From: a virus
Direction: 5' to 3' (one strand)
IMG/VR virus record: IMGVR_UViG_3300020034_000016
Coordinates: 1-57,508 of that record
DNA length: 57,508 bases
The notes below the pieces were generated by a model, which ran no database searches, was not told the DNA's origin, and worked only from the letters and a program-made list of their open reading frames with translations. Position 1 is the first letter of the stretch. Every line of letters starts with the position of its first letter. Shown in pieces: positions 1-57,508 of the stretch. The position numbers and the translations under genes were made by a program.

Positions 1-2
1 AA

Positions 3-200
3 ACAGGCAATGAAGAAAAGTTGTCCTCGCTACGGATGGCCATTTGTGTTCATTGCCTGTTTTCCAATCCCTCGAAGGTCCTGGTGATTTTGAAAGGGAA
101 TGCCACGTATGAGAAGAGTCTGCAGTGCACGAAATGTACTTGTCCGTGCCTGGAGAAGAGCTTAGTGATTGATGAAACCTGCCCTATTCAAAAATGGTAA
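3..200 (+). CDS. partial small Cys-rich protein, 5' truncated
   Basis: Reading frame open from the window edge to TAA at 198-200, giving 65 residues of a C-terminus. Two clusters of cysteines (ICVHC near the start, then CTKCTCPC) and a further Cys near the end suggest a small zinc-binding or disulfide protein. It ends QKW. It overlaps the next gene by a few bases and runs in the same direction as the virion genes, so it is probably a minor virion or assembly protein. The true start lies outside the window. I do not recognise a named family. Confidence 0.6.
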   Translation, partial: TGNEEKLSSLRMAICVHCLFSNPSKVLVILKGNATYEKSLQCTKCTCPCLEKSLVIDETCPIQKW

Positions 201-550
201 CCATGGGCGCCTATGACTATTATAGAAATTATTGTGTGTGCTCCGGTATCCCGATTTGGATCGGCATGCATGATCTGGAGGGTGACGAAACGAGCAGGTA
301 CCCGGTGAACGTGTACAATGTGAATAATGAACTGATCGGCCAGGCGGCAGGCAAAGCAGAATATATCGAGATCTGGAATGGAGATACATCAAATCAGGAG
401 CTGGGAGTTCTGTCATCTGGTTTCGGTCCCTTCGGTTTTAACCTGGATCTCGAGCCCGGACAAGATGCGCCGCCTTATGTGATCGGTGAATTCGATGGGG
501 TGGTCCAAACTGGAATTTATGCAGTTCAATATGAAAATTCTTACGAGTAA
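194..550 (+). CDS. hypothetical virion-region protein
   Basis: A 118-residue acidic, beta-rich looking protein with no signal peptide or membrane segment. The first ATG (194) overlaps the stop of the preceding gene; a second in-frame ATG at 203 is equally possible. Its stop shares one base with the start of the next gene (TAATG), which indicates translational coupling in the virion operon. The sequence has a Gly/Phe/Asp-rich middle and no catalytic motif that I can identify. The position just before a long fibre gene suggests a baseplate or fibre-attachment role, which is inference only. Confidence 0.7.
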   Translation: MVTMGAYDYYRNYCVCSGIPIWIGMHDLEGDETSRYPVNVYNVNNELIGQAAGKAEYIEIWNGDTSNQELGVLSSGFGPFGFNLDLEPGQDAPPYVIGEFDGVVQTGIYAVQYENSYE

Positions 551-1143
551 TGGCAACAATCAACGAAATACTGGATGAAACGGAAGATAATATCCGGTCA
601 AAGAATTTGCCGGGAACCATCACCCGCGTCAATGATGCGAACCTTCGCGATAAGGTTACCATGGAGCTGCGAGATCGCGGCATTCTTCGCCTACCCAGTA
701 CTGCTGAGTTATTAACTGCTTCCAAAGATAATACGAAAATAGTGCTGGTGATCAGCAAAGGCTTGTTTGTCATCACTAGCACACCCGACTCTGCTGACAA
801 TATCACCACATTCGCCTCAGCTAATGCCGGTTGGTTATGGGTACTCATCTGCGATTTTCAGGCAAGCGGCTTAAAAGATCAGTTTGCGATCGCAGAGGAT
901 GATAGTTATACAATTGAGGCCGGGTTCATGATCGATAAAATATTGATCAAACCGGTGGGCATTATCACTGCGAAGGTAGGCTTAACCAATGGTGGGGAAG
1001 AGATTATGGAGGCGAATGTACTACCGGCTAATAAATGGTATTCGATCAACCGTGATATCATGACCACCAACACAGATATCAATATCTATTTCACTGGCAT
1101 CACGGCCGGCACGACCGTGATCATATACAAACGAATTATATGA
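550..1143 (+). CDS. hypothetical structural protein upstream of fibre
   Basis: A 197-residue soluble protein. The N-terminal 50 residues are charged and predicted helical; the C-terminal part (about residues 110-197) alternates hydrophobic and polar residues and ends in a beta-rich stretch (TAGTTVIIYKRII) like the distal domain of small phage fibre proteins. It starts on TAATG with the gene before and ends on ATGA with the long fibre gene after, so the three are translated together. No recognisable family. It could be a small receptor-binding or fibre-adaptor protein; this is inferred from position. Confidence 0.75.
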   Translation: MATINEILDETEDNIRSKNLPGTITRVNDANLRDKVTMELRDRGILRLPSTAELLTASKDNTKIVLVISKGLFVITSTPDSADNITTFASANAGWLWVLICDFQASGLKDQFAIAEDDSYTIEAGFMIDKILIKPVGIITAKVGLTNGGEEIMEANVLPANKWYSINRDIMTTNTDINIYFTGITAGTTVIIYKRII

Positions 1144-4100
1144 AGAAAATCATTTCCATCATTCCTCTTTTATTCCTTATCCACCTGGTGCAGGGGCAGG
1201 ATGTTCGCGCAACACGGGTCAAATCGGACAGTGCACTTACGGGTCCGGTTGATACGCTTAAGTCCGCGCGTAACGGTTCTATAGCTTCGAAGAACGGCAT
1301 CAACTATTTCAAAGACGGCGATCCTGCGTTATCCAACGGTCACTGGATCCGCCAGATTTCCAGTAAAGACACGACCTCGATATTAGCTACTAAAACCGAT
1401 ATCGCCGGGCTTAGTGGAGGTGGCGGTATATCCGATGGAGATAAAGGTGATGTCACGGTATCAGCGGCGGGATCCAGCTGGCTGATCAATAACAATGCGA
1501 TCAGCAATGCAAAACTGAGGCAGTCCGCTGCTTTATCCATTATGGGGCGATCAGCCAACTCAACCGGCAATATTGCGGATATTTCTGCTTCTAGTGATGG
1601 TCAGCTTCTCCGGAGGTCGGGAACAACTTTAGGCTTTGGTTCGTTGGATATGGCGAATACAAGTGCGGTGACCGGTCTTTTGCCGGATGGAAATATATCG
1701 TCGGCTTCAGCCTGGAATGCCAAAATCTCAAATATCACTGGACTTGTTTCTCAAGGCACCAACGTGACCATATCGGGCCTGGGAACTTCCGTCAGCCCCT
1801 TTGTGATAAATGCAACAGGCGGCGCTGGCGGAGGACTGTCAGGGGGTAACGCAGGTTCGAAGTTTAGATTGTATTTGCCTGCCTCCAGTGCGGTAAGGAG
1901 CCTTGGATTCTCCAACCAGTTTTTAGCTGATACCAGCACAACTGGAGAATTGAATCAGAAATTGGATACCAGTATCATCCGGACCGTTTTGAATAGCTAT
2001 GACAAATCTCAAATCAATACGATCGCTAACTCCAAGACCAATCTATCGGATACGGCGAACATGCTGGCCAATTACACCCGCCGTGCCGAATTACTAGATA
2101 CCGCCAACGCGCTGCGAATCACTATTGGCAATGGCGGAGGTAGCGGGCCATCATTTGTGAAATCTCTTATCAATAGCGCCGGCACAGTTGCGCTGATCAA
2201 CGATGTCACAACTCCGAAAAAAGGATACTATTACGGCGCGTCGCAGCGCAAGGACAGCGCTCGCGGTTATCACGAACTCGAAGAAACATTTTTAGGAACG
2301 CTTTATAATGCGAATACCTGGTCAACGACTGGAGATTTCATACAAACAGGCGTGACGGCTTCGGTTGTAAGTAATAAGATCCAGGTAACGCCAATAGCGA
2401 ATAATACGTTTACCGCGACACTTGATATCGATAATATCCTCGGCAATGTTCCTTTCCAAAATCTTCAGCGATGGAAGTTCACGGCGAAAGTGAAGATCGA
2501 TGCAGTTTCATCCACCTCATTCGGTTGGGGAATCGGTACGCATTCGTACAATGATTTCGGAATGAATAATGGGATGGGGCGATTTGGCGGCCAGACCGGC
2601 AATGGCTCTATTATTCAGAACGGTGGTGGCCTTACGGAACAATTGGACAGTACGATAAGAAAGTTATCCTGGTCGTCCGGAGATTACCTGATCATGACAG
2701 TAGAGAGGAACGGACACCACATTTCTACAAAGATTTATAATTCTACTACCAATACGGTCGGCATCGATACATCGTATGATTATTCCTGGTCAATCGCGCC
2801 ATCAACGCCCAACACGGGGAAATTCGCTTTCTTTCTTCGCGGCGGACAGATCACCATCGATAGTATTTCGATCACCAGCACGGAGCCTAAGAATGCTATG
2901 GTAATGTTCGGCGGAGACAGTCGGACAGATGGGTATTCAAGCACAAGTGAACAAGCTTCGTGGACTTTCATCTTGAATAAATATTATACCTCCGCCATAA
3001 AGATGGCCGGAGGGTTCGACCGCACAAAAGAGTTGGCGAAGACTGTAGCCCTCGCCATCGCCATGCGTCCGAAGCAATATGTTATTTGTGGAATTGGCAT
3101 TAATGACCTGGCGCAGGGAGCAGAAATTCTTTCCGTGATCACGAACCGGTATGATAGCATAGCGACCGCTCTTGAGGCGGCAGGGATCGAAGTATTTCAT
3201 GCCCCAATGTACGCCTCGACCGTTAATTATAAACCTATTTATGACCACATCGTCGCCACCTATTCGGCCGACAGGATATTGCCAACTTATCCAACTTTCA
3301 TCAAAGCAGGCAATCTAACCTCGGGGGGTCTTCATCAAAACGATTCGGGTAGTGTAGATTATGCGGACGCGATATTAAATTCCTTCAAACTGTATCCCGG
3401 CAGTAATAGATATAACAATATTCCCGCTGCGGCAGATCTGGATATCCCTCCGTATTTGGCGATTGGTAATGTGATAAAAAATAGTCTGACAACCGCTGTG
3501 CCGGGGAATGTCTTGTTCGCGGGATTGGGTGGTAAGCTATCGCAGCATACGAACAATTTCATTTATGACAGCACTAATAACAGGCTCGGCGTAGGGGTTG
3601 CTCCATTATACAAGATACACGCCTTTGCGGCGTCTGGAGCGGTTGATATTACTGCCCAATCCACGAGCGCGAGTAATGTCAATATCCATACGCAAAACAG
3701 CCTGGAGAACTGGATTTTCGGTGTGAAAGCATCAGGTGTATGGGCGTTGACAGACATTGGCGGAGCGGAACGGGTCACAGTTGATGGATCAACCGGATCA
3801 TTCGGTATCGGTAATACGGCACCCGTGGCACGGTTGAGTGTCGGTACAGCCGCCAGTATTCTCGGGACTATCTCGGTAGCAGGTAATTCCTCGGGTACGA
3901 TAACCATGACACCGCAAGCTGCAGCGGGTACGTATAATTGGAACTGGCCGATAACAGCTGGCGGCATAGGGCAACGGTTAACGTCACAAGGGGGTGGATC
4001 TACGGCGATGACCTGGACGAGCGCGGTTGATTCTATATACAAGAATGCGGGCGGCGACAGCACGGTATTCACGATCGACGGACGGAGACACGCGGTTATC

Positions 4101-5387
4101 GATGTTGCGGGAAGCGGAACCGGAACAAGTAATACCAATGCAGGAACGGGCAATGATTTAGTGATCGAGAACACGCAGGAAGTGAAGCGACTTGCAGTGG
4201 CCTATGGAATATCGAAAGATTCGGCGACAACGAAGACTAATACCCTTCGCCTTGACTCGGCTACCGTCTATTCGGCTGTAAGAGCATTCATCACAGCTAT
4301 GGCGGGCGGCGGCGGTGGATCGGGAACGATGACTAATCTTGCTACTGGCTATGGAATGACTGGCGGCCCGATCACAACTACAGGTACAGTCGCATTCGAC
4401 AGTGCTACCGCCTTCCCACATCTTCGGTCGACACTATATTCTGGAGCAATCCCTCATTCCGGATTACTCGGGTTGACCACCGGCGATGATCATACACAAT
4501 ATGCATTACTTGCTGGACGGTCAGCGGGTCAAACGTATATCGGTTCCACCGGCACAACAACGGGACTGAATATCCGGGCAACATCAGGCGTAGGTACAAC
4601 CGGATCTAATATTCTGTTTCAGGTAGGTAATAACGGCGCGACGGAAGCAATGCGAATTGATAACGCCGGAAAAGTGGCGATTGGTCAGAATGTCACCAGT
4701 AAAATGCTGACCGTAAAGGCGGCCAGTGCAGCTTCCGCGGTGGCTGTAAGCGCAAGCGCAGCCGCTACGTCCGCGTCAATGGACTACACTGTACCAACAG
4801 TAGGCACTATGTCAACCGGTCTTCGCCCGGCCCTCACCTGGGTAATAAATTCCGCCGCTGATCTCGGGGGCACAGATAGGGTAACGGTAACACAAGGCGG
4901 ATTGGTAGGTGTTGCAACTACAGCACCGGAACAAGCCCTTGATGTAAACGGGCAGGTTAAAATCAGAGGCATTGCCGGCGCGGCGGTTGGATCGATCGAT
5001 AGTGTCGTGGTAATGGAGGACGGGAAGTTGAAGGCAGCACCATTTTTTGGTGAAAGCGACTATACTCCCACCGCTACCAATATAGCCAATACCAGCGCGA
5101 TAACTCCCACGGTTGCCAGTTGGTTTCGCATTGGGAATAAGGTGCATGTTGATGGAAAGATCGATATCACACCGACAACAGCCGCAACTCTTACACAGCT
5201 CCGGATCACACTACCCATACCATCCAATTTTTCGGCGGTAACGGATTGCTCCGGGGGTTTTTCATCGCAAAATGAAGGTGGGGGAATATCCGCAGACGGT
5301 ACGAATGATCAGGCTGTTTTATTCATTATTCCTATTGGGAACGCCATTACGACCTATACCTATTGGTTTACTTATAAAATTATCTAA
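1140..5387 (+). CDS. large tail fibre with embedded SGNH/GDSL hydrolase domain and signal peptide
   Basis: A 1415-residue appendage protein. Residues 1-19 form a Sec-type signal peptide (basic start, Leu/Ile core, VQGQ). Residues about 60-350 and 880-1300 are Gly/Ser/Thr-rich repetitive fibre sequence, including DDHTQYALLAGR at about 1116, a segment shared by many phage fibres. In the middle lies an SGNH-hydrolase domain (about 585-750): GGDSRT with candidate nucleophile Ser594, GIGINDLA with Asn655, and GGLHQND with His732. The Asp normally two to three residues before that His is Gly. The last 120 residues resemble a beta-rich distal receptor-binding region. Likely role: host recognition plus removal of acyl groups from surface glycan. 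The signal peptide is odd for a virion protein. The polysaccharide lyase gene follows immediately. Confidence 0.88.
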   Translation: MKKIISIIPLLFLIHLVQGQDVRATRVKSDSALTGPVDTLKSARNGSIASKNGINYFKDGDPALSNGHWIRQISSKDTTSILATKTDIAGLSGGGGISDGDKGDVTVSAAGSSWLINNNAISNAKLRQSAALSIMGRSANSTGNIADISASSDGQLLRRSGTTLGFGSLDMANTSAVTGLLPDGNISSASAWNAKISNITGLVSQGTNVTISGLGTSVSPFVINATGGAGGGLSGGNAGSKFRLYLPASSAVRSLGFSNQFLADTSTTGELNQKLDTSIIRTVLNSYDKSQINTIANSKTNLSDTANMLANYTRRAELLDTANALRITIGNGGGSGPSFVKSLINSAGTVALINDVTTPKKGYYYGASQRKDSARGYHELEETFLGTLYNANTWSTTGDFIQTGVTASVVSNKIQVTPIANNTFTATLDIDNILGNVPFQNLQRWKFTAKVKIDAVSSTSFGWGIGTHSYNDFGMNNGMGRFGGQTGNGSIIQNGGGLTEQLDSTIRKLSWSSGDYLIMTVERNGHHISTKIYNSTTNTVGIDTSYDYSWSIAPSTPNTGKFAFFLRGGQITIDSISITSTEPKNAMVMFGGDSRTDGYSSTSEQASWTFILNKYYTSAIKMAGGFDRTKELAKTVALAIAMRPKQYVICGIGINDLAQGAEILSVITNRYDSIATALEAAGIEVFHAPMYASTVNYKPIYDHIVATYSADRILPTYPTFIKAGNLTSGGLHQNDSGSVDYADAILNSFKLYPGSNRYNNIPAAADLDIPPYLAIGNVIKNSLTTAVPGNVLFAGLGGKLSQHTNNFIYDSTNNRLGVGVAPLYKIHAFAASGAVDITAQSTSASNVNIHTQNSLENWIFGVKASGVWALTDIGGAERVTVDGSTGSFGIGNTAPVARLSVGTAASILGTISVAGNSSGTITMTPQAAAGTYNWNWPITAGGIGQRLTSQGGGSTAMTWTSAVDSIYKNAGGDSTVFTIDGRRHAVIDVAGSGTGTSNTNAGTGNDLVIENTQEVKRLAVAYGISKDSATTKTNTLRLDSATVYSAVRAFITAMAGGGGGSGTMTNLATGYGMTGGPITTTGTVAFDSATAFPHLRSTLYSGAIPHSGLLGLTTGDDHTQYALLAGRSAGQTYIGSTGTTTGLNIRATSGVGTTGSNILFQVGNNGATEAMRIDNAGKVAIGQNVTSKMLTVKAASAASAVAVSASAAATSASMDYTVPTVGTMSTGLRPALTWVINSAADLGGTDRVTVTQGGLVGVATTAPEQALDVNGQVKIRGIAGAAVGSIDSVVVMEDGKLKAAPFFGESDYTPTATNIANTSAITPTVASWFRIGNKVHVDGKIDITPTTAATLTQLRITLPIPSNFSAVTDCSGGFSSQNEGGGISADGTNDQAVLFIIPIGNAITTYTYWFTYKII

Positions 5388-5389
5388 AC

Positions 5390-6676
5390 ATGAAATATTT
5401 ACTCTATCCCTTATTACTCGTTTCGACAATTTGCCAGGGGCAGCTGACAACCGGAATCATTGAGTCAGTGAACCCGGCAAGTCTGTTGCCAATAAGAGGC
5501 TACGGTCTCCCTATAGCTACGTGTGCAGTGGATCATCACGGGTTGCCGTGCCCCGGCTATGGGACTTTGATTATCAATCCAGGGCAGTTCATTATCGCGG
5601 ACGGGCTTGTAGTAGACATTAAGTCGTCAAATGTTCTTGACACAATAGCGCCCGAAAAAGTATGGATCACCGCCACAGGCGATACAATTAAGCTTTTCAA
5701 ACAAAAGAGGGCTATCTATTATGACAGTACATGGCTTGAATACGATGCCTACGTAAAGCCTCCCGTCGTTATACCTCCGGTAGTCACACCACCGCCAACC
5801 ATTCCTCCGGTTCTGACAACCAGGAAGAATATCGCCTTCCAATCCCTCGGCAGCGAATCTGACGCCATTAGTAAGTGGCCGGCTAAGCACTCAAGTACTA
5901 GTTATGGGATCACGACAGCTACAATGGGCGGCCGGGCGTCTATTCGGTTTGAAGTGAGAAAGACAGATCCTATCTATGCGGGGGGTCTCCGTGCAGAGCT
6001 CGCAAGGTATTCGGATATCAATAAAGCCACTTACGAAGTGCTGTACGGGATATCCTATTACATCCCGACGGACTGGGTGAATGATCAGTCGACTCTGTTC
6101 GATATCGTTCACCAATGGCACGACAACGGGTATCAGACGCCCACAGGTGATGTTCCGGAATACAAATCTCCATTTGATTTCGGTATCGATGGATCTACAT
6201 GGCAGTACCAGGTAAGATCCGGCGCCGGCAATGTCGAGAAGAAATTCGCGATCGGTATGGTCGAAAAAGGAAAATGGATCGACTTCGTCATCCACATAAA
6301 ATTCGTCCGCACTGGCTCGGCCGGGCTTGTTGAGATCTGGAAGGATGGGAAACTCGCCAGCTCCTACGCCGGCGCTGTGGGCTATGATCATTACTGGGCT
6401 CCTTACTTCAAGATGGGCAATTATAAGTGGCCATGGAACCCCCAGGATCTCGCCTGTTGCGGTGCGACCAATTCGAAAGTCCACGTGCTATACATCAGCA
6501 ACTTCCGGTTAGGAACGAATGCGGCCACAGTTGCAGACGTTACACCGGCCACTACTTTTTTGTCATGGCCACAGCGCTACTATAATTTGAATGCCGTAAA
6601 CCTGACCCATCAGTTCGTGATGAATAAGCTGGATGCCGAGATGCCCGATGGGCGAAGGGAGGAATATAGAAATTAA
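5390..6676 (+). CDS. secreted polysaccharide lyase (heparin lyase-like) depolymerase
   Basis: 428 residues. Residues 1-17 are a signal peptide ending in CQGQ. Residues about 20-125 form an N-terminal domain, followed by a proline-rich linker (about 126-145). The catalytic-looking domain (about 150-385) matches the heparin-lyase-like Polysacc_lyase family: an LRAEL segment, YYIPTDW, a DIVHQWHD segment, EKGKWIDFVIHIK, LVEIWKDGK and PYFKMGNYKWPW are the family's conserved blocks. It would cleave acidic polysaccharide by elimination. It begins two bases after the fibre gene and so belongs to the same operon, and the pair fits capsule penetration. Substrate is unknown. The signal peptide suggests it either reaches the periplasm before lysis or was taken from a host gene. 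Confidence 0.85.
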   Translation: MKYLLYPLLLVSTICQGQLTTGIIESVNPASLLPIRGYGLPIATCAVDHHGLPCPGYGTLIINPGQFIIADGLVVDIKSSNVLDTIAPEKVWITATGDTIKLFKQKRAIYYDSTWLEYDAYVKPPVVIPPVVTPPPTIPPVLTTRKNIAFQSLGSESDAISKWPAKHSSTSYGITTATMGGRASIRFEVRKTDPIYAGGLRAELARYSDINKATYEVLYGISYYIPTDWVNDQSTLFDIVHQWHDNGYQTPTGDVPEYKSPFDFGIDGSTWQYQVRSGAGNVEKKFAIGMVEKGKWIDFVIHIKFVRTGSAGLVEIWKDGKLASSYAGAVGYDHYWAPYFKMGNYKWPWNPQDLACCGATNSKVHVLYISNFRLGTNAATVADVTPATTFLSWPQRYYNLNAVNLTHQFVMNKLDAEMPDGRREEYRN

Positions 6677-6722
6677 CAGCGCATGCAGACCCTTTGAAAA
6701 CTAAACCCAATGAACACAAGCC

Positions 6723-7031
6723 ATGGAAAAAAGGAAGTCGGACGTCGACCAGGAATTTACGGATATCGGTATGCTGACTTCTGCACAACGAAGAGGATTT
6801 GTGAAGTTCATCATAGCCGTTATGCTAATCGCGATCGGGACGCTTTTCTACTGGGGAAAGAACCTGGACAATAAATGGGCCGATCGGTTTGACCGTAAGG
6901 ACCAGGAACTACAGCAGACGCACAGAGACTATCGAGAAATCATTATCCAAATGGTAAACCGAAAGAACATAACTGAGAGTAAAGTTGACACTGCCATTCA
7001 AGATTTAAAAACTAAAAGTCAACAACCATGA
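6723..7031 (+). CDS. small membrane protein with coiled coil, lysis region
   Basis: 102 residues: a charged cytoplasmic start, one membrane helix at about 26-45 (FVKFIIAVMLIAIGTLFYW), then a charged helical tail (about 46-102) likely to form a coiled coil. This architecture resembles inner-membrane spanin or holin-accessory proteins. It overlaps the next gene by ATGA. Its place directly before the holin and endolysin genes supports a lysis role, but no family is recognised. Confidence 0.75.
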   Translation: MEKRKSDVDQEFTDIGMLTSAQRRGFVKFIIAVMLIAIGTLFYWGKNLDNKWADRFDRKDQELQQTHRDYREIIIQMVNRKNITESKVDTAIQDLKTKSQQP

Positions 7032-7414
7032 AAAAGTTAACGCTTCTTATCGCAATCGGCTTTGTTGTCGCCCTGTCCATTAACCCTCCTTTTGTGGGTT
7101 CTTCCCAGGAAGTCGCAGTGTTGATGGACAAACAAGTAGATACCTCCAAGGCGTTCGTTAGCCAGGAGAACGCAGCCTTGATCGATTCTTTCAACAGGAT
7201 CGATGAACGGCTAAGCAAAAAACTCGATACCCTAAACTACCTGGCTAAGGCGGTGCCTGCAGACAAAGCAAAGGAAGTCCTGAAAAAATACTTCGTGACT
7301 TCTTACGAGGCGCCGTTATCGGTCATGAAATTGGAATTCTCGGATAAATACCTGCTGATCCAGTACGATTCAATCAATAAATATTTCAATCTCAAGGAAA
7401 TCATCTTAAAATAA
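7028..7414 (+). CDS. hypothetical exported or membrane-anchored protein, lysis region
   Basis: 128 residues. Residues 4-21 are hydrophobic (LTLLIAIGFVVALSINPP) and act as a signal peptide or membrane anchor. The rest is charged and mostly helical with a possible coiled coil at about 40-70. No Cys follows the hydrophobic segment, so it is not a lipoprotein. It sits between two membrane proteins in the lysis cassette. A periplasmic lysis accessory such as a spanin partner is possible but unproven. Confidence 0.75.
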   Translation: MKKLTLLIAIGFVVALSINPPFVGSSQEVAVLMDKQVDTSKAFVSQENAALIDSFNRIDERLSKKLDTLNYLAKAVPADKAKEVLKKYFVTSYEAPLSVMKLEFSDKYLLIQYDSINKYFNLKEIILK

Positions 7415-7420
7415 ACAAGT

Positions 7421-7837
7421 ATGCAACTCACATTTTGGCAAAAAAACAAAGTATTTCTTCTCGGTCTTTTGGCGGCCTTCGCGGCCGGTATTACTCCATT
7501 CGTGCAGACCGCATCAACATCGGAGCAGGTCAAATGGACAACAGTTGGTTTCGCGGCCGGGCTCGCTATCTTATCCTACCTCGCAAAAGAATGGAGAGGA
7601 CAAGGCCTCAGTATTGTGGGCATTCTCGGAAACGCAGCGGGCGTGATCACCACGCTGCTCAGCACTGGTGGACACATCGATCCAGTTCAGCTGGTCCTTC
7701 AACTTCTACTTTCCGTCATCGCAGCAGCAGGTGCCGATCCTAAATCTCGGGGTTATGAGCAATCGACGGTAATAAAGGAAGCAAAAAAAGAAGGCGAAGA
7801 AATTCAGCCCGCATCTCTAACCGCCAAACCAAAATGA
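7421..7837 (+). CDS. holin-like protein
   Basis: 138 residues with several hydrophobic helices at about 11-28, 40-56, 64-81 and 87-104, separated by short polar loops, and a charged C-terminal tail rich in Lys and Glu (about 110-138). Length, topology and charged tail fit a multi-span phage holin. It lies two genes before the endolysin and overlaps the spanin-like gene by ATGA. It would form the inner-membrane lesion that releases the endolysin. No sequence family is assigned. Confidence 0.72.
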   Translation: MQLTFWQKNKVFLLGLLAAFAAGITPFVQTASTSEQVKWTTVGFAAGLAILSYLAKEWRGQGLSIVGILGNAAGVITTLLSTGGHIDPVQLVLQLLLSVIAAAGADPKSRGYEQSTVIKEAKKEGEEIQPASLTAKPK

Positions 7838-8562
7838 AAAACGGTATCATCATGGGCGTGATGGCCTGCAGCATCGCGGTACTCCTGTTCCTGCTGATCA
7901 AATGGAATTGCACCAAGTCCAGCCCGGACATAGTCGCAGTTGTCGATAGCGTTCAATACTATCGCAACAAATTAAACCAAGAGGTAGCGGCCATTAAGCA
8001 GCGGGAACAGGATTACTATAAGGCGCCGCCTGGCTACCTCGATAGCATTGCGAAACTTCATAATACAGTCACCAATCTGCTCCAGGAAGTCGAAGCGCTC
8101 CGTTTAAGAGGCTCGGTGAAGCTTGCCACAGGTAGCCACCCAGAGATTATTTACCGTTATAAGGGATCTCCCGTGATTGATACCATGCCGGGCGGCCATG
8201 ATCCAGGTGACTCCGCAATATCTGTTACGCAAACATTCTCCAATCCTTACTATTCCGCTGTGGCTAACATATCGCTTCATGGCGATTCATCTTATTTATG
8301 GATCGAAAGTTATGATACCCTCAGGGTGGTGGCAAAGTTGGTAAAGGAAGGACATCTGTTTAATCGACAGACATACCTGCAGGTAGATGCTGTCAACACG
8401 AATCCTTACAACAGAATTCAAGGCCTATCGGTCTATCGAAAGCCGTTGCCAAAGCCCAAGAAAATCGGAATTGGTATTCAGGTAGGATACGGGTTTTCAA
8501 ATTCACTCACTCCCTCAATTTATGTAGGCGTGGGAATATCCTATAATATTCTTCGATTATGA
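7834..8562 (+). CDS. spanin-like membrane-anchored protein with C-terminal beta region
   Basis: 242 residues. The N-terminus has one membrane helix (about 4-23), then a helical coiled-coil region rich in Gln, Glu and Lys (about 38-95), then a beta-rich segment and a C-terminal stretch (about 210-242) of alternating hydrophobic and Gly residues ending IGVG-like ISYNILRL, resembling the outer-membrane beta strands of Bacteroidota proteins. I recall similar proteins in Bacteroidota phages as unnamed families. A protein that spans from inner to outer membrane beside holin and endolysin would suit a unimolecular spanin; that function is inferred. Confidence 0.7.
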   Translation: MKNGIIMGVMACSIAVLLFLLIKWNCTKSSPDIVAVVDSVQYYRNKLNQEVAAIKQREQDYYKAPPGYLDSIAKLHNTVTNLLQEVEALRLRGSVKLATGSHPEIIYRYKGSPVIDTMPGGHDPGDSAISVTQTFSNPYYSAVANISLHGDSSYLWIESYDTLRVVAKLVKEGHLFNRQTYLQVDAVNTNPYNRIQGLSVYRKPLPKPKKIGIGIQVGYGFSNSLTPSIYVGVGISYNILRL

Positions 8563-9281
8563 CATACCCCGATATTTTATTAAAACAAGCTTCCTCGAAT
8601 GCGCCTTACGTGCGCGTATTGAAGGAGAAGCTAAACGAACAGGGCTTTGGTCCACTCGATGTCAACAACCCTAATTTCGGCGAGAGCACGGAAGCGGCTG
8701 TGATCGCTTTCCAGCGTGCGAAGCTTCTGAATCCTGATGGCGAAGTAGGTCCCTTAACATGGCACCGGCTTTTCACTGATCGTATCGCAGTCATTGCTCA
8801 GTCCACAACTTTGAACGGCCGGTCGCTTGAGATATTATTGACGCAGCTTTATGTCCGGGAGAAAACAGGGCACAATGATGGTAAGGAAGTCGAAGCCTAT
8901 CTGAATTCAGTTGGGCTCAACGCCGGGTATGCCTGGTGCGTAGCATGTCAATATTGGGCGGTGGCCAACGGAGCGGCTGAATTGTCAGTTTATAATCCAT
9001 TGCCAAGGACCGGCGGCGTACATGATATGTGGCACAGATTACCGCCTACCCTTAAAGTAACTGATCCGCAAAAAGGAGATTTGATGTTTCTCGACTTCGG
9101 CCATGGCACAGGCCACCTGACACGTATTAAAAAGCGCGAGGGAATAAACCTAGCCACGATCGAGGGGAATACATTTGCGGACCCTACCTCGGCGATCCAG
9201 GATAGAGACGGCCAGGGTATGTTCGAACGCCTAAGGAAAACAACGATGAAACAGATCATAGGTTATGCCAGAATTCCATAA
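8559..9281 (+). CDS. endolysin: PG-binding domain plus CHAP amidase/peptidase
   Basis: 240 residues. Residues about 15-72 form a PG_binding_1 domain (repeated helices, TEAAVIAFQRAKLL, DGEVGPLTWHRLF). Residues about 95-235 are a CHAP-type NlpC/P60-like domain with candidate catalytic Cys127 in AWCVACQ, His186 in TGHLTRI and Asn204 in IEGNTF. It cleaves peptidoglycan cross-links or the amide bond. There is no signal peptide, so it depends on the holin-like protein encoded just upstream. It starts by ATGA overlap with the spanin-like gene, and a strong terminator follows 31 bp later, closing the late virion/lysis operon. Confidence 0.92.
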   Translation: MTYPDILLKQASSNAPYVRVLKEKLNEQGFGPLDVNNPNFGESTEAAVIAFQRAKLLNPDGEVGPLTWHRLFTDRIAVIAQSTTLNGRSLEILLTQLYVREKTGHNDGKEVEAYLNSVGLNAGYAWCVACQYWAVANGAAELSVYNPLPRTGGVHDMWHRLPPTLKVTDPQKGDLMFLDFGHGTGHLTRIKKREGINLATIEGNTFADPTSAIQDRDGQGMFERLRKTTMKQIIGYARIP

Positions 9282-9311
9282 ATATTTCTCATAAGCAGTC
9301 TAGTTTGGTAC

Positions 9312-9340
9312 GGCCCTTGATTTTACAGGGGCCTTTTTTT
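9312..9340 (+). terminator. rho-independent terminator after endolysin
   Basis: An 8-bp stem (GGCCCTTG at 9312-9319 with CAGGGGCC at 9326-9333, one G-U pair), a 6-nt loop and seven T residues. It lies 31 bp past the endolysin stop and ends the virion/lysis operon before the convergent minus-strand genes. Confidence 0.88.
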
Positions 9341-9440
9341 ACTCTTACCGAAAAAATGTAAGAATACACCGGTAGATATCAAACTGACAAAAATGCTTGA
9401 CTGGGCGAAATTTACAATCCGCATGCGGCCCGCATGACAC

Positions 9441-9767
9441 TTATCTCAACCCCATCAACTCGCGATACTTATTAATCACCGCCCACTTGGTTTTTTTTAT
9501 CTTGAATTTCTTCTCCAATCCATCGGCGATCTCATCCGGAGATAAGGCGTCCCAATTCTTCAGAATGAAATCGGTTTCCGGCTTATCCCAATACCGGTTT
9601 GCCTTCTTCACCTTGTAGTAGGTAGCGGCATTACGGAGCGCAGATACGGTTGTGGATAGCATCGTCGCCACTTCTTCATTGCCGGTTGTCGGGTAGTGTT
9701 TCTTTAGCAGGGCAATCTTTTCTTTGGGCCATTCGGTAGCGGGACGGCCAGCATTCTTTTTTTTCAT
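9441..9767 (-). CDS. Myb/SANT-like DNA-binding protein
   Basis: 108 residues from the ATG at 9767, which follows an upstream in-frame extension that I exclude because the MKKKNAGRPATEW start is typical. Two helix-turn-helix-like repeats of about 45 residues each carry spaced aromatics: WPKEKIALLKKHYPTTGNEEVATML and later WDKPETDFILKNW-DALSPDEIADGL. Each ends in a recognition-helix-like segment (VSALRNAATYYKV; TKWAVINKYREL). This arrangement is typical of small phage Myb-like regulators. It is alone on the minus strand, convergent with the lysis operon. Target is unknown, but it is one candidate for the shared 20-bp element. Confidence 0.78.
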   Translation of the reverse strand: MKKKNAGRPATEWPKEKIALLKKHYPTTGNEEVATMLSTTVSALRNAATYYKVKKANRYWDKPETDFILKNWDALSPDEIADGLEKKFKIKKTKWAVINKYRELMGLR

Positions 9768-9903
9768 GGTTACGATTTTAGTATTTGGAAAACGTGCCCG
9801 TAGATACACACACCAATAGTCATGAAATTGTTTACGAACTTGAAACGCGGACGGTTGCCGCTTCGGAGCTTGGAATAATTAAGTCTCATCGTTGAATAGT
9901 TTT

Positions 9904-9937
9904 GCCACCAAACCCCGCCTTATTAGGGCGGGGTGGC
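9904..9937. repeat. GC-rich imperfect hairpin between minus-strand genes
   Basis: GCCACC-AAA-CCCCGCC (9904-9919) pairs with GGCGGGG-TGGC (9927-9937) around a short AT loop. A run of five T follows on the plus strand at 9942-9946, none on the minus strand. It would therefore work only on plus-strand transcripts, although both neighbouring genes are on the minus strand. Confidence 0.55.
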
Positions 9938-9962
9938 AGGCTTTTTAGAATCTACTAAAAAA

Positions 9963-10460
9963 CTAATCGGCGTCTTCCAATTCAATACCCAACGCCACGC
10001 GGCAATATTCCTTAACATCATTGCTCACGTAATTATTGGACTCGTATATTAATTGTAACTGCGTCTCGGTGCATTCGTCAAGCCTCAGCACTGTAGTCGT
10101 GTCATATTCGTTATCTATGTTGATCTCGCCGGTATCGTCGTTATCATAGTCAAGTCCAACGGGGTTGCCTGTAGCGGTTGTATATATTTCTTTACCGAGA
10201 TCGAAGCCCCATTTGATCAGTCTATCATACGCCGCGTTGCCCTTACTGGCATCCAGGATCAGATCACGGAGATTTTCTCTGTCGCCAACCCTGTTAAGCA
10301 GGTCGGAGATATTTTCGAAGCTCACAAAAAGATCGTCTGTGTAGTCTGATATGGGTGTATCCATATCAACGTAAGTAACATGCCCTCCATTGTAGAAGCG
10401 TCCGCCCTTGCCCGTGTGGAAGGTAACGAGCGTTTTTTCGGTTGTGTTGTACTTTTTCAT
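9963..10460 (-). CDS. hypothetical acidic protein
   Basis: 165 residues, strongly acidic in the second half (many Asp, Glu, Asn). No signal peptide, membrane helix or known motif. It starts with MKKYNTTEKTLVTFHTG and contains a Gly-rich segment early on (GKGGRFYNGGHVTY). It is transcribed with the flanking minus-strand genes, which suggests an accessory or regulatory block expressed separately from the plus-strand operons. Similar proteins occur on Bacteroidota mobile elements as far as I recall, without a function. Confidence 0.75.
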   Translation of the reverse strand: MKKYNTTEKTLVTFHTGKGGRFYNGGHVTYVDMDTPISDYTDDLFVSFENISDLLNRVGDRENLRDLILDASKGNAAYDRLIKWGFDLGKEIYTTATGNPVGLDYDNDDTGEINIDNEYDTTTVLRLDECTETQLQLIYESNNYVSNDVKEYCRVALGIELEDAD

Positions 10461-10531
10461 CTTAGTAGATTTTTTTTGCCGCCAATGCCCCGCGCCGGTA
10501 ATGGTCGCAGGGCTGACGTTGTCGGGTAATA

Positions 10532-10801
10532 TTATTCAAAGATGAATCCTCTGAATGTGAAGGGCGTCATCATGCTTTTAGTTACATTCAAAAACTTATC
10601 GACTGATACCGTTAGAGCGGAAACGGGAATAACGTAATACGTTTCATCCATGTGCAGCATCGCGCCCTTCACCGTGCGAACCTCTAGCGTCGGGATAATG
10701 GTATTATTCACCGATTGCAGCACGTGAGCCTTTAACATCTTAACAGCAACTTGAGGAAGGGCATTACCGGTTGATACTGTATGTCTATTAGTGGTTGTCA
10801 T
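10532..10801 (-). CDS. hypothetical small protein
   Basis: 89 residues from the ATG at 10801 (MTTTNRHTVSTGNALPQ). A longer in-frame start at 10876 exists, but its extra residues look like untranslated leader. Mixed alpha/beta character, no cysteines, no motif recognised. It is the first gene of the minus-strand block and diverges from the gene at 11037. Confidence 0.65.
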   Translation of the reverse strand: MTTTNRHTVSTGNALPQVAVKMLKAHVLQSVNNTIIPTLEVRTVKGAMLHMDETYYVIPVSALTVSVDKFLNVTKSMMTPFTFRGFIFE

Positions 10802-10951
10802 GTTGTTTGTTTGTGATGTAAATATAAGGCGAATCACAACAATATCCAAGCAATTCACAACATTCTTTTTGAACATTGTTGCAAATAAGCCTTGCGGCCT
10901 GGGTTTCCACCCGGTCTTTTTTATTTAAAATACTTTCAAAATAAATCATAA

Positions 10952-10986
10952 AATGTTTGCTATTAGCAAACATTTTCATATCTTTG
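10952..10986 (+). promoter_or_regulatory. promoter with overlapping operator palindrome
   Basis: A perfect 9-bp inverted repeat, AATGTTTGC / GCAAACATT with a 5-bp centre, spans 10952-10974. It contains TTTG (10956-10959), the -33 element; a Bacteroidota -7 element TATCTTTG follows at 10979-10986, 19 bp away. The gene at 11037 starts 50 bp downstream. An operator over the -33 box suggests repression by a dimeric HTH protein. Confidence 0.7.
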
Positions 10987-11036
10987 AAGGGTCAACAGAT
11001 CTTTGATAAACGAAAGCGGTAGGCCCCGCGATAGAA

Positions 11037-11384
11037 ATGCCACCAATGATTATGGATCACGTAATAATCAAAATGGGTGAACTCCTTGCTGAGTTCCCTG
11101 ACGGTTACACTCTCGCTCTTTCCTCCTTTGAACTGGTAAAAAAAGGATGGGTAGTTCCCCTGAAAGATGCGCAGAATTTCACGGGTGAAACCGGACTACC
11201 AGAAGCCTTGGTAGTGGCGTCCAGAACTACCAGAACGATCAGCGGGTGGAAAGAAGGTGATCTTTTGTTTTGGGATGTTGTGATGGTCTTCGATGATGAA
11301 GAGGTTGCAACGTTCGCAGCCCGGAAAACGGGAACAATGATGATCTACCAGATCGAAACCGGCCGAGTGAAATGGTTAAACTAA
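11037..11384 (+). CDS. hypothetical accessory protein
   Basis: 115 residues. Two further in-frame starts exist at 11052 and 11073. The middle reads WVVPLKDAQNFTGETGLPEALV and then a beta-rich part with ISGWKEGDLLFWDVVMVF. I recall this layout in small Bacteroidota proteins that precede an HTH protein, but no function is known. It has its own promoter with operator, and a terminator separates it from the next gene. Confidence 0.75.
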   Translation: MPPMIMDHVIIKMGELLAEFPDGYTLALSSFELVKKGWVVPLKDAQNFTGETGLPEALVVASRTTRTISGWKEGDLLFWDVVMVFDDEEVATFAARKTGTMMIYQIETGRVKWLN

Positions 11385-11386
11385 AG

Positions 11387-11408
11387 AAGGGGGCGAAAGC
11401 CCCTTTTT
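11387..11408 (+). terminator. rho-independent terminator
   Basis: An 8-bp stem with a GAAA tetraloop (AAGGGGGC-GAAA-GCCCCTTT) followed by T residues, directly after the stop at 11384. Because the HTH gene starts only 14 bp later, it may act as an attenuator for that gene. Confidence 0.8.
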
Positions 11409-11421
11409 AAAAAATTCTATT

Positions 11422-11907
11422 ATGTCAGAAATTAAAAATCTTCACCTGCTCGAGGATACAACATTTGAGCAGAGTAACGCAATGGAGCAGGCTGCGCTCT
11501 TACACCGCCGGCATGGGGGTATTGTATTCAAGATACTGGAGTATTCGCCAAAGAAAGTGATCATCCAGGTGGCGCAGGAACGGCATGCGGCCGGGAATTA
11601 TCAGTCAGCAAAACGGCTGATCGAAATTGTACACGAGACGTTTGATCGTTTCTTCAAGGATGCGAAGGTCATTCCCCGGCCAATTGTATTCGAGGTAAGT
11701 CCAGCCAATAAGGTTACTTCAGAATGGATCAACAAGAAGATGCTCACGATAGGCGTCAGGCTCAAGGAAATTGCTGCCGATACCGGCATAGAATATTCAC
11801 AGCTAAGTGGCCTGGTGACCGGCAATAAGCCGTTATCGCAGACCGTCAAGGCCATGTTCTACTTCTACTTCCTCAGCAAAGGTGAAGTCGTGGAGAAGAA
11901 CGCGTAG
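11422..11907 (+). CDS. HTH-domain regulator
   Basis: 161 residues. The N-terminal two thirds form an alpha/beta domain of unknown family. Residues about 105-160 look like a lambda-repressor-type HTH: IGVRLKEIAADTGIEYSQLSGLVTGNK with the usual helix-turn-helix spacing. It probably binds DNA as a phage or lysogeny regulator. It follows a terminator or attenuator hairpin. Confidence 0.75.
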   Translation: MSEIKNLHLLEDTTFEQSNAMEQAALLHRRHGGIVFKILEYSPKKVIIQVAQERHAAGNYQSAKRLIEIVHETFDRFFKDAKVIPRPIVFEVSPANKVTSEWINKKMLTIGVRLKEIAADTGIEYSQLSGLVTGNKPLSQTVKAMFYFYFLSKGEVVEKNA

Positions 11908-12022
11908 CGTTGATTGCCTTCACCATATCGAATTCGCAAGACTCATATCCAAAGCTGGAGGTTACCCTCCGGCTTTTCTATTTCAAGTAGTTACACATTT
12001 AATTGGGCAAGTCGAAGAATTT

Positions 12023-12056
12023 GTACTAAAATTGCTAAAGGAATTAGTACTAAAAT
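12023..12056 (+). promoter_or_regulatory. direct repeat and palindrome upstream of SRAP gene
   Basis: GTACTAAAAT occurs at 12023-12032 and 12047-12056, exactly 24 bp apart. The second copy is part of the perfect 10-bp palindrome TTAGTACTAA (12044-12053). It lies just before the SRAP start at 12067. SRAP genes are SOS-controlled in some bacteria, so a LexA- or repressor-type operator is possible; this is inference. Confidence 0.45.
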
Positions 12057-12066
12057 CATCCGGTTT

Positions 12067-12855
12067 ATGTGTTACTACAATGGCATGCGGGTTACCAGGG
12101 ATCAGTTCATCCGCCTCATAGGTATCGAGCGGGAGCTGAAAGGCATGAACCTGGTGCGTCCTGTCGCCAACGGGTTTGATTACCGAAGCTGGCCGATCGT
12201 CCGCCCAACAGCGGATCGCAAAAGTTTTACTGTGAAGGAGGCGCATTGGGAATTTATCCCTGAATACATCGAGGACGATATACAATTAAAAGAAGCCCGA
12301 AAGCATCAGACCTGGCTGAACGCCAAAGGAGAGAATCTTTGGGTCAACGAGAAGGGGAAACTTTCTATGTGGTCAGAGGCTGCGGAGGCTCGGCGTTGTC
12401 TTGTACTCAGCTCTCATTTTTTTGAATTCAGGCATGTTCCAGTTATCGGTAATAAGGGGCAGCCACTCAAGAAAACTGAGTCGATCCCTTATTGCATTAC
12501 TCTGCGCGACAGGCCGGAGTATTTCTTTATGGCCGGTATCTGGCGGACCTGGACGAATCATGCGAGAGGTCAATCGGCAGATACATTCGCGATCGTAACT
12601 GCACCGGCTAACGAATTCATGGCGGAGATCCACAATACCAAAAAACGTATGCCAGTGATCATGGATGAAGACCAGGCGGCAGCATGGCTAAAGCATGGTC
12701 AGTCCCGGAAAATAATTACAGAGCTGGCCACTACGCCCTACGATCCCGCGAAGATGATCGCCTGGACAGTGGCCAAAGATTTCAAGAACAAGGAAAACCC
12801 GGAGGAGCCCTTTCATTACTCACACGTAGCACCGATCGAATATGCACCAAACTAA
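12067..12855 (+). CDS. SRAP-family protein (HMCES/YedK-like abasic-site shield)
   Basis: 262 residues from the ATG at 12067; this start puts Cys at position 2, the catalytic residue that SRAP proteins expose after Met removal, so the longer upstream reading is excluded. Other family marks are RRCLVLSSHFFEF with Glu120, the AEIHNTKKRMPVIM block with His189 and the RMPVI segment, and a late AAAWL. SRAP proteins form a DNA-protein crosslink with abasic sites in single-stranded DNA and prevent strand breakage. Phages often carry one; here it would protect replicating DNA. The next gene overlaps its end. Confidence 0.9.
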   Translation: MCYYNGMRVTRDQFIRLIGIERELKGMNLVRPVANGFDYRSWPIVRPTADRKSFTVKEAHWEFIPEYIEDDIQLKEARKHQTWLNAKGENLWVNEKGKLSMWSEAAEARRCLVLSSHFFEFRHVPVIGNKGQPLKKTESIPYCITLRDRPEYFFMAGIWRTWTNHARGQSADTFAIVTAPANEFMAEIHNTKKRMPVIMDEDQAAAWLKHGQSRKIITELATTPYDPAKMIAWTVAKDFKNKENPEEPFHYSHVAPIEYAPN

Positions 12856-13165
12856 GATCTTCTATATCATTATTGATCCGATCCGGTCCAAAAAGATCAG
12901 GTTGAAGGTCGATCACTATTATTCCAGTGCGGAGTCGGAGAAGTTTCGCGTCTATGGTAACAGTGGGCGGTATGTCGATCTGGAAAAACGGCTTACGTCA
13001 AAACAGGATCCCTGGAAGGTACTCACCGTGCAATCGGAAGTGTCCGATATCAAGAAGACCACTTTTGCTGTTGCATGTATGCAGGACGAGATAGACTTTT
13101 ACCTTAATGATCAGGTATGGAAATCTCAGCGTCCCTGTAACCCTCGACCTGAATTGCATAATTAA
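12842..13165 (+). CDS. hypothetical small basic protein
   Basis: 107 residues, basic, overlapping the SRAP gene end by 14 bp. It starts MHQTKIFYIIIDPIRSKKIRL, has a beta-rich body, and carries no known motif. Co-transcribed with SRAP and the next three small genes. Confidence 0.65.
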   Translation: MHQTKIFYIIIDPIRSKKIRLKVDHYYSSAESEKFRVYGNSGRYVDLEKRLTSKQDPWKVLTVQSEVSDIKKTTFAVACMQDEIDFYLNDQVWKSQRPCNPRPELHN

Positions 13166-13171
13166 TTTCCG

Positions 13172-13441
13172 ATGCCATCTCTCATTAAGTTTTATGCGAA
13201 GTTCAGCTTCTGGCCTATGGCGCCGGCAAGAATATACATCGAAGAGATCCCCAACTTTGAAGGGGTTCGGCGGTTTAAGATTATAGGAAAGAACCGGCAC
13301 GTGATCCTGGAAAAGAACCCGCGCCGGATCCCTTATCCCTGGTGTGTCGTCGAAGGATACTTTATCGAAGGGTTTATGCGCACTGTTGCTCTGGAAATTG
13401 ACAAACAAATAGCAGAAGAATCAGCCCCGGATCAGGCGTGA
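13172..13441 (+). CDS. hypothetical small protein
   Basis: 89 residues, basic in the middle (RRFKIIGKNRHVILEKNPRR) and acidic at the end. No known motif. Seven bases after the previous gene, in the same operon. Confidence 0.65.
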   Translation: MPSLIKFYAKFSFWPMAPARIYIEEIPNFEGVRRFKIIGKNRHVILEKNPRRIPYPWCVVEGYFIEGFMRTVALEIDKQIAEESAPDQA

Positions 13442-13456
13442 AATAGCAATTTAAAA

Positions 13457-13711
13457 ATGAGTAAATTGCTTATCCAACTTAATCAGATGACAGAAGCGCT
13501 TTTCAGTGTAGTATTCGAAGATCAGCAAATCATCGTTCATGCCGATATCAGGGATGATCGCACCCGGTACCGGATAGACTGGCCGGATGGCAGCCATGAC
13601 TGGCTCTATTTCGAAGGGGATGTCTGGCATGCAGAAACAACGATGCCGGCAGCGAAAATAAATTCCATCGCTACAATGATCGATAATCATCTTAATAATT
13701 CCAGCGTATGA
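13457..13711 (+). CDS. hypothetical small protein
   Basis: 84 residues with a compact beta-like centre (DWPDGSHDWLYFEGDVWHAE). No signal peptide or motif. It overlaps the next gene by ATGA. Confidence 0.7.
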   Translation: MSKLLIQLNQMTEALFSVVFEDQQIIVHADIRDDRTRYRIDWPDGSHDWLYFEGDVWHAETTMPAAKINSIATMIDNHLNNSSV

Positions 13712-14010
13712 GTAGTATATATGCGAAACAACAGGCAGGCAAAATTATTGACTTATTCGAATCCAAAACAGATCCGGTGATGCTGCTTGGACTAAGTAAT
13801 GAAATATTAAGAACAATTACGCTCATCGAGGTGAACGCTCTGGACTACGACCTTGTCACCACCTGGCGTGGCAATTACATGAATGCCGCGGCGATGGGTT
13901 CTTTTCTTCGTCCAAAACATGATCCTCAATACGGCAGAGATACCACCAGATTCACAGAAGAGTTGAAAGCCATTTGCAATAAAATTATCCAGGCTGACAG
14001 TGAATTCTGA
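13708..14010 (+). CDS. hypothetical small helical protein
   Basis: 100 residues, mostly helical, no known motif. Last gene of the SRAP operon, starting by ATGA overlap. The promoter of the glycan operon begins directly after it. Confidence 0.7.
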   Translation: MSSIYAKQQAGKIIDLFESKTDPVMLLGLSNEILRTITLIEVNALDYDLVTTWRGNYMNAAAMGSFLRPKHDPQYGRDTTRFTEELKAICNKIIQADSEF

Positions 14011-14026
14011 TCTTCCAGTGTCGTTA

Positions 14027-14059
14027 TTTGTGACATAATGTATCTTTTCACTACTTTTG
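14027..14059 (+). promoter_or_regulatory. promoter of the glycan operon
   Basis: -33 element TTTG at 14027-14030 and -7 element TACTTTTG at 14052-14059, 21 bp apart, which is Bacteroidota spacing. The first glycan gene starts at 14075, so the leader is short. The spacer is almost exactly filled by the shared 20-bp element. An 8-bp inverted repeat (14053-14060 with 14067-14074) overlaps the -7 box and leader. Confidence 0.75.
14032..14051 (-). promoter_or_regulatory. shared 20-bp element, copy 1 (glycan operon)
   Basis: Reads GACATAATGTATC-T-TTTCAC on the plus strand, the reverse complement of GTGAAA-N-GATACATTATGTC found at 46433 and 51215. Nineteen of twenty positions are identical in all three copies; only the N varies. 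Here it lies between the -33 and -7 boxes, as expected for a repressor operator. Confidence 0.8.
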
Positions 14060-14074
14060 ATTTTCTTCAAAAGT

Positions 14075-14614
14075 ATGCAGGTACATATTTCCATCCCATA
14101 CAGAACTGACAAAAACCTCGGCAAGGCTTATAACGAGGCCATGGCCAGGATCCCGGATGGAGATGCCGCCTGCTTCATTGACTACGACGTTCAATTACTC
14201 ACCCCGGATGCAGGCGCCATCATCCAGAAGTATGCGGAGATCTATCCTGATGCGCTCCTCACCTGCTACACGAATCGCATTTCACCGTTGAGTGCTCGCC
14301 AGCTGCTACTCGGTATAGTGTCTGAGGACCCTGACATTCGTAACCATATACGGTTAGCCGAGTGTCAGCGAAACCTTAACGCATACAACGTCACTCCCAT
14401 CATCCGCGATATCTCTGGATTCCTGATGGTCATACCTAAATCCCTTTGGCAGGAACACCCTTTCGATGACAATGGCGCCTGCCTGGGCGTCGACACCTAT
14501 TACGGCCGGAAGATCCGTGCTGCAGGAAAACAGATCCTCCGGATGGACGCCTTGTATGTTTTTCACGCCTATCGCCTCCTCCAGGGCATCGGCAATAAAA
14601 CCCACCTGTTATGA
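14075..14614 (+). CDS. glycosyltransferase (GT-A fold)
   Basis: 179 residues from the ATG at 14075; a TTG six codons earlier lies inside the -7 box and is rejected. Typical GT-A features are an early KNLGKAYNEAM segment, a DxD metal site FIDYDVQL (Asp36, Asp38), and a late acceptor-side segment SGFLMVIPKSLW followed by LGVDTYYGRKIRAAGKQI. It would transfer a sugar from a nucleotide donor. It is the first gene of a seven-gene cassette and overlaps the next by ATGA. Donor and acceptor are unknown. Confidence 0.82.
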   Translation: MQVHISIPYRTDKNLGKAYNEAMARIPDGDAACFIDYDVQLLTPDAGAIIQKYAEIYPDALLTCYTNRISPLSARQLLLGIVSEDPDIRNHIRLAECQRNLNAYNVTPIIRDISGFLMVIPKSLWQEHPFDDNGACLGVDTYYGRKIRAAGKQILRMDALYVFHAYRLLQGIGNKTHLL

Positions 14615-15252
14615 TCCCCTGCTTAATGATCACATATAATCGTCTCGAGTATACCAAACGAGCATTGGCGGCGGCGCTCGAATCGGATTTTGACAAAGTG
14701 ATAGTGATTGACAATGGTTCCACGGATGATACCGTTGACTGGCTGCAACGTCAAGATCATCCTAAATTATTTGTCAAGTTCCATAATGGAGAATCTTCTA
14801 CGATCGCCTCGGCTATGAACCGCTTCTTATACATCACCCAAAGATGCCACGTAGTAGGCAAGGTTGATAACGATACAATAATTCCGAACAATTTTGTGAA
14901 TAGGATGATCAGTGGTCTGCAGGTAGCTGACATCGTCCAAGCCAAACATCCGATTCTCAAGGCGACTCATCCGGATGGATTCGATGCCTGGGTAAAGACG
15001 ATGCCCAGCCAGGGATGCGTCCGATTCAATCACTTTGTCGGTGGATCCGGAATCCTTTTCAAAAGAGATATCATCGATGAAGTGCCGGAGACTGATTGGG
15101 CGCTCGGTGGGTGGAGGGAATTTCAACGGCGGAAACCACTGCTGAAGAAAGCCTTTGTCACGGATGTTGAGATTCAGCTGCTCGATACTGATGAGAACGG
15201 CGCGGACTATTCAAAATATCCAGAATACTATACAGAAACACGACGCTTATGA
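14611..15252 (+). CDS. family 2-like glycosyltransferase
   Basis: 213 residues. The N-terminus has the GT2 pattern MITYNRLEYTKRAL, then VIDNGSTDDT and a DxD site KVDNDT (Asp86, Asp88), followed by a loop with GGSGILFKRDI. GT2 enzymes invert configuration using a nucleotide-sugar donor and a divalent metal. It overlaps genes on both sides by ATGA. Confidence 0.87.
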   Translation: MIPCLMITYNRLEYTKRALAAALESDFDKVIVIDNGSTDDTVDWLQRQDHPKLFVKFHNGESSTIASAMNRFLYITQRCHVVGKVDNDTIIPNNFVNRMISGLQVADIVQAKHPILKATHPDGFDAWVKTMPSQGCVRFNHFVGGSGILFKRDIIDEVPETDWALGGWREFQRRKPLLKKAFVTDVEIQLLDTDENGADYSKYPEYYTETRRL

Positions 15253-15821
15253 TCACAAACGATAAAAGCATCACCACTCCTGAATATTGGAACAACGTGT
15301 ATGCCGGTAAGAATGACAATGCTGTGGTCGACGCCAGCAATACCGTACGGCCGCCCAATCCCTTTGATCGCTTCGGATGGGTCGCACAATATGCGGAAGG
15401 CCCATGTGTTTACGGCGTTGCGTCGGGGCATGCTCACATTGAGAAGAGAATACAGGCGCTACACCCTGACTGGATCGTCATCGCGAGTGATCAATCCGTT
15501 GAGGCCAGGAAAGTGGCCAATTTTGGGCGATATCAAATTGCCGATGCCTACGCTATCAATGCCCTCAATAAGAGTTTCAATACGATCATCTGTTGTCAGG
15601 CTATGGAATACCTGAAGGAACAGGAGAGGTTCCTGCTCGAGGCGCAGCGGGTTGCCTGCAAGCTGATCATCACCGTACCGATCGGTGAAATGAAAAAATG
15701 GTCGCAGCTACGCATTTATACTGAGCAAAATGTCCGCCAGCTGCTGGAGCCCTATGGCCTGATCGAGATTTTCGAACGGCATGAGGATCTTCTTTTAGTT
15801 AAAGTGAAATTCCATGATTGA
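15249..15821 (+). CDS. class I SAM-dependent methyltransferase, glycan cassette
   Basis: 190 residues. A Rossmann-like core: VYGVASGHAHIEKRI corresponds to the SAM loop, IVIASDQS to the acidic end of strand 2, and NTIICCQAMEYL to the motif after strand 4, then a Leu-rich helix and IITVPIGE. The SAM loop is atypical, with no GxGxG. It sits between two glycosyltransferase genes, so it probably methylates a sugar or nucleotide-sugar intermediate. It overlaps both neighbours. Confidence 0.75.
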   Translation: MITNDKSITTPEYWNNVYAGKNDNAVVDASNTVRPPNPFDRFGWVAQYAEGPCVYGVASGHAHIEKRIQALHPDWIVIASDQSVEARKVANFGRYQIADAYAINALNKSFNTIICCQAMEYLKEQERFLLEAQRVACKLIITVPIGEMKKWSQLRIYTEQNVRQLLEPYGLIEIFERHEDLLLVKVKFHD

Positions 15822-16440
15822 ATTTGTCACCGCATCACATGATCGTGAGGTCCTTCAAAAGAACCTGCTTTCCTCACCCGTTATAGAGAAATACGGCGTA
15901 GTTGTACAGGAAAACTATACGAATGTGTCGAAAGCCTATAATGAGGCCAGAATTACAGAGGAGATTGTAGCTTATATACATCACGATGTACTTCTCCCGA
16001 GATCGTTTGAATGGCAGCTCAAACTGTCCTTGAAATGGATAGACAAACTGGACCGGGATTGGGCTGTTTTGGGAGTTGCCGGCGTGAAGCTTAAGGATGG
16101 CAAGCGAACCATCCATGGGAATATCCTCGATCGCGGCCGCGAGTGGGGCTCTCAACTTGAAATTCCTACAGAAGTCGACACCCTCGACGAACTACTGCTG
16201 ATCACAAAAGGCGATTTCAAGTTCGACGAGCAGTTGGACCTGCATTTCTACGGTGCCGACATCTGCATGCAGGCCCGTGCTCAAGGACGAAAGAACTATG
16301 CCATCCAGGCCTTCTGCCACCACAACTCGACACTGGCGATCGGCCACAGATCCGAAAGCTTTAAACGCTGCGGCCAGTACTTCCGGGAAAAATGGATCAA
16401 TCAACTACCTATTGCCACGACATGCATCATTCTCAGCTGA
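15814..16440 (+). CDS. glycosyltransferase (GT2_5-like)
   Basis: 208 residues. It shows the layout of the Glyco_tranf_2_5 family: AYNEAR, then YIHHDVLLP (His-His-Asp near 56-58), LGVAGVKLKDGKRTIHG, VDTLDELLLITKGDFKFDE, LHFYGADICMQARAQGRKN and a terminal CHHNST. The HHD triplet takes the place of the metal-binding DxD. Overlaps both neighbours in the cassette. Confidence 0.85.
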   Translation: MIEFVTASHDREVLQKNLLSSPVIEKYGVVVQENYTNVSKAYNEARITEEIVAYIHHDVLLPRSFEWQLKLSLKWIDKLDRDWAVLGVAGVKLKDGKRTIHGNILDRGREWGSQLEIPTEVDTLDELLLITKGDFKFDEQLDLHFYGADICMQARAQGRKNYAIQAFCHHNSTLAIGHRSESFKRCGQYFREKWINQLPIATTCIILS

Positions 16441-16928
16441 TCATATTGTCTTATCACCGCTTCGTTGAGGAAGAGTCGGATTACCGGTTTTCCCGCACCT
16501 ACCACCAATTCAGCCACGATATCCGCAAGAAGGTATATGACTGGATTACCATCGATGATGGGATGATCTGCCAGCTTAGGGCCTGTGAGATGCTCCGGGT
16601 GCATAATGTCCGGGCAAAACTCTTTATCTGTACTTCCCTGGTTGGAACGAAAGGATACTGCAGCTGGGATGAACTGAGGGCGCTTTCTGAATATCACGAC
16701 ATCGAGAACCACAGCTTTTCACACAGACGACATGATCTGCTGCTTGATCAAACTGTATACACTTTTATTAACGCGGCGCAAATTCAGATCCAGCAAGAGA
16801 TCGGAAAAGCATCACGGTACTTCGTAGCGCCATATAATACCTACAACCCACGAGTCGAGAAAATAGCGGAAGATCTCGGATTGATTATTCTGAAGGACCG
16901 CGTCAACATTTTAAATATCAGTAAATGA
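16422..16928 (+). CDS. polysaccharide deacetylase (NodB-like)
   Basis: 168 residues from the ATG at 16422, chosen because MHHSQLIILSYHRF begins exactly where the NodB fold starts; an ATG at 16392 would overlap the previous gene by 49 bp. Metal and catalytic motifs: WITIDDG (Asp45, Asp46) and ENHSFSHRRHD with His97 and His101, the HxxxH pair. It would remove acetyl groups from an N-acetylated or O-acetylated glycan. It is shorter than most NodB domains. It lies in the glycan cassette and overlaps the next gene by ATGA. Confidence 0.85.
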   Translation: MHHSQLIILSYHRFVEEESDYRFSRTYHQFSHDIRKKVYDWITIDDGMICQLRACEMLRVHNVRAKLFICTSLVGTKGYCSWDELRALSEYHDIENHSFSHRRHDLLLDQTVYTFINAAQIQIQQEIGKASRYFVAPYNTYNPRVEKIAEDLGLIILKDRVNILNISK

Positions 16929-17521
16929 CACATCACAGTGAACTTCTCAACCGCCTGATCGCCGCCCATGGATACAAGTCGTACCTGGAGATCGGCACCT
17001 TTAACCGGTCCCACAACTTTGATAAGATCAATGCCGAGATAAAGGAATGTGTGGATCCGGATCCCGTGGCCAACGCGACCTATCAATGCACATCAGATTA
17101 TTTCTTCGAAACGATCAATAACCTAGACGCGGAAGATGGTGGAGGCCAGACATTCGACCTGATCTTTGTCGATGGGCTGCACCATGCCGAACAGGTAGAA
17201 AAGGATATCAAGAACGCATATGCTGCTTTGACTCCGCGAGGAATGATCGTCGTGCATGACAGCAATCCACCTACCGAGCAGACAACCTGTGTGCCCAGGG
17301 GATCGCAGCGCGAATGGTGTGGTGACGTGTACAAGGCTATTAGCAGGATCGTCTCACCGAAGCTCACGCTGGACTTCGACTATGGCTGCTGTGTGATCTT
17401 AAAGTCTTTCGACTTGAAATTCTCCGATAGAAGCGTGGACTGGAAGACATTTGACGCGAACCGGCGAGACCTACTCGGACTTGCTACTGTCGATGATGGT
17501 AGCCGTCAATTGGGAATATGA
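16925..17521 (+). CDS. class I methyltransferase (Methyltransf_24-like)
   Basis: 198 residues. SAM site YLEIGTFNRS (about 20-29), strand-2 acidic residue in CVDPDP, and the catalytic-region motif LIFVDGLHHAEQVEKDI, followed by GMIVVHDSNPP. These blocks are typical of Methyltransf_24 proteins found in glycan gene clusters, where they O-methylate sugars. Overlaps both neighbours by ATGA. Confidence 0.85.
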   Translation: MTHHSELLNRLIAAHGYKSYLEIGTFNRSHNFDKINAEIKECVDPDPVANATYQCTSDYFFETINNLDAEDGGGQTFDLIFVDGLHHAEQVEKDIKNAYAALTPRGMIVVHDSNPPTEQTTCVPRGSQREWCGDVYKAISRIVSPKLTLDFDYGCCVILKSFDLKFSDRSVDWKTFDANRRDLLGLATVDDGSRQLGI

Positions 17522-18213
17522 CGGACCTGGTCTATATCGTTGGGGCAACAGGAGCCTTGGATCACTTGGAGCTCCGTCATTCCATTCGGTCGATGCAACA
17601 ACATCTCACAGGAATCGGACAAATTGTTATTGTTGGCCACTGCCCAGCTGATCTAGAGGGCGTTTTACATATTCCCGCAGACGATGAAACAGCCGATCCC
17701 GCTAAGAACATTTACCGGAAGATCCTCAAAGCTTGCGAGGATCCTCGAGTGTCTGATCACTTTCTGTGCGCGAGTGATGATCATTTCCTGCTAAAGGATT
17801 TCGCTGCAGAGGAGTTTCCAAACTTCTACAGTGAGGATCTTCATGAATCTGCCGACTTTCAATCGAAAGAGAACTATTACAAAAAGCATCTGGAGAGTAC
17901 AATCGCAGCGCTGGAAGCTCAGGAGTTGCCCACGCTGAATTATAATGTCCACTGCCCGATTTTGTATTACAAATCGATGTTCCTGGAAGTGATGCCAGGT
18001 TATGAATGGAACGTGAAGCACGGGTACCTTTGCAAATCACTATACGCCAATACCCTTCGTCTGCAAGGGCGGAAGAACAAGGACCTGAAGTTCCACCATC
18101 CGAAAACCCTGGCCGCCATACACCGGTGGATCCGCGATAAACCTTTCTTTTCCACGAGCGACTTCGCCATGAACAACGAAATGAAAAGCTTTCTCGCTCA
18201 ATTATTCAGCTAA
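17518..18213 (+). CDS. Stealth/capsule phosphotransferase-like glycosyltransferase
   Basis: 231 residues. VYIVGATGALDHLELRHSIR at the start and FLCASDDHFLLKD (Asp87, Asp88) resemble conserved regions of Stealth-type sugar-phosphate transferases. Later segments have LNYNVHCPILYYKSMF and a basic tail. It would transfer a hexose-1-phosphate or similar group. Last gene of the cassette; the integrase gene converges 7 bp after its stop. Confidence 0.7.
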   Translation: MTDLVYIVGATGALDHLELRHSIRSMQQHLTGIGQIVIVGHCPADLEGVLHIPADDETADPAKNIYRKILKACEDPRVSDHFLCASDDHFLLKDFAAEEFPNFYSEDLHESADFQSKENYYKKHLESTIAALEAQELPTLNYNVHCPILYYKSMFLEVMPGYEWNVKHGYLCKSLYANTLRLQGRKNKDLKFHHPKTLAAIHRWIRDKPFFSTSDFAMNNEMKSFLAQLFS

Positions 18214-18220
18214 AGACTCG

Positions 18221-19447
18221 TCAGACAAAAGGATTGGAGACTTTCCGCAGGCGCTCCTGTTGACGTTCATTTTCCCCTTGCGCATAGTTCATAGTAATCA
18301 CTGTGCTGGTATGAGCCGCCATCCGGGCTGCTTCCTGGATGTTTAACGCCTTGGCCGTCTCGTCGAGGTTACTATACTTAAGGCTATAAAAATCTACATC
18401 GATTTCGAGTCCACCTTCTGCTTTTGGGCCCTTCACATACTTGTTCCACATCCGGGTAATTCGGTTGGCCTGGATGGGCTTAGGCCCGGGTTTCAGGTTC
18501 CTACTAAATACAAAATCATCCGGGCCGCAGTTGCCCGTAACAATCACATCTATCCAGTATCGTAATGCGATATCTTTGATTGGGCGCCTTACTTCTCTTT
18601 GCTGGCCACCCTTTTTGATCAAACACTTGAACCGTTGCTTGGCCAGATCTACGTTTCCTCCTTTCAATCGAAAGAGCTCTTTGGACCTCGATCCGGAGTG
18701 AAAGAATATGTGCATATATCGCCAGAGATTAGGATGAAATTCTTTAAGATGATCATTAATAATTAGCCGCTCTTCCCGGGTGAGTTCTCGACGAATTTTA
18801 CGTATTCTTTTTTTCTTGCGGATGGAAGACACCGGATCCAGTTCGACGCACTCTAGTTCGATCAACTGTTTATAGATCATCATTAAATTAGACCGGTAGA
18901 CATTGAATGTATTGTCGGTCCAACGCGGCTTGTTAATGGCGCACCAATCCAGCAGCATCTTAATGTGGCGGCGGCGGATCTCGGACACTGGCTTCCTGTC
19001 CAGGCGCAACTGTACTGCAGCCTTCTCAATATGAGTAACGATATTTTTGGCGTCCCGCTTTGTTTCTGGCTCGCAAGTCATAAGCCTCACTGCTTCATAA
19101 AATGCTCGGATCATCGGGGTAGATGGATCGATTACATAATCGATATTGTCCAGTGCTCCCGTCTCATTGGACTCATCGCTGATACATCCGGTGATCGGAT
19201 TATACGCACGATTCTTCAGCATGTGTAGCTCCTGATCTAGTAGCTCCTGGGTAGCTTCGCGCCGTCCCAATAGTTCAGAGATGTGGTTCATCCCTTTAAC
19301 GATTTGAAGTTTGGGCTTTGCTACCGTGGGATCATAAAACCGGTAATGAATGTACCAGGTGATTGAGGTGGATGCCTCCTGTCTTTTCCAATTCTTTGGA
19401 TGCACAGAAAGTTTGCTGCAGGAGCAGCCATTTGGTAAGAGTAGCAT
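18221..19447 (-). CDS. int: tyrosine-recombinase integrase
   Basis: 408 residues. Residues about 60-200 form the arm/SAM-like DNA-binding domain and about 220-400 the catalytic domain. Candidate catalytic residues: Arg254 in FFHSGSRSKEL, Lys278-279 in the beta-hairpin, His379 in AAHTS and nucleophile Tyr388 in MNYA. The usual HxxR box is YSLK (354-357), as I recall from other Bacteroidota integrases. It would carry out attP x attB recombination at a tRNA-Arg gene. It is transcribed away from attP, and two arm-type repeats lie directly upstream of its start. A terminator in attP separates it from upstream transcripts. Confidence 0.92.
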   Translation of the reverse strand: MLLLPNGCSCSKLSVHPKNWKRQEASTSITWYIHYRFYDPTVAKPKLQIVKGMNHISELLGRREATQELLDQELHMLKNRAYNPITGCISDESNETGALDNIDYVIDPSTPMIRAFYEAVRLMTCEPETKRDAKNIVTHIEKAAVQLRLDRKPVSEIRRRHIKMLLDWCAINKPRWTDNTFNVYRSNLMMIYKQLIELECVELDPVSSIRKKKRIRKIRRELTREERLIINDHLKEFHPNLWRYMHIFFHSGSRSKELFRLKGGNVDLAKQRFKCLIKKGGQQREVRRPIKDIALRYWIDVIVTGNCGPDDFVFSRNLKPGPKPIQANRITRMWNKYVKGPKAEGGLEIDVDFYSLKYSNLDETAKALNIQEAARMAAHTSTVITMNYAQGENERQQERLRKVSNPFV

Positions 19448-19449
19448 AG

Positions 19450-19471
19450 TTGTTAACGGTTTTGTTAACGG
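19450..19471. repeat. attP left arm: two TTGTTAACGG direct repeats
   Basis: TTGTTAACGG at 19450-19459 and 19462-19471, 12 bp apart. The same 12-bp-spaced pair occurs on the other side of the tRNA-derived core, as expected for integrase arm-type binding sites. It lies just upstream of the integrase start, so integrase binding could also repress its own gene. Confidence 0.75.
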
Positions 19472-19505
19472 TTAATAAATATGCTACCAAGCTAAGGTTC
19501 CGAAG

Positions 19506-19539
19506 AAAAACTGAAAGCCTTCACTATAAAGGCTTTCAG
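19506..19539 (-). terminator. minus-strand terminator inside attP
   Basis: A perfect 11-bp stem (19511-19521 with 19529-19539) followed by five T on the minus strand. It lies directly downstream of the tRNA-Arg 3' half, in the place of the host tRNA gene's own terminator. Integration would thus restore both the tRNA 3' end and its terminator. Confidence 0.78.
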
Positions 19540-19544
19540 TGTTG

Positions 19545-19586
19545 TGACCGCGATAGGATTCAAACCTATAACCTTCTGATCCGTAG
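19545..19586 (-). other. attP: attP core: 3' half of tRNA-Arg(ACG)
   Basis: On the minus strand 42 nt match the 3' half of a tRNA: anticodon loop CTACGGA, the 3' side of the anticodon stem TCAGA, variable loop AGGTT, T arm ATAGG-TTTGAAT-CCTAT, acceptor strand CGCGGTC and discriminator A. The 5' side of the anticodon stem does not pair, so the tRNA is not complete. This is the usual form of a phage attachment site inside a tRNA gene. Confidence 0.85.
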
Positions 19587-19679
19587 AACTGTGCCCTTCT
19601 CGGTCGAATTTCTGAAACCCTAGCTGGTAGCGGGTTTTATATTTTGATCAATTGACTAATTTCTCTCTTTTCCCCTCCC

Positions 19680-19700
19680 TTGTTAACGGCATTGTTAACG
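19680..19700. repeat. attP right arm: two TTGTTAACG direct repeats
   Basis: TTGTTAACGG at 19680-19689 and TTGTTAACG at 19692-19700, again 12 bp apart and in the same orientation as the left pair. It overlaps the stop of the HTH gene at 19695. Confidence 0.75.
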
Positions 19701-20015
19701 TCTCTTCCCTCCTAGTTCCTGACTAACCGCGATGTATGCCTCCTGGAGAAGCATTAGCGGCGTTTTGGGTGGCTTGCGGTGCATGTTAGGTTCAAGGCCC
19801 AGGATCCAGTTCGCGTTGGCACCAGTCAGCTTACAAGCCTCAATGATCTGTTCCTTTGTGAAGCTCTGCAGCCCGGTGCGGACCTTATGAATCGCCTGCC
19901 GGGAAAATCCAATCTTTTCGAAGTACTCCGTCTCATACAGTACGAGGCCTTCGTCGATCGCCCACTTCAACAATAGGAGCATACGCTCATCCGATATGAA
20001 CAGTTTTTTGCTCAT
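19695..20015 (-). CDS. HTH regulator next to attP
   Basis: 106 residues. Residues about 25-75 have an HTH pattern: YFEKIGFSRQAIHKVRTGLQSFTKEQIIEACKLTGANANWILGLE, typical of small repressor or Cro-like proteins of Bacteroidota phages. The C-terminal 30 residues are helical. It lies between attP and the second repressor-like gene, so it probably controls integration or lysogeny. A perfect 16-bp palindrome precedes the gene and may be its operator. No excisionase family is recognised, but that role is possible. Confidence 0.78.
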   Translation of the reverse strand: MSKKLFISDERMLLLLKWAIDEGLVLYETEYFEKIGFSRQAIHKVRTGLQSFTKEQIIEACKLTGANANWILGLEPNMHRKPPKTPLMLLQEAYIAVSQELGGKRR

Positions 20016-20053
20016 TGCATGCTTTTTATTTCCTTATTGAGCTTATACATCGA

Positions 20054-20069
20054 CAGTGAAATTTCACTG
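20054..20069. promoter_or_regulatory. perfect 16-bp palindromic operator
   Basis: CAGTGAAATTTCACTG is self-complementary over all 16 bp and lies 39 bp upstream of the HTH gene start at 20015. A perfect palindrome of this length beside a regulator gene suggests a dimer binding site. Confidence 0.6.
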
Positions 20070-20262
20070 GAACTTCCGGTATGTTGAAAACAAATAATAC
20101 CACCTAAGAGGAAAGCCTTAAAAAATTGACTGAATTCAGCGCAGCAAATCATTTACTAAATATTTTTAACTTTTCCAAGTGAATAAGACTATTGTCGCAT
20201 CTAATTGTAATCATAGATTTCAGCATTATTTCACCACCACCACCAACGATCCATGCATTGCA

Positions 20263-20841
20263 CTACTTGTTTCCATCAATTCGATTGCCCTTTTTTTCAA
20301 AACTCTTCCTCGCCCGTACCAGTTTTGTGCCCAGCACCGCGGCACTTTCCTGAATACTTGTCTTCCGCACCTCTGCTGCAAGTTCCGCTACATATTCCCG
20401 AACCCCCAGCAGTGTGGCTTGAACGTCTAGAAGAATTCTGCCATCGACATTCTCAGTAACTTTCCGCTTTTCCTTGACTTGTGTGGCAAGGTCTTCCTGA
20501 GTCCTTGCCAGGATAACATTCGATTCGGCAAGTAGCTTATTGCTTTCTGTCAAATTAAGAAGCATGGCAAGGGTCAGATCAGCCGGCTTATATTTTATAC
20601 TCTTACTACCAGTTTCATGTGGAACTTTTAGGAACTCCTTAATCGACTTCAGCTCCTGCACTTTTTGGATATCCATATGAAAAAATTCTTCAATTTTTAG
20701 AGCATCGTCATGCCTGGGATTGAGGTCCTTTTCTTCCCATTTCCGCCACCGGCCAGCATTTACGCCAACCTTTTCCGCCAGTTTATCAACCGAGATCGGG
20801 ACATCCAGCCGTAATTTTTTGATTATCAATCCGAAAGCCAT
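20263..20841 (-). CDS. XRE-type phage repressor with coiled coil
   Basis: 192 residues. Residues 1-60 form an XRE-like HTH (FGLIIKKLRLDVPISVDKLAEKVGVNAGRWRKWEEKDLNPRHDD). Residues about 85-150 are Leu/Glu/Lys-rich and likely form a coiled coil for oligomerisation. The tail is basic. It diverges from the early gene at 20944, with repeated GTTCCA half-sites between them, the layout of a CI/Cro-type switch. It is probably the lysogeny repressor. Confidence 0.85.
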   Translation of the reverse strand: MAFGLIIKKLRLDVPISVDKLAEKVGVNAGRWRKWEEKDLNPRHDDALKIEEFFHMDIQKVQELKSIKEFLKVPHETGSKSIKYKPADLTLAMLLNLTESNKLLAESNVILARTQEDLATQVKEKRKVTENVDGRILLDVQATLLGVREYVAELAAEVRKTSIQESAAVLGTKLVRARKSFEKKGNRIDGNK

Positions 20842-20864
20842 GGTGAAAATTTTTTTTCAAAATA

Positions 20865-20909
20865 GTTCCAATATTATTTGGAAGGTTCCAATTAGTTCCA
20901 CTATCTTCG
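20865..20909 (+). promoter_or_regulatory. early promoter with repressor half-sites
   Basis: GTTCCAAT occurs at 20865-20872 and 20885-20892, GTTCCA again at 20895-20900, and TTCCAA/TTGGAA form an inverted repeat (20866-20871 with 20878-20883). A TTTG (20877-20880) and TATCTTCG (20902-20909, one mismatch to TAnnTTTG) form a plus-strand promoter overlapped by these sites. This is the intergenic switch between the repressor and the early operon. Confidence 0.68.
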
Positions 20910-20943
20910 AAGTACAATAACAGTACGGAATTAATACGAATAT

Positions 20944-21168
20944 ATGAAACTCAAAGACGATGTTTTAAGGAAGTTGGACAACAACAGGGGCCTCGGCCTG
21001 ATCATGTATTCACTGGATTGTAGTCACTCAGCCGCCAGGGAGTATGTGAAACACAACAGTGATAATCTGACCAAAGCGGCCATGTTAAAGGCTATCAGGG
21101 AAGAATTTGGAATTGAGTCCGATGCGGAAATTCTGGAGGAGCAGGATTCGAATGAAGTGGCAAAGTAA
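20944..21168 (+). CDS. small early protein, Cro-like position
   Basis: 74 residues, helical, with SLDCSHSAAREYVKHNSDNLTKAAMLKAI, which could form an HTH-like fold. First gene of the rightward operon opposite the repressor, the usual cro position. Family not recognised; it may be an antirepressor or Cro analogue. Confidence 0.7.
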   Translation: MKLKDDVLRKLDNNRGLGLIMYSLDCSHSAAREYVKHNSDNLTKAAMLKAIREEFGIESDAEILEEQDSNEVAK

Positions 21169-21223
21169 ATAAGCATTTTCCATTATATCAATAGGAAAAC
21201 TACCTGACGACATAAAAAGAGAC

Positions 21224-21424
21224 ATGGACCAAAAAGCAGTCATAAATGAATTAATGAGTATCGAGGCCGGCGCCTTTCTACTTATTGAACGCGCTACCAA
21301 GCTGAGAAAAAGGTTGGAGGGTGTCCACTCTCCAACCTCCCGCAAGGGTGGGCTGTCAGAGAAGGAAAAGGTTAAGCTTCTGACTAAGCGCCGGCGTACT
21401 ATCATCTCAAAATGCCATCCATGA
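21224..21424 (+). CDS. hypothetical small basic protein
   Basis: 66 residues: a helical N-terminal half (IEAGAFLLIERATKLRKRLEG) and a Lys/Arg-rich end with TKRRRTIISK. Similar small proteins are common in Bacteroidota phages as far as I recall. The basic tail could bind DNA. No function is known. Confidence 0.7.
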   Translation: MDQKAVINELMSIEAGAFLLIERATKLRKRLEGVHSPTSRKGGLSEKEKVKLLTKRRRTIISKCHP

Positions 21425-21539
21425 TCAGTCCTATCGTTTTGCTGGCATTCCAGCTCGACCATTACAGTACCCGGTTAGCCGAAGCTACCTGAAAGGTCAT
21501 TTTTAAGAGACCAGTTATATCACTTGAAAAAACAACCGA

Positions 21540-21650
21540 ATGAGACTGCTTTACCGTGTGCCGCTGTTCATCCTGTTTTCCCTGATCACAGCTGGCTTGC
21601 TTCTCAGTATTGAAATCTATTACCTGTTTAAACGAATACCATGGATGTAA
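21540..21650 (+). CDS. 36-residue single-span membrane protein
   Basis: ATG at 21540, TAA at 21648-21650. A single hydrophobic helix fills residues 8-30, with a few basic residues at each end (MRLLYR; FKRIPWM). Its last bases overlap the start of the next small membrane gene. Short overlapping membrane genes of this kind are common in early phage operons. Function unknown. Confidence 0.55.
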   Translation: MRLLYRVPLFILFSLITAGLLLSIEIYYLFKRIPWM

Positions 21651-21820
21651 TTTTTGGACTGATGGGATGGGCACTGGCTGCCGCCCTCCTCGTAACCATC
21701 CTGACTCGGAAGGACCCTAAGGTGAAGAAGGTTAACTACCCGCAGGCGGGATTGCCACCAGAAGTAGACCGTCGCCTGGAGCCAGACCCATACGACTTTG
21801 ACATTCACAATTTGAAATAG
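21641..21820 (+). CDS. 59-residue membrane-anchored protein
   Basis: ATG at 21641 overlaps the previous gene by 10 bp; stop TAG at 21818-21820. A hydrophobic N-terminal helix (about 3-20) is followed by a soluble tail with many Pro and Asp residues (RRLEPDPYDFD). Function unknown. Confidence 0.55.
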   Translation: MDVIFGLMGWALAAALLVTILTRKDPKVKKVNYPQAGLPPEVDRRLEPDPYDFDIHNLK

Positions 21821-21853
21821 CTCTTTGTATTTGGATCATTGGTAGGAACAAAA

Positions 21854-21876
21854 GTCCCGGGGTGGATACCCGGGAC
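21854..21876. repeat. GC-rich hairpin before tRNA-Met
   Basis: GTCCCGGG (21854-21861) pairs with CCCGGGAC (21869-21876) around a 7-nt loop, four bases before the tRNA. There is no T run, so this may be a processing or pausing structure rather than a terminator. Confidence 0.6.
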
Positions 21877-21880
21877 ACAC

Positions 21881-21953
21881 GGCGCGGTAGAGCAGTTGGT
21901 AGCTCGATGGGCTCATAACCCATAGGTCGGAAGTTCGAGTCTTCCCTGCGCTT
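21881..21953 (+). tRNA. tRNA-Met (CAT anticodon)
   Basis: A 73-nt cloverleaf: acceptor GGCGCGG with CTGCGCT (two G-U pairs), D arm GAGC/GCTC, anticodon arm ATGGG-CTCATAA-CCCAT, variable loop AGGTC, T arm GGAAG-TTCGAGT-CTTCC, discriminator T. The 5' end pairs 7 bp, unlike an initiator tRNA, so it is likely an elongator Met or a lysidine-type Ile tRNA. CCA is not encoded. Confidence 0.9.
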
Positions 21954-22052
21954 CAAAACTCTACAAGGAGGGCCTTGTGAAAGATGAAAATTTAGTAGCA
22001 GGGCCCAAGTAATTAAGAGCCTCTTAGGTGGAAGAGGATGGTGGCTTGTAAT

Positions 22053-22084
22053 GGGTGCCGTCAGGTTCGGCGGCACCCTCTTTT
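22053..22084 (+). terminator. rho-independent terminator after tRNA region
   Basis: GGGTGCCG (22053-22060) pairs with CGGCACCC (22071-22078), followed by TCTTTT. It ends the early regulatory/tRNA transcript ahead of the recombination genes. Confidence 0.75.
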
Positions 22085-22098
22085 AAAAAGATGATGGA

Positions 22099-22212
22099 AT
22101 GACAGAGAAATTATCGAAAGAAGAAAAAGAAGAGTGCAGGCGGGAACAGCGAGCCTGGGAATCGATGATCGAAATGCTGAAGCGAAAAGGTGCACTGGTT
22201 GACGAATCGTGA
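22099..22212 (+). CDS. 37-residue highly charged small protein
   Basis: ATG at 22099, TGA at 22210-22212. It starts MTEKLSKEEKEECRREQ; half its residues are Lys, Glu or Arg. Probably a single helix. A short hairpin (AAAGCTCC/GGAGCTTT, 22232-22253) lies between it and the next gene. Confidence 0.5.
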   Translation: MTEKLSKEEKEECRREQRAWESMIEMLKRKGALVDES

Positions 22213-22290
22213 TCAACAACTCCCAATAAGAAAAGCTCCCGGCAAGGAGCTTTAAATGAAATTCTGGAAACAATTAAACAACTCAAAAGT

Positions 22291-24303
22291 ATGAAAATTA
22301 TTCTGAAACACTTAACCCTGCGAAATTTCAAGGGTATCCGTTCACTCGATGTTCCCTTCGACCAGGTAACAAACATCCATGGACGCAATGGAACAGGCAA
22401 GACTTCCGTCTTCGATGGCTTCCTGTGGATGCTGTTTGGTAAGGACAGTACCGATCGCAGCACGTTTGAGATAAAAACACTTGATGAGAACAATGAGCCC
22501 TATCACAAACTCGAGCATGAGGTGATCGCTGACCTGATCATCGATGGCCAGGATATCACGATCCGTAAAGTCTACAGAGAAAAATGGGTCAAGAAGGCTG
22601 GTGCTCCCGAAGCCGTATTCTCCGGGCATGACAACTCCTACTATTGGAATGATGTTCCACTAAATGAAAAAGAATACACCGCCAAAATTGCCACGTTTAT
22701 CAACGAAGGCCAGTTCAAGCTGCTTACAAACCTCGGGTACTTCAATACAGTTCTGAAGTGGCAGGATCGCCGCGCTTCCCTGTTACAACTCGCCGGTGGG
22801 ATCAATGATCTCGAGGTCGCGCATCAATTGAATAAGGATGGCAGTTATGACCACCTGATCAATGCGCTACAGGCCAAGAAGACCGTCAAGGAATATTCCA
22901 GCGAGATATTGTCAAAGAAAAAGAAGATCAAGGATGAGTCTGAAAACCTTCCACACCGGATCTCCGAGGCTCGCTATGGGCTTCCGGAGGAAATTGATTA
23001 CTTGACCATCGAAAACAAGATCGCTGCCAACCAGGCGGACCTGGCAATCGTAGAGGATCTGTTGATGAATAAAAGCGTTGCGCAGAAAGCCAGGGAGCAG
23101 CATATTACCAACCTGTATAAAGAACAAGGTGACGCGCAGCGTGATCTCATGATGTTGGAAAATCATGCGAAGAATACCATCCGCGAAAAAAAGCAGGTCC
23201 GCGAGAACAATCTCATTGCGCTGCGCGGTGAGCTCCGCGGGATCCAGGATAATAAATCCAGGCTGCTTATCAGCTATACAACAGAGTCGAAGCGCCGGAT
23301 CGAGTATATCGCTGCAAAGGATATGATCGGCCGAAATTGGGACGCCGTCAATGCTGAGACTTTCCTGATGGATCCCAATTCCTGCATCTGCCCTACTTGC
23401 AGACAGGACCTACCCGGGATCGATGCAGCTGCAAGAGAAGGAGAGCTTCGACGCAACTTCAACCAGGATAAAAGCAAGCGTCTGGCAGAGATCGCCGACA
23501 AGGGGTTGTCATTAAGAAATGATATTGCGCATATGGATACCGTCCTTGCGAATATCAAAGCGGATGGCGAAGCGGCTGCAGGTGCGATCACAGGCCTTGA
23601 AAATAGAATTGCAGATTTTGAAACAGAGCATACCCGGCTGTCTAACGATGAAGCTGCGGAGATCACTACGGAACTGAAAAGCACGGTCTCTTATCAGGCG
23701 ACTACTAATAAGATCGCTCTTCTTACCGAACAGATAAATGCACCGGCGCCGGAAGACAACAACATTGATGCGATCGCGCGCCGCCGTAGTCTCGTAGATG
23801 ACGTCTCTTCTCTCAATCGCCAGCTGGCCACCAAAGGTCAAAGGGAGAAGGCACTCCAGCGCATAGCGGACCTGGAGAAGCAGGAAAGTGAATCGGCACA
23901 GGCCCTCGCAGATCTGGAGCGCATGGAGTTTACGCTACTGGAATTTGACCGCGCCAAGATGGACCTCCTGGAGGAGCGCATCAACGGTAAGTTCCGTCTC
24001 GTAAAATTCAAACTCTTCGACCGCCAGGTCAACGGCGGGGAAACACCTCAATGCGTGACGCTGATCAACGGTGTTCCCTATCCTGATGCCAACACAGCCA
24101 GTCGGATCAATGCCTCCCTCGATATCATCAATGTCTTTTCGGAGTTCTATGGGGTCATCGCACCGGTGTTCATCGATAACCGGGAAAGCGTGACCGATAT
24201 CCTGCCAACCGAATCGCAGGTGATCAACCTGATCGTTGCGCCGGCAGATACCAAGTTAAGAATAGGATCACCGACGTCCCAGGTCGCCGAATTCGCAAAC
24301 TAA
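22291..24303 (+). CDS. SbcC/Rad50-like SMC-family ATPase
   Basis: 670 residues. Walker A GRNGTGKTS (Gly31-Lys37), a long coiled coil (about 190-600) interrupted by a zinc-hook CPTC motif (Cys367, Cys370), and a Walker-B-like VFIDNRES near Asp629. Architecture is that of SbcC/Rad50 proteins. Length is about half that of a full SbcC, as in phage homologues. Directly upstream of recT, so it probably processes or holds DNA ends for recombination. The usual partner nuclease SbcD is absent; the MBL-fold protein downstream may take its place. Confidence 0.88.
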   Translation: MKIILKHLTLRNFKGIRSLDVPFDQVTNIHGRNGTGKTSVFDGFLWMLFGKDSTDRSTFEIKTLDENNEPYHKLEHEVIADLIIDGQDITIRKVYREKWVKKAGAPEAVFSGHDNSYYWNDVPLNEKEYTAKIATFINEGQFKLLTNLGYFNTVLKWQDRRASLLQLAGGINDLEVAHQLNKDGSYDHLINALQAKKTVKEYSSEILSKKKKIKDESENLPHRISEARYGLPEEIDYLTIENKIAANQADLAIVEDLLMNKSVAQKAREQHITNLYKEQGDAQRDLMMLENHAKNTIREKKQVRENNLIALRGELRGIQDNKSRLLISYTTESKRRIEYIAAKDMIGRNWDAVNAETFLMDPNSCICPTCRQDLPGIDAAAREGELRRNFNQDKSKRLAEIADKGLSLRNDIAHMDTVLANIKADGEAAAGAITGLENRIADFETEHTRLSNDEAAEITTELKSTVSYQATTNKIALLTEQINAPAPEDNNIDAIARRRSLVDDVSSLNRQLATKGQREKALQRIADLEKQESESAQALADLERMEFTLLEFDRAKMDLLEERINGKFRLVKFKLFDRQVNGGETPQCVTLINGVPYPDANTASRINASLDIINVFSEFYGVIAPVFIDNRESVTDILPTESQVINLIVAPADTKLRIGSPTSQVAEFAN

Positions 24304-24329
24304 TTATTCACTATTTAACTCAGATAAAA

Positions 24330-25178
24330 ATGACACTACAAAACAATGGCCAGGCGCCGGCCGCAACCCTTCCCGTGAAATCGCCAACCAAATCGGAACT
24401 CATGATGTCCTTCTTTGAAAAGGACACCGTCAAAAAGCAAATGCAGAATGCACTGCAGGAAAACGCTCCATCCTTTATCGCTTCGGTCATCGATCTCTAC
24501 ACGGGTGACGATACATTGGCGGCTTGTCATCCGGAGTTGGTTGCCATGCAAGCATTGAAGGCCGCAGTTCTGAAACTCCCAATCATAAAAGCCTTGGGTT
24601 TCGCGTACATCGTACCATATAGGAAGGGTGATAGTATGATCCCGCAATTCCAGATTGGCTACAAAGGCCTCATCCAGTTGGCCATTCGGACCAACCAATA
24701 CCGGATCATCAATGCCGATGTGGTCTACGAGGGTGAATACCGGTCTTCCAATAAATTAACGGGCGAGTTCGATCTTACCGGCACCAAGAAGAGCGATACA
24801 ATCGTTGGCTACTTCGCCTATTTCGAAACCAAGGAAGGATTCTCCAAGACTCTCTTCATGAGTAAGGAGCGCGTCACGGCTCATGCGCAGAAGTACAGCA
24901 AGTCCTATAGCCAGTCCTTCTCCCCCTGGAAGACGGAATTCGATGCCATGTCCATTAAAACGGTCCTGCGCGGCCTCATCAGTCACTGGGGTATCATGTC
25001 CACGGAGATGCAATCGGCTATTACTGACGACGACAGAGATGTTGCAGAACGGACCATCGACGAGATCAATCGCAACGGCAATACCAAGGACATGAAGATG
25101 GATACGTCCCATATCGAAGACGCAGAGTTCAGCGGCGGAAATAATGAATCAGATTCACTAAATGGCCGCCCCTTCTAA
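24330..25178 (+). CDS. recT: RecT single-strand annealing protein
   Basis: 282 residues. RecT family core: LPIIKALGFAYIVPYRKGDSMIPQFQIGYKGLIQLAIRT, then VVYEGEY, FAYFETKEGFSKTLFMSKERV and the C-terminal WKTEFDAMSIKTVLRGLISHWG. RecT anneals complementary single strands for phage recombination. It lacks a RecE partner here. Its C-terminus ends NGRPF, one of several Pro-Phe tips in this region. Confidence 0.95.
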   Translation: MTLQNNGQAPAATLPVKSPTKSELMMSFFEKDTVKKQMQNALQENAPSFIASVIDLYTGDDTLAACHPELVAMQALKAAVLKLPIIKALGFAYIVPYRKGDSMIPQFQIGYKGLIQLAIRTNQYRIINADVVYEGEYRSSNKLTGEFDLTGTKKSDTIVGYFAYFETKEGFSKTLFMSKERVTAHAQKYSKSYSQSFSPWKTEFDAMSIKTVLRGLISHWGIMSTEMQSAITDDDRDVAERTIDEINRNGNTKDMKMDTSHIEDAEFSGGNNESDSLNGRPF

Positions 25179-25388
25179 ATGAAGGTTTCCAAGAATATAA
25201 AGCGCGGGGCAGAAATCACTGTTGCGGATCTCCCGGAACTGGTCTGGCTCGCTAAGGAGAGGCAGTCAGTTGTTGTGCTTTTCGGAAAGAACTACTACTG
25301 TGTCCGGCCGGCCGCGTTTATCCTTCAGTGGAAGCTTTCAGAAATATTAAAACATAAAATCTATAACGCTTTAAAAATCGATAGTTGA
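25179..25388 (+). CDS. small protein between recT and MBL genes
   Basis: 69 residues, basic, no known motif; starts MKVSKNIKRGAEITVADLPELVWLAK. It directly follows recT and overlaps the next gene at TTGA. Similar proteins accompany recT in Bacteroidota phages as I recall. Function unknown. Confidence 0.7.
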   Translation: MKVSKNIKRGAEITVADLPELVWLAKERQSVVVLFGKNYYCVRPAAFILQWKLSEILKHKIYNALKIDS

Positions 25389-26125
25389 ACCTACACGTAA
25401 TCAATAGCAACTCTGCCGGTAATGCTTACATCCTGGAGAACGATCAGGAGGCATTACTGATCGAGTGCGGGGTAAGGTTCGAAAGGATCAAGCAAGCGCT
25501 GAAGTTCAATTTCAGAAAGGTTGTGGGGTGCCTGGTGACGCATGAGCACGGCGATCATTCAAAGGCGATAGTAGACGTTCAGAAGGCAGGCATTAAGGTG
25601 TTCGCCTCGCTGGGCACCCACACAGCGCTTCATACAATCACTCATCATAGATCTGTCGTTGTGAAATCTGGACAGGAATTCAAGGCCGGAAGCTTCCGGG
25701 TGAAACCGTTTGATGTGAAGCATGATGTGGCAGAGCCTTTGGGCTTCCTGATAAGCCATCCCGAGACCGGCCTTGTCCTGTTCCTTACTGACAGCTACTT
25801 CAGCGAGTACACATTTCCAGGACTCAACAATGTGATAGTAGAAGCGAACTACTGCCAGCGGATCCTGGACGATCGGGTTCGGGCTGGTGAGAACCCTAAG
25901 TTCCTGCGTGATCGCGTGATCACGTCGCACATGAGCCTGGAGACGTGCAAAGGGCTGCTGAAAGCGAATGATCTAACCCAAGTCAATAACATCGTGCTGA
26001 TTCACCTTTCCGATAACAATAGCCACTCGACTCGCTTCAAGCAGGAAGTGGAGGAAACAACTGGCAAGATGGTCCACGTGGCCACTCCAGGATTGACCAT
26101 TCCCTTTAACCGCAAACCCTTCTGA
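25385..26125 (+). CDS. MBL-fold nuclease-like protein (YycJ-like), recombination partner
   Basis: 246 residues starting at TTG 25385 overlapping the previous stop; there is no nearer ATG and the MBL fold begins directly there (NLHVINSNSAGNAYIL). Metal motif THEHGDH (His53, His55, Asp57, His58), later FDVKHD and a LTDSY segment. MBL-fold proteins of this YycJ-like type often lie beside recT and are believed to act as 5' exonucleases. It would feed single strands to RecT. It ends NRKPF and overlaps the next start by ATGA-type coupling. Confidence 0.85.
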   Translation: MNLHVINSNSAGNAYILENDQEALLIECGVRFERIKQALKFNFRKVVGCLVTHEHGDHSKAIVDVQKAGIKVFASLGTHTALHTITHHRSVVVKSGQEFKAGSFRVKPFDVKHDVAEPLGFLISHPETGLVLFLTDSYFSEYTFPGLNNVIVEANYCQRILDDRVRAGENPKFLRDRVITSHMSLETCKGLLKANDLTQVNNIVLIHLSDNNSHSTRFKQEVEETTGKMVHVATPGLTIPFNRKPF

Positions 26126-26355
26126 TGTCTGAACTACAAAAATTAACCACGCGAATCATTGAGATCGCCAATGCTGATAGTTCCCCTGCTATAAAACAGG
26201 GGACAATCAGCAATCGAATTGCATACTTCGTTGATGACATTCTAAAACTTGCTCGAAATATTAACGAGACGAGCATATCTGACCGGGATCATTTGGAAAG
26301 GGTCACCGAGCTGGAGACAAAATTTGGTATCAGTAAAACACACATAATCCGATGA
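26125..26355 (+). CDS. hypothetical small protein
   Basis: 76 residues, helical, no known motif. It contains a large inverted repeat (26172-26212) in its coding sequence. Coupled to the MBL gene by overlap. Confidence 0.65.
   Translation: MSELQKLTTRIIEIANADSSPAIKQGTISNRIAYFVDDILKLARNINETSISDRDHLERVTELETKFGISKTHIIR
26172..26212. repeat. large inverted repeat inside a coding region
   Basis: Two nested stems: TGCTGAT (26172-26178) with ATCAGCA (26206-26212), and TCCCCTG (26182-26188) with CAGGGGA (26197-26203), loop CTATAAAA. Together about 14 bp with a small internal bulge. Confidence 0.75.
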
Positions 26356-26358
26356 ATA

Positions 26359-26652
26359 ATGGCTAGAGCTGACTATGTATATACCATCACCAGCCGCGGC
26401 GGTCGCAAGGTTCTTGTGATCGAAGACCAGGACCTGGGGCGCATGAGTGTGACGAATTGTATTGAGGATGTCGTGGCGGAGATCTGCACAAGGGAGAAGA
26501 TCGTGGCCCGTGAATATGTGATCGTCTACATGGACAGTGAATACAAGTGGGGTGGATGGGATGATGGGCGGCAAGAGTTCGTTGTGTTACGATCCGGAAA
26601 CTGGAGATCGGCGGTGGATCTGTATGTGGCCGAGATGGTGAAAAAAATTTGA
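26359..26652 (+). CDS. hypothetical small protein
   Basis: 97 residues with a beta-like core (YVYTITSRGGRKVLVIED; YVIVYMDSEYKWGGWDDG). No known motif. Last gene of the recombination operon; a terminator follows. Confidence 0.68.
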   Translation: MARADYVYTITSRGGRKVLVIEDQDLGRMSVTNCIEDVVAEICTREKIVAREYVIVYMDSEYKWGGWDDGRQEFVVLRSGNWRSAVDLYVAEMVKKI

Positions 26653-26691
26653 CTTAACGCGCTTCTCACAAGGAAGTTTATAATAGTGAAT

Positions 26692-26726
26692 AACCGGGAG
26701 TTGTGTCTACTCCTCCCGGTTTCTTT
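26692..26726 (+). terminator. rho-independent terminator after recombination operon
   Basis: AACCGGGAG (26692-26700) pairs with CTCCCGGTT (26713-26721), followed by TCTTT. It separates the recombination operon from the replication/DGR operon. Confidence 0.8.
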
Positions 26727-26814
26727 AAAATCCAACCTGATAAAAACCCACCCACCGTACCAACATTGAAAATGAAGAGCAAACATTCATTTAGTAAATA
26801 CATAGGCATCCAAC

Positions 26815-27450
26815 ATGGCAAAATCAAAAGTGAAAGACCTGACGCCAGAACAGGAATTTGAGACTGAATTACAAAAGGATGAGCGGAAGGTCATCATCAC
26901 ATCTGCGACTATCAAGGACCTGCATTGCAATTACGATTATGTTCCCATGGTAGGACCTCAGCGTCTGACACCACTTGGCGCCAAGGGTCCCGGTATCATT
27001 GATGACGACTTATCTGAAGCCATGGCCAGGCTCAAGGCTCACCTGGCTTACATCGATGGTGCTTTTGCCGGAAAACGTGTTAGTGATATCGACAAATTTC
27101 ATGAGCATGAGATCACCGAAAATTACCACGTCGACAGTATCAAAATGAAAGGATCGGATGGCGATCGACGAATCTCCATCATCGGCAGCAAACATTTGGA
27201 AGCCGGCGGAAGGATGAAGTGTGAAACTCCTCCCTATCTGATAGAAGACCACTCTGGATATAAGTTCTACAATGAACTAAAATCGGAGGTCGATTTCATC
27301 TTCCATGAAGTGGAATTGTATATGGAAGGAAAATACACCATGCCAGTTACCGACGACGATGAGCCGGAAGATCCAAAGCAAACCAAGATTCAATTTGAGC
27401 AGCCATTGGATGACTCTCATACTAACGATTCCGAGAACTCGCCGTTCTGA
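26815..27450 (+). CDS. hypothetical protein with SSB-like acidic C-terminus
   Basis: 211 residues. The N-terminal part has no known motif; the last 40 residues are acidic and end NDSENSPF, resembling the acidic Pro-Phe tip by which bacterial SSB recruits repair proteins. First gene of the replication operon, coupled to the helicase by TGATG. A phage SSB analogue is plausible; the fold should be checked. Confidence 0.7.
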   Translation: MAKSKVKDLTPEQEFETELQKDERKVIITSATIKDLHCNYDYVPMVGPQRLTPLGAKGPGIIDDDLSEAMARLKAHLAYIDGAFAGKRVSDIDKFHEHEITENYHVDSIKMKGSDGDRRISIIGSKHLEAGGRMKCETPPYLIEDHSGYKFYNELKSEVDFIFHEVELYMEGKYTMPVTDDDEPEDPKQTKIQFEQPLDDSHTNDSENSPF

Positions 27451-28628
27451 TGCCATTTGAACCACGATATTACCAAGCTGATGCCGTTGCTGCCAATCTG
27501 GAGTTTTTCGGAAGCAAGAAGATCTACAACGGTATTGACATCTGCCCTACCGGGTCCCGGAAGAGCTTGATTATAGCACTCACGGCCAAGGAGCTTTCGG
27601 GAAATACCATCGTCTTTCAACCATCGAAGGAGATCCTGGCGCAGAACTTTGAGAAGATTCTTTCTTATGGATATCGCGCATCCATCTATTCGGCCTCCGG
27701 TGGCATGAAGCATGTCGACAAGCTGACGTTTGCTACGATCGGTTCGGTTTACAAAAAGCCCCAGTTGTTTGGCAAGTTTAAAAACATCATCATCGATGAG
27801 TGCCACCTGGTCAATCCTGAAGAAGGCATGTATAGCAAGTTCCTGAAGGATCTTGGTAGCGCGAAGGTCCTGGGCTTAACAGCCACGCCGTACCGTCTTT
27901 CTCCTGCCTCCGGCGGTGCTATGCTGAAGTTCATTACCCGAACGACACCCCGGGTCTTTAATCAGGTCCTGTACAAAATTCAGAACGATACGCTCTTCAA
28001 TGAGGGCCACCTGGCGCCACTTCAGTATTTCGATATGCAAATGATCGATCGCGCAAAACTGGAGATGAACAAAGCCGGCACTGATTTCACCGAGGAAAGC
28101 ATCCGGGCGCAATACAAGGCGGTAGGAATGATCCAGCAGATGATCAACGTAGGCAACCGGATCCTAGCGAAGCGAAAGAATCTTCTAATCTTCTGTTCGC
28201 TCATCACTGAAGCGAATACCATAGCGGCTGGGATCGCGGGAGCGGTCGTGGTCACCGGTAAGACACCGCCGGAAGAGCGTCAGCGAATTCTTTCCAATTA
28301 CAAGAAGGGGCTCATCCGTTGCGTGATCAATGTAGGTGTACTGACGACTGGCTTCGATTACCCTGGTCTGGAGGCCGTGTTGATTGGAATATCCACCATG
28401 TCTCTTTCGCTGTTCTATCAGATCGCAGGCAGAGTCATGCGCCCTTTCACCTATCCTGATGGAACGAAGAAGACTGGATGGGTAGTGGACATGGGTGGCA
28501 ATCTCAATGTATTCGGAAAGATAGAGACCATGCAGATCGAGAGGGATAACAAAGGCCACTACTTTATTTCAAATGTCGTCAACGGCGCATGGCGCCCATT
28601 AACTAACGTAATCTTTTCAAAAAACTAA
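27450..28628 (+). CDS. SF2 DEAD/DEAH-type DNA helicase
   Basis: 392 residues. Motif I PTGSRKS (33-39), motif II DECH (116-119), motif III TATP, motif V GVLTTGFDYP and motif VI QIAGRVMRP with arginine fingers at about 328 and 331. Overall similar to phage UvsW/SSL2-type helicases. The usual Gly before Lys in motif I is Arg (codon CGG), which is unusual. It is followed directly by the DGR target gene, so the DGR is inserted in the replication operon. Confidence 0.88.
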   Translation: MPFEPRYYQADAVAANLEFFGSKKIYNGIDICPTGSRKSLIIALTAKELSGNTIVFQPSKEILAQNFEKILSYGYRASIYSASGGMKHVDKLTFATIGSVYKKPQLFGKFKNIIIDECHLVNPEEGMYSKFLKDLGSAKVLGLTATPYRLSPASGGAMLKFITRTTPRVFNQVLYKIQNDTLFNEGHLAPLQYFDMQMIDRAKLEMNKAGTDFTEESIRAQYKAVGMIQQMINVGNRILAKRKNLLIFCSLITEANTIAAGIAGAVVVTGKTPPEERQRILSNYKKGLIRCVINVGVLTTGFDYPGLEAVLIGISTMSLSLFYQIAGRVMRPFTYPDGTKKTGWVVDMGGNLNVFGKIETMQIERDNKGHYFISNVVNGAWRPLTNVIFSKN

Positions 28629-28630
28629 AT

Positions 28631-29128
28631 ATGGAACCAGTACCAGTACAACTATCAAAAAACGACATCATCGCTATCTACCAGGAATCAACCCCTGCAG
28701 GCAAGGAAAAGCTGGAGGAAAAATTCGGCCGAAAAACCTTCAATCGAAATATCAACATAGCGGATCGAATATGGACTGTCGACGATGCCTGCGTGGAAAC
28801 CGGCCGTCCGATAGAAGAGGTCAGGCCCTTTGCTAATCCCTCTAACGCCTTCCAGGATTGGCTGAATGCCTGCGGTGAGATGGCAGTGTTGATAGAGGCA
28901 TTCAACGAAGGAAAGGTTCCTGACTGGGCTGACCCCAAACAGAAAAAATATATAGCCTGGTGGGATATGCGCCCTGAATCCGGCTTCGGGCTGTCGTTTC
29001 GCGATGTCGACTTCGTTAACTCGCGTACGTGCGTCGCGTCCCGCCTTCATCTTTTAAAAGAAGATCATCACAAACTCATCGCTGAACGTTTCCCGGATAT
29101 CTGCAAACGCTATATGACCAAGCGCTAA
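28631..29128 (+). CDS. DGR target protein 1 (variable protein)
   Basis: 165 residues in an alpha/beta domain that I recall from Bacteroidota DGR targets: DACVETGRPIEEVRPFANP, then AVLIEAFNEGKVPDW and YIAWWDMRPESGFGLSF. The variable repeat covers residues about 117-139 and ends VASRL; about 25 more residues follow, so the VR is internal. It differs from classical C-type lectin DGR targets. It starts 2 bp after the helicase stop. Function unknown; it is not attached to a tail protein in this window. Confidence 0.85.
   Translation: MEPVPVQLSKNDIIAIYQESTPAGKEKLEEKFGRKTFNRNINIADRIWTVDDACVETGRPIEEVRPFANPSNAFQDWLNACGEMAVLIEAFNEGKVPDWADPKQKKYIAWWDMRPESGFGLSFRDVDFVNSRTCVASRLHLLKEDHHKLIAERFPDICKRYMTKR
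28979..29046 (+). repeat. DGR variable repeat VR1
   Basis: 68 bp aligned without gaps to the template repeat at 29603-29670. Twelve positions differ, eleven of which are A in the template; the other is C to T. The last 11 invariant bases (GTCGCGTCCCG) are the likely initiation site for mutagenic homing. A perfect 12-bp palindrome lies 3 bp after it. Confidence 0.9.
29050..29061. repeat. palindrome just downstream of VR1
   Basis: TCTTTTAAAAGA is self-complementary over 12 bp. A hairpin or cruciform just after VR is required for efficient DGR homing in the best-studied system, and VR2 is followed by one too. Confidence 0.6.
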
Positions 29129-29160
29129 ACAATCATTTCATCATTATCAAAATACACACA

Positions 29161-29565
29161 ATGTTTAATTACAAAACTATCACCAGCTATGAGGCGGCCT
29201 GTGCCGACCAGGAACGCGATCCTTTGGCTGAACCTGATTACTCCAAGTGTGGACTGGCACCTGCGCAGGAGCAGTATCACCGGTCGTCCTTCCGGTGGGA
29301 TATTATCCGCACTTCAGTGAATAAGGACAAAGAAGGCAATTTGTGGAAGCCCACACCAACAGAGCGCAGGTACTATTTCTGGGCCTGGATAAACCCTGAT
29401 GCTAACAAGCGTTCCGGCTTCGGGCTGTCGTTCGTCGATGTCAACTTCGATGACTCGATTTCGGGCGTCGCGTCCCGCCTTCAATTTCGGGACGAGCCCC
29501 GAACCAAGTTCATGTTCGACACATTCCCGGATCTCTGTGAGGATATTTATATCCCGCAGGAATGA
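29161..29565 (+). CDS. DGR target protein 2 (variable protein)
   Basis: 134 residues. Shares the target-1 layout: a short start domain (TITSYEAACADQERDP), an acidic middle, then RRYYFWAWINPDANKRSGFGLSF, variable residues up to VASRL and a helical tail. The variable repeat is residues about 85-107. Its own stop is close to the template repeat. Probably a second independent target of the same RT. Function unknown. Confidence 0.85.
   Translation: MFNYKTITSYEAACADQERDPLAEPDYSKCGLAPAQEQYHRSSFRWDIIRTSVNKDKEGNLWKPTPTERRYYFWAWINPDANKRSGFGLSFVDVNFDDSISGVASRLQFRDEPRTKFMFDTFPDLCEDIYIPQE
29413..29480 (+). repeat. DGR variable repeat VR2
   Basis: 68 bp aligned without gaps to the template repeat. Ten positions differ and all ten are A in the template. 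Codon for codon the reading frame is the same as in VR1. Confidence 0.92.
29486..29503. repeat. hairpin just downstream of VR2
   Basis: TTCGGG (29486-29491) pairs with CCCGAA (29498-29503) around ACGAGC, five bases after VR2. Together with the VR1 palindrome it suggests a conserved homing structure. Confidence 0.6.
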
Positions 29566-29602
29566 CCGATAACAGGCTGTGCACTGTCAAAAGCGTGACT
29601 CT

Positions 29603-29670
29603 TCCGGCTTCAGGCTGTCGTTCAACGATGTCAACTACGATAACTCGAATACGAACGTCGCGTCCCGACT
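29603..29670 (+). repeat. DGR template repeat (TR)
   Basis: 68 bp between the second target gene and the RT start, on the same strand. It contains 16 adenines; 11 of them are altered in VR1 and 10 in VR2. A TR upstream of the RT is the usual DGR order, and 104 bp separate it from the RT ATG. The TR frame is open and would encode RLSF-N-DVNYDNSNTNVA, that is Asn/Asp/Tyr codons rich in A, the form expected for AAY-type mutable codons. Confidence 0.93.
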
Positions 29671-29774
29671 ATGCGAATCTCACGATAGTGCAGGCCTTGC
29701 CCACATGGCAAAAAATGATTCATCTAATTGGGGCTGTGGTACCGAAAGGGAAGCAGACCCATGAAAGCAAAGGC

Positions 29775-31001
29775 ATGAAACGAAAAGGTAATTTATTCGC
29801 TCAAGTTTGCACCCTGGAGAACCTCCAGCAAGCGGACGCCATTGCGCGGATCGGGAAGAAGCACCGATCCGATATACGGGCCTTTGACAGGAACCGAGAT
29901 GAAAACCTGCTGGAGCTGCGCGACATGCTTTTGTACAACGAATATTCTACGTCTCCCTATACTCTGAAAACAATCAGGGACCCTAAAGAGCGGATTATAT
30001 GCAAGCTCCCCTACTACCCGGACGGAATCGTTCATCATGCGATCATGATTCCGCTGGAGCAGATCCTGGTGTCTTCCTTTACCACGAACTCGTATGCTTC
30101 CATCAAGGGGAAAGGTGTTAAGGCCTTTTGCGATGACCTGGAGAGAGCCCTGCGCGATCAAGCCGGAACGCAGTACTGTCTGAAGATCGATGTAAAGAAG
30201 TTTTATCAGAACATCGACCACACGATCCTGAAATTCAAGCTGCGTCGAAAAATCAAGGACCCGGATCTTTTGGGGCTGATAGACGAGATCATTGACAGTG
30301 CTCCCGGCTTACCGATCGGTAACCATCTCAGCGGCTTCTTTGCGAATCTATACCTGAATGGCCTTGATCATTTTCTAAAAGAAGTCGTCGGCGTCCAATA
30401 CTACTTCCGGTATATGGATGATATCATTATCCCGGCTGCCACCAAGCCGCAGCTCCATCAGCTGCGCGTCATCATCCAAGAATACCTGGCCACCCATCTA
30501 AAACTGGAACTGAAATCGAACTACCAGGTATTCCCAGTGTCCAATGGAATTGACGTTGTGGGCTACGTTTTCTACCATACCCACCGGCGCCTTCGCAAGC
30601 GAACCAAGAAGCGTTTTGCCCGCAGTGTTGCCCGCAACCCCAATTCCAGATCCATTCCCTCCTATTACGGTTTGGCAAAGCACGCGAACTGCAACCATCT
30701 CTTAAAAAAACTGCTATATGACAACAACAAGTTTCAAGGATTTAAACATAAAGGCAAAGACAAAAGGCTTTGTCGGACCAAAGATCGAAATGGAAGATAT
30801 AATGGGCAAGGAGATCGAAGTGCTGGATTTCAAGATCGGGCCATCCAAATTCCCGGAGAAATACGAGATATGCCTCAGCCTCCAGATAAAATTCGAAGAC
30901 TTACTGAGAGTTGCCTTCTCTTCCTCGAAGGTATTGGCAGAGATGATTCAGCAGGTTCCGAAAGAAAAATTTCCAGTCAAAACAACAATCGTGAGGCGTA
31001 A
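29775..31001 (+). CDS. DGR reverse transcriptase
   Basis: Start at ATG 29775 because DGR RTs begin MKRKGNLFAQ-like; an open stretch upstream overlaps the TR. Motifs: CLKIDVKKFYQNIDH with Asp139, RT motif GLPIGNHLSGFFAN (181-190), and FRYMDD (Asp215, Asp216), then HLKLELK and VVGYVFYHTHRRLRK. DGR RTs normally have Ser-Gln where this protein has Ser-Gly (186-187). At 30704-30710 seven A residues offer a -1 slip: the shifted frame ends KKTAI-stop at 30719-30721, giving 315 residues, whereas the unshifted frame runs on to 31001 (408 residues) over the next gene. Reads template RNA and writes mutagenised cDNA. Confidence 0.9.
   Translation: MKRKGNLFAQVCTLENLQQADAIARIGKKHRSDIRAFDRNRDENLLELRDMLLYNEYSTSPYTLKTIRDPKERIICKLPYYPDGIVHHAIMIPLEQILVSSFTTNSYASIKGKGVKAFCDDLERALRDQAGTQYCLKIDVKKFYQNIDHTILKFKLRRKIKDPDLLGLIDEIIDSAPGLPIGNHLSGFFANLYLNGLDHFLKEVVGVQYYFRYMDDIIIPAATKPQLHQLRVIIQEYLATHLKLELKSNYQVFPVSNGIDVVGYVFYHTHRRLRKRTKKRFARSVARNPNSRSIPSYYGLAKHANCNHLLKKLLYDNNKFQGFKHKGKDKRLCRTKDRNGRYNGQGDRSAGFQDRAIQIPGEIRDMPQPPDKIRRLTESCLLFLEGIGRDDSAGSERKISSQNNNREA
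30704..30721 (+). other. A7 slippery tract at RT 3' end with ATGA coupling in the -1 frame
   Basis: TTAAAAAAACTGC: in the RT frame the codons are TTA AAA AAA CTG. A -1 slip gives ACT GCT ATA TGA, whose TGA (30719-30721) overlaps the ATG (30718) of the next gene. The A run is also a common place for a sequencing error. Confidence 0.5.
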
Positions 31002-31029
31002 GGAAACTAAGCGCCATGAATTCACTTAA
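30718..31029 (+). CDS. DGR accessory protein
   Basis: 103 residues: FSDL-like start TTTSFKDLNI, then KGFVGPKIEMEDIMGKEIEVLDFKI, FPEKYEICLSLQIKFEDLLRVAFSSSKVLAEMIQQVPKEKFPVKTTIV and a basic end. I recall this family directly after Bacteroidota DGR RTs. It is not the four-helix Avd of Bordetella phage. It overlaps the long RT reading frame by 283 bp in another frame and is coupled to the -1 RT frame by ATGA. Probably assists cDNA synthesis or homing. Confidence 0.78.
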   Translation: MTTTSFKDLNIKAKTKGFVGPKIEMEDIMGKEIEVLDFKIGPSKFPEKYEICLSLQIKFEDLLRVAFSSSKVLAEMIQQVPKEKFPVKTTIVRRKETKRHEFT

Positions 31030-31050
31030 AAACCAACTTTCAAAATCAAC

Positions 31051-31320
31051 ATGGCCACAAAGATTACTACCATATTCACGGACGATACAACGCCCCGGCG
31101 ATATATATCCGCTACGAGCCGGCGCTCAAATGTCACGGATGCAAATCTACTGGCTGAGCTGACATCCAACCCGAATGAGGCCCATGACTTCGGTACCGCG
31201 GACAATGCCAGGGCGATCATTCCCAGGCTGCACAATCCGTATGACCGGAAATACCAGCACGAGAGGATCTGCGTAGATCGCCCGGCAACATCTATTGACG
31301 AATCTTATGAATTGAAATAA
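31051..31320 (+). CDS. hypothetical small protein
   Basis: 89 residues, no membrane segment or motif. Many Asp, Thr, Arg and Asn residues. It lies between the DGR and the sliding clamp region and its stop is next to the following start. Confidence 0.65.
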   Translation: MATKITTIFTDDTTPRRYISATSRRSNVTDANLLAELTSNPNEAHDFGTADNARAIIPRLHNPYDRKYQHERICVDRPATSIDESYELK

Positions 31321-31321
31321 C

Positions 31322-31690
31322 ATGACAGCGCCACAAAAAGCACTCATTATTAAACTGCTCTCGGGATGCTATCTCAAGAAGAGCACACTGAGCACTGGCG
31401 CTAAGAGCTATCGGTTATACGATGGGCGGGGTAATGTACTCTTACGTCTGCACGCTCGAACGGTGGACTCGATCGACCGGTTCATCGATCCGAAGATCAA
31501 GATCTGGAAGCACACCCCGGATGGGAGGATTACGCTGAACCTCTGGATGGTTCGTCGCCTGCATGGAAAATGCCTGATCAAGAGAATGTACAAGACAAGG
31601 GAAGCGCTGCAGGATCCCTTCAATATTTATAAACCAAGAAAGAAAACATCAAAACCTCAGTCGAATGAAAAAGTTCAGTATCTCTTCTGA
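31322..31690 (+). CDS. hypothetical small basic protein
   Basis: 122 residues, strongly basic at the end (KPRKKTSKPQSNEKVQ). The middle has DGRGNVLLRLHARTVDSIDRF. Its end overlaps the start of the sliding clamp gene by 26 bp. Function unknown. Confidence 0.65.
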   Translation: MTAPQKALIIKLLSGCYLKKSTLSTGAKSYRLYDGRGNVLLRLHARTVDSIDRFIDPKIKIWKHTPDGRITLNLWMVRRLHGKCLIKRMYKTREALQDPFNIYKPRKKTSKPQSNEKVQYLF

Positions 31691-32753
31691 CCAGGTAAAG
31701 AAGGCTTTTAAGAAGCTCTCCCTGGCTATAATTGCGAATCCCATTTTGCCTGCCTTGTCCAATGTATTGGTACGGGTGACCAAAGGACAGGTGGAGTTCA
31801 TCACATCTAATAATGATCTCACCATCAGCGAAAAGTGCGAGGCGAATGCGGCCGAGGAGTTTGATCTGCTTCTTCCCTTTGAGGACGTTTATAAGTATGT
31901 CGGCCTGTTGAAATCGGTCACCATGGTCATCGAGCACCCTTCGGCACGTAAAGCACGGTTCAGTGGGGATAATGACGTTTATGAATTTAACAGCCTGGTG
32001 AAGGTAGAGGACTTCGCCAAGATACCCTCCGTACCGAAAGGGAATGCCTTACACCTGGATGAATCCTTTGTAGGGTGGCTATCGAAGGCAATGGAAACGA
32101 CCAGCAAGAAGGAGGACGACAAGGCCCTCACGCGGGCCTGCCTCGATATCACGCCGAAGGGTATCTTCCTGGTCAGTACCGATTCGTATTTTCTCTTCAA
32201 AAGAAAGTTGGAAGGCGAGTCAAAGATTGCTGATCAGCTGCACTTCTCTCATCGACTGGCGGCTGCGCTGCAGGGATCAAAGGAACTCGAGGTGTCCTGG
32301 TCAAAGAATATGCTCTGCTTCCAAAGCGGCACAACGACCATATGGGCTAAGAGGTATGAAGATAAATATCCCAACTACAATTCGATCCTGCCGGATTATG
32401 AATCAAATCTGGTGCTCGATCGCGCAGCGTTTATGCATGCGCTCGATAAAATGTGTCTCTCCAGCCTGGCCACCAGACAAACCACGTTCAGCCTGAAGGA
32501 AACGGTGGGCAGTATTCAGTTGGTGACGGACGACCCGGACTACCAGCGCAAGCTCAAGGCTACGGTTCAGGGTGCCTATGAAGGACCTGTGGCTGTAATC
32601 TCTCTCAATGCAAAGCGGCTGCTCACGATCATGCACCAGGTAGACCATGATACTATCCGTCTTCACATTCACGATAAGACGAAGGCCGTCCTGGTATCCA
32701 CGGAGGAGGATCCTGCTTACATCGGTCTCATCATGCCACTTAAACTCGATTAA
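31665..32753 (+). CDS. dnaN: DNA polymerase III beta sliding clamp-like protein
   Basis: 362 residues with three repeats of the clamp fold. The N-terminal block SSDQVKKAFKKLSLAIIANPILPALSNVLVRV and LEFITSNNDLTIS-like lines match DnaN; a late MPLKLD end matches the clamp's C-terminal MPMRL-type tail. Phage-encoded clamps give processivity to the phage polymerase and serve as a platform for partners. It lies directly upstream of the PRTRC cassette. Confidence 0.88.
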   Translation: MKKFSISSDQVKKAFKKLSLAIIANPILPALSNVLVRVTKGQVEFITSNNDLTISEKCEANAAEEFDLLLPFEDVYKYVGLLKSVTMVIEHPSARKARFSGDNDVYEFNSLVKVEDFAKIPSVPKGNALHLDESFVGWLSKAMETTSKKEDDKALTRACLDITPKGIFLVSTDSYFLFKRKLEGESKIADQLHFSHRLAAALQGSKELEVSWSKNMLCFQSGTTTIWAKRYEDKYPNYNSILPDYESNLVLDRAAFMHALDKMCLSSLATRQTTFSLKETVGSIQLVTDDPDYQRKLKATVQGAYEGPVAVISLNAKRLLTIMHQVDHDTIRLHIHDKTKAVLVSTEEDPAYIGLIMPLKLD

Positions 32754-32756
32754 ACT

Positions 32757-33773
32757 ATGAAGAGCAAAAGCACTACCCCCGACACGATGAACTTCCTGAG
32801 AGAATGGAAGGGATATAAGATATACGACAAGGTCAGTGACGATGGATCGTTGACGGAAAAGAAAGCTGTGGTGTTTTCGCCGGCCGATGACCATCTCACA
32901 ACACCACTCTTTTATTTTTTCTATAGTACGGAAGAGCCGGCTTCTTTGAATAAAAGTATCGAGCAGTGTAAATCGTGGATCGACAATCTTAAGAGATGTC
33001 GGAGCTGCGGCTGCACGGAACATGACTGCCGGCAGTGTATCGAAAAGACTGGGCTTCCCTGCACCTGGGTGGAGGATGATCTCTGCTCTGCCTGCAAGGT
33101 TGAACCGGTGGTTACCGTAGTCGATTCCCGGGCCGCCAGTATGCCGGATGAGAACCTCCTGGAGGACACTGCGGTGCCTCTTGAAGAGGAGGCTGGCCAA
33201 CAGGCACAGGACCTCACCGCTGATGAACCTGATTTTTTTAGACGTCTGGCATCACTCGGCGGAGTGGATATCCTGATCAGGATCTTCCAGAAGAATGGAA
33301 AGCTTACAGTCAGTGTAAAACCAGGATCGATTGCCGGTGCCCTTCCCGCGATCACGACAAAGGACCCTGGCGATGTCACGGCTGAATTCTTTGACGCCAT
33401 TATGCCGATCGTGATGACTGCTCCACCACCATTGGCACAGCAGGAGGTCTTTCCGGAGAATCCCGCTGTTGCCCCGATCGTAAGGACGTCAGTAACCCGT
33501 GTCAAAAAGAAGGTCAAGAAGAGCGCACCGACTGTGAAAAAGACAACCGACAAAAAGGTTGCTAAGTCGAATATAAAGAAGGTCTCCCCACCAAAGAAGA
33601 GGTCTCTTAAGCGCCTGCCGCCAAAAAAGAAACCGGTTGTTAAGGAGAAGATAAAGACCCCAAAGGCTAAACCGGCGCCGAAGCTTCCAAAGGTCAAGGC
33701 GGTTAAACCGGAAAAGCCGAAGGTCAAGCCCTCCCTGGCGCCACCAGTCACCGAAGTCTCACTATTTGGATAA
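32757..33773 (+). CDS. PRTRC protein E-like with zinc finger and Lys-rich tail
   Basis: 338 residues. N-terminal part (about 1-70) unknown; residues about 80-115 are a Cys cluster, CRSCGCTEHDCRQC and later CSAC, typical of a double zinc finger; residues about 155-215 (FFRRLASLGGVDILIRIF, KNGKLTVSVKPGS) resemble PRTRC system protein E; the last 90 residues are a Lys/Pro/Ala-rich histone-like tail. Likely DNA-binding. First gene of the PRTRC cassette. Confidence 0.78.
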   Translation: MKSKSTTPDTMNFLREWKGYKIYDKVSDDGSLTEKKAVVFSPADDHLTTPLFYFFYSTEEPASLNKSIEQCKSWIDNLKRCRSCGCTEHDCRQCIEKTGLPCTWVEDDLCSACKVEPVVTVVDSRAASMPDENLLEDTAVPLEEEAGQQAQDLTADEPDFFRRLASLGGVDILIRIFQKNGKLTVSVKPGSIAGALPAITTKDPGDVTAEFFDAIMPIVMTAPPPLAQQEVFPENPAVAPIVRTSVTRVKKKVKKSAPTVKKTTDKKVAKSNIKKVSPPKKRSLKRLPPKKKPVVKEKIKTPKAKPAPKLPKVKAVKPEKPKVKPSLAPPVTEVSLFG

Positions 33774-33802
33774 CCCATTAATTAATCAATAAAACACTTT
33801 TT

Positions 33803-34021
33803 ATGTCAGAAGTAATCACACCCATCCGAGAATTCAAATTCAAAAAGAACGGCGAGATCGTAACTCTCCCCGATCCAAACCCGGAATTCACCACCGAAGA
33901 ATGCCTCAGCTTTTACGGATCACAGTACCCTGAGCTGACAACTGCGACAGTGGATGAGCCGCGGGTTGAGGGAAAGAAGGCAACCTACAACGTAAAAACA
34001 ACAGTGGGGACGAAAGGATGA
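33803..34021 (+). CDS. PRTRC system protein C-like, small Gly-terminated protein
   Basis: 72 residues: REFKFKKNGEIVTLPDPNPEFTTEECLSFYGSQYPELTTATV, then a beta-rich second half ending TVGTKG. This is the PRTRC C layout. A small beta-rich protein ending in Gly next to E1- and E2-like genes is the expected ubiquitin-like substrate. It overlaps the next gene by ATGA. Confidence 0.82.
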   Translation: MSEVITPIREFKFKKNGEIVTLPDPNPEFTTEECLSFYGSQYPELTTATVDEPRVEGKKATYNVKTTVGTKG

Positions 34022-34263
34022 ACTGTGTATCCTGTCATAAAATTCTGGATACCGAGACTCCACTGCGAGATGGTGCAAAACCTGTACCCGGGTCAGTAAG
34101 CATTTGTTTTTATTGCGGAACACTGTATTTCTTCAAAAAAGATCTGAGTCTCCGCAAAATGACTGAATGCGAATTGGCGGACTTAAAAAAGGTCGCGCCT
34201 GAAGCCTACCATCAGGTGAGGACCGCTCAACGCTATATCCAGGAACGCATTCAAAAGCAGTAA
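34018..34263 (+). CDS. small zinc-ribbon protein in PRTRC cassette
   Basis: 81 residues with CVSCHK at the start and CFYCG about 27 residues later, the zinc-ribbon spacing, followed by a helical tail. No JAB or peptidase motif. Coupled to both neighbours (ATGA, TAATG). Confidence 0.72.
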   Translation: MNCVSCHKILDTETPLRDGAKPVPGSVSICFYCGTLYFFKKDLSLRKMTECELADLKKVAPEAYHQVRTAQRYIQERIQKQ

Positions 34264-34433
34264 TGAAAAAGAAAAAAGCTAAACCATGCCCAAAACTAAG
34301 TCCCGAAGAACTTCACGATCGCCTCGGCCGCGTGTTGATCAAAGAAATAAACCGGCCGATGATGGACGCACGCGACGCGAGGGAAGCGATCCGCATTCTT
34401 CCGCCGTCATCAGCAATTCCGTTTTTGCCTTAA
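34263..34433 (+). CDS. small protein overlapping the following gene in another frame
   Basis: 56 residues, ATG at 34263 overlapping the previous stop as TAATG. MKKKKAKPCPKLSPEELHDRLG looks more protein-like than the Arg/Ser-rich frame of the next gene over the same DNA (34286-34430). Therefore the next gene's real start may be downstream. Function unknown. Confidence 0.55.
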   Translation: MKKKKAKPCPKLSPEELHDRLGRVLIKEINRPMMDARDAREAIRILPPSSAIPFLP

Positions 34434-35506
34434 CCCTCAAGGACAAGTCCTGGGGTAACCTGGCCGATACTATGTTAACAGAGGAAAAAGATAGTGAGGA
34501 GCTAGTGATGTACAAGGATCTGCTCGATTGCTATAACGTAGGTGCCGAGCTTTTGAAGATATCCCGGTCTTCGTTCACCAAAAGACCGGATACCGCCTCG
34601 GCAATATCAGAGATACTAAAGGCATTCAAAGAAAATATCTGCCCGAAGGGATTTGATTTGAATATCGATGAGCATTATAATAGTAAAAGGAAAAGGGTAG
34701 GCTATCATTTCACGATGTTTAAGGAATGCCAGTGTGGTAGTTGGTGGCATTTTTTTGAGATCAAGCCAATCGTAGAAGATTTACTCACCAGCAATCCACG
34801 GCTGCATGACCTGTTTATTGTCTTCCTCCGCTCGTTCATTTATCACTGTCATATTCCCAGCTGGTTCGACGGCTCGATGGATGCACATTACATCAATGGG
34901 AACTATGTGTATGAATTACGTCAGGTACTTAACAATCCCGAGCGACTGGATTCAGAGACATTGGAACGCGTACCCCTTGAGCAGGCGAAACAAAGACTGG
35001 CTGATCTGGAGACTACGATCGCTGAATACGAAACTGGAGTAGCCTGGCAATACCAGCAACAGATCATGAATGCGAAGAAGAAGACGCCAAAAGAATTGCT
35101 CCGGTTGTTAAAGAAATTTCCCGGGCAATCCAAGCTAGTTCAATTTATGAAGAAGGCCTGTGAAGTAATGACGATACCTGTGGGGGTTGCCGACTTCTGC
35201 TACCATATGGGAGATGGCGAGGAGTATGAAGGTCTCCGCTATGATCAGCAAGTAACCATTATCTGGGATTGGCAGGACCACCTTTTAGGTACCCAGGCAA
35301 ATATTATTGATGATATGGCCAGGGGCTGTGAAGTGTTCTTCCCCACTCTTTGTGCCCGCATTATGCCGGGCACAAAGAGTGGCCTTGATCTGAAAAGATT
35401 CGCAGCCTGTGTAGACTGGCCACAGAGGCTGACAGAGATCACCCGGCTCTATCAAAATATTACTTCCCGATTTAATAATTACGATAAAGGACGAAACCTA
35501 TTATGA
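34286..35506 (+). CDS. PRTRC system protein F-like (tentative)
   Basis: 406 residues from ATG 34286; the first 45 residues are low-complexity Arg/Ser/Pro and lie over the small gene at 34263, so a start at 34472 (MLTEEKDSEEL) may be correct. The rest is alpha/beta with a CQCG segment and a helix-rich end. PRTRC cassettes hold a protein of this size between C and B; similarity to protein F is position-based. Overlaps the next gene by ATGA. Confidence 0.62.
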   Translation: MPKTKSRRTSRSPRPRVDQRNKPADDGRTRREGSDPHSSAVISNSVFALTLKDKSWGNLADTMLTEEKDSEELVMYKDLLDCYNVGAELLKISRSSFTKRPDTASAISEILKAFKENICPKGFDLNIDEHYNSKRKRVGYHFTMFKECQCGSWWHFFEIKPIVEDLLTSNPRLHDLFIVFLRSFIYHCHIPSWFDGSMDAHYINGNYVYELRQVLNNPERLDSETLERVPLEQAKQRLADLETTIAEYETGVAWQYQQQIMNAKKKTPKELLRLLKKFPGQSKLVQFMKKACEVMTIPVGVADFCYHMGDGEEYEGLRYDQQVTIIWDWQDHLLGTQANIIDDMARGCEVFFPTLCARIMPGTKSGLDLKRFAACVDWPQRLTEITRLYQNITSRFNNYDKGRNLL

Positions 35507-36234
35507 ACGAACGCACCGAACTACTCGAGAAGAAATTTAAGCCCCGGCTAGCCATAATGGTTTACAAATCTGAACAGACGATGGGTCATCCAGATCATTA
35601 TCATCTGGAAAGTCACCAAATAAATGAAGCTGGTCAGATCCTGGAAGGAAAGCCTTTACTGCACGAAACGATTGCCGGCATGGTATCGATATTCCACGAT
35701 CAGAATCGCGATCGCTCGATCCTCTGCGGGGCGATTCCAGACAACCTCCTCTTTTACCGGCCCAACCCCGGAACACAATACAATCTAGCCTGGTACCGGC
35801 CAGCAGAGCTTCGCTACCACCACTTCGCTGATCAGCTCAGGATAAAGTCCGGAAGGATTTGGACACCGCCCCTCCTCTACCTGGTGGAGAACGGCGAACT
35901 GTACGTATTTGCCATGAAGAAGGATGATCGGCCTACGGAGAAAACCAAACTTTTCCGGTCACCTTATCACAACGTATCGGAGAACGGCAAGGTCTGTCTT
36001 GGAAATGCCAAAGTCCGCAAGCCTATTGATAAAAATTTCATCAGCACGATCAAATACTGGGAGGACTTGTTTTGGTTGAGCGAGTTCTCGCATCTCAATG
36101 GCGCTACGACGCCAACGAAGTCCGAGCTGAAGGACATCTACACGAAACTGGTGAACAGTAAGGAGAAGGTAAAGTGGTCAGACCTGCAGGAATTAAAAGA
36201 ATCAAAACGCCTCATCAAAAATATCATTCAATGA
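35503..36234 (+). CDS. PRTRC system protein B (E2-like)
   Basis: 243 residues. The second half has an E2-like fold: PPLLYLVENGELYVFAMK, then LFRSPYHNVSENGKVCLGNAKV with a candidate catalytic Cys165 after the YHN loop, as in PRTRC B proteins. It would accept a small modifier from the E1-like protein. Coupled to the ThiF gene by ATGA. Confidence 0.85.
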   Translation: MNERTELLEKKFKPRLAIMVYKSEQTMGHPDHYHLESHQINEAGQILEGKPLLHETIAGMVSIFHDQNRDRSILCGAIPDNLLFYRPNPGTQYNLAWYRPAELRYHHFADQLRIKSGRIWTPPLLYLVENGELYVFAMKKDDRPTEKTKLFRSPYHNVSENGKVCLGNAKVRKPIDKNFISTIKYWEDLFWLSEFSHLNGATTPTKSELKDIYTKLVNSKEKVKWSDLQELKESKRLIKNIIQ

Positions 36235-36995
36235 AAGTCCACGTAGCGCATCCGTACCTGCGAAATCCACCACATAAAATAACGGTCGCCGTCGCCGGGA
36301 TCGGTGGCACCGGCAGCCAGGTCCTAACAGGCCTCGGCCGAATCAATGAAGCCCTGCTCTCCATGGGTCACCCGGGTTTGCATGTTCGAGCCTACGATAA
36401 TGATCAGGTGACATCGGCCAATATAGGCCGGCAGCTTTTCAGCACTTCCGATCTCGGGCATAATAAGGCCGTAGTCCTTACCACACGTATCAACCGATTC
36501 TACGGTCTGGAGTGGGAAGCTGTCCCTGAAATCTTCGGCGGACAATGCAATTCAAATATCACCATCTCCTGTATCGATACCGCTATGGGTCGGGTAATGA
36601 TGGGGATGAAGCTCGAGAGTGTCCGTAAGACTCGTCGCGACGATCCTGAGCAACGGTTGTATTGGATGGATCTCGGCAACCTGCAGAAGACAGGACAGGT
36701 CATTCTCGGTACGCTGGTGCCCGTTGAACAACCCAAGGGTGTAAAGAATACCAGGGCGAATCTCAAGACAGTGACTTCTATGTTTCCCCAACTCAAAACC
36801 ATTCAGGAAGATAAGTTGGGGCCCAGCTGCTCACTTGCGGAAGCACTGAATAAACAGGATCTATTCATCAATTCAACGCTTGCGCAGTTTGGCTGCGGTC
36901 TGATCTGGAAATTATTCCGGGAAGGATCTATCCGTTACCATGGCTGCTACTTAAACCTCGATTCTTTCATCGTAAACCCCATCAAAATAAAATGA
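36231..36995 (+). CDS. PRTRC ThiF family protein (E1-like)
   Basis: 254 residues from ATG 36231, coupled by ATGA to the E2-like gene (a GTG at 36174 is rejected). E1 adenylation marks: VAGIGGTGSQ (Gly23-Gly28), RAYDNDQVTSANIGRQLF with the acidic loop and Arg67, and a candidate catalytic Cys200 in GPSCSLAEAL. It would adenylate the C-terminal Gly of the small modifier and pass it to Cys165 of the E2-like protein. Whether the modifier is attached to a protein or used otherwise is unknown. Confidence 0.9.
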   Translation: MKVHVAHPYLRNPPHKITVAVAGIGGTGSQVLTGLGRINEALLSMGHPGLHVRAYDNDQVTSANIGRQLFSTSDLGHNKAVVLTTRINRFYGLEWEAVPEIFGGQCNSNITISCIDTAMGRVMMGMKLESVRKTRRDDPEQRLYWMDLGNLQKTGQVILGTLVPVEQPKGVKNTRANLKTVTSMFPQLKTIQEDKLGPSCSLAEALNKQDLFINSTLAQFGCGLIWKLFREGSIRYHGCYLNLDSFIVNPIKIK

Positions 36996-37579
36996 GCAAC
37001 ATCCTTGTAATTACTATCTCCTTAATCCCTCTTGCCGTAATGGCGGATGCAATCTGTCAGTTAAAAAGGCGGATACGCAATAAGAAGGTAAAGATCTATG
37101 AGCTCGAGACATATCTGATGGTGGTGCGAACCCAACGGGATATTTACCGGAATGATTATGAAGAGCTGCTGCAGTCAATTAGACAAAGTCCGATAGATAT
37201 GGACTTATTTATAAATCAAATCAAAATTCAAGGAACAATGAGCAAGAAGGTAAGCATGCCTCATGATTTCAGGACCAGGATCGTTCTGAAACCAAAAGAC
37301 GATGATGGTGACGCGTCAAAGGTGGATCCCAGCGGATCCGAGTTCACCACACTGGATGACACGGTTGTAACCGTAGAAAAGGTGGACGAAGTGACGTTCG
37401 ATGTGGTGGGGGTCCCTCACACTGCCGACGAGAGCGTCAAGAACACGATCGTGAAGTGGAAGCTCGATGCGGACCGCGGCGAAGGCGTCGTGACGCTTGA
37501 GGGCGAGATCGAGTTTGAGATCACCGCTGATCAGGCGACCACGGTCGAAGAAGAGATCGGCACGCCGGTTCATCAGTAA
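36992..37579 (+). CDS. hypothetical protein, membrane helix plus acidic beta domain
   Basis: 195 residues. Residues 3-20 form a membrane helix, about 28-80 a coiled coil, and about 83-195 an acidic beta-rich domain beginning MSKKVSMPHDF. The internal Met83 (37238) could be a separate start, so this may be a fusion of two genes. Coupled to the E1-like gene by ATGA; a terminator follows. Confidence 0.68.
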   Translation: MSNILVITISLIPLAVMADAICQLKRRIRNKKVKIYELETYLMVVRTQRDIYRNDYEELLQSIRQSPIDMDLFINQIKIQGTMSKKVSMPHDFRTRIVLKPKDDDGDASKVDPSGSEFTTLDDTVVTVEKVDEVTFDVVGVPHTADESVKNTIVKWKLDADRGEGVVTLEGEIEFEITADQATTVEEEIGTPVHQ

Positions 37580-37584
37580 ATGAC

Positions 37585-37615
37585 AAGCCCGGTGGCACGT
37601 GGCGCCGGGCTTCTT
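37585..37615 (+). terminator. terminator after PRTRC genes
   Basis: AAGCCCGG (37585-37592) pairs with CCGGGCTT (37605-37612); the T run after it is short (CTT), so termination may be partial. Confidence 0.6.
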
Positions 37616-37653
37616 ACTACCCCATTATTCAATTCCCTGAACGCAAATCTTAC

Positions 37654-38277
37654 ATGTTAAGCCCTTTCTCTCCTCTCGAACTACAATTCCTCCGCTCCTC
37701 ATTGTCCACCCGGACCGATGAAGAATTGGCCGACCTCATGGAGCGCCCGTTGCAGGATATTACTGATATCATCAATGAGCTGACCGCTGGTGAGGCAGAC
37801 TCTCGTACGGCAGATGTTCGTTCAGCTCGTGAAGAGAAGGAGAAACGCAGGCTGGAAAAACTGCAAGCCCTGGCAAAGGAAAGGGCTGATCGCAAGGAAG
37901 AGCGCCTGCAGCATAAACGGGAACAGCGACCTCCGAAGGCGGCGAAAGTAAAAGCCGCTAAGCCGATCAAACCCAAGAAGGAAAAGGTTAACCGGGATCC
38001 CGGTGGGCTTAAAGCTCGCCAGGCAGAACGCGATCGTGAACGCCAAAAATCCAGGAACCTCGACGAACGCCGGCAGGCGGAGAAGCGCCAGTCCGAAAGT
38101 CGTGGCAAATTAAGGACTCGCGTCGTCGACTACAGCCAGATGAGAAGTGTCAAGGTGGATAACGGCACTTATATCTACGTCAAAAAGGGAGAGGACCCTG
38201 CAGCTGCTATACAGCTTTACAAAGCCAACAATTCAAACAACATACTTCGAGAAAAAATCAGATCTCATAATTTTTAA
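37654..38277 (+). CDS. charged helical DNA-binding-like protein
   Basis: 207 residues. Residues 1-45 resemble a small HTH (LELQFLRSSLSTRTDEELADLMERPLQDITDIINEL); residues about 55-150 are a highly charged Lys/Arg/Glu helix; residues about 160-190 form a beta-rich end (KVDNGTYIYVKKGED). Likely DNA- or RNA-binding. Lies between the two parts of the PRTRC-like cassette. Confidence 0.7.
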   Translation: MLSPFSPLELQFLRSSLSTRTDEELADLMERPLQDITDIINELTAGEADSRTADVRSAREEKEKRRLEKLQALAKERADRKEERLQHKREQRPPKAAKVKAAKPIKPKKEKVNRDPGGLKARQAERDRERQKSRNLDERRQAEKRQSESRGKLRTRVVDYSQMRSVKVDNGTYIYVKKGEDPAAAIQLYKANNSNNILREKIRSHNF

Positions 38278-38288
38278 AATCAATTGTA

Positions 38289-39056
38289 ATGAATCACACG
38301 TCCTCCAAGGTCAAGGTCTACCAAACCAGCGACTATAAAATTTTCCTCATGGTCGATGGTAACCGGCCAATCAATAAAAAGAAGGTCCAGCGGATCATCG
38401 CCGAGATCCAGAGCGGCAACGACGTGCTTGATGAGGTTCCCGTTTTGGTTAAGGAGCATAAGAGCAAGCTCGAGGTGATGGATGGCCAGCACAGGTTAGA
38501 GGTCGCCCGGCAGCTGGCCCGGCCGGTTCACTACATCATCCACGCCGCGAACATGACACTTCACAACGTGGCCAAGATCAATAGCAATACTGAGAAATGG
38601 AAGGACGCTGATTTCATCAACTGTTACGTGAAGGCTGGAAACAACAATTACAAGCGCCTGGACGCATTTTTAAAGCAATACGGAATCGCGGTCGGCACAT
38701 CGCTTATGCTGCTATCCCGTGGTTCGCTGCAGGCAGATGGAAGCACCGGTGAAGACCTTCTTCGCCTCTCCTTCGAGCAAGGGACATATGAGGTCAAGAA
38801 GTATAAAGAGGCTGTGCTGATCGCTGAGACCTGCAAGGCCTTTGTGGAGTTCTCTTGCTGGAACGGACGAAACTTCGTAAAAGCAATATGCAAACTGGTC
38901 GATGCGGGAAAGGAAGACTTTAAGATGGACATCCTTGTAAAGAAGTTCAAGAGCGATCCGAAGCGCTTGCAGGCGCAGGGCAACTGGAAGCAATACATGG
39001 CGAATCTGGAGGAGATCTACAATATCGGGAATTCCAAAAGACGAGTGATCTACTAA
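38289..39056 (+). CDS. ParB/Srx-fold protein, PRTRC-type
   Basis: 255 residues. ParB N-terminal motif: INKKKVQRIIAEI, VLVKEHKSKLEVMDGQHRLEVARQL and PVHYII. The rest is helical with HTH-like parts. PRTRC cassettes contain such a ParB. It may bind DNA, or use its CTPase/nuclease-like fold. A second ParB-like domain is fused to the methyltransferase at 46496. Confidence 0.85.
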   Translation: MNHTSSKVKVYQTSDYKIFLMVDGNRPINKKKVQRIIAEIQSGNDVLDEVPVLVKEHKSKLEVMDGQHRLEVARQLARPVHYIIHAANMTLHNVAKINSNTEKWKDADFINCYVKAGNNNYKRLDAFLKQYGIAVGTSLMLLSRGSLQADGSTGEDLLRLSFEQGTYEVKKYKEAVLIAETCKAFVEFSCWNGRNFVKAICKLVDAGKEDFKMDILVKKFKSDPKRLQAQGNWKQYMANLEEIYNIGNSKRRVIY

Positions 39057-39059
39057 CCC

Positions 39060-39296
39060 GTGCGCCGGCGGGATGCAATATCGCCCCTTGCGGTTGGCTA
39101 TGACGACCTGATCCGGTCCACGGAGAAATCCCTGACCTGGATGAAGACGACATATCCCCGCAGGATCCTGGAGCGGTCTATATCGGCCTGGGAGGCGCAA
39201 CACAATATAGCCGTGGAGGAAGCGAAGCTCCGGCTGTTTAAAAAGTTCAAGAAGGATCCGCAGATAGACTTATTTAAAGCACACCAACATCAATAA
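39060..39296 (+). CDS. hypothetical small basic protein
   Basis: 78 residues from GTG 39060, 3 bp after the ParB stop; helical and basic with a Lys-rich end (LFKKFKKDPQ). Function unknown; possible replication accessory because the replication initiator follows. Confidence 0.6.
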   Translation: MRRRDAISPLAVGYDDLIRSTEKSLTWMKTTYPRRILERSISAWEAQHNIAVEEAKLRLFKKFKKDPQIDLFKAHQHQ

Positions 39297-39299
39297 CCT

Positions 39300-40028
39300 A
39301 TGGCAAAAGAATGGTTCAGTCATGATTACGGAACGCGCAATAAGAAGAAATTAGCTACCCTCCTTCACCAGGAAAAAGCCCGAGGCTATGGCTTGTTCTG
39401 GATTATCGTGGAGATGCTGTATGAAGACCGCAATAAGTACATGGAGAACGACGAACTGACTTACCTCGCGATCAGCCAGCAAAGTGGTGAGGAAATCGAA
39501 TTCATAAAATGCTTTATCGACCGCTCGATAAATGTCTACAAGGTTTTTAAAAGTGTCAGAAAAAAGTTTTTCACCACGGAAAGAGTCATCGCAGATATTA
39601 AAGTTCGCAAAGAGTTTTCCAAGCAAAAATCGAGGGCCGGTATAATTTCCGGAGAATCAAGGAGAAAGAAGGGAACACCTGTTCAACACCTGTTAACAGA
39701 TGTTCCGGAAAAAGGAACACAATTGAACACAGTACATAACAGTACAGTACATAACAGAACAATACAAGAGAGAGAGTCGCCCACTGAATTTCACAAAATT
39801 GAGGATTGCCTCATCATTGCCCTGAAAGACCAACGTTGGATAAAAGCCAGCAAAGCAGATCAGCCAAACCTGGAGGGATTCAACCGTTACCTGGAAAGCT
39901 TAGGAGAGTACCGGAAGAACCCCGGTGATTATAAAAAGCATTTCACCAACTGGGTGCGTAAGGGTTTAAATCCTCTTCTTCCCTCTGCAGCGAATAGTAA
40001 TCCGGAGCCTAAAAAAATGGTGATGTAA
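39300..40028 (+). CDS. DUF4373-type replication protein
   Basis: 242 residues. The N-terminal 115 residues match DUF4373/Lin1244-like domains: WFSHDYGTRNKKKLATLLHQEKARGYGLFWIIVEMLYED and KSVRKKFFTTERV. These proteins take the place of a phage replication initiator. A short linker (about 125-155) is encoded by repetitive DNA, and the C-terminal 70 residues are helical. Gene order initiator then primase-helicase is as in lambda O/P-type modules. Confidence 0.82.
   Translation: MAKEWFSHDYGTRNKKKLATLLHQEKARGYGLFWIIVEMLYEDRNKYMENDELTYLAISQQSGEEIEFIKCFIDRSINVYKVFKSVRKKFFTTERVIADIKVRKEFSKQKSRAGIISGESRRKKGTPVQHLLTDVPEKGTQLNTVHNSTVHNRTIQERESPTEFHKIEDCLIIALKDQRWIKASKADQPNLEGFNRYLESLGEYRKNPGDYKKHFTNWVRKGLNPLLPSAANSNPEPKKMVM
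39674..39757. other. possible replication origin: repeats inside the initiator gene
   Basis: AACACCTGTT at 39674-39683 and 39685-39694, and AGTACATAACAG at 39731-39742 and 39746-39757, all in the initiator gene's linker. Clustered direct repeats within an initiator gene recall the lambda O/ori layout. No AT-rich unwinding element was measured. Confidence 0.4.
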
Positions 40029-40029
40029 C

Positions 40030-41967
40030 ATGACGGGGGAAAACATCGAACATATCAAATCGAAGCTAAATATCGTGGAGGTGATACAGGATTTTGTAAA
40101 GCTGAAAAAGACGGGCGCCAACTTCGTGGGGCTCTGCCCCTTTCACGCGGAGAAGTCCGGGTCCTTTAGTGTCTCTCCACCAAAGCAGATTTACAAATGC
40201 TTCGGCTGTGGAAAGAGCGGCGATGCGATTCAATTCCTGGTCGAGCATGAGAACAAGTCATTCGTGGAGGCCATGGAGTACCTTGCAAAAAAGTACAACA
40301 TCGAGATCGAAGAAGCGGGAGTCAGGAAAGAATTTATTCGCCCTGAGCCAAGGCTGGAAAAGCTGGATCCAAAGAAGATCGCGTGGTTCGAGTCCCGAAA
40401 GATAAGCAACAATACGCTGCTTCGGATGAAGATAACCGAAGCAGTCGAGTGGATGCCGCAGTTTCAAAAGGATGTACCCGTGATCTGTTTCAACTACTAC
40501 CGCTTCGATGAATTGGTCAACATTAAATTTCGGGGCCCGAAGAAGTCCTTCAAGCTTTCCAAAGATGCCCAACTGATCTTCTACAATCTCGATGCATTGA
40601 TCGATGAGGAGGAAATAGTAATCGTTGAAGGCGAGCCGGATTGCCTGTCATGGATAGAGAGCGGGATCCATAACGTGATCAGTGTGCCCAACGGTGCTGC
40701 GAAGGGGAACCAAAAGCTGGAGTATCTCGACAACTGCTGGGAATATTTCCTGAAGATCAAAAAGGTCATCATTGCTGTCGACGATGATCCTGCTGGCAGG
40801 TTGCTGAAGGAAGAACTCGCTCGCCGCATCGGTAAGGAGAAATGCTGGACGGTCGAGTACCCGAAGGAATGTAAAGATTCTAACGATGTATTGGTAAAGT
40901 TGGGACCACAAGGCATCAAGGATATGTACGCCGCCGCTAAGGAATGGCCCCTTGAGGGGATTATGACCATGGATGAGATATATCCAGTCGTGGACGATTG
41001 GTTTGAACACGGCTATCCTCCGGGCGTCAAATGCGGAATCAAGGGGTTTGATCATCTTCTCTCCTTTGCTCCTGGCCAGGTGACGACAGTTACCGGAATC
41101 CCCGGGCACGGAAAAGATGAATGGTTGAACTGGGTGAAAGCTATGCTGATCAAAAAGGGATTGAATATCGGCGACTGCGGGTTTGAGGAATCGCCGGCGG
41201 AAACGACCTCCAAGATAGCCGAAAAGTTAACGGGCAAAAGCTTTGGATTCAGGAAGAACAAGGATGAACGGATGACCAAAATGCAGTTCGATTGGGCCAT
41301 TTCTCAGATCGATCAGTTCGTGCATTTCTACAATACAGAGGAAATTGAAACAACGCTGGACAACTTGTTGAAGATCGCCATACTTCTCGTACTGCGGTTC
41401 GGAATAGAATTCCTTTTCCTCAATCCCTGGAACTGGATTGAACAGGACCGGGAGCATACCATGTCAGAAACTGACTATGTGAGCAAGGCCTACTCACGGA
41501 TCATCCGGTTTGCTCGGAAATACGGCGTGCATGTTTTCGTAGTCGCACATACGACGAAGATGCAGAAAGGAAAGAACGGTAAGCATGAGATCCCCACGCT
41601 TTACAGTATCTCCGGCGGCGCCCATTTTTATAACAAAACCAATAACGGCCTTTGCGTGTACCGGGATTTTGAAACTAATGTGACTGACATCTATGTTCAA
41701 AAGGTAAAACAGCACTGGCTCGGTCACGTCGGTTTCAGCTCCTACCGGTATGACACCCATACCCGGCAGTACATATTCGACAGCTCCAATATCAAATTAC
41801 CGGAAGATTATCGCGCTCCTCCACCGGAGTTGGGAGAAGGCGCCTGGAGACCGGTGGAAGGACCACCGTTGATCGATTTCTCCAAGGCGAGGAGAAAGGA
41901 TGAAGTAGAAGAACCGCAGGCACATGAAGAAGAACTTACAAAACCAATGGACGATTTACCATTTTGA
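40030..41967 (+). CDS. primase-helicase (T7 gp4-like)
   Basis: 645 residues. CHC2-type zinc finger with Cys36, His39, Cys57 and Cys60; TOPRIM motifs VIVEGEPD (Glu200) and IIAVDDDPAGR (Asp251-253); DnaB-like C-terminal domain with Walker A GIPGHGKD (356-363) in which Asp replaces the usual Ser/Thr. It ends MDDLPF, very like the SSB tip. It would prime and unwind phage DNA. The small gene after it starts 3 bp downstream. Confidence 0.9.
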   Translation: MTGENIEHIKSKLNIVEVIQDFVKLKKTGANFVGLCPFHAEKSGSFSVSPPKQIYKCFGCGKSGDAIQFLVEHENKSFVEAMEYLAKKYNIEIEEAGVRKEFIRPEPRLEKLDPKKIAWFESRKISNNTLLRMKITEAVEWMPQFQKDVPVICFNYYRFDELVNIKFRGPKKSFKLSKDAQLIFYNLDALIDEEEIVIVEGEPDCLSWIESGIHNVISVPNGAAKGNQKLEYLDNCWEYFLKIKKVIIAVDDDPAGRLLKEELARRIGKEKCWTVEYPKECKDSNDVLVKLGPQGIKDMYAAAKEWPLEGIMTMDEIYPVVDDWFEHGYPPGVKCGIKGFDHLLSFAPGQVTTVTGIPGHGKDEWLNWVKAMLIKKGLNIGDCGFEESPAETTSKIAEKLTGKSFGFRKNKDERMTKMQFDWAISQIDQFVHFYNTEEIETTLDNLLKIAILLVLRFGIEFLFLNPWNWIEQDREHTMSETDYVSKAYSRIIRFARKYGVHVFVVAHTTKMQKGKNGKHEIPTLYSISGGAHFYNKTNNGLCVYRDFETNVTDIYVQKVKQHWLGHVGFSSYRYDTHTRQYIFDSSNIKLPEDYRAPPPELGEGAWRPVEGPPLIDFSKARRKDEVEEPQAHEEELTKPMDDLPF

Positions 41968-41970
41968 CGC

Positions 41971-42138
41971 ATGAAGATCCGCTACAATATACCGATCGAG
42001 GTGAATAGGGACCAGTACCGACAGTTGATGCGCGATTTCAAAGCCATCGTGGCAGGACGCAAGGAAGAGGGAAAGTTTTTCATCAAGGTTTGGGATCCGC
42101 GGTTCCTCGGCGAGATCACAAAATACTTTGCCAGATGA
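41971..42138 (+). CDS. 55-residue small protein
   Basis: ATG 41971, TGA 42136-42138. MKIRYNIPIEVNRDQYRQLM, then GKFFIKVWDPRFLGEITKYFAR. Basic, alpha/beta. Overlaps the nuclease gene by ATGA. Function unknown. Confidence 0.65.
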   Translation: MKIRYNIPIEVNRDQYRQLMRDFKAIVAGRKEEGKFFIKVWDPRFLGEITKYFAR

Positions 42139-42596
42139 AGCAGTGGAGTGAAAAATATATCCAGCAGTTGGCCAGGGAAGGAAAGATCAAAGGCTTTTCC
42201 GCCAACAAGCCGCGACCAGTCGTGACCTACGTTGAGAATGGCGTGGTCAAGCAAGGACATTTGCCGCGCGCCAGACCCGCCGGTCTGGTTTGGCTGGATA
42301 TGAATCTGGAGTACTGGTGTAAGAAGCGATCGATCACGCTCGAGCAGGAATACCGGTTTGAGAAGAAACGCAGGTGGCGCTTTGACTATGCCATCCCATC
42401 TATGATGATCGCTGTGGAATACGAGGGCGGCATCTTCATGGAGAAGAGCGGGCATACATCGGCCTCAGGCGTAAACCGGGACGTAGAAAAATACACACGA
42501 GCTCAGGTACTGGGATGGACGGTGATCAGGGCAACAGCGACGAGTTACAAAACAGTCTTGAAAACTTTAAAACAATTGACCATTGAAAAAGAGTGA
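42135..42596 (+). CDS. PD-(D/E)XK nuclease (resolvase-like)
   Basis: 153 residues from ATG 42135. Core RRWRFDYAIPSMMIAVEYEGG with Asp84 and Glu95-x-Glu97, then SGHTSASGVNRDVEKYTRAQVLGWTVIRATA. This pattern fits VRR-NUC/Holliday-junction-resolvase-like PD-(D/E)XK proteins of phages. It would cleave branched DNA before packaging. Confidence 0.82.
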   Translation: MKQWSEKYIQQLAREGKIKGFSANKPRPVVTYVENGVVKQGHLPRARPAGLVWLDMNLEYWCKKRSITLEQEYRFEKKRRWRFDYAIPSMMIAVEYEGGIFMEKSGHTSASGVNRDVEKYTRAQVLGWTVIRATATSYKTVLKTLKQLTIEKE

Positions 42597-43131
42597 ATTC
42601 ATAGCGCGCCTGCAGGATATCCCGGGCGATCCGGAAGTAGCGATATATGATGGCCTGCGCAACCTGCATGAGGATACGGGCGAGGATGAAGGAACGTCCG
42701 CCGGCATTTATCCCGGTTTCAGAATCGAGTTCTTTGATGACGCCACCGTTCCTGAAAATGGGGAGCCATTTATCGGCCTCTGCTTCGACAATGATTTTTT
42801 TCCGGAAGAAGGCTCTGATCATTTCCATACTGTCGCCAGCGAATGGCAAAGTTGGTCGTCCCAGACATTTGAAAAAGCAACGGCCCTCTCGTCTCTTCGT
42901 AAATTATTGAAAGAAGTAGAGGAACTGAAGACCGCCATACTGGAGGGCCATCCCACACCGCAACAGTTGGACGAGTATGCAGACTGCTTTATGTGCCTGC
43001 TGCACTCCGCCGCTCAGTCGGGTTTCAATGTGGCGGACCTCACGGTTGGAATAAAAGCAAAAGTTGAAGTCAACTACGAGCGGATCTGGATCCACAATAA
43101 ACTGGATAATACCTATTCACATAAAAAGTAA
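42583..43131 (+). CDS. MazG/DUF550-like nucleotide pyrophosphohydrolase fusion
   Basis: 182 residues from TTG 42583. Residues about 1-75 have DPEVAIYDGLRNLHEDTG and an acidic part of unknown type; residues about 98-172 match the DUF550/MazG group: SSLRKLLKEVEELKTAIL, LDEYADCFMCLLHSAAQSGFNVADLTVGIKAKVEVN-R-W. Such proteins hydrolyse dNTPs, for example dATP/dGTP. Overlaps the nuclease gene by 14 bp. Confidence 0.75.
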   Translation: MKKSEFIARLQDIPGDPEVAIYDGLRNLHEDTGEDEGTSAGIYPGFRIEFFDDATVPENGEPFIGLCFDNDFFPEEGSDHFHTVASEWQSWSSQTFEKATALSSLRKLLKEVEELKTAILEGHPTPQQLDEYADCFMCLLHSAAQSGFNVADLTVGIKAKVEVNYERIWIHNKLDNTYSHKK

Positions 43132-43139
43132 CATCAAAC

Positions 43140-43418
43140 ATGAAAAGAACATTACTGATCACATTGATCGCCGTCTCTGCAGCAACAGCTATCGCCTTCC
43201 AAACCCTCAAACCGGCCGGGAAGCTGAAGGTGGAGTACTCGGCGGAAGAATGGCAGACGAAACTCAATATCCTGGAATACACCAAGGAGGTTTTGAAGAG
43301 CTCCAGCGTTGCGAGCAATGTAGCGCTACCACTCTGTGACACGCTTTCCAGCATACAGAGACAGTGGTTACAGCAGCTGCAGCCGCAGATCAAGACCGAT
43401 TCAGCCAAAAAGAAATAA
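43140..43418 (+). CDS. hypothetical exported protein
   Basis: 92 residues. Signal peptide or anchor at 4-20 (TLLITLIAVSAATAIAF), then a helical soluble part with many Gln and Ser residues. No lipobox. Unusual in the replication region. Function unknown. Confidence 0.65.
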   Translation: MKRTLLITLIAVSAATAIAFQTLKPAGKLKVEYSAEEWQTKLNILEYTKEVLKSSSVASNVALPLCDTLSSIQRQWLQQLQPQIKTDSAKKK

Positions 43419-43421
43419 CCG

Positions 43422-43859
43422 ATGAATAAGAAAACGACTTCGATGCCCGAGCACATCTTGCCCGACGATTTCGGAAGCAGCTTCGCCGTGATCAACTGGG
43501 AATGCACCTGGTACAAGATCCCGTTCATCGTCCTCGAGGACATGGCCGAAGACTGGTTCCAGGTTGCAAAGAAGAACAGATCCTACGGGACAAAGCATTA
43601 CCATGGCGATCATGCTGGCCTCCTCGCCTGGCTTGTCCAGGTTGATGAGAATAACTCCAAGCTATTAGATCGCTTCAGTCTGGAAGATCTCCATGTCTGG
43701 ATGGCAAAACATCCTTACGCATCTGGCTCCGAAGAAAAGGACTTCGATCGGCTGAAAGAGTTGCTCGAGCACGAAATGCCGTTCATGCAGGCATATCAGA
43801 TATGGCAGGACCGGAAGATCCTCAATTCTAGCCTGTGTGCTATAGAACCGAATGATTGA
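43422..43859 (+). CDS. hypothetical protein
   Basis: 145 residues with several aromatic residues (WECTWYKIPFIVLEDMAEDWFQVAKK). No known motif; mixed alpha/beta. It overlaps the next gene by 8 bp. Confidence 0.65.
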   Translation: MNKKTTSMPEHILPDDFGSSFAVINWECTWYKIPFIVLEDMAEDWFQVAKKNRSYGTKHYHGDHAGLLAWLVQVDENNSKLLDRFSLEDLHVWMAKHPYASGSEEKDFDRLKELLEHEMPFMQAYQIWQDRKILNSSLCAIEPND

Positions 43860-44256
43860 TAAAAATAGAACGGACATGCAATACGACCCCAAATTAAAAA
43901 AGGCCATGGAAGAAATAAAGGCCATCATGCACGATGCCGGAATTGGCGGCGTAGTGATCCTGCACAGGCCCGGCTTTGTCGAATATCTGAATAAGATCGA
44001 TCCGCCATATGCATGCATCAACATCGACAACCTCAGTACTCTGAAGATCCGGGCAAAAAAGGATATGTATGCTGGCGGCGCCGAGGAGCGCAACCAGGTG
44101 CTGGCCGATACTGCCAACTTGCTGGCTACCGTCAACCACCAACTTCGGAATTCACTCGAAGCCTGGGCAGAAATTGAGAGAATATACACTGACCACGTGG
44201 GACCTCATGATCACACATCCGGTTCAGCTACCAGCCATGAGCAGCAAAACAATTAA
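43852..44256 (+). CDS. hypothetical protein
   Basis: 134 residues; an alternative ATG lies at 43876. It has a helical start (LKKAMEEIKAIMHDAGIGGVVILH), a middle with ACINIDNLSTLKIRAKKD, and a His-rich C-terminus. Function unknown. Confidence 0.65.
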   Translation: MIDKNRTDMQYDPKLKKAMEEIKAIMHDAGIGGVVILHRPGFVEYLNKIDPPYACINIDNLSTLKIRAKKDMYAGGAEERNQVLADTANLLATVNHQLRNSLEAWAEIERIYTDHVGPHDHTSGSATSHEQQNN

Positions 44257-44266
44257 ATCGAAAATT

Positions 44267-44527
44267 ATGATACAGAAAGAAGAATGCTACGTAGGTGTCT
44301 GCGACAATTGCGGGGAAATGTTCAGCGATGGAGATTACACACTGTTCCCGTTAACCAGTGATGTAGCAGACCAGATGTCGAATTGCGATTGGTACACCGG
44401 CCGCACCGATCCAGACCATTTAGGGAAACACTATTGCCCGAGCGGAACGATCGACCATTGGACGCTTTATCTCGGCAAATCCCCATATGGTCGCATTACA
44501 TCATTCTTAAAATTATACTATGAGTAA
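44267..44527 (+). CDS. small Cys-containing protein
   Basis: 86 residues from ATG 44267 (MIQKEECYVGVCDNCGEMF), after rejecting an upstream frame that overlaps the previous gene. CDNC near the start and CPSG later may form a zinc site. Overlaps the next gene start by 8 bp. Confidence 0.65.
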   Translation: MIQKEECYVGVCDNCGEMFSDGDYTLFPLTSDVADQMSNCDWYTGRTDPDHLGKHYCPSGTIDHWTLYLGKSPYGRITSFLKLYYE

Positions 44528-45983
44528 ACAACAGCAAGCCGGAGAGAACGACGCATTAACCGCCGAGGAATTTGAAGCCCTATTCTTTAAAATATTTGAA
44601 GAAGGAATGAGGCTTGGTATAGCCTTCCCGGTGATGCCGAATAATAAAATAGTTGGGCAGTATTTTGAATCAAAGTTAAAAGCCATGTATGAAGACCTCG
44701 GCATGACTTCGCCTGACAGAACGGGCGTCGGGAAAAAACTGTACGATGACCTATACAAAGGTGAAATAGAAGAAAGTCAACGGCCAACGTACAAAGCTGA
44801 AGACTTAAATTTTCCATTGCTCACCCCCGCTCCCCAAGACACGGAGACCGGAGAGACCAGCGATCCTTTCATACAAAAGCACTTGGCGATCATCATGGAG
44901 AAGACGCGCGAATGTATGATTGAAATGCACATACAGCAGAACAGGGAATTTCTACGCCCATCCATTCAAAACTTTCTGGAGGGCGGTAATGTGAACGGAC
45001 AATTTCGCATCGCGGTAATGAAAATGATGAACAAAACCGTTGCAATCTCGGCAATCCATTGTCAATGCAAACCAGACGACAAGCACGGAACTACGGGCAT
45101 TGACTGCTGCAATCATTGCGGGCTGCCCGATGAGTCATGGTGGCGAAACGGCCCAATAGCACCGCCAAAAGTGGACACGGGCCGCAATTCTAAACATTTA
45201 GATGCGGGGGAAATAGAAGACATGCTGATGTTTTTTGTTGAACAAGGCTTATGCGGTCAAGGCGATGGATCTGATCATAAAGACGACGATGAGACATCGA
45301 GAAATATAGAGGCTTCAAAAAGAGTAAGCAAAGCGTTGGAGATACTTATTGAAGGAGTTCCCGTTCGGGACACGAAGACGATAGAAGCGAAGGCGAAAAA
45401 GTGGAAGCCAGGAATAAGAGAACACACGCTAATGTTCTTGGCCTACATTAATGACAACTATTCGAAGATTACTTCCAACGGTTACCGTGCCAAGTGCGAC
45501 GCAAATGATAGAATGGCAAGAATGTACACCGATTCCGAACTGTATGCCGACTATTCACAAACAGAGGAAGCCATTGAAAGCCTCGCCGGTCACAGTGAAG
45601 CGGAGAAAGAAGCGGTGACGCTTGAGGTATTCAATTACGAACATAAGCTAAGAAAATATTGGGAGGATAAAGCCAGAGAACTGCAATATACTATTAATCA
45701 TCCCGAATCCGTCCAATCCAGTAGCGCCCCACAAGCCGTGGAAGCTAAGGCGAAAAAATTCGCCGATTCGTTGGGATGGAATGATGAAGGGACGGCTGAA
45801 AATGTCGATGTACGTAGGGCCTACCTCGCCGGTCACACCGAAGGGGAGAAAGGGGCGGTAGCGTTCGCAGAGAAGGTTGTCTTATGGTTAGGAAATACGA
45901 CGAAAGTTCTAAATGAATGGATGAGATACAAATTGACCGCGCCACAGGTTATCGCCCGATTTCAGGAGCATCTTAAACAATAA
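44520..45983 (+). CDS. large hypothetical protein with Cys cluster
   Basis: 487 residues, acidic and mostly helical. A Cys cluster (HCQCKPDD, later CCNHCG) at about 180-205 suggests a zinc site. Two later parts each contain AEAKAKK-type segments (about 290 and 400) and look like partial duplicates: TKTIEAKAKKW and VEAKAKKF. No enzymatic motif. Function unknown. Confidence 0.7.
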   Translation: MSKQQQAGENDALTAEEFEALFFKIFEEGMRLGIAFPVMPNNKIVGQYFESKLKAMYEDLGMTSPDRTGVGKKLYDDLYKGEIEESQRPTYKAEDLNFPLLTPAPQDTETGETSDPFIQKHLAIIMEKTRECMIEMHIQQNREFLRPSIQNFLEGGNVNGQFRIAVMKMMNKTVAISAIHCQCKPDDKHGTTGIDCCNHCGLPDESWWRNGPIAPPKVDTGRNSKHLDAGEIEDMLMFFVEQGLCGQGDGSDHKDDDETSRNIEASKRVSKALEILIEGVPVRDTKTIEAKAKKWKPGIREHTLMFLAYINDNYSKITSNGYRAKCDANDRMARMYTDSELYADYSQTEEAIESLAGHSEAEKEAVTLEVFNYEHKLRKYWEDKARELQYTINHPESVQSSSAPQAVEAKAKKFADSLGWNDEGTAENVDVRRAYLAGHTEGEKGAVAFAEKVVLWLGNTTKVLNEWMRYKLTAPQVIARFQEHLKQ

Positions 45984-45990
45984 TCAACCC

Positions 45991-46395
45991 ATGATCACAG
46001 CAGAAGGATATTCCAAGGACCCAAACCTGGTGCCCGAAGCTGTAGTGGTAACCTTCGGTCGCGAAATGATGGACGAGCAGGGCGGACCCCTTCAGTTTCT
46101 TCGTTTCTTCGAATCCTGGATGGATGGCGGGGAAGGAAACTACTGGCTTCATAAGTGCAAGAACAGGCCACAGGCAGACATCATTCATGTATATGTGATC
46201 GTCATGAACCGGCTTTACTGTAGGTGTTATTTTGGTGGGTATGAGAAAGGGAAGATGGTAGGATCCACCGCGGACGGCCGCAATAAGGAATTCGACTGGC
46301 CACGGTTGATCCTCTCCGGGCCCATTGAAAAGCCACGCTTCAAAAGGACGCTGAAAGGGTTTCAAGGATTCCGGTATGCGACGTCGCTGTTTTAA
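45991..46395 (+). CDS. hypothetical protein, end of replication region
   Basis: 134 residues, mixed alpha/beta with many aromatic residues (FLRFFESWMDGGEGNYW). No known motif. Last gene before the promoter and shared element of the packaging operon. Confidence 0.65.
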   Translation: MITAEGYSKDPNLVPEAVVVTFGREMMDEQGGPLQFLRFFESWMDGGEGNYWLHKCKNRPQADIIHVYVIVMNRLYCRCYFGGYEKGKMVGSTADGRNKEFDWPRLILSGPIEKPRFKRTLKGFQGFRYATSLF

Positions 46396-46432
46396 TAGGA
46401 TTGAAGCCTCCCACTTTCTCCCACCGGCGAGA

Positions 46433-46452
46433 GTGAAATGATACATTATGTC
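46433..46452 (+). promoter_or_regulatory. shared 20-bp element, copy 2 (packaging operon)
   Basis: GTGAAA-T-GATACATTATGTC. It overlaps the -33 region of the packaging promoter, whose -7 element TACATTTG lies at 46463-46470, 11 bp downstream. TATGTCATTTA, present at 46482-46492, occurs inverted beside the third copy. Confidence 0.8.
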
Positions 46453-46462
46453 ATAAATGAGC

Positions 46463-46470
46463 TACATTTG
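46463..46470 (+). promoter_or_regulatory. -7 promoter element of the packaging operon
   Basis: TACATTTG fits TAnnTTTG, 26 bp before the ATG of the methyltransferase fusion. The 20-bp element covers the -33 position. Confidence 0.65.
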
Positions 46471-46495
46471 ATGTGACACTATATGTCATTTACGT

Positions 46496-47989
46496 ATGGA
46501 CGTGACACAAGAGAAGCCCCTCCTCCACTCCCGGGTCATCAAAACAGCACCAGCCAATTGGCGGAATTTCCATTTTATTCAACAAGAAGACTTCAAGGAA
46601 TTGGCACCGGATGCGCATGCAAAGCTCAAAGCATCGATCCTCGGTAATCAGTTCACCCAGCCATTCTATGTGTGGGAAATCAACGAAAACCCCAACCCCG
46701 CGAAATACAAAAGCAAAGAACGGGTGAAGGTGCAGTATTGTCTCGATGGGAAGCATCGGATCAAGATACTCGAGGAATTGATCCAAGAGGGATATGACGT
46801 ACCTGAAAAATTGTCGGCCACATTCATCAAATGCAGGAATAAGAAGGAGGCCGCAAGGCTTGTGCTGATCTATTCCTCGATGTATGCCAAGATCACCCAG
46901 ACCGGTCTTCATGACTTCCTGGAGAGCTATGAATTAGCCTTTAATGATCTGATTAATGAGATGGATCTTCCTGGCTTCTCGACGGTCCGGTTTGAGCAGT
47001 CGTATGACATTCACAAGATCATCGATGAGGAGGAGTACCTCGTTGAGGTCCCGGAAGTGGCCAGTGTAATCGTTCGGCCTGGCGATCTATTTCAGTTGGG
47101 TGATCACCGGTTGATCTGTGGCGACTTCCAGGATCCGCATATTCAAAACTCTTTGATGGGCAAAGAGAAGTGCCGGATAATTATCACTGACCCACCGTAC
47201 AACCTTCCAGCGAGTCTATACAGCCATCGGGTGGAGCACGAGAATTTCGCCATGGCAGCCGGCGAGATGAGCGATCTTGAGTTTGTCGCCTTCCTGGAGT
47301 CGATCATGCGTACCTCGGTATTGCATAGCATGCCTGGTGCGATCCATTACATATTCATGGACTGGCGCCATCACTGGCACATGGGAGAGGCTGGTCGCCG
47401 GGTGTACGGTAGCCCTATTCCGAAGCAACTATGCGTGTGGGTAAAGGATCGAATGGCCAACGGGTCCTTTTATCGATCCAAGCAGGAGCTTTGTTTTGTC
47501 TTTACCAACGCCGGTGATAAACATCTTTGGAATGAGGACCTCCTGGATCAGGGCGGCTTCTACAAAGACAATGATGAGCTCGTTTTCATCTTCAAGAATG
47601 GCGAGGGTGCAAAACATCTGTCTCACTTAGAACTGATCGACCGGATCCGGACAAACGTCTGGAATTATCCATCTGCCACGAGCGGAGGTAATCCCGATCG
47701 CCAGGAGCTGAACAATCATCCGACTCCGAAAACAGTCCGAATGATCGCCGACGCGATTCTAGACACATCGAATCCGGCAGATCTGGTTGGCGACTGGTTT
47801 GTGGGTAGCGGAACAACGATCATTGCTGCCGACAAAACCGGCCGCAGGTGCTATGCTTCGGAGCTGGAACCGCAGTATGTCCAGTCCACTATTCTGCGCT
47901 ACATCAAGTATTGCATGAAGAATGACATCCCGTGTAAGATTACCCATCACACCGGGAATCTGTCGCTTTCCGACTTCAACCCGTGTTAA
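46496..47989 (+). CDS. ParB-DNA methyltransferase fusion
   Basis: 497 residues. Residues about 20-130 are a ParB/Srx-like domain (VQYCLDGKHRIKILEEL). Residues about 195-490 are a beta-class N6-adenine/N4-cytosine methyltransferase: DPPY at 232-235 precedes the SAM-binding DWFVGSGTT (about 445), the beta order. It would modify phage DNA, possibly against host restriction, before packaging. First gene of the operon that contains both terminase genes. Confidence 0.9.
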   Translation: MDVTQEKPLLHSRVIKTAPANWRNFHFIQQEDFKELAPDAHAKLKASILGNQFTQPFYVWEINENPNPAKYKSKERVKVQYCLDGKHRIKILEELIQEGYDVPEKLSATFIKCRNKKEAARLVLIYSSMYAKITQTGLHDFLESYELAFNDLINEMDLPGFSTVRFEQSYDIHKIIDEEEYLVEVPEVASVIVRPGDLFQLGDHRLICGDFQDPHIQNSLMGKEKCRIIITDPPYNLPASLYSHRVEHENFAMAAGEMSDLEFVAFLESIMRTSVLHSMPGAIHYIFMDWRHHWHMGEAGRRVYGSPIPKQLCVWVKDRMANGSFYRSKQELCFVFTNAGDKHLWNEDLLDQGGFYKDNDELVFIFKNGEGAKHLSHLELIDRIRTNVWNYPSATSGGNPDRQELNNHPTPKTVRMIADAILDTSNPADLVGDWFVGSGTTIIAADKTGRRCYASELEPQYVQSTILRYIKYCMKNDIPCKITHHTGNLSLSDFNPC

Positions 47990-48024
47990 TAACGTTGTAT
48001 TTATAAATCTGAACTATTATATTG

Positions 48025-48348
48025 ATGGCTACAATTCAAGCCATCATGGAAAAAACCACCGAAGTGAAAAAGATCATTCAGTATCTCGACGGGAAGACGG
48101 CCAGCCTGCGCAGCAAGATCGAGGCTTACAACTCTCCCATCATGCAAGCTATCATCAAGGATAATATCCACCTGCAGTATGACTATACTCGCCTTCAGTC
48201 ACAATTGGAGGCCTATGAGGATATCTTGCTGGCCATCACACAATTTACGAGTGGGGAGGAAACGCCGAAAGTTCCCAAAGTAAAAGCGGCAGTCCCCCAA
48301 AAAAATAATGTGAAACCGAACAACGATGAGAAAGCCGAAAAGCGGTGA
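48025..48348 (+). CDS. small helical protein upstream of terminase
   Basis: 107 residues from ATG 48025. Helical with a coiled coil (about 25-70) and a basic, Pro/Lys-rich end. It overlaps the next gene by 23 bp. Possibly a terminase or packaging accessory. Function unknown. Confidence 0.68.
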   Translation: MATIQAIMEKTTEVKKIIQYLDGKTASLRSKIEAYNSPIMQAIIKDNIHLQYDYTRLQSQLEAYEDILLAITQFTSGEETPKVPKVKAAVPQKNNVKPNNDEKAEKR

Positions 48349-48754
48349 CCTGGAGAAGGAGAAGCGCCTGCGAATGGTCCAGGAGTGGATACTGCAGGAT
48401 CACATCACCACGGATATCATATCCCAATGCATCAACAGCTGGGATATCAGCGAGCGCCAGGCCATGCGTTACCTGGCCAGTGCGAAAATAGCCTTCGCCA
48501 AGATCACCGAAAAGAAGCTCGAGCACCGGTTAAACTATCATATCCAGCGCCGGAATAAGCTCCTCCGGGACCTCGATCCGAAGTACCGTAAATCGCCTCC
48601 AGGTATCAAGGTCCAACTGGACGTTCTTGAGGACATCGCCAAGCTGGAGCAGCTGTATAAGCTCAAGATCGAAGTTGGCGGACCTAAAGGTGCAGCAGCG
48701 ATCCAGACGGACAGTACACACAAGGTCATCTTTGAAAACTATGCAGCGAAGTAA
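48326..48754 (+). CDS. terS: terminase small subunit
   Basis: 142 residues. N-terminal HTH (ITTDIISQCINSWDISERQAMRYLASAKIAFAK), a central coiled coil with HIQRRNKLLRDLD, and a C-terminal part (GGPKGAAAIQ) as in many small terminases. It binds the packaging site and recruits the large subunit. Followed directly by terL. Confidence 0.85.
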   Translation: MRKPKSGDLEKEKRLRMVQEWILQDHITTDIISQCINSWDISERQAMRYLASAKIAFAKITEKKLEHRLNYHIQRRNKLLRDLDPKYRKSPPGIKVQLDVLEDIAKLEQLYKLKIEVGGPKGAAAIQTDSTHKVIFENYAAK

Positions 48755-50124
48755 TGCTGACCAACGCCTCCTTTCATTTCAACCATAAATACCAGCAGGT
48801 CTTCACCACAAAGGCGCGCTATATCCTCCTTTGGGGTGGCCGGGCGAGAGGCGGCTCCCACTTTGGCACCGATTACTTCCTTTATAAGATGACGCAGCCG
48901 GAGTACTTCCGCGGCGCCCTGATGCGCAGTATCTACGGTGATATCAAGGGCTCTCTGTGGCAGGACTGGAAGGATCGACTGGAGAGTTCCAGCTTCGACG
49001 ATTCTGAGTTCGACATCAATGAGCGCATGACGGCCACATACAAGAAGACCGGCAATGGCTTCCTCGCAAAGGGTTTCAAGAAGTCTTCGAGTAAACAGTC
49101 CGCGAAGTTGAAGTCGCTTGCGGGGATGACTCACATCCTGATTGAGGAAACGGAGGAAACCGAAGAAGATGATTTCGATAAGTTGGATGATAGTGTCCGG
49201 ACAAACAAGATCGAGGATATTCAAATTATGATGCTCTTCAATCAACCTGGCAAGAATCACTGGCTGATGAAAAGATTTTTTAATTTGATACCCTGGGACC
49301 CCAAGGAACATGGTGATTACAATCCTGATGCTGAGGGCTATTACATTGCCGTTCCGAAAGATAATCCTGATGTTTTGATTATCCATACCACCTACCTGGA
49401 CAATATCAAGAACCTGAATCCTAAGACGATCTCCAAGTACATCAATTACGGAAATCCAGACTCCCCGTTTTACAACCCGGAGAAGTATTATACTGATGTG
49501 CTGGGATTGGTAGCGGAGGGTGTGCGTGGTAGGATTTATAAGAAATTCAGACCGATAAGTCTGGAGTTCTTCAAGGCTCTTCCATATGAATCTTTCTACG
49601 GACTTGACTTTGGTTATTCGGATGACCCGGTAGCATTAGTCGAATTGAAAAATCACAACAATAGGAATTTTTGGAGGGAGAGGATCTATGAGTCAGGGTT
49701 GACCAATCCGGCACTTTCGGAAAAGATGACGGCCCAGGGCATCAGTAAGAAGTCAATCATCTATGCGGATAATGCTGAGCCAAAGAGTATACAGGAGCTG
49801 AGGGACCTAGGATGGAATGTCAAAGAAGCTGACAAAGGAACCGATTCGGTGAACTTTGGCATTAAACAGCTCATCAGCATGGACAATTATTATACCGATG
49901 AATCCAAGAATATTGAAATGGAGCTGCAGGAGTATAAATGGCACCTGGACGCCAACAAGGAACCAACTGACACACCAGTGGACAAAAAGAATCACGCGAT
50001 GGATGGCGGTAGGTATGGGATCACCACACACAAACAGCTGAAGCGGCGCAAGAAGTTCGTGACCTCTAATGGTGAAGTAGCCAGCGATGTACCGGCCAGG
50101 ATCAACCCGCTGGATTGGGCATAG
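48754..50124 (+). CDS. terL: terminase large subunit
   Basis: 456 residues. ATPase: a P-loop-like GGRARGGS (28-35) without the usual Lys, a Walker-B-like HILIEETEE (Glu131-132); nuclease: GLDFGYSDDP (Asp286), YADNAE (Asp340) and NHAMDGGRY (Asp418). These nuclease aspartates are the RNase-H-like set. It translocates and cuts DNA. Typical length. A 1.1-kb region with terminators follows, and portal and capsid are not next to it. Confidence 0.92.
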   Translation: MLTNASFHFNHKYQQVFTTKARYILLWGGRARGGSHFGTDYFLYKMTQPEYFRGALMRSIYGDIKGSLWQDWKDRLESSSFDDSEFDINERMTATYKKTGNGFLAKGFKKSSSKQSAKLKSLAGMTHILIEETEETEEDDFDKLDDSVRTNKIEDIQIMMLFNQPGKNHWLMKRFFNLIPWDPKEHGDYNPDAEGYYIAVPKDNPDVLIIHTTYLDNIKNLNPKTISKYINYGNPDSPFYNPEKYYTDVLGLVAEGVRGRIYKKFRPISLEFFKALPYESFYGLDFGYSDDPVALVELKNHNNRNFWRERIYESGLTNPALSEKMTAQGISKKSIIYADNAEPKSIQELRDLGWNVKEADKGTDSVNFGIKQLISMDNYYTDESKNIEMELQEYKWHLDANKEPTDTPVDKKNHAMDGGRYGITTHKQLKRRKKFVTSNGEVASDVPARINPLDWA

Positions 50125-50134
50125 AATATTTTTT

Positions 50135-50185
50135 GACTTAGTTTGTAAAAATACTGACGCCTTTCGCCAAACTAAGTCGATTTTT
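50135..50185 (+). terminator. terminator after terL
   Basis: A perfect 11-bp stem, GACTTAGTTTG (50135-50145) with CAAACTAAGTC (50168-50178), a 22-nt loop and GATTTTT. It ends the packaging operon. Confidence 0.8.
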
Positions 50186-50489
50186 AGACTGTAGATCAGA
50201 AATCAATATTTTAGCAGCTTGTTGGACTGTCGGCGAGTTCTCACCATTATCTCACATACTGGTGAACAAATTTCGATCACTAATGATTGCTGTAGTAACA
50301 GAGCGAATTTCATAAGTGATTGACTATAATCAATATTGAATAAAAATGATCAATTTCATTTATAATGAGGTAGAATGCAGCAGTTTGAAAAAGTAAATGC
50401 ACAGGTTCATACGGAAATATATATATCCACACACTGTGAAGAAGTGACACCGGGAACTTCTTCTTTTTCCAATTACATTCGTCGTATGC

Positions 50490-50520
50490 CAAAAGAAAAA
50501 GAGACCTGGCAGGGTCTCTT
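50490..50520 (-). terminator. minus-strand terminator
   Basis: Stem AAGAGACC (50499-50506) with GGTCTCTT (50513-50520), followed by a T-rich tract on the minus strand. It lies 20 bp beyond the stop of the possible minus-strand gene at 50541. Confidence 0.65.
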
Positions 50521-50540
50521 AAATTCGATTCTTTGTTGGC

Positions 50541-50777
50541 TTAATAGGCGCAGTCGGAGAAGTCGCACCTTGATTTACTCCTTCTGAATCTGGCCCTCGC
50601 AATACCTAAAAACTGGATATCCAATTCAGGAATATGGAAGCGGGGGTTTTCTTTTTCAAACAGTTTGTCGCTATTTGATTTCGGTTTAAAAATAACACAT
50701 CGTACGTTACGGCGGTGCACGGCAGCCGCATATTTATTCAGACCGTGTTGATAACGTACGACAAAGCCGTACGGCAA
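50541..50777 (-). CDS. possible minus-strand protein (tentative)
   Basis: 78 residues with only a TTG start at 50777, directly after a terminator hairpin. The middle and end are moderately protein-like (RFHIPELDIQFLGIARARFRRSKSRC). A minus-strand terminator follows. Could instead be noncoding. Function unknown. Confidence 0.3.
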   Translation of the reverse strand: MPYGFVVRYQHGLNKYAAAVHRRNVRCVIFKPKSNSDKLFEKENPRFHIPELDIQFLGIARARFRRSKSRCDFSDCAY

Positions 50778-50778
50778 T

Positions 50779-50809
50779 AAAAAGTCCCACGATTGCCGTG
50801 GGACTTTTT
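50779..50809. terminator. strong bidirectional terminator
   Basis: A perfect 12-bp stem AAAAAGTCCCAC (50779-50790) with GTGGGACTTTTT (50798-50809), 7-nt loop, so a T run follows it in both directions. It ends the minus-strand gene at 50847. Confidence 0.85.
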
Positions 50810-50846
50810 CCTTTGATTTTTAGCCAATTCTACCGGTTTGCTGGTT

Positions 50847-51167
50847 TTACGCACCATGTATGTCCCGCGATCGAAATAAATGGTGTTTGACTCTTTTAGT
50901 GGGGCCGGGGGTTTTTGCCTGGATTTCAGGCTTTACTCCAATCGACAACGAATAGACTGATTCGAGGTGTTTATGGAATACCGCCGGTACCTCGAGTACC
51001 GAAGCGTCATTCACAAAAACGCCCAGTTCCATGGATGCATTGCATTCCGCCTTTTTGAGGACGGCGCCAGCATCTTTGTCTTTCGTTACTCTGTCAGGAG
51101 TACCGTGAGCACCCACCACAACAAGAGAAAATGCCAGGAGCAGAATTACCGCAATGGATTTACGCAT
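50847..51167 (-). CDS. small secreted protein
   Basis: 106 residues from ATG 51167. Clear signal peptide (IAVILLLAFSLVVVGAHG), then a 85-residue soluble part with one Cys and a basic end. Divergent from the tail operon and sharing the third 20-bp element with it. Alone on the minus strand, flanked by terminators: this is the layout of a lysogeny-conversion (moron) gene. Function unknown. Confidence 0.7.
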   Translation of the reverse strand: MRKSIAVILLLAFSLVVVGAHGTPDRVTKDKDAGAVLKKAECNASMELGVFVNDASVLEVPAVFHKHLESVYSLSIGVKPEIQAKTPGPTKRVKHHLFRSRDIHGA

Positions 51168-51214
51168 GACGTGATGATTTTGGGTGAAAAAATATTACTT
51201 GAAATTAAAAGTAC

Positions 51215-51234
51215 GTGAAAGGATACATTATGTC
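51215..51234 (+). promoter_or_regulatory. shared 20-bp element, copy 3 (tail operon / secreted protein)
   Basis: GTGAAA-G-GATACATTATGTC, between the divergent genes at 51167 (-) and 51267 (+). On the minus strand it is followed by a TACTTTTA, similar in position to the TACTTTTG of the glycan promoter. Confidence 0.8.
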
Positions 51235-51247
51235 TCTTTAAATGACA

Positions 51248-51255
51248 TAGATTTG
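51248..51255 (+). promoter_or_regulatory. -7 promoter element of the tail operon
   Basis: TAGATTTG fits TAnnTTTG. Transcription would begin near 51261, so the ATG at 51258 cannot be the true start of the next gene. Confidence 0.65.
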
Positions 51256-51266
51256 AAATGAAATTT

Positions 51267-51830
51267 ATGTCTATGAGTCAAATCCAAAAAGCTACCGAGA
51301 TCATCGAGAAGGCAAAAAAAGAGGTAAACGCCGTGCTAAAAGATTCCCAGTTCTTTCATGCGCAGCTCGAAATCAACGCCCTCTTCGATAAAATATTGGT
51401 TCGATTCCAGCACATGGGTGGCCTTCTTAAAGGCGACGACACAGGAATACACTCCTTCCCACCCATTACATCGTTCATGGGTGAATTGCTGACGCCGGTA
51501 AAGATGATCGAAAGCAAGGACCTCAATCCCACACAACATGCAAAGGCCGTGTACCTGCAAAAGGTAGAACGTTTGTATACCGAGCTTCCTACTATCTCTC
51601 CAGAAGGGCTGCTCAACAGCTATACGCTGCCTGAAGATATTCTGGTTCTGCGTGGTGTTGCCAAGCGAGCCGGGGTCGATGAATTCGAGACCGCGGAGTT
51701 AACGACCGCGTTCGTCGAGGACATTATCACGGCTATTCAGCGAAAAGCCAAAGACGAGAAAGCTCAGAAAAAAATAGATGATGAGCTGTCCAAACAGGAT
51801 CCACGAAAAACCAAGGGCGTCAAGGAATGA
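51267..51830 (+). CDS. hypothetical tail-region protein
   Basis: 187 residues from ATG 51267 (51273 also possible; 51258 lies before the predicted transcript start). Helical, with an acidic end and Lys-rich tail. Directly before the tail assembly chaperone. Could be a tail accessory; no family recognised. Confidence 0.7.
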   Translation: MSMSQIQKATEIIEKAKKEVNAVLKDSQFFHAQLEINALFDKILVRFQHMGGLLKGDDTGIHSFPPITSFMGELLTPVKMIESKDLNPTQHAKAVYLQKVERLYTELPTISPEGLLNSYTLPEDILVLRGVAKRAGVDEFETAELTTAFVEDIITAIQRKAKDEKAQKKIDDELSKQDPRKTKGVKE

Positions 51831-52510
51831 GGATCCTCATCAACGATAAGGAAGTTGTATTCCCATCCTCGCTGTCAGAGATTACCCTGGGGCAGCGTAT
51901 CGCATTCCAGCAGCAGCATGGTAATGATCTGGACAAGATGGCCAAATCCATCATGGAGATGAAAGAAGGGCCGTTGCAGGACCTTGAGGTGATGGAGTTC
52001 AACTTTGAAAAGATGTTTCGCACATTCGCCTTCTTTGCCGGCACCACCGTAGAGGCAATCAAGGAAAGCAAGTTCATCGATGATGTAGCAAGCATTTACT
52101 ACTCCTGCCTGGCAGTCCTCTTCGATGAGGAGGCAGCGCTTGATTATCAAACAGAGTTTATCTGGGAAGGCGAGACCTGGGTACTAGGCTCTGCCGAGCT
52201 CAATCAGGCCAGTAAAAAGAAGTTCGCGGAATTTGTCGATGCCAAGCAGATCGTCAAGGACCTGGTACACCTCGGCCAGAGTAAATGGGAATACATGCTT
52301 CCACTCTGTGCCATCTATCTGCGTCGCAAGGACGAGCCTTATTCTGAGGACTTGGTGTATGAAGGATCGGACCGCCAGGAGCTGATGAAATCCCTACCCA
52401 TGAATATCGCCATGCAGGTAGGTTTTTTTTTGACCGCTTCAATGAATATATCAATGAACATTTTGAAGTTTTCTGGAAGTCCAGAGCCAAAGGCAGCGGT
52501 AAGCATGTAA
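51827..52510 (+). CDS. tail assembly chaperone, short form (gpG-like)
   Basis: 227 residues, acidic alpha-helical body (LGQRIAFQQQHG, YYSCLAVLFDEEAALDY, MLPLCAIYLRR). The frame ends shortly after a run of nine T at 52423-52431. A -1 slip there joins it to a second open frame. The pattern is that of tail chaperones G and GT, which bind the tape measure during tail assembly. The tape measure gene is outside the window. Confidence 0.75.
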   Translation: MRILINDKEVVFPSSLSEITLGQRIAFQQQHGNDLDKMAKSIMEMKEGPLQDLEVMEFNFEKMFRTFAFFAGTTVEAIKESKFIDDVASIYYSCLAVLFDEEAALDYQTEFIWEGETWVLGSAELNQASKKKFAEFVDAKQIVKDLVHLGQSKWEYMLPLCAIYLRRKDEPYSEDLVYEGSDRQELMKSLPMNIAMQVGFFLTASMNISMNILKFSGSPEPKAAVSM

Positions 52511-52719
52511 AGGACCATTTCGACCGGTATGGATGGATCAACTTTCTAAAAACCATTGCCGCAACAAAGGTCTTCGATATCGCGGCAAGTGGAATGAACA
52601 GCATCGAATGCGCGAGGGATGCCAAGTTGTTTGATGTCCTGATATATGCTTCCGAGGATAAGAGCCTGAGTGAAGCCCAGGCTCTGGATTACGAGGTGGA
52701 GCAGAGAAAGTATAAATAG
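51827..52719 (+). CDS. tail assembly chaperone, long frameshift form (gpGT-like)
   Basis: In frame 0 the T run is read GGT TTT TTT TTG. A -1 slip gives TTT GAC CGC TTC and opens a further 96 codons (DRFNEYINEHFEVFW, KDHFDRYGWINFLKTIAA, TKVFDIAASGMN, ending EQRKYK) to TAG at 52717-52719. Total about 297 residues. The slip site TTTTTTT plus the good coding quality of the extension support a programmed frameshift, as in lambda. Confidence 0.8.
52423..52431 (+). other. T9 slippery tract for -1 frameshift in tail chaperone
   Basis: Nine T residues read as TTT TTT TTG in frame 0. The -1 frame is open from here to 52719. It is the only long T run in the late tail genes. Confidence 0.75.
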
Positions 52720-52726
52720 TAAACCG

Positions 52727-52960
52727 ATGGATATACACTTTTGGATCGGGCCGGAGAAGAAGCCATACATCGATATCCACCTGACGGTGGCGGGCATTGT
52801 CGGTATCATCGTCATCTGGATACTGCTCAGTTTTGCGGAAGGAAAGTATAAGGAGTATAAGCGGGAACGAGCTGAGAGGAAAGGAAAAATCTTTAGGTAT
52901 GAAAAGCCATTTCCAAGAATGAGGAATCCCGTTGAGCAATCCGGAAGACGACACTCATGA
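52727..52960 (+). CDS. small membrane protein, tail region
   Basis: 77 residues from ATG 52727. Membrane helix at about 21-38 (VAGIVGIIVIWILLSF), then a highly charged Lys/Arg/Glu tail. Overlaps the next gene by ATGA. Function unknown. Confidence 0.7.
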   Translation: MDIHFWIGPEKKPYIDIHLTVAGIVGIIVIWILLSFAEGKYKEYKRERAERKGKIFRYEKPFPRMRNPVEQSGRRHS

Positions 52961-53154
52961 GCGTACCATCCTTCAATACGATCATCCAATATTTCGTCAG
53001 CTTCTGGAAGCGGTTTGACGCCGGCGAGCTCGGCACCTTCCCGGATCCGGCAGACCCTGTTGATCTGGGCAACCCATTGACCCAGGATGAGATTGACTTC
53101 GTGAAGCGATTGAAGAAGGAGATGGAGGAACGCTTCACTGGCGGAGACACTTAA
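52957..53154 (+). CDS. small tail-region protein
   Basis: 65 residues, acidic second half (PDPADPVDLGNPLTQDEIDFVKRL). No known motif. Part of the tail operon. Confidence 0.68.
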   Translation: MSVPSFNTIIQYFVSFWKRFDAGELGTFPDPADPVDLGNPLTQDEIDFVKRLKKEMEERFTGGDT

Positions 53155-53168
53155 AACACGGATTATAT

Positions 53169-53648
53169 ATGCAACAAATGAATCAACAAATCGCGCTCGC
53201 TAAAATCGCGCAAGAGAAAAACAGGATCATGGCCGATCGGCTCGGGAGAGAGTTGGATGAGCGATTTTTCCCTAACGATAAACTAACCGATCTGTGGAGG
53301 GATAGTGTGGCCCTGGCCATTGCTAAGTCCGCCCCCATTTCCCACAGACTTTCCCTGTTGGAATACGCAAAGGTTGTTGCCAGTGATCCGCAAGAGAACC
53401 AGAGTATCACCCTATTTCAATTCGCGGTGCTCACCAATGCCCTGGAAACGGTATCGCGCAATGATCTTGGCCTGACTGGATCGGAGTACGGAGATTTTAT
53501 TGGACACGTCGCAGAGCTGCAGCATATCTATGAAAAGGCTCTCCAGTCTATCAAGGATGATATCATGGTTAAGGTGGAAGAGGAATTCAAGGCAAAGGAT
53601 ACAGCAAACGGGAGCGCGATGATGCAAGCGGTAAAAGACGAGGAATGA
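53169..53648 (+). CDS. hypothetical helical tail-region protein
   Basis: 159 residues, helical, with LTDLWRDSVALAIAKSAPISHRLSLLEYAKVVA. The next gene begins by ATGA overlap. Possible tail component; function unknown. Confidence 0.7.
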   Translation: MQQMNQQIALAKIAQEKNRIMADRLGRELDERFFPNDKLTDLWRDSVALAIAKSAPISHRLSLLEYAKVVASDPQENQSITLFQFAVLTNALETVSRNDLGLTGSEYGDFIGHVAELQHIYEKALQSIKDDIMVKVEEEFKAKDTANGSAMMQAVKDEE

Positions 53649-54265
53649 TCAGCTATCCTTACATACAGGAGTTATTCACCAACGTACTGTCGAAGTCCAA
53701 AGCAATTGGCGGCCGCTTCTTTGTTTCTGCCAAGCAGGGTCGGGAAATCAATAACGATGACCTCGAGCAGGCGATCACTGATGAGTTCGCTGGAAAGACT
53801 GGCGCCAAGTACCCGCTCGCATTTATGATGCCGCCCAGAAGCTTCGGCAGCTTCACAGATCCCGCCGGCGAGTGGGAACGGTTCCAACTTATCCTTTTCT
53901 TTCTGAAGACGACCTATGTCAGCGGATCTGGACAGACGCAGTCTCCGAATCCTGCGACGAGAACATCGACGCACACAGTGGTACAGGACTGGCACGATAT
54001 GAAGCGCTGCGCCGTGAATTTCGTTGGTGTATTAAACCAACTGCAGCGATCCCGTGGCACGATCAACACCACGTTCCGTTTGAACCAGGAATACGAGCGC
54101 ACGATACAACCGGTGTCATTTATAGGGGTAGATCGGCTATCTGGCGTGCGCCTGGATCTTGTTGTCAATTTGTTCAACGGGTGTGTCCTCGAGGATTACA
54201 CCCCGCAAGATATTACGGCCATTACATTACCGGCAGGGGATAGTCATCCAGAACACCAGATGTAG
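53645..54265 (+). CDS. probable tail completion or minor tail protein
   Basis: 206 residues. Starts ISYPYIQELFTNVLSKSKAIGGRFFVS, then a conserved-looking LAFMMPPRSFGSF and a beta-rich second half ending in VRLDLVVNLFNGC. The order in the operon fits a tail terminator or minor tail protein. The family is not recognised with certainty. Confidence 0.7.
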   Translation: MISYPYIQELFTNVLSKSKAIGGRFFVSAKQGREINNDDLEQAITDEFAGKTGAKYPLAFMMPPRSFGSFTDPAGEWERFQLILFFLKTTYVSGSGQTQSPNPATRTSTHTVVQDWHDMKRCAVNFVGVLNQLQRSRGTINTTFRLNQEYERTIQPVSFIGVDRLSGVRLDLVVNLFNGCVLEDYTPQDITAITLPAGDSHPEHQM

Positions 54266-54474
54266 TGGTCAATCCAATCATGGGGCCTGCAAGTAACAAT
54301 TCCTGGCGGCCTCCAGGAAAGACGGCATCGCATCTTAATGTAACGGATCCCATAAAAGTTGAGCGTGTAGATGGTTTGTTACATATAGCTAAACCGGGGG
54401 CAGGCGGCAACGTCATTACCGGAATGCATGCGCAAGGGCTGGCAGCTTGGAAAGACAGCAAATTTAAAAATTAG
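54265..54474 (+). CDS. small hypothetical protein
   Basis: 69 residues from GTG 54265 (ATG at 54280 also possible). Gly/Pro/Asn-rich start, then beta-like KVERVDGLLHIAKPGAGGNVI. Function unknown. Confidence 0.58.
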   Translation: MVNPIMGPASNNSWRPPGKTASHLNVTDPIKVERVDGLLHIAKPGAGGNVITGMHAQGLAAWKDSKFKN

Positions 54475-54478
54475 CAAT

Positions 54479-54673
54479 ATGAAAATTAAAGCGTCCCTCC
54501 CCCGGATTGAAATCAAAAGGTCAGAGAACGGCGAATGGTACTGGAGATACCTGGCTAAGAACGGCAAGCAGATATCCAGAAGTTCAGAGACCAATAAGCG
54601 CATCGCCACTGTTCAACGGTCAGTACAGATAATGAAAGGCTCAGGCGACGCTTCAATCATCACCATTAAATAA
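54479..54673 (+). CDS. DUF1508/YegP-like small protein
   Basis: 64 residues from ATG 54479. Pattern IKRSENGEWYWRYLAKNGKQISRSSETNK matches the DUF1508 (YegP) repeat: WYWR...NGK.I..SSE. Half the usual two-repeat length. Function unknown. Confidence 0.75.
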   Translation: MKIKASLPRIEIKRSENGEWYWRYLAKNGKQISRSSETNKRIATVQRSVQIMKGSGDASIITIK

Positions 54674-54679
54674 CCTGTT

Positions 54680-54901
54680 ATGTACGACGATAACTATGCA
54701 CGCGGCCTCCAAGTGAAATTCACCGAGGAAGATTTTTCTGAAGCCCGTAGTTCGGATGACATTATACGGGACCGTATTGGCCCTGAGAAGTTGGCTAAGA
54801 TGATTGAATACACAAAAGTCCTCCGCAAGAAACATCCAACAATGAAAGAGGACCGTGTAAAAAGAAAGGTAGCTGAATATTTTAAAGTGAAACTGACATG
54901 A
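54680..54901 (+). CDS. small basic hypothetical protein
   Basis: 73 residues, helical; basic end RVKRKVAEYFKVKLT. Overlaps the next gene by ATGA. Function unknown. Confidence 0.68.
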   Translation: MYDDNYARGLQVKFTEEDFSEARSSDDIIRDRIGPEKLAKMIEYTKVLRKKHPTMKEDRVKRKVAEYFKVKLT

Positions 54902-55158
54902 GTGTAAAAGTAATTGCCAGGCTTATTCCTCCGGAGTACCGGCGCGAGATCTTGGTGACGAATATGATCACCACCGCTGTGGCCACCTCCACGGATGCGA
55001 ACATGCACTATCTCTGTACCATCTGGAGCAACTACGTGGAGCCCGGATGGACCCCCGATTGCAACCTTTGTTGCTCCAGGGTCCTGACCAATTATAAAAA
55101 CATGATCGATGAGCTGATCCAGTTGGAAAAGGAAAGCCAGCTCCTTAATGAAGCATGA
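54898..55158 (+). CDS. small hypothetical protein with Cys cluster
   Basis: 86 residues; three Cys close together (CNLCCSR) plus one earlier, possibly a zinc site; helical C-terminus (MIDELIQLEKESQLL). Overlaps neighbours. Function unknown. Confidence 0.68.
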   Translation: MSVKVIARLIPPEYRREILVTNMITTAVATSTDANMHYLCTIWSNYVEPGWTPDCNLCCSRVLTNYKNMIDELIQLEKESQLLNEA

Positions 55159-55643
55159 CAACAATCACTGACATATACCAAGGAGCTATTCCTTTTATCA
55201 ACAGCCTGCTTCGAAAGGAGCTCATCGCGCAAGGGCACCATCTTACCGGTGCACTGGAGGAGTCTTTTGACGCGGAGATCTCGTCGACACGCAAGCAGGA
55301 CCTCATGGAAGGGATGGCAGCGCATTATGCGGAGTGGGTGAACAATGGATTTCCGGCAGCGAGTGCGAGCATGAAGCAGTTTCCTTTTGTCTATGCGTAC
55401 TTCCTGAAACGCGGACTATCGGAGCCTGATGCCAAAGGAGCAGCCTTCGGAACGATACGAAAGTGGATGAAAGAGGGTATGCCTACACAGGCCAGTAAGG
55501 CATATTCCAGTACAGGGAGCAGAACCAATATGATTGAGAATGCCTTTGCTGGTGCCGAATCCAAAATCGATGATTATCTCACCGACGGCTTTGATTTCGT
55601 GGTAGAGGAACGTTTTCAACTCGAAAAATCCGAAACGATATGA
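55155..55643 (+). CDS. hypothetical tail-region protein
   Basis: 162 residues, helical. Central part reads HYAEWVNNGFPAASASMKQFPFVYAYFLKRGLSEPDAKGAAFGTIRKWMKEG, with several aromatics, recalling tail or head-tail connector proteins of Bacteroidota phages. Family not certain. Coupled to both neighbours by ATGA. Confidence 0.7.
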   Translation: MTTITDIYQGAIPFINSLLRKELIAQGHHLTGALEESFDAEISSTRKQDLMEGMAAHYAEWVNNGFPAASASMKQFPFVYAYFLKRGLSEPDAKGAAFGTIRKWMKEGMPTQASKAYSSTGSRTNMIENAFAGAESKIDDYLTDGFDFVVEERFQLEKSETI

Positions 55644-55879
55644 AATTCTGGGTAACTGAAATCCGGGCGCAGGACCCGGAAACCGAAAGAATGACAACCT
55701 GGATGGGACCAAATGTTCCGGGTAGTGACATCCATGATGCAGAGGCCTTTTGTCAACGTAATGGCCTTGGATATTGTAAGGTCGTTGCTGAGTTGGACGC
55801 GAGTTACCCCTGTAAGGCAAATTCGACGTTCTCGGATTTCACGCATGCAACGGAATACGAAAAGCCAAACCTTAATTAA
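55640..55879 (+). CDS. small hypothetical protein
   Basis: 79 residues, mixed alpha/beta, two Cys. Starts MKFWVTEIRAQDPETERMTTWMGPN, ends with a charged tail. Coupled to the next gene by TAATG. Confidence 0.68.
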   Translation: MKFWVTEIRAQDPETERMTTWMGPNVPGSDIHDAEAFCQRNGLGYCKVVAELDASYPCKANSTFSDFTHATEYEKPNLN

Positions 55880-57423
55880 TGCCAATAGGAACCTTCCTCT
55901 CCCAACCTTTCACAGACGGCATATACGCGGCCTATCGCCCCGTCATACTACAAGTGAGTGCCACCCGGACTGATGGCGCCACGACTCCCCCTGTTGTCTA
56001 CTGTGACATCTACTTCAACGATGTGTACTATAAGACACTTTCCAAAACACAATATGCAGCGATCAACGGTCCCTATTCGGAATGGCAGTTCGATATCCAG
56101 GATGCAGCGCAGGAATTCCTGAAATACTTTTTAGCCGATAACGGTGATGTGGATGTGGTAGAGGCCTTTCCTTTGGTTGTGAAGGCACAGTGCCGGGTCA
56201 GGAGCAGCGGATATGATGCCAACGGGTTTATCACTTCCGAGAATACGACGCCGGTGCAGGGCACCGGAAGCACTCCTCCGGTCTCGGGTACCGGATACGG
56301 TTCCAATTTCTTTTACATCCTCAATGCGACACTCCAAAATGAGGACAACCAGGACCTGGCTACGCATCTCAATGCTTTCAAGAAAAGAACCTGGTCGGCA
56401 TTGGCGTGGCCACTCACTCATCGTCCGGACCCCTACAAGGTATGCGTAGAAGATAGTGACATATTCCCCATCCTCTATTCCGGCGCGTCGCCATTGAGTT
56501 CTCTCGTCCTTAATTATAAATACCAGGGTCAGGTTGGTTTCAGTCAGGCAGAAGTTGAACTGAACACAGTATGCCAACCGGTGCAGATCGTTGGATCATA
56601 TGCCATGCCTGATGGCGCCAAGGATGTTGCTTATAACTATTTCATTCCGCTGACAGGTACTGCCCCTTTCACCCTGGAAGAGATCGTAAAGCCTGGCTGG
56701 ATGACGATCGCGATCGTGGATGACAAGGTCGTGTTTGGCGGCACGCCGATGGAGGCCGATGTGATGATCGATATCGTGATCTCATTTAAGGTTCGGAACT
56801 GTACGATCAACCTGGTTACCTACAGTGATAACATCATCGTATATGACGACGTCACTTGTGTACCTGTTTCAATATCTGGCGCCCCGGTTCTGCCCAATGC
56901 AACAATTGGCGACGCTTACTCCTTTTCTATACCGCTCAGTGGTAACTCTCCTTTCGCTCTAACGGATGTGGTCAAACCAGCGTGGATGACGATCACTATT
57001 CTCGGAGCAGAGATCTTATTCTACGGAACACCGGAGGAAGGACAAGGTGGTGAAGACATTCCTGTTTCCTTCACCGTCAATAACTGCACGGGCAATACCG
57101 TCGACTATGATCATCCAATTGATGTCCTGGAACCGGAAGGTGGTGGCTTGGTGGAAGTGATAATGACACCAGGCAACTTTCGGCGCGTAATCATTAGCAT
57201 TTCGGAGGTGCTGGCCTGTACCATCACGATTCGGTTCGATTATGATTGGGAGAATTTTATCACCAGCGAATTTGGCACCCGCGTAAATGAAACCAAGATG
57301 ATGATCATGGGATCGCAGCATGCCAATACTATCGTGAGTGGACCGGCCGAGAACATCACCGCTGTTCGGATCACGGCCGTCATTCCCCCGTTCTGCGGTG
57401 GACAAACTTTTCACTTTGATTAA
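55879..57423 (+). CDS. structural protein with two Ig-like (He_PIG-type) domains
   Basis: 514 residues. Residues about 1-225 form an N-terminal virion domain (PFTDGIYAAYRPVILQVSATR, SEWQFDIQDAAQEFLKYF). Two similar domains follow, about 230-325 and 326-420, each with a PVxIxG, DxAYxxxIPLxGxxPFxLxxxVKPxWMTI pattern and a C-terminal VxNCT, as in putative Ig (He_PIG) repeats of surface proteins. The last 90 residues are beta-rich. Probably a tail or baseplate protein that contacts the cell surface. Confidence 0.82.
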   Translation: MPIGTFLSQPFTDGIYAAYRPVILQVSATRTDGATTPPVVYCDIYFNDVYYKTLSKTQYAAINGPYSEWQFDIQDAAQEFLKYFLADNGDVDVVEAFPLVVKAQCRVRSSGYDANGFITSENTTPVQGTGSTPPVSGTGYGSNFFYILNATLQNEDNQDLATHLNAFKKRTWSALAWPLTHRPDPYKVCVEDSDIFPILYSGASPLSSLVLNYKYQGQVGFSQAEVELNTVCQPVQIVGSYAMPDGAKDVAYNYFIPLTGTAPFTLEEIVKPGWMTIAIVDDKVVFGGTPMEADVMIDIVISFKVRNCTINLVTYSDNIIVYDDVTCVPVSISGAPVLPNATIGDAYSFSIPLSGNSPFALTDVVKPAWMTITILGAEILFYGTPEEGQGGEDIPVSFTVNNCTGNTVDYDHPIDVLEPEGGGLVEVIMTPGNFRRVIISISEVLACTITIRFDYDWENFITSEFGTRVNETKMMIMGSQHANTIVSGPAENITAVRITAVIPPFCGGQTFHFD

Positions 57424-57430
57424 TTGAACT

Positions 57431-57508
57431 ATGGCAAAGGCATACTATATACCCAACGGCCCGAAGAATCTCCAGGATCTGTTCCCGGATATCGACTTCA
57501 ATGACTTG
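57431..57508 (+). CDS. partial structural gene, 3' truncated
   Basis: ATG 57431 and an open frame to the window end (26 residues, MAKAYYIPNGPKNLQDLFPD). The continuation is outside the window. Next in the tail operon after the Ig-like protein. Confidence 0.7.
   Translation, partial: MAKAYYIPNGPKNLQDLFPDIDFNDL

Follow-up and report, generated by a model that had tools for sequence, protein, structure and literature searches.

What does a phage diversity-generating retroelement (DGR) write when its targets are encoded among recombination and replication genes? DGRs of phages are chiefly seen as devices that switch receptors by acting on tail proteins. The 57,508-nucleotide stretch of viral DNA analysed here (the window) carries a DGR cassette whose two targets, T1 and T2, are encoded in an early recombination/replication module and not in the tail module. 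The features that we refer to are as follows:

22291-28628, + strand: upstream early module with SbcC-like, RecT-like, metallo-beta-lactamase-fold and helicase proteins (profile matches)
28631-29128, + strand: T1, small protein of 165 aa, phrog_11581 family, largely helical (profile match, predicted structure)
28979-29046, + strand: VR1, within T1 (repeat alignment)
29032-29048, + strand: putative IMH-like end of VR1, GTCGCGTCCCGCCTTCA (shared VR end)
29161-29565, + strand: T2, 134 aa, paralogue of T1 (profile match, paralogy)
29413-29480, + strand: VR2, within T2 (repeat alignment)
29466-29482, + strand: putative IMH-like end of VR2, GTCGCGTCCCGCCTTCA (shared VR end)
29603-29670, + strand: template repeat (TR), running into the IMH*-like GTCGCGTCCCGACTATG at 29656-29672 (repeat alignment)
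29666-29774, + strand: conserved structured RNA spacer, RT-17-like (covariation; Rfam RF03020, 22.7 bits at 29693-29780)
29775-31001, + strand: DGR reverse transcriptase (RT); the RT-like part extends to about 30716 and the open frame runs on into S (profile match)
30718-31029, + strand: S, basic OB-like protein of 103 aa at the place usual for Avd, candidate accessory factor (conserved gene, overlapping the RT frame)
31665-32753, + strand: downstream sliding-clamp-like protein with DNA polymerase III beta domains (profile match)

Two repeats differ from the template at adenines

The hallmarks of a DGR are a TR/VR pair that differs at TR adenines and an RT of the DGR kind beside the TR. The initial annotation had placed the TR and two VRs at the coordinates listed above, and these were borne out by a gap-free alignment over 68 nt. 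We also reproduced its counts: VR1 differs from the TR at 12 sites, 11 of them TR adenines, and VR2 at 10 sites, all of them adenines. The lone non-A difference of VR1 is a C-to-T change at TR position 29623, silent at a third codon position. Within the first 65 nt of the TR, which hold 15 A, differences on A make up 10 of 11 for VR1 and 9 of 9 for VR2 (hypergeometric P = 1.7e-7 and 1.6e-7, respectively). All 15 core adenines fall on the first or second codon position in the target frame, and mutation there would therefore mostly alter amino acids. At the 3' end, both VRs carry GTCGCGTCCCGCCTTCA (IMH-like) whereas the TR carries GTCGCGTCCCGACTATG (IMH*-like), apparently reproducing the IMH versus IMH* layout.

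Past homing in this phage is clear. VR1 and VR2 are unlike one another at several adenines, consistent with the earlier proposal that each copy was written separately; however, an A-to-G change at TR 29612 is common to both. This site is one of the adenines at the flanks whose changes seem to be fixed and not fresh products of homing. No further TR-like copy, and no third target, was found in the 57.5 kb window.

Related cassettes vary at template adenines

The cassette order T1-T2-TR-RT-S recurs in more than 100 loci fetched from phages and prophages of Bacteroidota. A target-based search yielded 68 loci in bacterial genomes, nearly all of them Bacteroidota, and 80 of 319 relatives in viral contigs were kept. 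Counted as loci rather than independent genomes, because some are different cuts of one contig, two targets lie upstream of the RT in 95 of 134 and three in 29 of 134 (124 of 134 together), S lies beside the RT in 121 of the 130 that have both target and RT, and 125 S genes adjoin an RT. The closest RT relatives (L002, L003, L005 and L007) have the same small targets, with A-only TR/VR differences.

The cassette also varies in layout. In L007 (5233-7279), targets flank the RT on both sides and a single TR matches both with A-only differences; no S was detected at that locus. Two Aquimarina loci (L149 and L153) carry four tandem target-family genes, and RT is absent from the 12 kb fetched. Targets with neither RT nor S nearby occur at 26 of the 68 genome loci.

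The initial annotation had proposed counting VR differences in relatives by template base. Using an unbiased match/mismatch score on 238 distinct TR/VR pairs from 110 loci, we found differences at 3104 of 5339 TR adenines, compared with 17 of 4931 C, 64 of 4073 G and 71 of 5603 T (152 of 14607 sites for C, G and T combined). Near-identical prophages gave the same answer over a much shorter divergence: L118 and L268/L119 (two different records) share an identical TR and show 0 differences over the 7,021 bp that lie outside their VRs, and their 11 differing sites all lie in VR1, all at TR adenines. Between Elizabethkingia L129 and L130, which diverge by 3.2% elsewhere, 23 of 23 VR differences fall on A. 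At the level of sequence, these natural variants document recent A-specific change of VRs in close relatives.

At the flanks of the family's TRs (for example, L118:5780-5860), the TR has A at positions where nearly all VRs share a single different base, silent sites included (TCA to TCG in 119 of 155, CTA to CTT in 122 of 123). Such flanking adenines possibly lie outside the homing tract.

The reverse transcriptase carries an altered motif

The window RT has phrog_1423 as its best family match (E = 6e-112). Its frame is open from 29562, upstream of the TR; the probable start at 29775 (MKRKGNLF) lies 3' of the TR, which is therefore probably non-coding. The earlier description of an RT directly downstream with its catalytic aspartates agrees with the YMDD motif that we found, but the range it covered also includes an open reading frame at 30718-31029 that is a separate gene, S. 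In an RT tree, small-target RTs cluster (4 changes versus 21 when shuffled) yet are mixed with crAss RTs, and given this interleaving we claim no clade.

DGR RTs carry the motifs GxxxSQ and YxDD. At about 30306-30335 the window RT reads GLPIGNHLSG, with SG in place of the SQ found in 194 of 195 related RTs; the window alone has SG, and the present activity of its DGR is for this reason unproven. We found no near-identical relative of the window phage, hence no close VR pair for this phage itself. The unique residue could mean that the DGR has decayed, the SQ-to-SG change having abolished or altered RT activity and left the VRs as fossils of earlier homing. We consider this unlikely: the RT is open with YMDD intact, both targets are open and unbroken, and the VR differences are still A-specific with a single exception.

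A covarying RNA between template and reverse transcriptase

The TR-RT spacer, roughly 100 nt long, bears the marks of a structured RNA. Nine of its 11 pairs are changed on both sides, and 93% of cells are paired versus 30-46% when the alignment is slid. Against the Rfam family RT-17, the 22.7 bits of the window copy fall below the gathering score of 40.4, which the spacers of relatives L005, L118, L115 and L102 exceed. A spacer model, R1, built from 29 sequences, matched another 70 loci of the family out of 75 examined. Weaker matches came from DGRs whose targets are of other kinds, among them crAss phage spacers at 39-47 bits; a search of BI-TP1, Versailles and BT-TP2 with this model found none. 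Because relatives' spacers match RT-17 and the model also matches DGRs with other targets, RT-17 would most simply be read as the 3' part of a DGR template RNA.

A small basic protein in the Avd position

Avd is common in DGRs but not universal. A search for Avd (PF05635) gave no match in 7 records, with the control search likewise silent. The initial annotation had called the DGR complete; repeats and RT are indeed present, but Avd was not found, S occupies its position and the RT departs from SQ. Members of the S family have about 98 aa and a median pI of 9.0, and a narrow scan for S recovered 10 close relatives only. The predicted structure (pLDDT 93) has five strands with a helix between the third and fourth. 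Matches in the PDB that contain an OB domain appeared only at E values of at least 0.18, so 'OB-like' is a lean rather than a result. The place of S and its co-occurrence with RT suggest an accessory factor, one that would bind nucleic acid and help homing.

A hairpin or cruciform 3' of the VR is a common accessory cis element of DGRs, although not strictly defining. A hairpin of the BPP-1 style after VR2 is plausible by eye, but over 219 sites a conserved hairpin after the VR did no better than a synonymous-codon control.

Targets are small proteins with early-gene neighbours

The phrog_11581 profile, whose function is unannotated, matches T1 at 9.3e-6 and T2 weakly, at 0.009. We found no Pfam family for T1 or T2, no NCBIfam for T1, no match for T1 in phages by tblastn and no target homologues on plasmids. 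AlphaFold2, run on 117 sequences, predicted a helical target (mean pLDDT 86) in which two short strands enclose the VR, itself modelled as a loop of low confidence. The predicted fold of T1 matched nothing in the PDB below E = 3 and, among viral predictions, uncharacterised phage proteins only, at good E values.

A VR set in a C-type lectin fold is usual for DGR targets, though not strictly defining. Target homologues in Bacteroides phage Versailles and in BI-TP1 have a longer, lectin-type VR; with these bridging sequences included, and only then, the target VR segment resembles lectin-type tail VRs (91% over 32 columns). Alignment A5 against A9, the lectin-like comparison set, gave 3.9%, but A9 itself matches neither Pfam nor the PDB, so sequence search cannot discriminate against a C-type lectin here. 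The best reading of alignments and models is a small helical scaffold of another kind that would hold a VR segment derived from a lectin.

Downstream of the cassette, the sliding clamp is followed by a primase/helicase and then by a methyltransferase and a terminase. Upstream, the metallo-beta-lactamase-fold protein (25385-26125) has a weak, sub-threshold match to the anti-Pycsar protein Apyc1 (E = 0.007).

Our best guess is that T1 and T2 act inside the cell early in infection, as they are encoded among recombination, replication, nuclease and methyltransferase genes, have no membrane segments and lie outside the tail module; across the family, a strongly hydrophobic stretch occurs in 3 of 212 targets only. 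They could instead belong to the virion or tail and, as Mtd of BPP-1 is, be diversified to bind receptors. In clades 1, 4 and 6, most viral DGR targets are tail proteins (PMC8144416), the Versailles homologue WAK79127 is labelled 'tail protein', 1 of 117 targets matches the tail protein family phrog_5302, and the bridged VR similarity described above points the same way. Yet the window cassette sits in an SbcC-RecT-helicase-clamp block, and WAK79127, despite its label, is an early-module gene (L277:5863-6444) in an SbcC-RecT-hydrolase-NinB block far from the Versailles tail genes. Over 27 loci, the neighbours of family cassettes are mostly nucleases, methyltransferases, replication or unknown genes. 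The targets themselves are about 120-170 aa, have no known tail domain and match phrog_11581 in 114 of 117 cases. We therefore regard a tail role as improbable, and retain early intracellular targets as the preferred reading.

A proposed mechanism and role

That the repeats are leftovers of gene duplication and the RT an unrelated defence or group II intron-like enzyme can be dismissed: some VR similarity is expected because T1 and T2 are paralogous, and generic RT models match the window RT too, but differences to the TR fall on A in the window, over the 238 pairs and in L118/L268, the best RT family is phrog_1423, relatives of this RT adjoin A-only TR/VR pairs, and models of defence RTs and introns fall well short of their cut-offs.

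The A-only differences, the DGR-type RT and the homologous cassettes with the same pattern all support the two-target DGR that the initial annotation had described. With considerable confidence, we interpret the locus as a member of a DGR subfamily common in Bacteroidota phages and prophages, with a structured template RNA, a probably assisting S and two targets that would act inside the cell early in infection. The sequence shows the repeats with their A-only differences, the family to which the RT belongs, the conservation of the cassette, the covariation in the RNA and the recent A-specific VR change in relatives; the steps that would connect these are as follows. A transcript would carry the TR together with the structured, RT-17-like 3' RNA, and the RT would copy this transcript, mutating at adenines. 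The OB-like S probably assists copying or homing. The mutated cDNA would then replace VR1 and VR2 in the two tandem paralogous small proteins.

T1 and T2 would most likely be variable proteins that bind host factors, those of defence for example, and counter-defence is the leading version of their intracellular role. We also put forward, as possible rather than probable, the broader proposal that dedicated DGRs of Bacteroidota phages hypermutate small early intracellular proteins, likely anti-defence binders, on a non-lectin scaffold and with an OB-like accessory replacing Avd. If true, these phages would have an adaptive repertoire against host defences that is separate from the switching of receptors. 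With a widespread dedicated cassette that writes tandem early proteins, the reach of targeted hypermutation would come to include a process within infected cells. Such a cassette would also give a likely role to the RT-17 RNA, to phrog_11581 (the targets) and to phrog_19665 (the candidate accessory). Many cultured hosts, among them Chryseobacterium, Flavobacterium, Pedobacter and Bacteroides, bring the idea within reach of a test.

Relation to known DGR systems

The BPP-1 DGR (Mtd, Avd, Brt) has in common with the window the TR/VR/RT logic, adenine mutagenesis and the IMH versus IMH* mismatch at the VR 3' end. There the target, a tail protein of the C-type lectin kind, has its VR at the C-terminus, followed by a GC-rich hairpin (PMC3240598), whereas in the window about 25 codons separate the end of the VR from the stop, with no conserved hairpin detected and Avd not found. 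DGRs of crAss-like phages have the closest annotated RTs, about 50% identical to that of the window, and spacers that match R1. In the two with an annotated upstream gene, this gene encodes a tail protein ('similar to sulfatase, major tropism determinant'), unlike in the window.

A non-structural DGR target is not new in itself: the Quimbyvirus-type DGR of Bacteroides phages has one, near methyltransferases and a tRNA ligase, which Benler et al. (2021) called a C-type lectin (PMC8008677); for T1 of the window, a whole lectin domain is not predicted. A genome-wide clustering of DGR targets by Roux et al. gave no name to many of them (PMC8144416), and the T1/T2 family may be among these. The additions here are a dedicated cassette with tandem targets, the extent of its spread, S and the link to the RNA. 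In the Quimbyvirus type, a TR located in the tail module is shared by a tail protein and a single early gene far away, whereas in the window the TR, RNA, RT and S form one cassette dedicated to tandem early targets.

Both are phage DGRs, and members of the target family are written from afar in two of the phages that we compared. In Versailles, the RT adjoins tail genes and the TR matches the early gene WAK79127, about 43 kb away (15 of 16 differences at A). In BI-TP1 (L280/L281), a single TR beside the RT matches both the tail protein gene gp12 (20 of 22 differences at A) and the early gene gp84, a T homologue (14 of 14 at A). BI-TP1 is Quimby-like: its RT is divided among three frames, and it also has methyltransferases and a tRNA ligase; given this matching gene context, gp84 is apparently the non-structural Quimbyvirus target of Benler et al.
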